Virus record (IMG/VR): IMGVR_UViG_3300032334_000357
Coordinates: 1-21,373 of that record
Reading direction: 5' to 3' (one strand)
Length of the DNA: 21,373 nucleotides
Origin: a virus
A program made the translations under genes and the position numbers. Under the pieces are notes generated by a model that had not been told where the DNA came from, made no database searches, and saw only the letters and a program-made list of their open reading frames with translations. Numbering within the stretch: the first letter of the stretch is position 1; each line of letters opens with the position of its first letter. Shown in pieces: positions 1 through 21,373 of the stretch.

Positions 1-597
1 AGCTTGTATATTAAAGTGTATAAATCTAAATGGTTCAATTCCCGGATCTACTGTAAATTCATGACCAATATATGAATTAAAAAAAACAAAAACACCTGGT
101 ATTGCTTTGAAATTTACTTTTTCTGATGCATCACTTGTTTCAGCAATATTTTTTTCAGGTAATTGTATCATTAATTTACCTGGTCTTGGATCATAAAATA
201 TTGGACGAGATGTTTTATCAGAACATTTTAAAAAATAAAAACCAGAAATATGACCATTCCAATGAGTATGAATACTATGATATCCACCACCATCTTTTGA
301 GAATTCTTGTACCCATAATTCTCTAACAGCAAGTGAATAATTTTTTAAATCATAACCTTGTTCATCTAAAATTGAATAAGCTCTTTTACATATAAAATGT
401 ATAAATTTAGAAAAATTTATATCATTTTGTAATTGTATAGAATGATGAACCAATCCAAAATCTTTATTATTAATAAAATTTATTTTATTTTTTTCTCTTG
501 CTTCTTCTATGTAGGGATCAGATAATAAATTTAAACTATTTAGCCAAGAACTATCTTCTTCTGCATATATATTAGTTTTAAAAAAACTAGATTTCAT
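1..597 (-). CDS. Putative 2OG-Fe(II) oxygenase, HxH variant (partial, runs off left edge)
   Basis: I translated this by eye: ATG at 597-595 opens a frame that stays open for 199 codons to base 1, so the C-terminus is missing. Residues 107-123 (HSIHTHWNGHISGFYFL) and 168-198 (GVFVFFNSYIGH, then R191 and FNIQ) match the layout of the putative 2OG-Fe(II) oxygenase group (TIGR02466/PF13759-like, from memory), where an H-x-H pair, a distal His and a downstream Arg bind iron and 2-oxoglutarate. The likely ligands are H110, H112 and H179, with R191 for the cosubstrate. The ATG overlaps the TGA of the preceding gene (ATGA), so translation is probably coupled. The substrate is unknown. Almost the whole catalytic core is present, so the family call is fairly secure, but activity is inferred. 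Confidence 0.8.
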   Translation of the reverse strand, partial: MKSSFFKTNIYAEEDSSWLNSLNLLSDPYIEEAREKNKINFINNKDFGLVHHSIQLQNDINFSKFIHFICKRAYSILDEQGYDLKNYSLAVRELWVQEFSKDGGGYHSIHTHWNGHISGFYFLKCSDKTSRPIFYDPRPGKLMIQLPEKNIAETSDASEKVNFKAIPGVFVFFNSYIGHEFTVDPGIEPFRFIHFNIQA

Positions 598-812
598 TCT
601 GCTTCTATTTTAGTATCTTCATATGTTGTTTTATTAGCAATATCTTTATTAAATTTTAATTGCCAATCTGCTACCATTTTTACTAATCCGTTTCCAAAAT
701 GTCTTAAATTTTCATCTGAAAAATGTAATTTTCCTTTTCTAAAAAGAATTAATCTTTCTTTCCAAGAAAATTCTATGTCACATGAACCATCTTCATATTG
801 TTTAAATATCAT
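594..812 (-). CDS. Conserved hypothetical protein between two oxygenase genes (72 aa)
   Basis: A small soluble protein of unknown function. It starts with an ATG that overlaps the stop of the upstream oxygenase gene (ATGA), and a GGAGG Shine-Dalgarno sequence sits inside the last codons of that gene. Its own stop overlaps the start of the next oxygenase. Visible features are an N-terminal beta-like stretch (MIFKQYEDGSCDIEFSW), a basic strand (LILFRKGKLHF) and an amphipathic helix with NGLVKMVADWQ near residues 41-51. I recall similar short proteins next to oxygenase genes in marine phage contigs, but I know of no assigned function. Its place inside the overlapping cassette suggests a partner or accessory subunit of the oxygenases; this is inference. 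Confidence 0.75.
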   Translation of the reverse strand: MIFKQYEDGSCDIEFSWKERLILFRKGKLHFSDENLRHFGNGLVKMVADWQLKFNKDIANKTTYEDTKIEAE

Positions 813-1375
813 ATTGTTCCTCCACGTAATGATCTTGTTATTCCAAATAAAGGTCTTTTATCTTTACGCCATTCTTTATGAGGACCATTTTTATCTACAT
901 AATGTAAGAAAGTTTGAGCATGCCAATCTCCTTTAAATTCTTCTCTCCAATGTACTAAATCACATCCAAGATAAATTGCTCCATCACCAGGTTCTAATTC
1001 TATTTCTGCTCCATCAATAAATATTGGCCATTTAGTTCCATCTGATCCTAACATTACTGTAATACTTATTTCACATGCTGGTTTATCAGTGTGTTTTTGT
1101 AAATCAGAATTTAATGTATACATTCTCCAAAAAGCATATGTTGGAAATAACTCTAAACCGGTTTCTTTTTGCATTAATTCTAATTTATTAACCATTAAAG
1201 ATTCCATTACAGGATCACCGTAAAAATAAGTATCATTATTATCATTTTGAACGTCATCAAAAGAATCAAAATTTAATCTATGCTTAATTCTACAATAATC
1301 TTTTAATAAATTAACTTCTTCTTTTGTTAAAAAGTTTTTAACTAATTTATATTTAAAATTTCTAATAGATTCCAT
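809..1375 (-). CDS. 2OG-Fe(II) oxygenase superfamily protein
   Basis: The double-stranded beta-helix core is readable: QKHTDKPACEISITVML (residues 93-109) supplies the HxD motif (H95, D97), and ELEPGDGAIYLGCDLVHWRE (126-145) supplies the distal histidine H142. Residues 151-160 (WHAQTFLHYV) form the final strand. The cosubstrate Arg/Lys usually found about ten residues after the distal His is not there (H152); R144 is a possible substitute. The length of 188 aa is normal for compact phage dioxygenases. A conserved-looking C-terminal stretch (HKEWRKDKRPLFG) follows the core. The start overlaps the upstream cupin-like gene by 14 bases. The likely role is hydroxylation of an unknown protein or small molecule; the family is well supported and the substrate is not known. 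Confidence 0.85.
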   Translation of the reverse strand: MESIRNFKYKLVKNFLTKEEVNLLKDYCRIKHRLNFDSFDDVQNDNNDTYFYGDPVMESLMVNKLELMQKETGLELFPTYAFWRMYTLNSDLQKHTDKPACEISITVMLGSDGTKWPIFIDGAEIELEPGDGAIYLGCDLVHWREEFKGDWHAQTFLHYVDKNGPHKEWRKDKRPLFGITRSLRGGTI

Positions 1376-1811
1376 AAGATAAAATAATTCTAGGTGTTAA
1401 ACCAATTGCTTTATGTAATTGATTTTTTTTAATAGATAATAAATCTCCTCTTTCCAAAATAAATTCTTCATTATCTACTTTATATATTGTTTTACCATAT
1501 AAACCAAGTATAAATACATCATACTCATCTCTATGAGTAATGCTTTTATTTCCAGAAGTAAATGAAAAAAATAAAAATAAATCTGATTTTTTATTTTCTT
1601 TATTAAAATTATTATTTAATAATTGATACATATCTTTAAAAAAAACATCATTTTCAACATTTTCTATTTTAAAAACTGATTCTAAAATAAAATTTTCAAG
1701 CCAATTACTTGAAATTTTTGAACTTAAATTATTTCTATCTAATAAATTAGATACAAAATTAAAATCTATTTCTTCTTTAAAAGAACAAAAATTTTTAATT
1801 AGAGTGCCCAT
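1362..1811 (-). CDS. Cupin/JmjC-like putative non-heme iron oxygenase (149 aa)
   Basis: The C-terminal half resembles the core of cupin-4/JmjC ribosomal-oxygenase proteins: ITHRDEYDVFILGLYGKTIY (residues 91-110) holds an HxD-type motif (H93, D95) followed by G-x-T, and ERGDLLSIKKNQLHKA (120-135) matches the second cupin motif, with H133 as the third ligand. K107 is placed where JmjC-type enzymes often bind 2-oxoglutarate. The N-terminal 80 residues are Asn/Lys/Phe-rich and unrecognised. At 149 aa it is much shorter than typical ribosomal oxygenases (about 400 aa), so it would be a minimal, core-only version. It overlaps both neighbours by 13-14 bases. The call rests on motif spacing only; a non-enzymatic cupin is the alternative. 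Confidence 0.65.
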   Translation of the reverse strand: MGTLIKNFCSFKEEIDFNFVSNLLDRNNLSSKISSNWLENFILESVFKIENVENDVFFKDMYQLLNNNFNKENKKSDLFLFFSFTSGNKSITHRDEYDVFILGLYGKTIYKVDNEEFILERGDLLSIKKNQLHKAIGLTPRIILSYGIY

Positions 1812-2368
1812 GCTACTACTGAATATCTTTTTCCTTTCGTTACTGGTTTAACAGTGTGTGGATATAAAAAATTACTTGGCCATATAATCATTCTATTTGG
1901 TTGTACTTCTATTTCCCATTCTCCAGATCCGTCTGGATTTCTAAAACAAAGATTACCTCCTTCATAATCATTATTTAATAATAATATACAACTCATAGTT
2001 CTTGGAATTCCTGCAAAATGATCTACATGCCAAGTATAAAAACCAGAATTTTCATATTTTAAAATTTCTATATCAAAAATATTTTTATACTCATAATCTA
2101 AAATATTAGCATCAAATTTATATTGCATTAATTTTCTATTAAAATGAAAATGAAGATAATTAAACCAATGAACATTAGACATAGAATCACTTAAGTTTGA
2201 TAATGGACATGAATATGTTCTTCTAATATTAAAATCAGTTTTAGTTTCATCACCACTACCAACTTTTGTTTCTATAAAATTAGATTGATTTGCAAAACGT
2301 ATTAAACGAGATAAAGTTTTTAAAGGCAAAACATTATCATATATTTTTATGAAATTTTTTATTTCCAT
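1799..2368 (-). CDS. Prolyl-4-hydroxylase-like 2OG-Fe(II) dioxygenase
   Basis: All catalytic residues of the P4Hc type are visible: the HxD motif in YTWHVDHFAG (H114, D116), the distal His in LYPHTVKPV (H171) and the cosubstrate Arg ten residues later in KGKRYSVVAW (R181). The strand LLLNNDYEGGNLCF (residues 129-142) is the classic sheet preceding the major core. The length of 189 aa matches compact bacterial and phage P4Hs. The enzyme should hydroxylate a peptide or protein side chain using O2 and 2-oxoglutarate, releasing succinate and CO2. A GGAG Shine-Dalgarno sequence lies within the end of the upstream gene, which it overlaps by 10 bases. This is the most securely identified oxygenase of the cassette. 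Confidence 0.92.
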   Translation of the reverse strand: MEIKNFIKIYDNVLPLKTLSRLIRFANQSNFIETKVGSGDETKTDFNIRRTYSCPLSNLSDSMSNVHWFNYLHFHFNRKLMQYKFDANILDYEYKNIFDIEILKYENSGFYTWHVDHFAGIPRTMSCILLLNNDYEGGNLCFRNPDGSGEWEIEVQPNRMIIWPSNFLYPHTVKPVTKGKRYSVVAWAL

Positions 2369-3102
2369 GATTTTTTACTCCAATAATTTTCTTTATAAAT
2401 ATTTAATATTTTTAAACCATAAAAAATTTTATTATTTAATATATCTTTTTGTTTTCTTGATTTAAATGTCATTTTCCAAGAATCTCTTTTAAATGGTATG
2501 ATTTGAACATACGGTGTTCCTTTTTTAATAGTTGTTTCTAATATTGGATACTTATCTCCATTAATAATTATAGGAAAATTAATTTCATTTGGAAAAGTAT
2601 CTGTATCTACAATACCTGGAATTATTGAAAATCTATCATCCGAATTGTTTAAAGGTGGTACAAATAGACAAGAATAACCTTTAGGTGTTTTTATTTTCCA
2701 CGGATTAACTATTTTATAAAAAGGTAAATTTTTATTTTTCTCAATCAAAGGAGAATTTTCTAATTGTTTAATAGAATGTATATCAATTTTAGAATTTAAA
2801 TTAATAGATTTTGCATAAAGTAACTGTGCCATTTCTTGTAATCCAAAAATTGAATTAAAATCTTTATCCCCTTCTTTATTAACAATATTATGTTTTATAT
2901 TAAAATCTTGTGGCATTTTTAATAAATAACCAGAAGTTAAAGAATCTAAAAAAGGCATACATCCTTTTACAGTTTTATTTTCAATAGTGTGTTCTAATTT
3001 TTTATACCACTCAGGTATATTTAATTTTATAGGAACAGGATAATCTTCTTTTAATGCAAAATAATCTTCGTGAGCACTAAATTCTATTTCTTTATAAAAC
3101 AT
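2359..3102 (-). CDS. Conserved phage protein of unknown function (247 aa)
   Basis: I do not recognise a catalytic fold. The N-terminus contains HEDYFALKEDYPVPIKL followed by IPEWYKKLE (residues 11-37). I recall this His-Glu...Pro-Val-Pro...Pro-Glu-Trp-Tyr pattern at the start of uncharacterised proteins from marine myoviruses and podoviruses, usually close to tail-fibre and oxygenase genes. The middle contains a PGIVDTDTFPNEINFPIIIN strand-rich segment, and the C-terminus is basic with aromatic residues (YGLKILNIYKENYWSKKSW). The gene starts 20 bases after the 150-aa gene without a clear Shine-Dalgarno sequence and overlaps the P4H-like gene by 10 bases. The context makes it either a fibre-associated protein or a substrate or partner of the oxygenases. 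Confidence 0.8.
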   Translation of the reverse strand: MFYKEIEFSAHEDYFALKEDYPVPIKLNIPEWYKKLEHTIENKTVKGCMPFLDSLTSGYLLKMPQDFNIKHNIVNKEGDKDFNSIFGLQEMAQLLYAKSINLNSKIDIHSIKQLENSPLIEKNKNLPFYKIVNPWKIKTPKGYSCLFVPPLNNSDDRFSIIPGIVDTDTFPNEINFPIIINGDKYPILETTIKKGTPYVQIIPFKRDSWKMTFKSRKQKDILNNKIFYGLKILNIYKENYWSKKSWK

Positions 3103-3121
3103 GCTAATTTAATAGCAAATT

Positions 3122-3574
3122 TTAAGGTAACTGTAAAGGATTTAAAGAAAGTAAATTTTGATCTTTAAAATATTGTTCTAAAGATTTTCCTAATGGATAA
3201 CTAATACTATCTAAATCTAAAGATTTTAATTGATTATAATAATTATTCCAATTATTAAATAATAAATGATTTTTATTATTATCTAAAAAACATTTAATTT
3301 GATTAATAACTTTTTCAATATAATCTTGTAATTCTTGTTTTTTTGTAAATTTAAATTCATAAAAAAGATCAGCATAATTTATATTATTATTATTATAACC
3401 TTTTATAATTTTTGTTCCATATTTAACTGAATCAAAATTAGATTGTGAATCTTCAATTATTTTATAGTTTAATTTATCTATATTTAAATTATTTAAATCA
3501 GATTGATTTTCAGCTATTTTATATAAAGATCCTTCGACGTTATCTAAATTTTTATTAAAAAGAAAATATGCCAT
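3122..3574 (-). CDS. Hypothetical protein after the tail fibre (150 aa)
   Basis: An Asn/Lys/Tyr-rich protein beginning MAYFLFNKNLDNVEGSLYKIA. It starts three bases after the tail-fibre stop codon with no separate strong ribosome site, so it is probably translated by coupling with the fibre gene. Predicted content is mostly helical, including ELQDYIEKVINQIKCFLDN and NWNNYYNQLKSLDLDS. It has no signal peptide or membrane segment. I associate similar proteins with the tail-fibre region of marine phages, where a fibre chaperone or tip-associated role is conceivable, but nothing in the sequence proves it. Base composition is extremely A/T-rich, like the accessory genes to its left. Confidence 0.75.
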   Translation of the reverse strand: MAYFLFNKNLDNVEGSLYKIAENQSDLNNLNIDKLNYKIIEDSQSNFDSVKYGTKIIKGYNNNNINYADLFYEFKFTKKQELQDYIEKVINQIKCFLDNNKNHLLFNNWNNYYNQLKSLDLDSISYPLGKSLEQYFKDQNLLSLNPLQLP

Positions 3575-3577
3575 ATT

Positions 3578-4828
3578 TTAAGTCCCGTTATTTTCAAATA
3601 TAAGTAAAGCACCAGGTGTACCTGTTCCACCAGTAGTTGGTGAAGCACAAACAGGGTTTCCAGCACTACCACCAGGTCCATATTCTGCAACTATTATAAA
3701 ATTTCTATTTGGATATGTAAAAGATGCTCCAGGTGCATTTCCTGAGTTTCCAGGAGCAGGTCCTGGTCCAGCAGGTCCAAGTCCACCAGCTCCACCATTT
3801 CCACCATTAACTGTTCCAACATTTGTTAAATTAGTTGCACCTCCAGTGCTTCCTGCACCATAAATTCCACCACCAGGTCCACCGCCACCTACTGAAAAAG
3901 GTTGAGCAAAAGGTTGAGTTATAGGAGCATTATAAAAACCAAATCCTCCGGCTCCACCTCCTCCTCCGCCTCTTTGGTTTCCACCACCTCCACCTCCACC
4001 TCCACCAGCATACATATAAACCCCAAGTCTATTTGTTGTTGGTGATGCAGTATGTGTTCCAGATGATGGTCCTACTGTATATCTTGTTGGTATTCCCATT
4101 CCAGCTCCTGCTGATCCAGAAGATGCAGCAGTAATACGACCATCAGCATCAACTGTAATTGAAGCTGCTGTATAAGATCCTGCAGTAACTGCAGTTGCAA
4201 TTAATTGATTTGGTCCTACGGAGTTAACTGCAAGTTTTGATTGTGTAATTGTAGATTGAATAATTTGATTTGCACCAACAGAGTTAGCTGCAAGTTTAGC
4301 TTGTGTAATTGTTGATTGAGTAATTTTAATTGCTGTAACTGCATTTGTTGCAAGTTGAGATGTACCTACTGCAAAGTTTGCAATTTGTGCTGTAGCTACT
4401 GTTCCAGATAAAGTAGATAAATCTACTACTTGAATATCAGATCCATCAGCGTATAAAATTTTAATTCCTTTATCGGTAGTAGACCAAGTTTGTCCTGTAC
4501 CAGTTGATGCATATTTAAATGTAACGGTAAAAGCACCTGTAGTTCCATTTGATACAATCCAAGTTTTTTCAATTCCATTTGGAACTGTTACGATTTGATT
4601 TCCTGTAATTGTTCCTGTTAATTTAATAACAGCATTTCTTGCAGTTGCTACTGCACTTTGTGTCATTACAAGAGCAGTTGTTTGAGCTCCACCTGCAATA
4701 GATATTGCTTGGTATCCTGCGATTGCTTGTTGAAGTAATACTAAATTTGTGTTTGTAACTTGACCCCATGTACCAGCATTTGTGCCAGTCACCATTAATT
4801 CTATTGCTAAATCTGTAGTGTAACTCAT
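3578..4828 (-). CDS. Tail fibre / receptor-binding protein with glycine-rich tip (416 aa)
   Basis: The N-terminus (LMVTGTNAGTWGQVTNTNL, residues 11-29) is the virion-attachment type seen in many marine phage fibres. Residues 40-140 form a beta-rich domain. Residues 151-210 hold three 20-residue shaft repeats (ITQxKLAxNSVGxNQxI type). SITVDADGRITAASSG (223-238) is the common fibre motif before a tip domain. From residue 274 the protein is dominated by glycine runs broken by aromatics, like the polyglycine-sandwich adhesins of some T-even phages. This tip probably contacts the host surface. An AAGGAA ribosome site precedes the ATG, and a sigma70-like promoter lies upstream. The product should be a trimeric external fibre; the receptor is unknown. 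Confidence 0.9.
   Translation of the reverse strand: MSYTTDLAIELMVTGTNAGTWGQVTNTNLVLLQQAIAGYQAISIAGGAQTTALVMTQSAVATARNAVIKLTGTITGNQIVTVPNGIEKTWIVSNGTTGAFTVTFKYASTGTGQTWSTTDKGIKILYADGSDIQVVDLSTLSGTVATAQIANFAVGTSQLATNAVTAIKITQSTITQAKLAANSVGANQIIQSTITQSKLAVNSVGPNQLIATAVTAGSYTAASITVDADGRITAASSGSAGAGMGIPTRYTVGPSSGTHTASPTTNRLGVYMYAGGGGGGGGGNQRGGGGGGAGGFGFYNAPITQPFAQPFSVGGGGPGGGIYGAGSTGGATNLTNVGTVNGGNGGAGGLGPAGPGPAPGNSGNAPGASFTYPNRNFIIVAEYGPGGSAGNPVCASPTTGGTGTPGALLIFENNGT
4199..4378 (-). repeat. 60-bp tandem repeat in the fibre shaft (two good copies, one weak)
   Basis: Bases 4199-4258 and 4259-4318 align at an exact 60-base period (both contain GCAAGTTT and TTGTGTAATTGT on the plus strand). Bases 4319-4378 form a weaker third copy that keeps TTGCAAGTT. 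Each unit encodes 20 residues of the shaft, so copy-number change would lengthen or shorten the fibre without a frameshift. Confidence 0.75.
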
Positions 4829-4853
4829 ATTTTAGATTCCTTATTTTTTACTC

Positions 4854-4882
4854 TTATTAAAATATTTATCAGTTTTTGTCAA
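4854..4882 (-). promoter_or_regulatory. Candidate sigma70-type promoter before the fibre/accessory genes
   Basis: In the 72-base gap between the repeat protein and the fibre gene, the minus strand carries a perfect TTGACA (4882-4877), a 17-base spacer and TAATAA (4859-4854), which matches the -10 consensus at only half its positions. Transcription would begin a few bases before the fibre ribosome site. It could give host-polymerase transcription of the fibre and oxygenase genes independent of the long late operon. In A/T-rich DNA chance matches are frequent, so this is only a candidate. Confidence 0.4.
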
Positions 4883-4900
4883 TTAACACAACCCCTATAT

Positions 4901-5797
4901 TTATGCTGCTACTTCTGTCCAAACGACAGATTGTCCAGTATTTACAGGAGCCCATGCACCTACATATAATTGACCAGTTGTTCCTGTCAAGCTGTTTCCA
5001 GTTACACTTGCAATTACATCTAATTTAGTTGCTACTGAATTTAAAGATAATGTAGCTAAATTAGTTGTTAAATTTACAGGTGTATTTAAATTTATAGTTA
5101 CACTATTTAATGAAGTAGTTAATTGTTGACCGGTTACAAGCGTAGCAACAGCTATATCTATGTCTACGCTACCTAATGTAGTAGTTAGTTGTATTCCTGT
5201 TACTTCAGCATCAGGAGCAGGATCTATTGTACCTAAAGTTGATGTCAGTTGTTGTCCTGTTAATGAAACACTACCTGTTCCAGTTACAGTTTCATCTCCA
5301 AGAGATAATGTTAATTGTTGACCAGTAAGTGAAACAGATCCACTTATTATTTGTGATACAGAATTTAAAGAAGTTGTTAATTGTAATCCAGTTACGCTTA
5401 CAGGAGTTATTATATCAATTGTTGAATTTCCAACAAATGTAGATAGACCAATATTTTCGGCCCAAGCACCACTGCCCCAACTACTTGATCCCCATGTTGT
5501 AGGTGTCCCAGGAGCTTTTACTGGTACGTAAACAATTTCAAATGCGCTAACGCTATTTAAAGTTGAATTTACTAAATTTGTTGTAAGAGCCGTACTTCCT
5601 GTAATTGAAAAAGAAACATTATTATTTAATGAAGAACTTAATTGTTCTCCAGTTAAAGTAATTAAGGGACTACTTAAAATAGAAACATTATTTAAAACAG
5701 ATGTTAGGGATTGTCCTGTTACTAAAGCAATAGCATCATTTTCTCCACCGAACGCACCTGCACTCCAACTTAATGCACCCCAAGCTGTATTGGCCAT
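4901..5797 (-). CDS. Repeat-containing virion protein with WGxxxWxxGA motifs (298 aa)
   Basis: The protein consists largely of degenerate repeats of about 15-25 residues with the core (L/V)TGxQLTxxLxSV, seen around residues 26-38, 48-58, 135-147, 157-167, 178-189, 199-211 and 221-233, with more eroded copies at 71-83 and 243-255. Two tryptophan/glycine motifs (AWGALSWSAGAFG at 5-17 and TWGSSSWGSGAW at 101-112) and GAWAPVNTGQ near the end bracket the repeats. Such beta-rich repeats suggest a fibrous or tail-surface protein, likely trimeric. The position between neck genes and the fibre fits a tail spike, fibre base or tail-associated adhesin. An AGGAG ribosome site lies 11 bases before the ATG. 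The virion role is likely; the exact part is inferred. Confidence 0.8.
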   Translation of the reverse strand: MANTAWGALSWSAGAFGGENDAIALVTGQSLTSVLNNVSILSSPLITLTGEQLSSSLNNNVSFSITGSTALTTNLVNSTLNSVSAFEIVYVPVKAPGTPTTWGSSSWGSGAWAENIGLSTFVGNSTIDIITPVSVTGLQLTTSLNSVSQIISGSVSLTGQQLTLSLGDETVTGTGSVSLTGQQLTSTLGTIDPAPDAEVTGIQLTTTLGSVDIDIAVATLVTGQQLTTSLNSVTINLNTPVNLTTNLATLSLNSVATKLDVIASVTGNSLTGTTGQLYVGAWAPVNTGQSVVWTEVAA

Positions 5798-5812
5798 GCC
5801 AGAATACTCCTA

Positions 5813-6253
5813 CTAAGCTATTCTTATAATAGCCGATGTATTAGTGAAAGCTGGGAATTGAATAGTGAATGTTCCTGAAGTAGCTGTCTTATCTGTTCCA
5901 AAATTTAATACTGCAACTGCAGCATTACTAAACGATGTATTATATATCAAACAACCTCTTGCAGTTAATGTAACGTTTTGAAAAGATAAATCAGCAAAAC
6001 TAGTAAAAGCAGTTGTTGATACAACTGATGTTCCAGAATTTACTAATGCTTTTCCACCCGCTGTATAATTAGTTCCAGAAGAACTAACTTGTCCATTAGT
6101 TGTATAAGAAGTAGTTGCTGCACCTAGTGTTGCAGTTGATACATAAAGAGCTAACTTAAATTTATCACCACCTGCACCTAAAGTTTTAAAATCTTGAGAT
6201 GAATCTAATAGTTGTTTTTTAAAACTATTTGGTAATGCTTGTACTATAGCCAT
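5813..6253 (-). CDS. Conserved phage structural protein (146 aa)
   Basis: A beta-rich protein of a layout very common in phage neck/tail regions: FKKQLLDSSQDF at the start, DKFKLALYVSTATLGAATTS (residues 30-49), a YTAGGKAL turn, and the C-terminal pattern AVLNFGTDK...GTFTIQFP ending in SAIIRIA. Relatives are regularly found next to head-tail adaptors, and I regard it as a small virion protein, though I know of no proven function. It is preceded by a strong AAGGAG ribosome site and sits 15 bases before the repeat protein. No signal peptide or membrane segment is visible. Confidence 0.82.
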   Translation of the reverse strand: MAIVQALPNSFKKQLLDSSQDFKTLGAGGDKFKLALYVSTATLGAATTSYTTNGQVSSSGTNYTAGGKALVNSGTSVVSTTAFTSFADLSFQNVTLTARGCLIYNTSFSNAAVAVLNFGTDKTATSGTFTIQFPAFTNTSAIIRIA

Positions 6254-6265
6254 ATTTGTTTCTCC

Positions 6266-6910
6266 TTATTGTGTTTTACGAACTATACGAGGCTCTCCAT
6301 CTAGATACTCATCAGTTCGTCTTCTTCCCATTTGTTCTAATGAGAATCCTTCGATAGCTTGCTTATATCTATTTTCATAATATTGCAACATATCATTTGG
6401 ACCCTTTAAAAATCCATAAGCCTCAACTAGGCAAGCATACAATAAGCCATTGGGAAATTGTTGACTTAAATATGTATTTGGAGTTGTAACCGATAATCCA
6501 GTTGGTTTCAAGATATAATTTGCTTGTACATTATAAGCTTGATCTGGAGTAGGGGCCACAACAACTGTATTTTCATCCCAGTTTGCGTAATATTTTGGTC
6601 TTCCTGTAGTATTTTCTTGATTATATTCATTTATAAAAGATACATCTCTAACATCTAAAAATGCTATATCTCCATTAGTATCAAATACCTGTACAGATCT
6701 TAAAATTAAACAATTATCCGGAACTGTGAAATACTTTTGAGTTACAACAACTGAAGCTGTTGCATATTTTCTATTATTATCAGAATCCACATCTCTTAAA
6801 ATCCTAAATTCAGCATCAGAAATAAAACCATCTATAATAGTGGCTGTTAATACATTAGAATCTACTTCTGTATAATTTCTTATTTTTGTAACTAATTCTG
6901 AATATGTCAT
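6266..6910 (-). CDS. Head-tail adaptor / tail tubular A-like protein (214 aa)
   Basis: The N-terminus (MTYSELVTKIRNYTEVDSN, then a helix with FISDAEFRILRDVD at residues 29-42) and the middle (FTVPDNCLILRSVQVF at 61-76; PKYYANWDENTVVVAPTPDQ at 104-123) follow the arrangement of phage adaptor proteins of the T7 gp11-like/short-tail type, which form a 12-fold ring under the portal. The C-terminal helices (LLYACLVEAYGFLKGPNDML followed by YYENRYKQAIEGF) are also typical of that family. It starts one base after the preceding gene's stop, so translation is coupled. Assignment to the adaptor class is good; which ring of the neck it forms is inferred. Confidence 0.8.
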   Translation of the reverse strand: MTYSELVTKIRNYTEVDSNVLTATIIDGFISDAEFRILRDVDSDNNRKYATASVVVTQKYFTVPDNCLILRSVQVFDTNGDIAFLDVRDVSFINEYNQENTTGRPKYYANWDENTVVVAPTPDQAYNVQANYILKPTGLSVTTPNTYLSQQFPNGLLYACLVEAYGFLKGPNDMLQYYENRYKQAIEGFSLEQMGRRRTDEYLDGEPRIVRKTQ

Positions 6911-6911
6911 A

Positions 6912-7493
6912 TTAAGCCTGTAAAGTTACTGGACCTGCAGAACATTGTGCTCCACCACCAGCTATATTTCCATTTGTTGCTGTACTTGTACTTAAAAAAT
7001 AAAAATAATTTAAAGTATCACTTACAATACCAGATGAATCAATTTTTCCAACTGTAATTGTAAATCCATTAGCATTTGAAATATCAGTAACTCCATCAAA
7101 TGATGGCACTAAATCAAATGAATCTTCTCTAGAAGGTGTACCAATAATATTAACTTGCGGTGGTCCTCTAAATCTTACGATATTACCAGTGGATCTTCCA
7201 TGATCTTCTGAATAAACATTAATATAAGTATTACCAGCATATTTAGTAGTTATAAAAGGATTTGGAGTTAAAGCTACGATTACAGGTGGTTCTTGTCTAT
7301 CTGGGTGTGCATATCTTAAACCTTGTGGATCAGCTGTAGTTGGTTTTGGTTCTAACTGAGGTTGTTTTGGTTCGTATTCAGAAACATGTACCCATGATCC
7401 ATTCCATTCTTGAACCATTTCTTGATATGGAAATCTACAACCAGAGCGATCGGAGATCATATAAGCAAATCTACCGCTTGAGTTCTTAGACAT
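6912..7493 (-). CDS. Conserved neck/tail-region protein (193 aa)
   Basis: The N-terminal 70 residues carry a signature I know from many tailed phages: YMISDRSGCRFPYQEMVQEW, then NGSWVHVSEYEPKQPQLEP and ADPQGLRYAHPDR. In relatives the first part often resembles a small zinc-ribbon-like module, but here only C19 remains there. The rest is beta-rich and threonine/serine-rich. It overlaps the end of the gp4-like gene by 8 bases. Its constant place beside the adaptor genes suggests a virion component of the neck; no activity is known to me. Confidence 0.78.
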   Translation of the reverse strand: MSKNSSGRFAYMISDRSGCRFPYQEMVQEWNGSWVHVSEYEPKQPQLEPKPTTADPQGLRYAHPDRQEPPVIVALTPNPFITTKYAGNTYINVYSEDHGRSTGNIVRFRGPPQVNIIGTPSREDSFDLVPSFDGVTDISNANGFTITVGKIDSSGIVSDTLNYFYFLSTSTATNGNIAGGGAQCSAGPVTLQA

Positions 7494-8448
7494 TTGGATA
7501 ATAAGTTTTTGGAGTTATGAATGAACTTGAAGAAGATCCATCACCTTCTAAAGCTCTATTTAATTCATCTTCATATAATAATTTTAAATTTTGTGTTTTT
7601 TCTGGAGCAAGTTTTAATGAAACATAATATGCAAGTCCTGCACACATACAAGGAACAAATCTATACGGAATATCTGTTGCATTTGTATAAGCTCCAACAT
7701 CTTGAATTCTTTTAGCATAGTAATATTGCATTACGTTATTTACCTGTGCTGCTCCTGGTGTCAGATATAAAGTAATTGTAATTTTATCTATAAATCTTTG
7801 TACGTAATATTGTGTTGGCTGACCTTGAGAATATTTAGATGATAGTCCACTGTAAGCTGATCTATTAATTTTAGTAAGTGGAAAATCAACAACTGGTGTT
7901 TGTTCTGTATTTCTATAAACTGCTTCTAAAATATCATCTGGTCCATAAGTAATAGAATTATAGTCATATACAGTTGCATTATCTGCATGAATCGCAGCAG
8001 TTGTGCTGTTGGCACCTCTAGTGCAACCTGTAATTTGATTAGAACTTGTATTAGTTCCTGTATAAGTAATTTGCTCAGTTCCAATTAATAAAGTTCCAGT
8101 TGTTGGAAACTGCCAAACTGAATCTAATGTAATTGTAGTTTGAGATGCTGTAATTGCATTATCTAAATAACTAAGTGTTCCATCTGACGTTCCATCAGAT
8201 TGTGATCTATAAATAGTATAGGTAGACTGACCTTGGATCATGGAAATAGTATTACTTGCTACTTCCCAATAATGAAGACCTCTGTTTGCCCATTCTTGGA
8301 ACATTATATTTAGAGATCTTCTTGTAGATTCTAAATCTTGTCCAGTTCTTGGTGCAGACAAACCAATCCTTTCGTAAGCCTCTTCTATAATTTTATCTAT
8401 ATAAAAGGTCTTTTCAAAAGTTGTAGTTCCAGAAGTAGTGTTAGCCAT
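7486..8448 (-). CDS. P22 gp4-like head-tail adaptor with inserted beta domain (320 aa)
   Basis: The N-terminal part (IIEEAYERIGLSAPRTGQDL at residues 20-39; RRSLNIMFQEWANRGLHYW at 43-61) and the C-terminal part (YYYAKRIQDVG followed by IPYRFVPCMCAGLAYYVSLK) match phage packaged-DNA-stabilisation/gp4-type adaptors that extend the portal. Between them, about residues 94-163, lies an extra beta module with TTITLDSVWQFPTTGTLLIG and EQITYTG...ITGCTRGANSTTAAIHAD. This module is familiar as an insertion in many unrelated phage structural proteins. Good AGGAG ribosome site. It binds the portal exit and helps retain DNA; the inserted domain is probably exposed on the particle. Confidence 0.85.
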   Translation of the reverse strand: MANTTSGTTTFEKTFYIDKIIEEAYERIGLSAPRTGQDLESTRRSLNIMFQEWANRGLHYWEVASNTISMIQGQSTYTIYRSQSDGTSDGTLSYLDNAITASQTTITLDSVWQFPTTGTLLIGTEQITYTGTNTSSNQITGCTRGANSTTAAIHADNATVYDYNSITYGPDDILEAVYRNTEQTPVVDFPLTKINRSAYSGLSSKYSQGQPTQYYVQRFIDKITITLYLTPGAAQVNNVMQYYYAKRIQDVGAYTNATDIPYRFVPCMCAGLAYYVSLKLAPEKTQNLKLLYEDELNRALEGDGSSSSSFITPKTYYPNV

Positions 8449-8458
8449 TTAGCTTCTC

Positions 8459-8776
8459 CTACGCTGTTAATCCAGGTCCAGAATATTTATCTGTTAGTAA
8501 TGTAACTGCCTTAATATTAGTAAGGGTAGAAACATAAATACCTTTTGGAAAAGGAATTCCATCTTCTGGAAAATTTAAATTAATAACATCACCACTTGGA
8601 ACATCTGCTGTAAACAGATTTGATCCTGATTGACTAGTTGTTGTTAATTTTACAATTCCAACGCCTGAACTATTTGATGCAATAATAATTCCTCTTAGTC
8701 TTACTGGAGGTGCTACTACTGCAGTAGAAGTACTTGCTGTAAATCTAGTTGCTTGTATATCACTTTTATAACTCAT
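8459..8776 (-). CDS. Small conserved virion protein (105 aa)
   Basis: A beta-rich 105-residue protein: MSYKSDIQATRFTASTSTAV, then PPVRLRGIIIASNSSGVGIV (residues 23-42), DVPSGDVINLNFPEDGIPFP (58-77) and GIYVSTLTNIKAVTLL near the end. This pattern recurs in small phage proteins encoded between the capsid and adaptor genes and looks like a single jelly-roll-like or Ig-like fold. It could be a head-decoration or neck protein; I cannot tell which. A GGAG ribosome site sits 7 bases before the ATG, and a strong hairpin lies just upstream. Confidence 0.78.
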   Translation of the reverse strand: MSYKSDIQATRFTASTSTAVVAPPVRLRGIIIASNSSGVGIVKLTTTSQSGSNLFTADVPSGDVINLNFPEDGIPFPKGIYVSTLTNIKAVTLLTDKYSGPGLTA

Positions 8777-8791
8777 TTTTTTCTCCGTTAA

Positions 8792-8817
8792 TTAAGGAGC
8801 TCCTAAGAGCTCCTTAA
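8792..8817. terminator. 11-bp hairpin, possible terminator or processing site
   Basis: TTAAGGAGCTC / GAGCTCCTTAA pair perfectly around the four-base loop CTAA, between the 102-aa gene's stop and the ribosome site of the 105-aa gene. The stem has no clear U-run after it on the minus strand (TTAATTAACGG follows), so it may act as a weak terminator, an RNA-processing site or a 3' end stabiliser rather than a strong terminator. Confidence 0.6.
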
Positions 8818-8826
8818 AATAATTAA

Positions 8827-9135
8827 TTAAGATGTTGCAATGTCAGTAGTTGGAGCATTCATTCGCTTCCAAGTAGTTCCATTAGAAAATGCATATCCAG
8901 GGTTTCCTGCGATTCCATTAGATACGTAAATCATAACACCTGTGTTACCAACTGCACTTAGAGTTTCACCTGAATTTTGTCCACTTGCAATTTGCACAAG
9001 TGAAGTAGATGAATAAGACCAAGCAACTGCTCCGCCTTGTTCTGTGTCATTCTCTGGGTTTGTTGAATTAACATTTGGTCCACCGATGAATCCACCGATT
9101 GCTACCACTGGTCCTGTAAACGTTGTATTTGCCAT
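8827..9135 (-). CDS. Small structural protein (102 aa)
   Basis: A Gly/Asn/Ser/Thr-rich protein beginning MANTTFTGPVVAIGGFIGGP and ending in an NGTTWKRMNAP stretch. The pattern TGVMIYVSNGIAGNPGYAFS followed by NGTTWKR is a motif I recognise from many phage virion proteins and fibre-like proteins, where a small beta domain ends with a conserved Trp. It has its own AGGAG ribosome site and follows a 162-base structured gap, so it may be expressed from its own promoter or processed transcript. A capsid-decoration or neck role is likely from context. Confidence 0.75.
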   Translation of the reverse strand: MANTTFTGPVVAIGGFIGGPNVNSTNPENDTEQGGAVAWSYSSTSLVQIASGQNSGETLSAVGNTGVMIYVSNGIAGNPGYAFSNGTTWKRMNAPTTDIATS

Positions 9136-9297
9136 AGTTATGTTCTCCTAGTTATTCCAATACCGTCTCTAGGCCGTCGACTATACGCGTCGATAGTGGA
9201 AAGTTAATGTATAGTGATTAAGATATAGCTGAATTTATTAAATAGCGCAAGGGATACCTGCATCGAAAATCTACTTTTCGGATATAAATAGCTAGAT
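9136..9297 (-). other. 162-base non-coding gap with several hairpins
   Basis: One of the longest gene-free stretches inside the operon. It contains an 8-bp stem with one mismatch (9177-9200: TCGACTAT / ATAGTGGA), a CGAAAA/TTTTCG hairpin (9264-9280, loop TCTAC), ACGCGT, and the near-palindrome TAGCTA...TAGCTA at its right edge. GC-rich patches here contrast with the surrounding A/T-rich intergenic DNA. No convincing ORF or tRNA fold was found on either strand. It may hold a promoter or a structured leader for the genes to its left. Confidence 0.55.
9204..9220 (-). promoter_or_regulatory. Weak candidate T7-like phage promoter core (TAATCACTATA)
   Basis: On the minus strand the gap reads TTAATCACTATACATTAAC. 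The CACTATA core is shared by T7, SP6 and K11 promoters, and here it lies upstream of the 102-aa gene. No phage RNA polymerase gene is in the window, and the flanking bases do not match any one known promoter, so this is a hint only. Confidence 0.25.
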
Positions 9298-9516
9298 TTA
9301 GCTAGCTACAGAAAACTCAGGAGCCGACATCTCTACCTTAATTTGTCTATAAGCTATTTCAGCTTCAGACGCTTTAATCTGGTTAATGATTTCACGAATT
9401 TTTTCGTCAATCTTAACCATATCAAGAGTATAAATTCCCTCTTGAATGTAGTGTTGCTCCCAATCAAGTTCTAGGGCTCTCTTCTTTGTGTAAAGAGCTT
9501 GAACGTGATTTATCAT
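9298..9516 (-). CDS. Small coiled-coil hypothetical protein (72 aa)
   Basis: An all-helical protein: MINHVQALYTKKRALELDWE, then MVKIDEKIREIINQIKASEA in the second half, with heptad-like spacing of hydrophobic residues suggesting a helical hairpin. The ATG has a GAGGAG ribosome site seven bases upstream that lies inside the preceding gene, which this gene overlaps by 53 bases in another frame. The strong ribosome site is the main reason to accept the overlap. Position just after the capsid gene suggests an assembly or virion accessory role, otherwise unknown. Confidence 0.7.
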   Translation of the reverse strand: MINHVQALYTKKRALELDWEQHYIQEGIYTLDMVKIDEKIREIINQIKASEAEIAYRQIKVEMSAPEFSVAS

Positions 9517-9709
9517 CTACGATCTCCTCATAGGTTATCCAGCATTTGTCTTTAGCAAAAGATCTCATGCTGTCTTTGAATATTACCCCATTTTGTCCTA
9601 CTTTGTCAAGGATAGCCTGTTCTATATCTTTCGCTGTATCTTTAGCTTCAATATCAAAATCAGCTTTATAACCATATGCTCTAATTTTAACTTGAAACAA
9701 TTTTGTCAT
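9464..9709 (-). CDS. Hypothetical protein downstream of the capsid gene (81 aa)
   Basis: A small alpha/beta protein: LFQVKIRAYGYKADFDIEAK, then AKDIEQAILDKVGQNGV and RSFAKDKCWITYEEIVDD. It begins with only a weak ribosome site just after the strong hairpin that follows the capsid gene. Its C-terminal 17 codons overlap the start of the 72-aa gene. I do not recognise a family. The serine/lysine-rich tail in the overlap (KSRSSSLHKEES) looks less constrained than the body, as expected if the other frame is under stronger selection there. Confidence 0.7.
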   Translation of the reverse strand: MTKLFQVKIRAYGYKADFDIEAKDTAKDIEQAILDKVGQNGVIFKDSMRSFAKDKCWITYEEIVDDKSRSSSLHKEESPRT

Positions 9710-9731
9710 AATTCATTCTTTCTAACATATC

Positions 9732-9758
9732 TAAGGGGTCTCATAAAGAGACCCCTTA
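9732..9758. terminator. Strong hairpin directly after the major capsid gene
   Basis: TAAGGGGTCTC / GAGACCCCTTA form an 11-bp perfect stem with loop ATAAA, 19 bases past the capsid stop codon. The minus-strand T-run (ATTTTTTATTT) lies before, not after, the stem, so it is not a textbook intrinsic terminator. A role in partial termination or in protecting the abundant capsid mRNA 3' end is plausible and common at this position in phages. Confidence 0.65.
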
Positions 9759-9777
9759 AATAAAAAATGCCTATTTA

Positions 9778-10683
9778 TTAAGCACCTGGTGAGCCAAACA
9801 TACCTCTAGGGTCAGACCAGCCGAAGCTGTATCTTTCTCTAGCTTTGTATCTAACGTTACCAGTATCAAAATCACCTTCCATAGACGTTTTGATAGCTGC
9901 TCTTACGAACATCTTCATTCCGTTTGGAACATCTGTTTTGATAAAGAATGCATCAGAATCAGTTAAGAAATTATTCACAGTATAACCTTGTGGAATCATT
10001 CCCATGTTTTTGATTGCATTGATATCGTTATTAGCAGTACCAGTTCTACCTTGAGACGCCATTAATCTGTCCGCAGTGAATTGTAACTCACTAGGGATAA
10101 TTAATTTAACACCTCTTGCAGCAATCTTTAAACCACGTTCATCAGTGAACGCATTGATATCAATCAATGACTGTTCTAATGAAGTTTCGTTTAAGTCCGC
10201 AGCAACTGCTAGTTTATTTCTAAATGAACCAGCAATAGTAGGATGGTCGGAAGCCAATAAAGGAGATCCGTCGCCACCTGGGTAACTAGTTGAAAACGCA
10301 TTATTAAGTACGTTAGCCGCAGTTACTTGCTTAGTGTTTGCCATAGATCTTGCTAAAGCCTTTGTATATCTAGACGCAAGTCTATCATACAAGTTATCTT
10401 CAATCGCTTCTTCAGTGATTGAGAAAGCAAGCGCTATAGTGTTATGTGTATATCTAGCAGTGAAAGTTTCTTGAGCATTGTCAAAAGTCACTCCAGAACC
10501 TTCTGGCTTAACTTGAGCATTTGCGAAACCTGATAACATAACTTCTTCTTCAAAAGCTCTGTCAGAAGTTTCAGTGTCAAAAATTTCAACATGCTGATTT
10601 TCATAACGTTTGTACTCCAGGCCGAATAGTGCATTCAATCCTGGTTCTAGTTCTTTAACTAGTTGTCCTCTTGATATAGCCAT
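9778..10683 (-). CDS. Major capsid protein, gpT-like (301 aa)
   Basis: The protein matches the Mu gpT-like major head subunit layout: LEPGLNALFGLEYKRYENQH (residues 12-31) at the N-terminus, a middle helix with AIEDNLYDRLASRYTKALAR (92-111) and MANTKQVTAANVLNNAF, a loop SPLLASDHPT, then KLIIPSELQFTADRLMASQG and a C-terminal beta region ending in SFGWSDPRGMFGSPGA. The length of about 300 aa fits the HK97-fold family without a fused protease. It follows the scaffold and two associated proteins, has an AGGAG ribosome site, and is followed by a hairpin. Codon use looks less A/T-biased than the accessory genes, as expected of a highly expressed gene. Confidence 0.92.
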   Translation of the reverse strand: MAISRGQLVKELEPGLNALFGLEYKRYENQHVEIFDTETSDRAFEEEVMLSGFANAQVKPEGSGVTFDNAQETFTARYTHNTIALAFSITEEAIEDNLYDRLASRYTKALARSMANTKQVTAANVLNNAFSTSYPGGDGSPLLASDHPTIAGSFRNKLAVAADLNETSLEQSLIDINAFTDERGLKIAARGVKLIIPSELQFTADRLMASQGRTGTANNDINAIKNMGMIPQGYTVNNFLTDSDAFFIKTDVPNGMKMFVRAAIKTSMEGDFDTGNVRYKARERYSFGWSDPRGMFGSPGA

Positions 10684-10687
10684 ATTC

Positions 10688-11260
10688 TTATACTCCTGTA
10701 GATGTTAAGAACTGATGTTTGTTAATTCTAGTCACTAACACAACGTGTGATTGAGTAAGTAGATTATCACCAGTATCTTTTGTTGTACCAAGTACCTGTA
10801 GTTGAAGAGTGTTCGTTGTGTTCAACGTCGACGCATTCAATCTACTTCTAGATACGTAGTTTGCTGAGTCCCCAGCTAGATAAGTTATATTCGCATTTAA
10901 GAATATATCTGTTTGGGCACCGCCTGTTGTTTTATTAGATCTGATCTCAAATCTTTCATAAGGATCGTCACTTACGAATGCAACAATATCACTTGCTGCA
11001 ACGCTAGGAACATAATTCCTCCATGTTGGTTTTTGAGTCGTTGGATCAGTATAGAAAGATCCGTTAAGTGAACCTAATAGTGTGTCTGAAGCTGTCGCAA
11101 CTGCTATAGTTCCAGTGTTTACTGCTTTCACAGCATCATTGAAATATATAATAGTTGGGCTTGAAGCCACTACGTATTCACTTAAACCTTGAGCATCTCT
11201 ATTTTGACCAACTTTACCAATCGGTCTAAGACCGAAGCCTACTGAGCTTCTATTAGCCAT
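10688..11260 (-). CDS. Capsid-associated structural protein (190 aa)
   Basis: The start GFGLRPIGKVGQNRDAQGLS (residues 8-27) and the later YVPSVAASDIVAFVSDDPYE (83-102), LNANITYLAGDS and HVVLVTRINKHQFLTST segments are typical of a protein encoded directly before the capsid gene in many marine phages. It is beta-rich, has no protease or membrane signature, and is preceded by an AAGGAG ribosome site. A head-decoration or minor capsid protein is the most likely role; this rests on gene order, since the family is known mainly from virion proteomics of related phages in general. Confidence 0.82.
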   Translation of the reverse strand: MANRSSVGFGLRPIGKVGQNRDAQGLSEYVVASSPTIIYFNDAVKAVNTGTIAVATASDTLLGSLNGSFYTDPTTQKPTWRNYVPSVAASDIVAFVSDDPYERFEIRSNKTTGGAQTDIFLNANITYLAGDSANYVSRSRLNASTLNTTNTLQLQVLGTTKDTGDNLLTQSHVVLVTRINKHQFLTSTGV

Positions 11261-11311
11261 TTGTTTTCTCCTTGTTTAAGTTTTTATTACCTTGTTGGTA
11301 TTGCCAAAAAA

Positions 11312-11776
11312 TTACTTTTTGTTCGTACCACCAAAAGTTACACGAGTCTGCCTCTCATTATTGATAGGCATACTTGGATGTTGATCCTTATAAAGGTCGT
11401 TATCAATTGCTTCTTCGCGAGCTTCAATTTGTTTCCTAAAATAAGCTTCACGAGATTTTGCAACCTCTTCCGGTATCCTTGCCAACACAAGGCCACCAAC
11501 TCCGATTACTCCCGCGTATTTACCATCTTTGACTTCAGGGTAAATAGATCCAGGATACTCATCGGCTCTTACGAGCTCCCATCCTGATCTAATTTTACCA
11601 GTCATATTTTTGGTATCGTCGAAGCCTAAAACTTCAGTACGAATCCATCTATGTCTAAAGCCTTCTGGTGCCGGCGGTGCATCTAAAGATGACGGTGGAG
11701 TCCAAGTTGTAGGTCTCTTTTCAGTAGATCTAGTTTGGCTCGCACGAGGGGTCTTAATTGTTTTATTTTTTTCCAT
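11312..11776 (-). CDS. Conserved protein between scaffold and capsid genes (154 aa)
   Basis: The core DAPPAPEGFRHRWIRTEVLG (near residues 32-51), WELVRADEYPG, and KYAGVIGVGGLVLARIPEEV followed by KSREAYFRKQ form a pattern I know from this exact position in marine phage genomes. I chose the second ATG (11776): the ribosome site AAGGAG is the last two codons of the scaffold gene, only 3 bases before the first ATG (11782) but 9 bases before the second. The N-terminus is basic and Thr/Arg/Pro-rich. It probably takes part in capsid assembly; no activity is known to me. Confidence 0.82.
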   Translation of the reverse strand: MEKNKTIKTPRASQTRSTEKRPTTWTPPSSLDAPPAPEGFRHRWIRTEVLGFDDTKNMTGKIRSGWELVRADEYPGSIYPEVKDGKYAGVIGVGGLVLARIPEEVAKSREAYFRKQIEAREEAIDNDLYKDQHPSMPINNERQTRVTFGGTNKK

Positions 11777-11782
11777 ATGCAT

Positions 11783-12790
11783 TTACTCCTTCGTGATTAT
11801 ATGTTTCGCATATTCTTCAAGTGGCACACCTAATTTTTTAGCAATAGCTACTTGAGAAGGCGTGAGTCTCACAGTTTTGCGATTACTGTTTTTTCCACTT
11901 CTATTAGCCGAAGCTACATTTTGAACTGGTTTTGCAGTGATCGTTTGTGATGCAGTTGTAGCAAATTTATGGGGAAACTCAAGTCTTATTCTTTTATCAA
12001 TTTCCGCATAATATTCGTCACTTTGAGCATCATATCCTTCTTCATCCACAAGTTTCTTGTGTAATCCAAAGGCTGTGTATGTCATTGCCTCATCTTGTCC
12101 AAACCATGTATTTCTACTTGCCCAATTTTGAGCTTTCGGATCTGGATTGATAGGTTGTTCTTGTTGAACAGCTTGTTGTTGATTTAACTGAACTTTAGGT
12201 TCAATTTCTTTTGTTTCTGATTGTCTAGCTTTAAGATCAAGAAGTCTAGCTTCTTCATATCCTAATTTAGATATCTCAGTTTGTGCTGCGATTTCAGCTT
12301 TTAAATCACCATCTAATCTAGCTTGTGCTAATTTAGCAGCAGCAGATTCAACAGATGATTTTATTCTTTTTTCCATTTCAGATACATAACCAGTATCTAA
12401 TTTGGTAAGGCGTCCAGCTAGAGAATCTTTCTCAACTTGGATTTTACGTGCATAGTCAATAGCAGCTTCACGCTGTCTTTCAGCTTCACGCATTTTCTTT
12501 GTTAATTTTGCTATTCTCTTCTTAACACCTTCACTGTAATCTTCTAATTCTTTCTTGTTATCTGTATCTTCAGAACCTGGTCCTTGGTCCTTGTTTTCTG
12601 TATCTTGTTTATCTGCCTTAACATCAGATTGCTCATTAGATTGCGCAACTGTGTCAATGGACTTAACGTTGTCTTTTTCATTTGATACTTCTATATCGTT
12701 TGATTCAGGTTGCTTAACGTCTAATTCGACCTCGGCTCCTGGACCTGAAGTATCTATGTCAACTGTATTTTCATTTTTGTTTTCTGGCAT
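11783..12790 (-). CDS. Head scaffolding protein (335 aa)
   Basis: The acidic, disordered N-terminus (residues 1-90, rich in Asp/Glu/Asn/Ser) leads into a long helical, probably coiled-coil region (KKRIAKLTKKMREAERQREA at 89-108 and on to about 220). A Gln-rich linker (QLNQQQAVQQEQP) and a C-terminal module with NWASRNTWFGQDEAM follow. The last 30 residues (TVRLTPSQVAIAKKLGVPLE) are a helix of the type used by scaffolds to bind the capsid protein. Order portal, scaffold, capsid and the length agree. It should guide procapsid assembly and leave before maturation. Its last codons double as the ribosome site of the next gene. Confidence 0.88.
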   Translation of the reverse strand: MPENKNENTVDIDTSGPGAEVELDVKQPESNDIEVSNEKDNVKSIDTVAQSNEQSDVKADKQDTENKDQGPGSEDTDNKKELEDYSEGVKKRIAKLTKKMREAERQREAAIDYARKIQVEKDSLAGRLTKLDTGYVSEMEKRIKSSVESAAAKLAQARLDGDLKAEIAAQTEISKLGYEEARLLDLKARQSETKEIEPKVQLNQQQAVQQEQPINPDPKAQNWASRNTWFGQDEAMTYTAFGLHKKLVDEEGYDAQSDEYYAEIDKRIRLEFPHKFATTASQTITAKPVQNVASANRSGKNSNRKTVRLTPSQVAIAKKLGVPLEEYAKHIITKE

Positions 12791-12805
12791 AGTTTTCTCC
12801 TATGT

Positions 12806-13276
12806 TTATATATAGTGAAGTACATCTTCAGGATTTTTAATTGTCCCTAAGACTTCATCGTCATTTAATAGACGAACTTCACCGCCTTCAATTGGAAGTC
12901 TTGAACCCGCATAACGAGCAAAGATCACCCAATCTTTTTCCTTGCACCAAGGGCCTGTTGGATATTTTTCTTTATCCAAATAAGCTAATGGTCCAATCTT
13001 TAAAACATAACCGCAATTAGTTGCGATCCTTGCTTTGTCTAAAGATTCCTGTGATATAATTAATCCACCTGCAGTTTTATCTTTAGGTGTAAATGGTAAT
13101 ACTAATAACCTCCAACCAGATGGTTGTGGTAAATTATCAATTAAAGATTCAGTAATATTTTCTGCTCTTACTGTTTTATCTTCAACTTTTTTATCTTCTT
13201 CTTTATATTTTTCCTCAAGACCTAGGTTTATCTTTGGTACTTCCTTTTCCGATGTCAACAACGTTTCCTTTATCAT
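12806..13276 (-). CDS. GroES-like co-chaperonin (156 aa)
   Basis: The Cpn10 fold is clear from about residue 50: QPSGWRLLVLPFTP, the GroEL-binding mobile loop KDKTAGGLII (65-74), GYVLKIGPLAYLD, WVIFARYAGSRLPIEG and EVRLLNDDEVLGTI. A charged N-terminal extension of about 50 residues, rich in Glu and Lys, precedes it. I set the start at 13276 because AAGGAG lies 8 bases before that ATG, whereas an upstream in-frame ATG (13294) would put the ribosome site inside the coding frame. It lies just before the scaffold and capsid genes. Like T4 gp31 it probably replaces host GroES on host GroEL to fold capsid or other virion proteins. Confidence 0.9.
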   Translation of the reverse strand: MIKETLLTSEKEVPKINLGLEEKYKEEDKKVEDKTVRAENITESLIDNLPQPSGWRLLVLPFTPKDKTAGGLIISQESLDKARIATNCGYVLKIGPLAYLDKEKYPTGPWCKEKDWVIFARYAGSRLPIEGGEVRLLNDDEVLGTIKNPEDVLHYI

Positions 13277-13466
13277 CTTTTCGCTCCTTTTCATTTAGCA
13301 GGTTAGAGATTTCCTGAATTACTGTTTGATAGGCATTTGCCTGTCCTTGCATATACTTGTATTTTTCCATATTGTCAACATTACCAGATATCATGGCATC
13401 ACCAATACCTTGGTATTGCTCCCTAATAAACTTTTGTAATTTGCTTAAAAACGTAACTGCATCCAT
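13215..13466 (-). CDS. Small helical phage protein (83 aa)
   Basis: An all-helical 83-residue protein: LSKLQKFIREQYQGIGDAMI (residues 7-26), SGNVDNMEKYKYMQGQANAY, then VIQEISNLLNEKE. The pattern FL..LQ..IR......DA..SG.VDN.E.Y....GQ is one I recall from small proteins encoded among phage head genes. It has a strong AAAGGAG ribosome site and its 3' end overlaps the GroES gene by 62 bases in another frame. The GroES ribosome site is inside this overlap, so the two are probably translationally coupled. Function unknown. Confidence 0.78.
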   Translation of the reverse strand: MDAVTFLSKLQKFIREQYQGIGDAMISGNVDNMEKYKYMQGQANAYQTVIQEISNLLNEKERKDDKGNVVDIGKGSTKDKPRS

Positions 13467-13489
13467 TTCTTTCTCCTTTGTTTGTTATA

Positions 13490-13822
13490 TTAACAATTCC
13501 ACTTACGTAAAGATTTATTAATCCTTGAATTAGGATCTCTTGCCGTCTTAGCTGATGTTAATTTTTTTTTCATGCCTTTCATTCTAGCACAAAATGATTT
13601 TCTTCTTTTAGCAGATTTAGAACCTGGTTTCAACTTACTAGGTTTAGTAGTTACTGCCATTGATAATTTTGATCCTGGATTTGCAGCTCTATAAGATGCA
13701 ATACCTTTTTTATTTAATCCACCTGATTCAGATTTACCTTCTTTACGTTGCCATGCTGGTGTTGATCCTGATGCAAATTTACGTCTTACAATACCTTGTC
13801 CTCTTAAAGAAATATCACCCAT
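13490..13822 (-). CDS. DUF6321-like basic protein (110 aa)
   Basis: The conserved core is visible: TPAWQRKEGKSESGGLNKKG (residues 21-40), YRAANPGSKLSMAV, KSAKRRKSFCARMKGMKKKL (73-92) and the terminal SRINKSLRKWNC. This matches, from memory, the DUF6321 family of small lysine/arginine-rich proteins of marine phages and giant viruses. The N-terminus SLRGQGIVRRKF repeats the RGxGx(A/V) theme seen in neighbouring small genes. The strong basic charge suggests nucleic-acid binding, perhaps in the virion; that is inference. Confidence 0.82.
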   Translation of the reverse strand: MGDISLRGQGIVRRKFASGSTPAWQRKEGKSESGGLNKKGIASYRAANPGSKLSMAVTTKPSKLKPGSKSAKRRKSFCARMKGMKKKLTSAKTARDPNSRINKSLRKWNC

Positions 13823-13823
13823 A

Positions 13824-14066
13824 TTAATACATCTTAGTTCTTTTAGTTTTAATAACTTTTCCTTGTCCTCTACTTACTAATCCACCTTCTGCATAATGTT
13901 CAACTGGATTATATTCTCTTGTTGAATCTTCAGGATGTAATGAATTTAAATATTCAAATGCAGATTCTTCATCTGTCATTTCTTTGTATTTTTTATTCAT
14001 TTCTTCTTCAGATTTTTTAAATCTAGCTTGTCTTGCTCGTTCTTCTTTGTAATATTTATTACTCAT
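13824..14066 (-). CDS. Small charged protein with shared C-terminal tail motif (80 aa)
   Basis: The body is a charged helix (KEERARQARFKKSEEEMNKK, then EMTDEESAFEYLNSLHPED). The C-terminus, GGLVSRGQGKVIKTKRTKMY, resembles the tails of two other small proteins in this run. It starts with an ATGA overlap on the upstream gene, with GGAGG just before it. No known family or function. The tail could be a docking or packaging signal. Confidence 0.78.
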   Translation of the reverse strand: MSNKYYKEERARQARFKKSEEEMNKKYKEMTDEESAFEYLNSLHPEDSTREYNPVEHYAEGGLVSRGQGKVIKTKRTKMY

Positions 14067-14338
14067 ACTAATCCTCCAGATCTCATATCTTTTCTATTTG
14101 TAAATGTTGCAACATTTTTAGGTTTAGGTCCAGTGTTTCCTGCAGCTCTTTTTCTTGCAACTGCTGAACGTCTTTGACCTTCTGACATTGATCTAGCTTT
14201 AGCTAATGGAACACATTTTGGATAGCCTTTTCTTTTTTCTCCTTTTGATCTTCCACAAGGAGCATAAGATCCATCTTTTCTTTTAGATCCAATATCTACC
14301 CATTTTTCTGCAACCCATTTTCTAAGACCATTTGCCAT
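14063..14338 (-). CDS. DUF5872-like small basic protein (91 aa)
   Basis: MANGLRKWVAEKWVDIGSKR at the start, GSYAPCGRSKGEKRKGYPKC (residues 23-42), VPLAKARSMSEGQRRSAVAR and KRAAGNTGPKPKNVATF follow the pattern of DUF5872-type proteins found in marine phages and large DNA viruses. I chose the ATG at 14338: a longer frame from 14476 exists, but its first 46 codons lie inside the preceding gene in another frame and do not resemble this family. Two cysteines (C28, C42) could bind metal or form a disulfide. The protein is strongly basic; function unknown, likely virion- or DNA-associated. Confidence 0.82.
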   Translation of the reverse strand: MANGLRKWVAEKWVDIGSKRKDGSYAPCGRSKGEKRKGYPKCVPLAKARSMSEGQRRSAVARKRAAGNTGPKPKNVATFTNRKDMRSGGLV

Positions 14339-14339
14339 G

Positions 14340-14591
14340 TTAATATTTTTTAGTAACCTTTCTTCTATCTTCCATAACAGCTCCACAACCTTTGGCAACA
14401 CCACCTTGTTTATAATTGGATACCATTTTTCTTTGTTGTGAAATACTTCCACCCATAGCTTTTTTCTTACGTCCACCTGGAACTATTTTTCCAGAACAAA
14501 CTGCTGAAGCATACATATTTGCATATGCGCTTGGATAAACTTTAAATTTTCTTTTAGCCGCTGCTTTTCCTTTTGGACAAAGTTTAGCCAT
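14340..14591 (-). CDS. Small basic Cys-containing protein with shared tail motif (83 aa)
   Basis: The N-terminus LCPKGKAAAKRKFKVYPSAY followed by ANMYASAVCSG (residues 4-34) is a recurrent marine-phage pattern. The C-terminus GGVAKGCGAVMEDRRKVTKK plus a final Tyr resembles the tails of the 80-aa and 123-aa proteins nearby. It starts by a TAATG coupling with the upstream gene. The charge is strongly positive. Function unknown; a minor virion or nucleoid protein is plausible. Confidence 0.82.
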   Translation of the reverse strand: MAKLCPKGKAAAKRKFKVYPSAYANMYASAVCSGKIVPGGRKKKAMGGSISQQRKMVSNYKQGGVAKGCGAVMEDRRKVTKKY

Positions 14592-14935
14592 TAATAACCT
14601 CTTTTTGCAACTTTTGGAAAACCTTTTATTAATCCACCTTTTGCTTTTTTAACCATTTTTCCAGATGAAGTTTCTCTATATCCCTTTTTCTCTAATCTTG
14701 TTTCTTTGGATTCCATTTTTTTGGCTTCTTTACTTTCATGTGCCATTGATTCATCTTTTGCTTTTTTCTTAATCATTCCACCCTTAGCTTTTCCATCTCT
14801 CTCTTTTAATTTTTCAAGGAGTAAAGGATCTTCTAATTGTTTTTTAAAGTCTTCCAAATCTTTTTTTTGCTGTTCTTCTAGTTTTCTTCCAGCAGGTCCT
14901 CTTAATCTAATTCCATCCCCACCGAAATCAGCCAT
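14591..14935 (-). CDS. Lys/Glu-rich small protein (114 aa)
   Basis: A highly charged helical protein: LEEQQKKDLEDFKKQLEDPL, then LLEKLKERDGKAKGG, and a Lys/Glu/Met-rich middle (SMAHESKEAKKMESKETRLE). The C-terminus KAKGGLIKGFPKVAKRGY again shows a Gly-Gly/Lys-Gly basic theme, and the start contains IRLRGPAGRK. It starts by TAATG coupling. No family recognised. Low-complexity basic/acidic character suggests a disordered nucleic-acid- or protein-binding role. Confidence 0.75.
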   Translation of the reverse strand: MADFGGDGIRLRGPAGRKLEEQQKKDLEDFKKQLEDPLLLEKLKERDGKAKGGMIKKKAKDESMAHESKEAKKMESKETRLEKKGYRETSSGKMVKKAKGGLIKGFPKVAKRGY

Positions 14936-15246
14936 TACTTCATTCCTTTTAAGGTCATAGCTAATCTAGCACGTTTACCAGTTACTCCTGATTTTTTTGC
15001 TGCAGCTTTTAATTTAGACATTGGTATTTTTTCACCTTTTTTAACTTTTAGAGTAGCTCTTAAAGAACCAGGTTTTTTAATTGCTGATTGAATCCATTTA
15101 GATCCACCATCTTTAAAAACACCTCTTCCTTTTAAAATATCAGCTTTAGTTATTTTCCCATCTTTATTTAAATCTGGAAAAGAACCTCTTGCTAAACCAA
15201 CTCTTGCAATACCAGTTCCTCTTTTTTGTATTCCAAGTCCAGCCAT
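14935..15246 (-). CDS. Small virion-type protein with an EF-hand/dockerin-like loop (103 aa)
   Basis: Residues 25-36 read DLNKDGKITKAD, with Asp/Asn/Asp at positions 1, 3 and 5, Gly at 6, Ile at 8, Thr at 9 and Asp at 12: a full canonical calcium-binding loop of the EF-hand/dockerin kind. The second half (WIQSAIKKPGSLRATLKVKK, GEKIPMSKLKAAAKKSG, GKRARLAMTLKG) is a pattern shared by small proteins of marine phages. The N-terminus QKRGTGIARVGLARG has the RGxGxA theme. TAATG coupling on both sides. Calcium-dependent folding or attachment is likely; the partner is unknown. Confidence 0.82.
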   Translation of the reverse strand: MAGLGIQKRGTGIARVGLARGSFPDLNKDGKITKADILKGRGVFKDGGSKWIQSAIKKPGSLRATLKVKKGEKIPMSKLKAAAKKSGVTGKRARLAMTLKGMK

Positions 15247-15416
15247 TATCTTTTTCCCTTCATCATTTTGCCTTTTTTCTTCATAGGCATATCTTTAGTC
15301 ATCATATCTGCTTTTTTAACTTTGCCACCTTTTTTAAAAGCAGCTCCTATACCTTTAACTGCTATTCCACCACCTTTAAAAGCAGGTCTTGGTCTTTGTT
15401 TATAATCGTTTCTCAT
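15246..15416 (-). CDS. Very small Lys/Gly/Met-rich protein (56 aa)
   Basis: I translated this by hand. ATG at 15416 lies 6 bases after a TAAGGAG ribosome site at the end of the holin-like gene, and the stop TAA overlaps the next start (TAATG). The protein begins MRNDYKQRPRPAFKGGGIAV, continues KGIGAAFKKGGKVKKADM and ends in a Lys/Met-rich tail. The basic Gly-Gly/Lys-Gly theme places it with the surrounding small proteins. Function unknown; the ribosome site and perfect coupling argue for a real gene. Confidence 0.8.
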   Translation of the reverse strand: MRNDYKQRPRPAFKGGGIAVKGIGAAFKKGGKVKKADMMTKDMPMKKKGKMMKGKR

Positions 15417-15425
15417 TTTTTCTCC

Positions 15426-15851
15426 TTAACCATTTTCTTGGTTGTTTGTCGGCTTGTTAGACATCGTTCTTGCAACCGACTCTGCTGAACGACCAATCAC
15501 ATATCCGCCAAGTCCAACATTTAATAATGTCCAAACATCGCCGGGTAACTCAAAGGTTATAACTGCACCCATGAATACTTTAATAACAGGTCCAATAACA
15601 TAATTCCATACCAATATAAAGATTAAAACATACATTAATAGAGGTCTCCAAGAAGATGCAAACCATCCAGCCTTTGCTTCAGCTTCAATAATTCTTGATG
15701 CTGCTTGTAATTCTTGTGTATGAGATTGTAATAACTGAGTTTGCAGTTGTGCTTTTAATTTTTCTTGAAGATCTTTATCAGGAACTGCTTTTTCAATTGT
15801 ATTAAATAAAATTTTAGCGAGAGGAGCAATAGCACCTAGCATTGGTAACAT
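15426..15851 (-). CDS. 3TM-type holin-like membrane protein (141 aa)
   Basis: An amphipathic N-terminal helix (residues 5-22), an Asp/Lys/Gln-rich coiled region (25-60), then SSWRPLLMYVLIFILVWNYV (66-85), which begins transmembrane segment one (about 70-93), and DVWTLLNVGLGGYVIGRSAE (105-124), segment two. The WRP motif at the membrane edge and the GGYVxGRS element are typical of the GTA holin/3TM family (PF11351-like). It would form pores in the inner membrane late in infection. Unusually it lies among head genes, and no endolysin is in the window, so a role in virion DNA ejection is a second option. It starts three bases after the upstream stop. Confidence 0.82.
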   Translation of the reverse strand: MLPMLGAIAPLAKILFNTIEKAVPDKDLQEKLKAQLQTQLLQSHTQELQAASRIIEAEAKAGWFASSWRPLLMYVLIFILVWNYVIGPVIKVFMGAVITFELPGDVWTLLNVGLGGYVIGRSAESVARTMSNKPTNNQENG

Positions 15852-15854
15852 GAT

Positions 15855-16226
15855 TTAAAACCACTTAGCTGATCTTCTTTTTTCTGAAAGAATACTTCCT
15901 TGACCTTGTACTTCTTGAATTTGTGTTTCTGAATTGCTTGACATCTCAACATCAACTCCACCAACTAAATATCCTTGAGAGTCAGTAAATTTTGAATGAT
16001 CAACTTCTTTTATTTTTGAAGCTGGAGAAAATGTTTTAGTTGAATTAGCTAAACCGCCTACTGCCATTTTTTTTCTAGACATTCCTGCTTCAGATAAAGC
16101 AATAGCGATTGCTTGTTTAGGATTTTTTACTTTTTTAGAAGATCCGCCAATGTTAAGTTCGCCTTTTTTGAACTGTCTCATTACTTTACTGATCTTTTTT
16201 TGTTTTGAATTCATTTTCATAGCCAT
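15855..16226 (-). CDS. DUF6496-like small basic protein with shared tail motif (123 aa)
   Basis: Residues 10-55 (KKISKVMRQFKKGELNIGGS, then KVKNPKQAIAIALSEAGMSR) match, from memory, the DUF6496 family, a short lysine-rich helical domain common in phages. The C-terminal part is Ser/Gln-rich and ends in VQGQGSILSEKRRSAKWF, which resembles the tails of the 83-aa and 80-aa proteins downstream. It has an AAGGAG ribosome site and starts the small-gene run just after the portal. Function unknown; DNA or capsid binding is suggested by charge. Confidence 0.82.
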   Translation of the reverse strand: MAMKMNSKQKKISKVMRQFKKGELNIGGSSKKVKNPKQAIAIALSEAGMSRKKMAVGGLANSTKTFSPASKIKEVDHSKFTDSQGYLVGGVDVEMSSNSETQIQEVQGQGSILSEKRRSAKWF

Positions 16227-16258
16227 ATGTATACTCCTTTTTTGTTATTTAACAATAT

Positions 16259-18724
16259 TTATTGTATTTTTTTATTTGTATTAGAAAAATGTTGTTTTGC
16301 AATAGATGTTGCTGCTCTTAATTCAGCCAAATCTTCATTTTGTTGCAGTTTTTCTTGTGTATTCATCTGATTCATCATGGCTCTCATCTTATCTAGATTG
16401 ATTCTTTGCTCACCTTCTTGTTTTTTTCTAGCATTTTCTTGAGCCTGTAAGTCTAACTCTCTGGCTTTTAATGCAGCTATAGGATCATTATCAAATTGTG
16501 ATGTAATTTTCTTTTCTTCATCCATAAATTCACCCATCATTTCAGCAATTAGAATTGCTTTTCTAGATTCTAACTTCATTTGAAACTGTTGTACCTGTGC
16601 TTGTACTTGTGGACTTTGTAAAGCTTGAGGATTTTGAGACATCATTTGTATTTGTTGTAACTCTTGTGCAAATTCTAATTCAACTTGTTCTAAAGCCATT
16701 AAAGAAATATGTTCAAATATATTTTTCTCTAATGATCCAACTATCATAGGATTATTTTTTGCAATGTTAGTAGACATAAAACTTAAATGTGCAGTAATGT
16801 GAGCTCTATGATCTTGTCCTCTGAATGCTTGAAATGGTTGTCCACCTAATGCATCAATATGTTCTAATGCAGGATCTTTAGGCATTGGTTTTGCAGGTTG
16901 AATTAAAATCTTATCAATATCTTTTACACCTAATGCTTCATACATCTTTCTATAAATTTCATACAAGTTATGAATTTGTGGATTAGATTGAGCAAGTTGT
17001 AATTCAGTTTGTGCTAAACTAATTCTTTGTGTTTGAGAAAATATATTTGGATCAGCAACTGGAACGATATCTATTCTATCATCAAAGTCTGCTTGTTTAA
17101 TATTTTTTTGTCCACCAACAACATCATATGGATATTCATTTGGTAGATATAATTTAAATACTCTAGATAATAATTTGAATTCTTGTTTTAGTGATGAGTA
17201 TAATCGTTTATGAATAGCAGACATTGTTCTGCTTCCTCTTTCAAGTAAAGCTACAGTTGTACCAACAGCTGCTTGTTGATTACCATCACCTACTTGCATA
17301 TCAGCAATAGATGCAAATCTTTGACCAGCAGAAACAACTACACCCATTAATTGTAATAAAGTTTGAGAAGGTTCTTTGTATGGTAAAGTCATAAATGCAT
17401 CTCTAAGGTTTCCACCTGGAGCATCTACATCTCTCCATTCACCTGGCTGAATAGATTGAGCATCATCTCTAATTCTAATACCACGCATTTTAAATCCTGC
17501 TGGTAAGTTAGATAAAGTTCCTGCATCAATTAATTGTCTAAGTGCAGAAGTTGCAGTTCTAGATAATCCACCAATCATATGGATTAATCCAAAACCATAA
17601 AATCCTAAACCTGGTAAGAATTTAAAGTGTATAAAATATTGAATCTTATTTTTTTTAGGATCACCTATTTCGTAGTTTCTACGAATAGATAGAATTTCAC
17701 GAGAGCCTTCTTCTATCGTCACAATATAAGGAAGTTTAATTCCAGTCATTTCCCCGTTGGGATCACGATCTTCAAAGCCCTCGAGATCTAAGTTTACATG
17801 ACATTCAATTAAAGTAAAGATATCTTCGTAACCTGATTTAGTTATTCCTTCAATTTCTCTTTCTTTTGATTTTACATCATCAGCTTCTGTTGTTGAATCA
17901 TCACTTGGTAGTAAATCTAAATCTCTATAGAATCCACCTACTTGTTGTTTTCTTAGTTCATTTCCAGAAATTTTTAATACATGCATTATAGCTTCAGCAT
18001 CATCTAATGATGTTGCTGAGTATGGAACAACTAAATCTTCTGCTGGAACAAATTTAGATACAGCTCTTCCAAGTAAATCATCATAATAAACTTTTTTAAA
18101 TGTTGATCCTGATAATGGTAAATAAAATAACATAGTATCAAACTCTGGTTCATATTCTTTCATGACATCCATAATTTGATAGTTCATAAAATCTTTAACA
18201 CGTGTTGCTTGATCTTCTTTTTCTCTAGAAGAGTTTCCAATAATTTGAGTTCTAACAGGTCCGTCTGCTGGTAATAATTCTTTATAAGCTAATGCTTGAA
18301 ATTGTGTTACTGCTTCTGCAAGAACAGGATGTGTTGCACCCGATGCACCTTGGAATGGTTCTGTTCTTTGATCATATTTAAATCCAAGTAGATCCAAACC
18401 CTGAGTATAAGTTTGCTCCCAATCTTGTCTTGAATTTTTGTAATCTAAATAGTTTTGATAAAGTTCTGAACCTAATTGTCCTAAAATATTTTCTGGTAAT
18501 AATTCTGCTAAGTTGTCAAAATGGTTTACACTTTCACCAGCGCTAAATGCACCTGGATCAAAATTAATTTCAACGCCACCATCTGCTGTTGGTGTAACTT
18601 CTGTATTTCCTACACTTGGAATAGACTCTTGAACATCTACAATCTCTTCTGTTGCAGCTGCAGGATTTTCTATCTCAATTGTATTTCTAACTTCGTTTGG
18701 TAGTGACTTGTCTATTGTTGCCAT
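16259..18724 (-). CDS. Portal protein (821 aa)
   Basis: A long P22-like or T7-like portal of the type common in marine podoviruses: NLAELLPENILGQLGSELYQ (residues 71-90), DWEQTYTQGLDLLGFKYDQR (101-120), a THPVLAEAVTQFQALAYKEL segment (131-150), LPADGPVRTQIIG, then the wing and stem region with FKKVYYDDLLGRAVSKFVPA and the barrel region. The last ~180 residues are Gln-rich coiled coil (QVQAQVQQFQMKLESRK). It forms the dodecameric DNA channel at one capsid vertex and docks the terminase. CGGAG ribosome site 8 bases before the ATG. It lies directly after TerL, the acidic protein and the 46-aa gene. Confidence 0.92.
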   Translation of the reverse strand: MATIDKSLPNEVRNTIEIENPAAATEEIVDVQESIPSVGNTEVTPTADGGVEINFDPGAFSAGESVNHFDNLAELLPENILGQLGSELYQNYLDYKNSRQDWEQTYTQGLDLLGFKYDQRTEPFQGASGATHPVLAEAVTQFQALAYKELLPADGPVRTQIIGNSSREKEDQATRVKDFMNYQIMDVMKEYEPEFDTMLFYLPLSGSTFKKVYYDDLLGRAVSKFVPAEDLVVPYSATSLDDAEAIMHVLKISGNELRKQQVGGFYRDLDLLPSDDSTTEADDVKSKEREIEGITKSGYEDIFTLIECHVNLDLEGFEDRDPNGEMTGIKLPYIVTIEEGSREILSIRRNYEIGDPKKNKIQYFIHFKFLPGLGFYGFGLIHMIGGLSRTATSALRQLIDAGTLSNLPAGFKMRGIRIRDDAQSIQPGEWRDVDAPGGNLRDAFMTLPYKEPSQTLLQLMGVVVSAGQRFASIADMQVGDGNQQAAVGTTVALLERGSRTMSAIHKRLYSSLKQEFKLLSRVFKLYLPNEYPYDVVGGQKNIKQADFDDRIDIVPVADPNIFSQTQRISLAQTELQLAQSNPQIHNLYEIYRKMYEALGVKDIDKILIQPAKPMPKDPALEHIDALGGQPFQAFRGQDHRAHITAHLSFMSTNIAKNNPMIVGSLEKNIFEHISLMALEQVELEFAQELQQIQMMSQNPQALQSPQVQAQVQQFQMKLESRKAILIAEMMGEFMDEEKKITSQFDNDPIAALKARELDLQAQENARKKQEGEQRINLDKMRAMMNQMNTQEKLQQNEDLAELRAATSIAKQHFSNTNKKIQ

Positions 18725-18827
18725 TTAATTTCTCCGAACTTACTATCTTAACCTTATTATATGAAACATTCAAGCCCTGTGGGTTAGGTCCTGATTTAGG
18801 TGGTATAGTTCTTGTTAATCTTTTCAT
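18687..18827 (-). CDS. Small conserved hypothetical protein upstream of portal (46 aa)
   Basis: Translated by hand: MKRLTRTIPPKSGPNPQGLN followed by VSYNKVKIVSS and a basic end. The ATG shares one base with the upstream stop (TAATG), and the 3' end overlaps the portal start by 38 bases in another frame. The TIPPKSGPNPQG stretch is a pattern I recall in small marine phage proteins at this position. The coupling and the compact fit between genes support a real gene. Function unknown; proximity to the portal suggests a virion or packaging accessory. Confidence 0.75.
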   Translation of the reverse strand: MKRLTRTIPPKSGPNPQGLNVSYNKVKIVSSEKLNGNNRQVTTKRS

Positions 18828-19579
18828 TAAACTGGTAATCCTAAATTAATCCTTAATTGTCTCATGTATGCATCCATAGTTGGATTACCTGTATCAGGAT
18901 TATATGTTGGTGCATATTGTTGTATTGTTGCAATACCTCCACCATTATTAGATGGACTTTGAGTATTTGATTGAACTGATGTTGATTCTTGAGTGCTATC
19001 ATCTGGACCTGTTACACCTCTACTAGCTGCACTTATTGCACTACTAATTGCATTTGCAACCATCCCTGCAACGGGACCTGCTACTACTCCAACAGCAGTT
19101 GCTACTGGATTGTTTACTGCATTTGCAATTGCTGATTTCATAGCGTTTGAAACTGTACCAACTACTCCTTCATCTGAACTTGTTGCAGCAGATGTTCCAC
19201 TAACTCCACCTGTTCCTTCTTCTCCTCCAGGACCTGATCCAACTCCAGTACCACTTGTACTATCTCCTGATCCTCCAACTCCTGCTGAATCTCCTGTTCC
19301 TACCCCTGCATCTCCTGCGGAAGAAGCTCCTGCTCCATCATCTCCACCAACACCACCACCTGACCCACTACTTGATCCTTCTCCGTCTCCGTCTCCAGAT
19401 CCATCTCCAGATCCATCTCCTGATGATCCTCCATCTCCACCGCCACCGTCTCCGCCACCTTCAAATTTTTTTCTTTTAGTTTCGTTTAAAATATATTTTA
19501 TTTCTTCTTCAGAAAAACCTAAGCCTTTCAAATGTTTTGAAAAATTTTTATCGCTATAATTAGCCCTTTTATCAATCAT
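18827..19579 (-). CDS. Acidic Gly/Ser/Asp-rich protein (250 aa)
   Basis: A short helical N-terminus (FSKHLKGLGFSEEEIKYILN, residues 13-32), then about 90 residues of Gly/Ser/Asp/Glu low complexity (40-132), then a small-residue hydrophobic region (VSNAMKSAIANAVNNPVATA, then VGVVAGPVAGMVANAISSAI), and a C-terminus with NPDTGNPTMDAYMRQLRINL. The helical, Ala/Val-rich region could be membrane-active, as in ejected virion proteins; this is inference. It starts one base after the TerL stop with no separate ribosome site. A 12-base tandem repeat (19394-19424) codes part of the low-complexity run. The opposite strand is open, but only because the Gly/Ser codons read as Pro/Ser there. Confidence 0.78.
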   Translation of the reverse strand: MIDKRANYSDKNFSKHLKGLGFSEEEIKYILNETKRKKFEGGGDGGGGDGGSSGDGSGDGSGDGDGEGSSSGSGGGVGGDDGAGASSAGDAGVGTGDSAGVGGSGDSTSGTGVGSGPGGEEGTGGVSGTSAATSSDEGVVGTVSNAMKSAIANAVNNPVATAVGVVAGPVAGMVANAISSAISAASRGVTGPDDSTQESTSVQSNTQSPSNNGGGIATIQQYAPTYNPDTGNPTMDAYMRQLRINLGLPV

Positions 19580-19580
19580 A

Positions 19581-21065
19581 TTAATAATATGTTCTATTTA
19601 CTCTTGGAGTAACTTCATCTTTATAGTCTTCTGGATGAGAAATCAACCCGCCTTGTCTAAATCTCATTAAGGCTTGTGTTGTAGAATCTACTAAATCGTC
19701 ATTATCTCCATGTGGAAATGCAGCACATTCTTCAATAACTTCTTGTGCAAATTGTTTATTCTTAGGTGCCCATATCTTTCCAGATTCAAATAAAGGTGCA
19801 ACTGAATTAACTCGTGCATGTTTATCATTACCTTTTGATGGTGTGTAATTAACAACTGGTATTCCCATTTGTCTAAGTTCATAAGTTAGTGGAAGTCCTG
19901 AAGCTTTAGCCTCAACTAAAACAGTTTCTGGTTTCCAATACATATATTGTTCGTGAGCCAGGCGCCTTAGTTCAGGGAACTCCACACGCTTTTTAATAGC
20001 ATCTAATAATATTAAATTTGGACCAGAATCTTGATTTGGATAGAATACGCCCCAAGTAGTTATAGCTGAATAATCAGCAGTTTCTTTTTTCAAAAATGCA
20101 GTATCGTAAGATTGAATCACATGTTCAATTGGAGGTACATAATCTTCTTCCCAATCCTGCCACCATTCTCTTTTGATAATGGCCCCTTCTTCTGATGTTG
20201 GGTTTTGCATATACTGAGCATTCCATTTTGAAATACCAGCTGAAGCTTTAACTGCTAGTAAATCTTCTAACTTCCAATACTCTGGCCATACAGGTTTTCC
20301 ACTTGGCAGTATTGCTGGAAACTCTACTACTTCCCATTTGTCAGCTTTGTCTTCTGATCCTTGGGCCTTGATCAATTGTGCAGTTAAATCTTTTGTTGAC
20401 CATCTGGTCATAACTAAAACAATACGTCCGCCAGGTTGCAATCGCTGACGTGGACCTGATGTATACCATTCATACGCTTTATCAAAAGCAGTTGATGAAT
20501 TAGCATCTTGCTCTGAATGAGGATCGTCGATGATTAATAAATCAGCACCCCTACCGGTCACCGCACCTTGGACCCCGACAGCAAAGTATTCACCGCCTTT
20601 ATTAGTTTCCCAACGACCTGCTGCTTTTGAATCTTCTTGTAATCTTGTATCAAATATTTCTCTATACTCAGCTGAATCAATTAAGTTCTTAGCTTTACGA
20701 CCGAATCTAATTGCAAGTTCTGCAGTATGGGTTGCTTGAATAATTTTTAATTTAGGATTATTCCCAATCATCCAAGCAGGTAAAAAGTATGATGCAAATT
20801 CTGATTTAGTATGCCTTGGTGGCATATTGATAATTAATCTTTTTAAATCACCAGATAGTAATCTATTAAATTTATCTGATATTGTTTTATGATGATTACC
20901 TTCAATAAAATCTGGCCAAATATATTTTACAAATGTTAAGAAATCAGAACGTATTTCTCTATTTTTTACTTTATGAATTTTAGTTAAAAGATTTAATTTC
21001 CAATCTTTTCTTACATTAGGATCAGTAATGTTATCAATTTTTTTTAAAATATCTTTATTAAGCAT
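19581..21065 (-). CDS. terL: Terminase large subunit
   Basis: The ATPase has a Walker A-like NMPPRHTKSEF (residues 80-90), Walker B LLIIDDPHS (177-185, D180/D181) and the coupling motif VMTRWSTKDL (218-227). The C-terminal RNase H-like nuclease shows SYDTAF (D321), LVEAKASG (E385) and HGDNDDLVDSTTQAL (D457/D460). The 494-aa length is typical. It packages DNA into the procapsid through the portal and cuts concatemers. No small terminase subunit was identified in the window. The start ATG lacks a strong ribosome site and follows the unusual repeated leader. It starts the whole late cluster. Confidence 0.95.
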   Translation of the reverse strand: MLNKDILKKIDNITDPNVRKDWKLNLLTKIHKVKNREIRSDFLTFVKYIWPDFIEGNHHKTISDKFNRLLSGDLKRLIINMPPRHTKSEFASYFLPAWMIGNNPKLKIIQATHTAELAIRFGRKAKNLIDSAEYREIFDTRLQEDSKAAGRWETNKGGEYFAVGVQGAVTGRGADLLIIDDPHSEQDANSSTAFDKAYEWYTSGPRQRLQPGGRIVLVMTRWSTKDLTAQLIKAQGSEDKADKWEVVEFPAILPSGKPVWPEYWKLEDLLAVKASAGISKWNAQYMQNPTSEEGAIIKREWWQDWEEDYVPPIEHVIQSYDTAFLKKETADYSAITTWGVFYPNQDSGPNLILLDAIKKRVEFPELRRLAHEQYMYWKPETVLVEAKASGLPLTYELRQMGIPVVNYTPSKGNDKHARVNSVAPLFESGKIWAPKNKQFAQEVIEECAAFPHGDNDDLVDSTTQALMRFRQGGLISHPEDYKDEVTPRVNRTYY

Positions 21066-21074
21066 AATATAATT

Positions 21075-21330
21075 ATGGTACCTAAATTGTTTTTAACACC
21101 CCCTGGAGTACAAATCCATAGATAATTTTATAACCTATAGGGTCCCCTTTGATGGTACCTTAAACATTTTTTACCCCTCCCCCCATCTCAAGAAAAAAGT
21201 AATTTTCAAACCCATAATGAATTTATTAACTATGACTGTGTAAATCCTAGACTAAAGGGTATGTCTGGGACCCCTTTATTTGATTTACACTCTCCCCCCT
21301 CCTTAGAATAAAAGTAATTTGGAAACCCAT
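21075..21330. repeat. Three degenerate direct repeats before terL
   Basis: Copies at 21075-21119, 21152-21215 and 21281-21330 (plus strand). The first two begin ATGGTACCT(T)AAA, T-run, then a C-tract. The second and third share the C-tract followed by AAAAGTAATTTNNAAACCCA (bases 21195-21214 and 21310-21329; two mismatches). The first keeps only C-tract and AAATCCAT. GGG(T/A)CCCCTTT occurs between copies, at 21140-21150 and 21267-21277. Confidence 0.75.
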
Positions 21331-21352
21331 TGGGACCTCTATGTCATCGGGG

Positions 21353-21367
21353 GTGGGGCCCGCCCAC
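21353..21367. other. GC-rich hairpin at the right edge
   Basis: GTGGG / CCCAC pair with a five-base loop GCCCG. It is short but the densest GC patch in the window. It lies next to the G-tract repeats and may belong to the same regulatory or packaging element. Confidence 0.45.
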
Positions 21368-21373
21368 ATGTAT

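Follow-up and report, generated by a model that had tools for sequence, protein, structure and literature searches.

Short basic tails of several classes occur at the C-termini of differing small proteins encoded among the head genes of the window (the whole stretch of 21,373 nucleotides analysed here, a 21-kb IMG/VR fragment of an HTVC023P/027P-like podophage; Table 1). These tails are strictly terminal, conserved at the protein level and swapped between protein bodies, with each class usually occurring once per genome and, for the bodies tested, in association with one head lineage. They are tentatively interpreted as short modular docking peptides (linear motifs) of a phage lineage with an SU10-type portal and a PF25209 capsid, their most likely function being that of a C-terminal docking signal that places minor proteins in the head or prohead.

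Tail-bearing proteins and their gene context

The genes next to those encoding the tails are head genes, namely portal, capsid and co-chaperonin. Membership of the DUF6496 and DUF6321 families is above the curated cut-offs (38.7 bits vs 24 and 65 bits vs 28.5, respectively). No Pfam or PHROG family was matched by the 80-aa protein, whose body has a net charge of -2, and no PDB relative was found for the 83-aa protein. AlphaFold2 predicts for the latter a small helical body, a low-confidence linker and a weak helix in the tail, and assigns the tails no fold with confidence. The name 'DUF5872' was considered for the phrog_23735 body and is not supported by Pfam. A literature search that included three DUF names recovered no description of the tail, DUF5872 alone being mentioned, in a paper on an algal virus.

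Table 1. Features of the small-gene run and of the flanking head genes
Feature	Position	Strand	Evidence
Major capsid protein (PF25209)	9778..10683	minus	PF25209 E=7.5e-13
GroES-like co-chaperonin, downstream limit of run	12806..13294	minus	PF00166 E=1e-7
DUF6321 gene, N-terminal module MGDISLRGQGIVRR	13490..13822	minus	Pfam PF19846 E=1e-17
80-aa gene: charged near-neutral body (..EDSTREYNPVEHY) + tail B	13824-14066	minus	
Tail class B, GGLVSRGQGKVIKTKRTKMY-COOH	13827..13886	minus	translation
91-aa gene: phrog_23735 body, ending in bare stub SGGLV	14063..14338	minus	PHROG E=1e-34
83-aa gene: body MAKLCPKGKAAAKRKF..SGKI (phrog_27331) + tail A	14340-14591	minus	PHROG E=8e-26
Tail class A, GGVAKGCGAVMEDRRKVTKKY-COOH	14343..14405	minus	translation; class A profile + pattern
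Tail class D, GGLIKGFPKVAKRGY-COOH, on 114-aa protein (gene 14591-14935)	14594..14638	minus	profile D
103-aa gene: N-terminal MAGLGIQKRGTGIARV, EF-hand-like FPDLNKDGKITKADILKGRG, basic C-terminal part	14935..15246	minus	phrog_20603 weak
56-aa basic gene, KGGGIAVKGIGAAFKKGG internal	15246..15416	minus	sequence
Holin (GTA_holin_3TM) inside small-gene run	15426..15851	minus	Pfam PF11351 E=2e-16
123-aa post-portal gene: DUF6496 (PF20106) fused to tail-C unit	15855-16226	minus	Pfam E=1.3e-9
Tail class C, VQGQGSILSEKRRSAKWF-COOH	15858..15911	minus	translation
Portal protein (SU10 type), upstream limit of run	16259..18724	minus	PF23899 E=1e-15, phrog_1216 E=2e-84

Reality and relatedness of the tails

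An earlier note on this DNA had pointed to three proteins with similar basic tails. All three tails are seen in the translations, where the 83-aa, 80-aa and 123-aa proteins end in KGCGAVMEDRRKVTKKY, RGQGKVIKTKRTKMY and VQGQGSILSEKRRSAKWF, respectively, each directly before the stop codon, and the phenomenon is larger than had been noted, a fourth protein of the window (114 aa) ending in a tail of a different class (D). Tails A and C share an exact 16-residue register; tail B of the 80-aa protein is 2 residues shorter and does not match the single literal pattern proposed for the three. The in-register profile scores were never reached by permuted columns, whether profile A was scored on tail C (0/5000), C on A (0/3000), A on B (0/2000) or C on B (0/2000).

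The position of the motif was assessed in 562 basic ORFs (at least 18% Lys plus Arg) from the window and 80 loci fetched by their portal alone. In 34 of them it ends flush with the C-terminus and in none is it internal; no terminal motif arose in 200 full shuffles or in 1000 restricted to the last 30 residues. The motif is thus more frequent at C-termini than expected of basic low-complexity proteins, and shuffles and column permutations together rule out chance in such proteins as its origin.

The related (R/K)GxGx(A/V) motif described near N-termini is correctly placed in the DUF6321 and 103-aa proteins, which begin MGDISLRGQGIV and MAGLGIQKRGTGIARV. Within the window alone the excess of RGxG is modest (7 vs 2.6 expected; 71/5000 shuffles). 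Across loci, N-terminal modules, including that of the DUF6321 gene, are common to different bodies.

Distribution and conservation of the tail classes

Class A, the commonest tail, was searched with the pattern GCGxVMx[ND]RRKxTK. At least 142 distinct copies were recovered, all of them at most 9 residues before the stop, some having been recovered with a pattern that requires a stop; in the portal-retrieved loci, 13/13 profile matches lie within 3 aa of the end. The bodies ahead of class A fall into about 19 clusters, with charges from +0.33 to -0.025 per residue. The strict class C pattern is present once in 51 of 81 portal-to-GroES stretches, and the 17 matches of profile D all end 0-1 residues from the terminus. 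Class A occurs once per record in 19/19, though a general loading tag might sit on several proteins, a point against docking. Searches with tail E gave weak matches only, chiefly to ribonucleotide reductase.

At the Gly, Val and Thr codons of the tail the four-fold sites are saturated and the residues fixed, the latter being partly imposed by the search pattern. This saturation of synonymous sites rules out an element acting at the DNA level, such as a recombination or packaging site. A bacterial origin was likewise rejected, since the class A pattern has only 3 matches in bacterial and archaeal genomes totalling 257 Gb, two on viral contigs that also carry this capsid gene and the third unplaced. 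Tail carriers are mostly marine and freshwater phages; among cultured phages, an insensitive short-peptide tblastn search matched only 023Pt_psg01 and DSL-LC04.

The main rival to docking is DNA binding, namely that the tails are disordered, basic arms whose role is to neutralise the packaged DNA or, during infection, to bind nucleic acid, and which have no specific protein partner. The mean net charge of class A tails (about +6.8), the basic nature of many bodies and the contact of T4 internal-protein lysines with packaged DNA (PMC3012670) are all consistent with such arms. Yet the conserved G-C-G-x-V and x-T-K residues (partly imposed by the pattern), the terminal-only position and the single copy per genome exceed what charge needs, for which the plain poly-lysine ends frequent in tail-less homologues of other phages would do. 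Arms of this kind are considered less probable than docking.

Exchange of tails between bodies

Swapping was counted from searches made with the bodies only, so the tails played no part in retrieval. Among the matches listed, tail B is the commonest on the 80-aa body (35 of 59 homologues), followed by A (19), D (4) and F (1). Of the phrog_27331 copies, 42 end in tail A, 8 in H, 6 in G and 3 each in J and K, and 11 have no tail; the phrog_23735 body bears tail I (18 copies), D (4), B or H (3 each) or J (2), or ends in a GG stub (21). Tail D is found on fusions with phrog_23735 as well as on the 80-aa body. The switch point between the phrog_23735 and 80-aa genes is fixed at GGLV: in loci L098, L103 and L161 the phrog_23735 protein carries a whole tail B from this same point, and L098 and L103 lack the adjacent 80-aa gene. 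In L152 and L106, DUF6496 and the tail-C unit are separate genes. The earlier proposal of a transferable tag on differing bodies is strongly supported by the terminal-only position, the many bodies per tail, the several tails per body, the fixed GG switch and the saturated synonymous change.

Such exchange could also be mostly neutral, with GG-flanked short repeats recombining and the tails hitch-hiking without a common role. Sequences like GGNTTAGT at the ends of the phrog_23735 and 80-aa genes would permit deletion or insertion by micro-homology, N-terminal pieces are shuffled as well, and tails can be absent. However, every one of the 59 listed homologues of the 80-aa body bears some tail class, and selection is suggested by residues that stay constant while their synonymous sites are saturated, by the single copy per genome and by the restriction to the chain end, making neutral shuffling an improbable account.

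Association with the head lineage

The PF25209 capsid family is found in 9/9 records of at least 40 kb that carry tail A (only tail-A records were considered). In comparisons that ignore kinship, the portal type of the window accompanies tailed copies of phrog_27331 in 18/19 records vs 0/11 for tail-less copies (p=2e-7), and for phrog_23735 the head lineage of the window accounts for 19/20 tailed vs 7/16 tail-less copies. The tails are largely confined to one head lineage, the same bodies being tail-less elsewhere. Tails are also dispensable or replaceable, which speaks against docking: a homologue of the 83-aa protein in HTVC027P lacks tail A, and 7 of the 16 tail-less phrog_23735 copies belong to the same head lineage. 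Of the cultured pelagiphages, HTVC027P bears tail C (gp45) and HTVC023P tail E (gp32 and gp51).

The window shares its bodies with the small DUF6321, phrog_23735 and phrog_27331 proteins of marine phages, although most cultured relatives examined carry them without tail A. DUF6321 occurs in 523 phage records, mainly of cyanophages. In cyanophage S-SCSM1, for which a virion proteome by MS has been reported (PMC9602691), related body modules are fused in QFG06285, a tail-less 517-aa protein annotated as a virion protein, so that routes into the virion independent of the tails must exist, a further point against docking. A literature search for virion proteomics of a tailed member found none.

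Alternatively, the tails may mark effectors, injected or made early, each tail binding a host protein and its variety reflecting host adaptation. The great variation of bodies and tails between close relatives fits this, as do the internal proteins of T4, which are diverse inhibitors of host defence with only the targeting sequence in common (PMC3012670). Against it, the genes are situated within the head module, with portal and capsid on either side, and tail A is the same across phages from many samples and in at least two gene arrangements; an effector role is judged unlikely.

Proposed role and comparison with known systems

Among the functions suggested in the earlier note, capsid loading has the best fit on circumstantial evidence, given the location of the genes beside portal, capsid and co-chaperonin, the confinement to a head lineage and the related modules in the annotated virion protein of S-SCSM1. 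Each tail would bind to the prohead as it grows, at a coat, scaffold or portal surface, and the protein bearing it, usually small and basic though sometimes not, would be built into the particle. New cargo could be recruited when recombination sets another body ahead of a GG-x tail. Mimicry of the GroES mobile loop, with which the tails have GG and a hydrophobic residue in common, was also considered and dropped, GG not being kept in all class A tails.

The capsid-targeting sequence (CTS) of T4 is N-terminal and is removed by the gp21 prohead protease during maturation. In both systems several differing bodies bear one terminal sequence, which in T4 directs diverse, mostly small and basic internal proteins to the prohead core (PMC3012670). 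The tails of the window (classes A-F) differ in being C-terminal and of several classes; they would act like a CTS with a predicted loading role, with several classes side by side and apparently no cleavage. The maturation cleavage of T4 targeting sequences might suggest that the tails too are recognised by a protease, or serve as degradation signals, and are cleaved during maturation. A scan of window proteins of this fragment genome identified no prohead protease, and the protease recognition put forward in the earlier note found no support and appears very improbable.

Docking has a positional parallel in the cargo-loading peptides of encapsulins, which are short, C-terminal and carried by unrelated cargo encoded near an HK97-fold shell gene, and whose roughly 10 residues dock into a hydrophobic pocket of the shell interior (PMC7355545). 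The window likewise combines C-terminal peptides, unrelated cargo and an adjacent shell gene, but its tails are longer (about 16-20 residues), strongly basic and, in class A, marked by a conserved Cys, and the shell is a DNA-filled phage head rather than an encapsulin, portal and terminase genes being present. The basic core and near-terminal aromatic residue of the tails could bind an acidic coat or scaffold surface, as does the basic C-terminus of the P22 scaffolding protein, which is fixed inside the procapsid by contacts with acidic residues of the coat (R293/K296 with D14/E15/E18; PMC9965877). In P22, however, this C-terminus folds as a helix-loop-helix and belongs to a single scaffold protein, whereas the tails of the window have no predicted fold and occur on many non-scaffold proteins.

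By extension, about ten C-terminal docking peptides, each with its own site on the particle, may allow free swapping of cargo and so make up a modular virion addressing code, a speculative possibility that we consider less probable than docking itself. A conserved, swappable C-terminal tag predicts which orphan proteins have a common fate; it provides a way to test how proteins are loaded into phage heads and might be developed into a means of packaging chosen proteins. The swapping of ends at a fixed hinge is a mode of protein evolution visible here among close relatives.

Gene neighbourhood and copy number

The IMG/VR viral record is 21,373 bases long, and its terminase is 69% identical to that of Pelagibacter phage HTVC027P. 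The interval between its portal and GroES genes holds a short 83-aa gene in addition to nine small ones, and four of the genes carry short C-terminal sequences (tails), grouped in classes designated by letters.

Features of the window and carriers of shared N-terminal modules
Feature	Coordinates	Remark
Portal	16259-18724	SU10 type
GroES-like co-chaperonin	12806-13294	
Capsid protein		PF25209
Adaptor		SU10-type
Holin		GTA-type
Short 83-aa gene	13215-13466	portal-GroES interval
80-aa protein	13824-14066	tail B
phrog_23735 (91 aa)	14063-14338	
83-aa protein (phrog_27331 body)	14340-14591	tail A
114-aa protein	14591-14935	tail D
123-aa protein	15855-16226	tail C
2OG-Fe(II) oxygenase	1799-2368	PF13640, E=2.5e-18; by low-coordinate end
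N-terminal module carrier	13490-13822	DUF6321
N-terminal module carrier	14935-15246	EF-hand-like
N-terminal module carrier	L103:474-1051	
N-terminal module carrier	L163:12898-13161	

Tail A occurs as one copy per record in 19 matching records of 7 to 69 kb, the reversed pattern giving zero matches as a control for that count. Among 81 portal-to-GroES stretches, some of which are overlapping fetches of one contig and not distinct phages, tail A occurs zero times or once in 80 and twice in one, tail C at most once and tail B up to twice. Where both neighbours are present, the median distance of the tail A gene is 3.3 kb to the capsid gene and 1.3 kb to GroES. A PF25209 capsid protein is encoded in every one of the nine tail-A records that reach at least 40 kb. 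In a second arrangement (loci L126, L143, L203 and L214) the tail A gene lies near phrog_3287, a structural protein also found in HTVC023P and HTVC027P. One 69-kb record (L211) has two PF25209 genes 59 kb apart (G008:C1:8935-9681 and 67822-68556), either capsid paralogues or redundant contig ends.

A shared motif at protein ends

The earlier note had described three proteins with similar C-terminal tails, and the translations match that description exactly. Tails A and C are in register over 16 residues, G[CQ]Gx[VI][ML]x[END][KR][KR][KR]x[TA]Kx[YF], and tail B has two residues fewer. By position-specific scoring, each class matched the others better than under any column permutation. In portal-retrieved loci plus the window, the motif ends 34 of 562 basic ORFs and is internal in none, with no terminal case in shuffles.

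A class A core pattern lacking the stop codon was run on IMG/VR and pooled with an earlier one that demanded it, yielding at least 142 distinct sequences, all within nine residues of the stop; among the matches listed, the stop follows exactly two residues on in 111 of 142. The profiles of classes A, B, D, E and F showed the same terminal behaviour when searched, and in loci chosen by portal only all 13 class A profile matches lie within three residues of the end. At the fixed Gly, Val and Thr residues each of the four bases occurs in third codon position, and selection therefore acts at the protein level. The search pattern itself fixed some of the invariant positions; the Cys of tail A is nearly universal even under the stop-requiring pattern, which left it free.

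Exchange of tails among bodies

Single-linkage clustering of bodies (the protein parts preceding the tails) places tail A on about 19 clusters. As a guard against retrieval bias, loci were re-fetched by body alone. By loose, hand-made class patterns, so that counts are approximate, the 59 homologues of the 80-aa body carry B (35), A (19), D (4) and F (1), with no tail-less true homologue among them; the phrog_27331 body carries A or A-like (42), H (8), G (6), K (3) and J (3), 11 being tail-less; and the phrog_23735 body carries I (18), D (4), B (3), H (3), J (2) or a bare GG stub (21), 18 being tail-less. Classes H and J are common to the latter two. Class E forms the end of HTVC023P gp51, which is homologous to the 83-aa protein. 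The public genome of phage 023Pt_psg01, the sole phage-collection record found with tail A, has it on a phrog_27331 protein (L003:20961-21420), with no annotated feature beneath the tail.

In the window, phrog_23735 ends in SGGLV-stop and the overlapping 80-aa gene in AEGGLVSRGQGKVIKTKRTKMY, whereas in L098 and L103 the 80-aa body is missing and phrog_23735 runs on as GGLVSRGQGMVIKTKKTKVY; this fusion is also present in L161. A recombination event in which a body was either lost or inserted between the two GGLV points accounts for both states.

N-terminal modules (MGDISLRGxG and MAGLGxQxRGxGIARV) are likewise common to different bodies (DUF6321, EF-hand-like and DUF6496-like), and these genes are therefore shuffled at both ends. 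The segment FPDLNKDGKITKADILKGRG of the EF-hand-like gene resembles an EF-hand/dockerin calcium loop, and this module recurs among such genes in related loci.

Head type and possible function

With common descent left uncorrected and all tail classes pooled as tailed (bare GG stubs included for phrog_23735), the window's portal type accompanies the phrog_27331 body in 18/19 tailed versus 0/11 tail-less records (Fisher p=2e-7), or 8/9 versus 0/5 (p=0.003) when the records are limited to those of at least 13 kb, and the phrog_23735 body in 19/20 versus 7/16 (p=0.0017). For two of the seven tail-less phrog_23735 copies (L343 and L351 contigs), the same phage's phrog_27331 protein ends in tail A or one like it. 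A Head-tail_con (PF12236) portal is present in one tail-less record, and cultured P-SCSP2 and HTVC106P have the same bodies tail-less. These observations support, without proving, a tie between tail presence and head type. In P-SCSP2, a T7-like cyanophage, two different small proteins (L280:5001-5171 and 5429-5689) have the similar ends RKSLRVA and RSSLKIA, which may represent a further shared tail of a different lineage.

The observations fit a putative terminal peptide docking on the head; the encapsulin cargo peptides (PMC7355545) and the P22 scaffold C-terminus (PMC9965877) show C-termini serving in docking on HK97-fold shells. DNA binding by the tails is a serious rival to docking. In the AlphaFold2 model of the 83-aa protein, the body is small and helical (pLDDT 70-80), the linker scores below 50 and the tail forms a weak helix; in that of a phrog_23735-like protein with tail A (L240), residues 65-126, tail included, are below 50. 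Such values would suit a disordered, partner-dependent peptide, and the shallow alignments used (26 and 23 sequences) could also cause them.

Phrog_23735, phrog_27331 and DUF6321, three separate genes in the window, have apparent counterparts in one protein of cyanophage S-SCSM1, QFG06285 (L284:2687-4240; 517 aa; annotated 'virion protein'), with regions resembling the first two by eye and a DUF6321 end. Mass spectrometry is reported to have identified 45 virion proteins in S-SCSM1 (PMC9602691).

No family represents the tail as such, phrog_32106 overlapping it weakly (E=0.009), and the literature searched does not mention it. The tails would belong to a known kind, that of terminal targeting tags; what would be new is their combinatorial, multi-class C-terminal arrangement.
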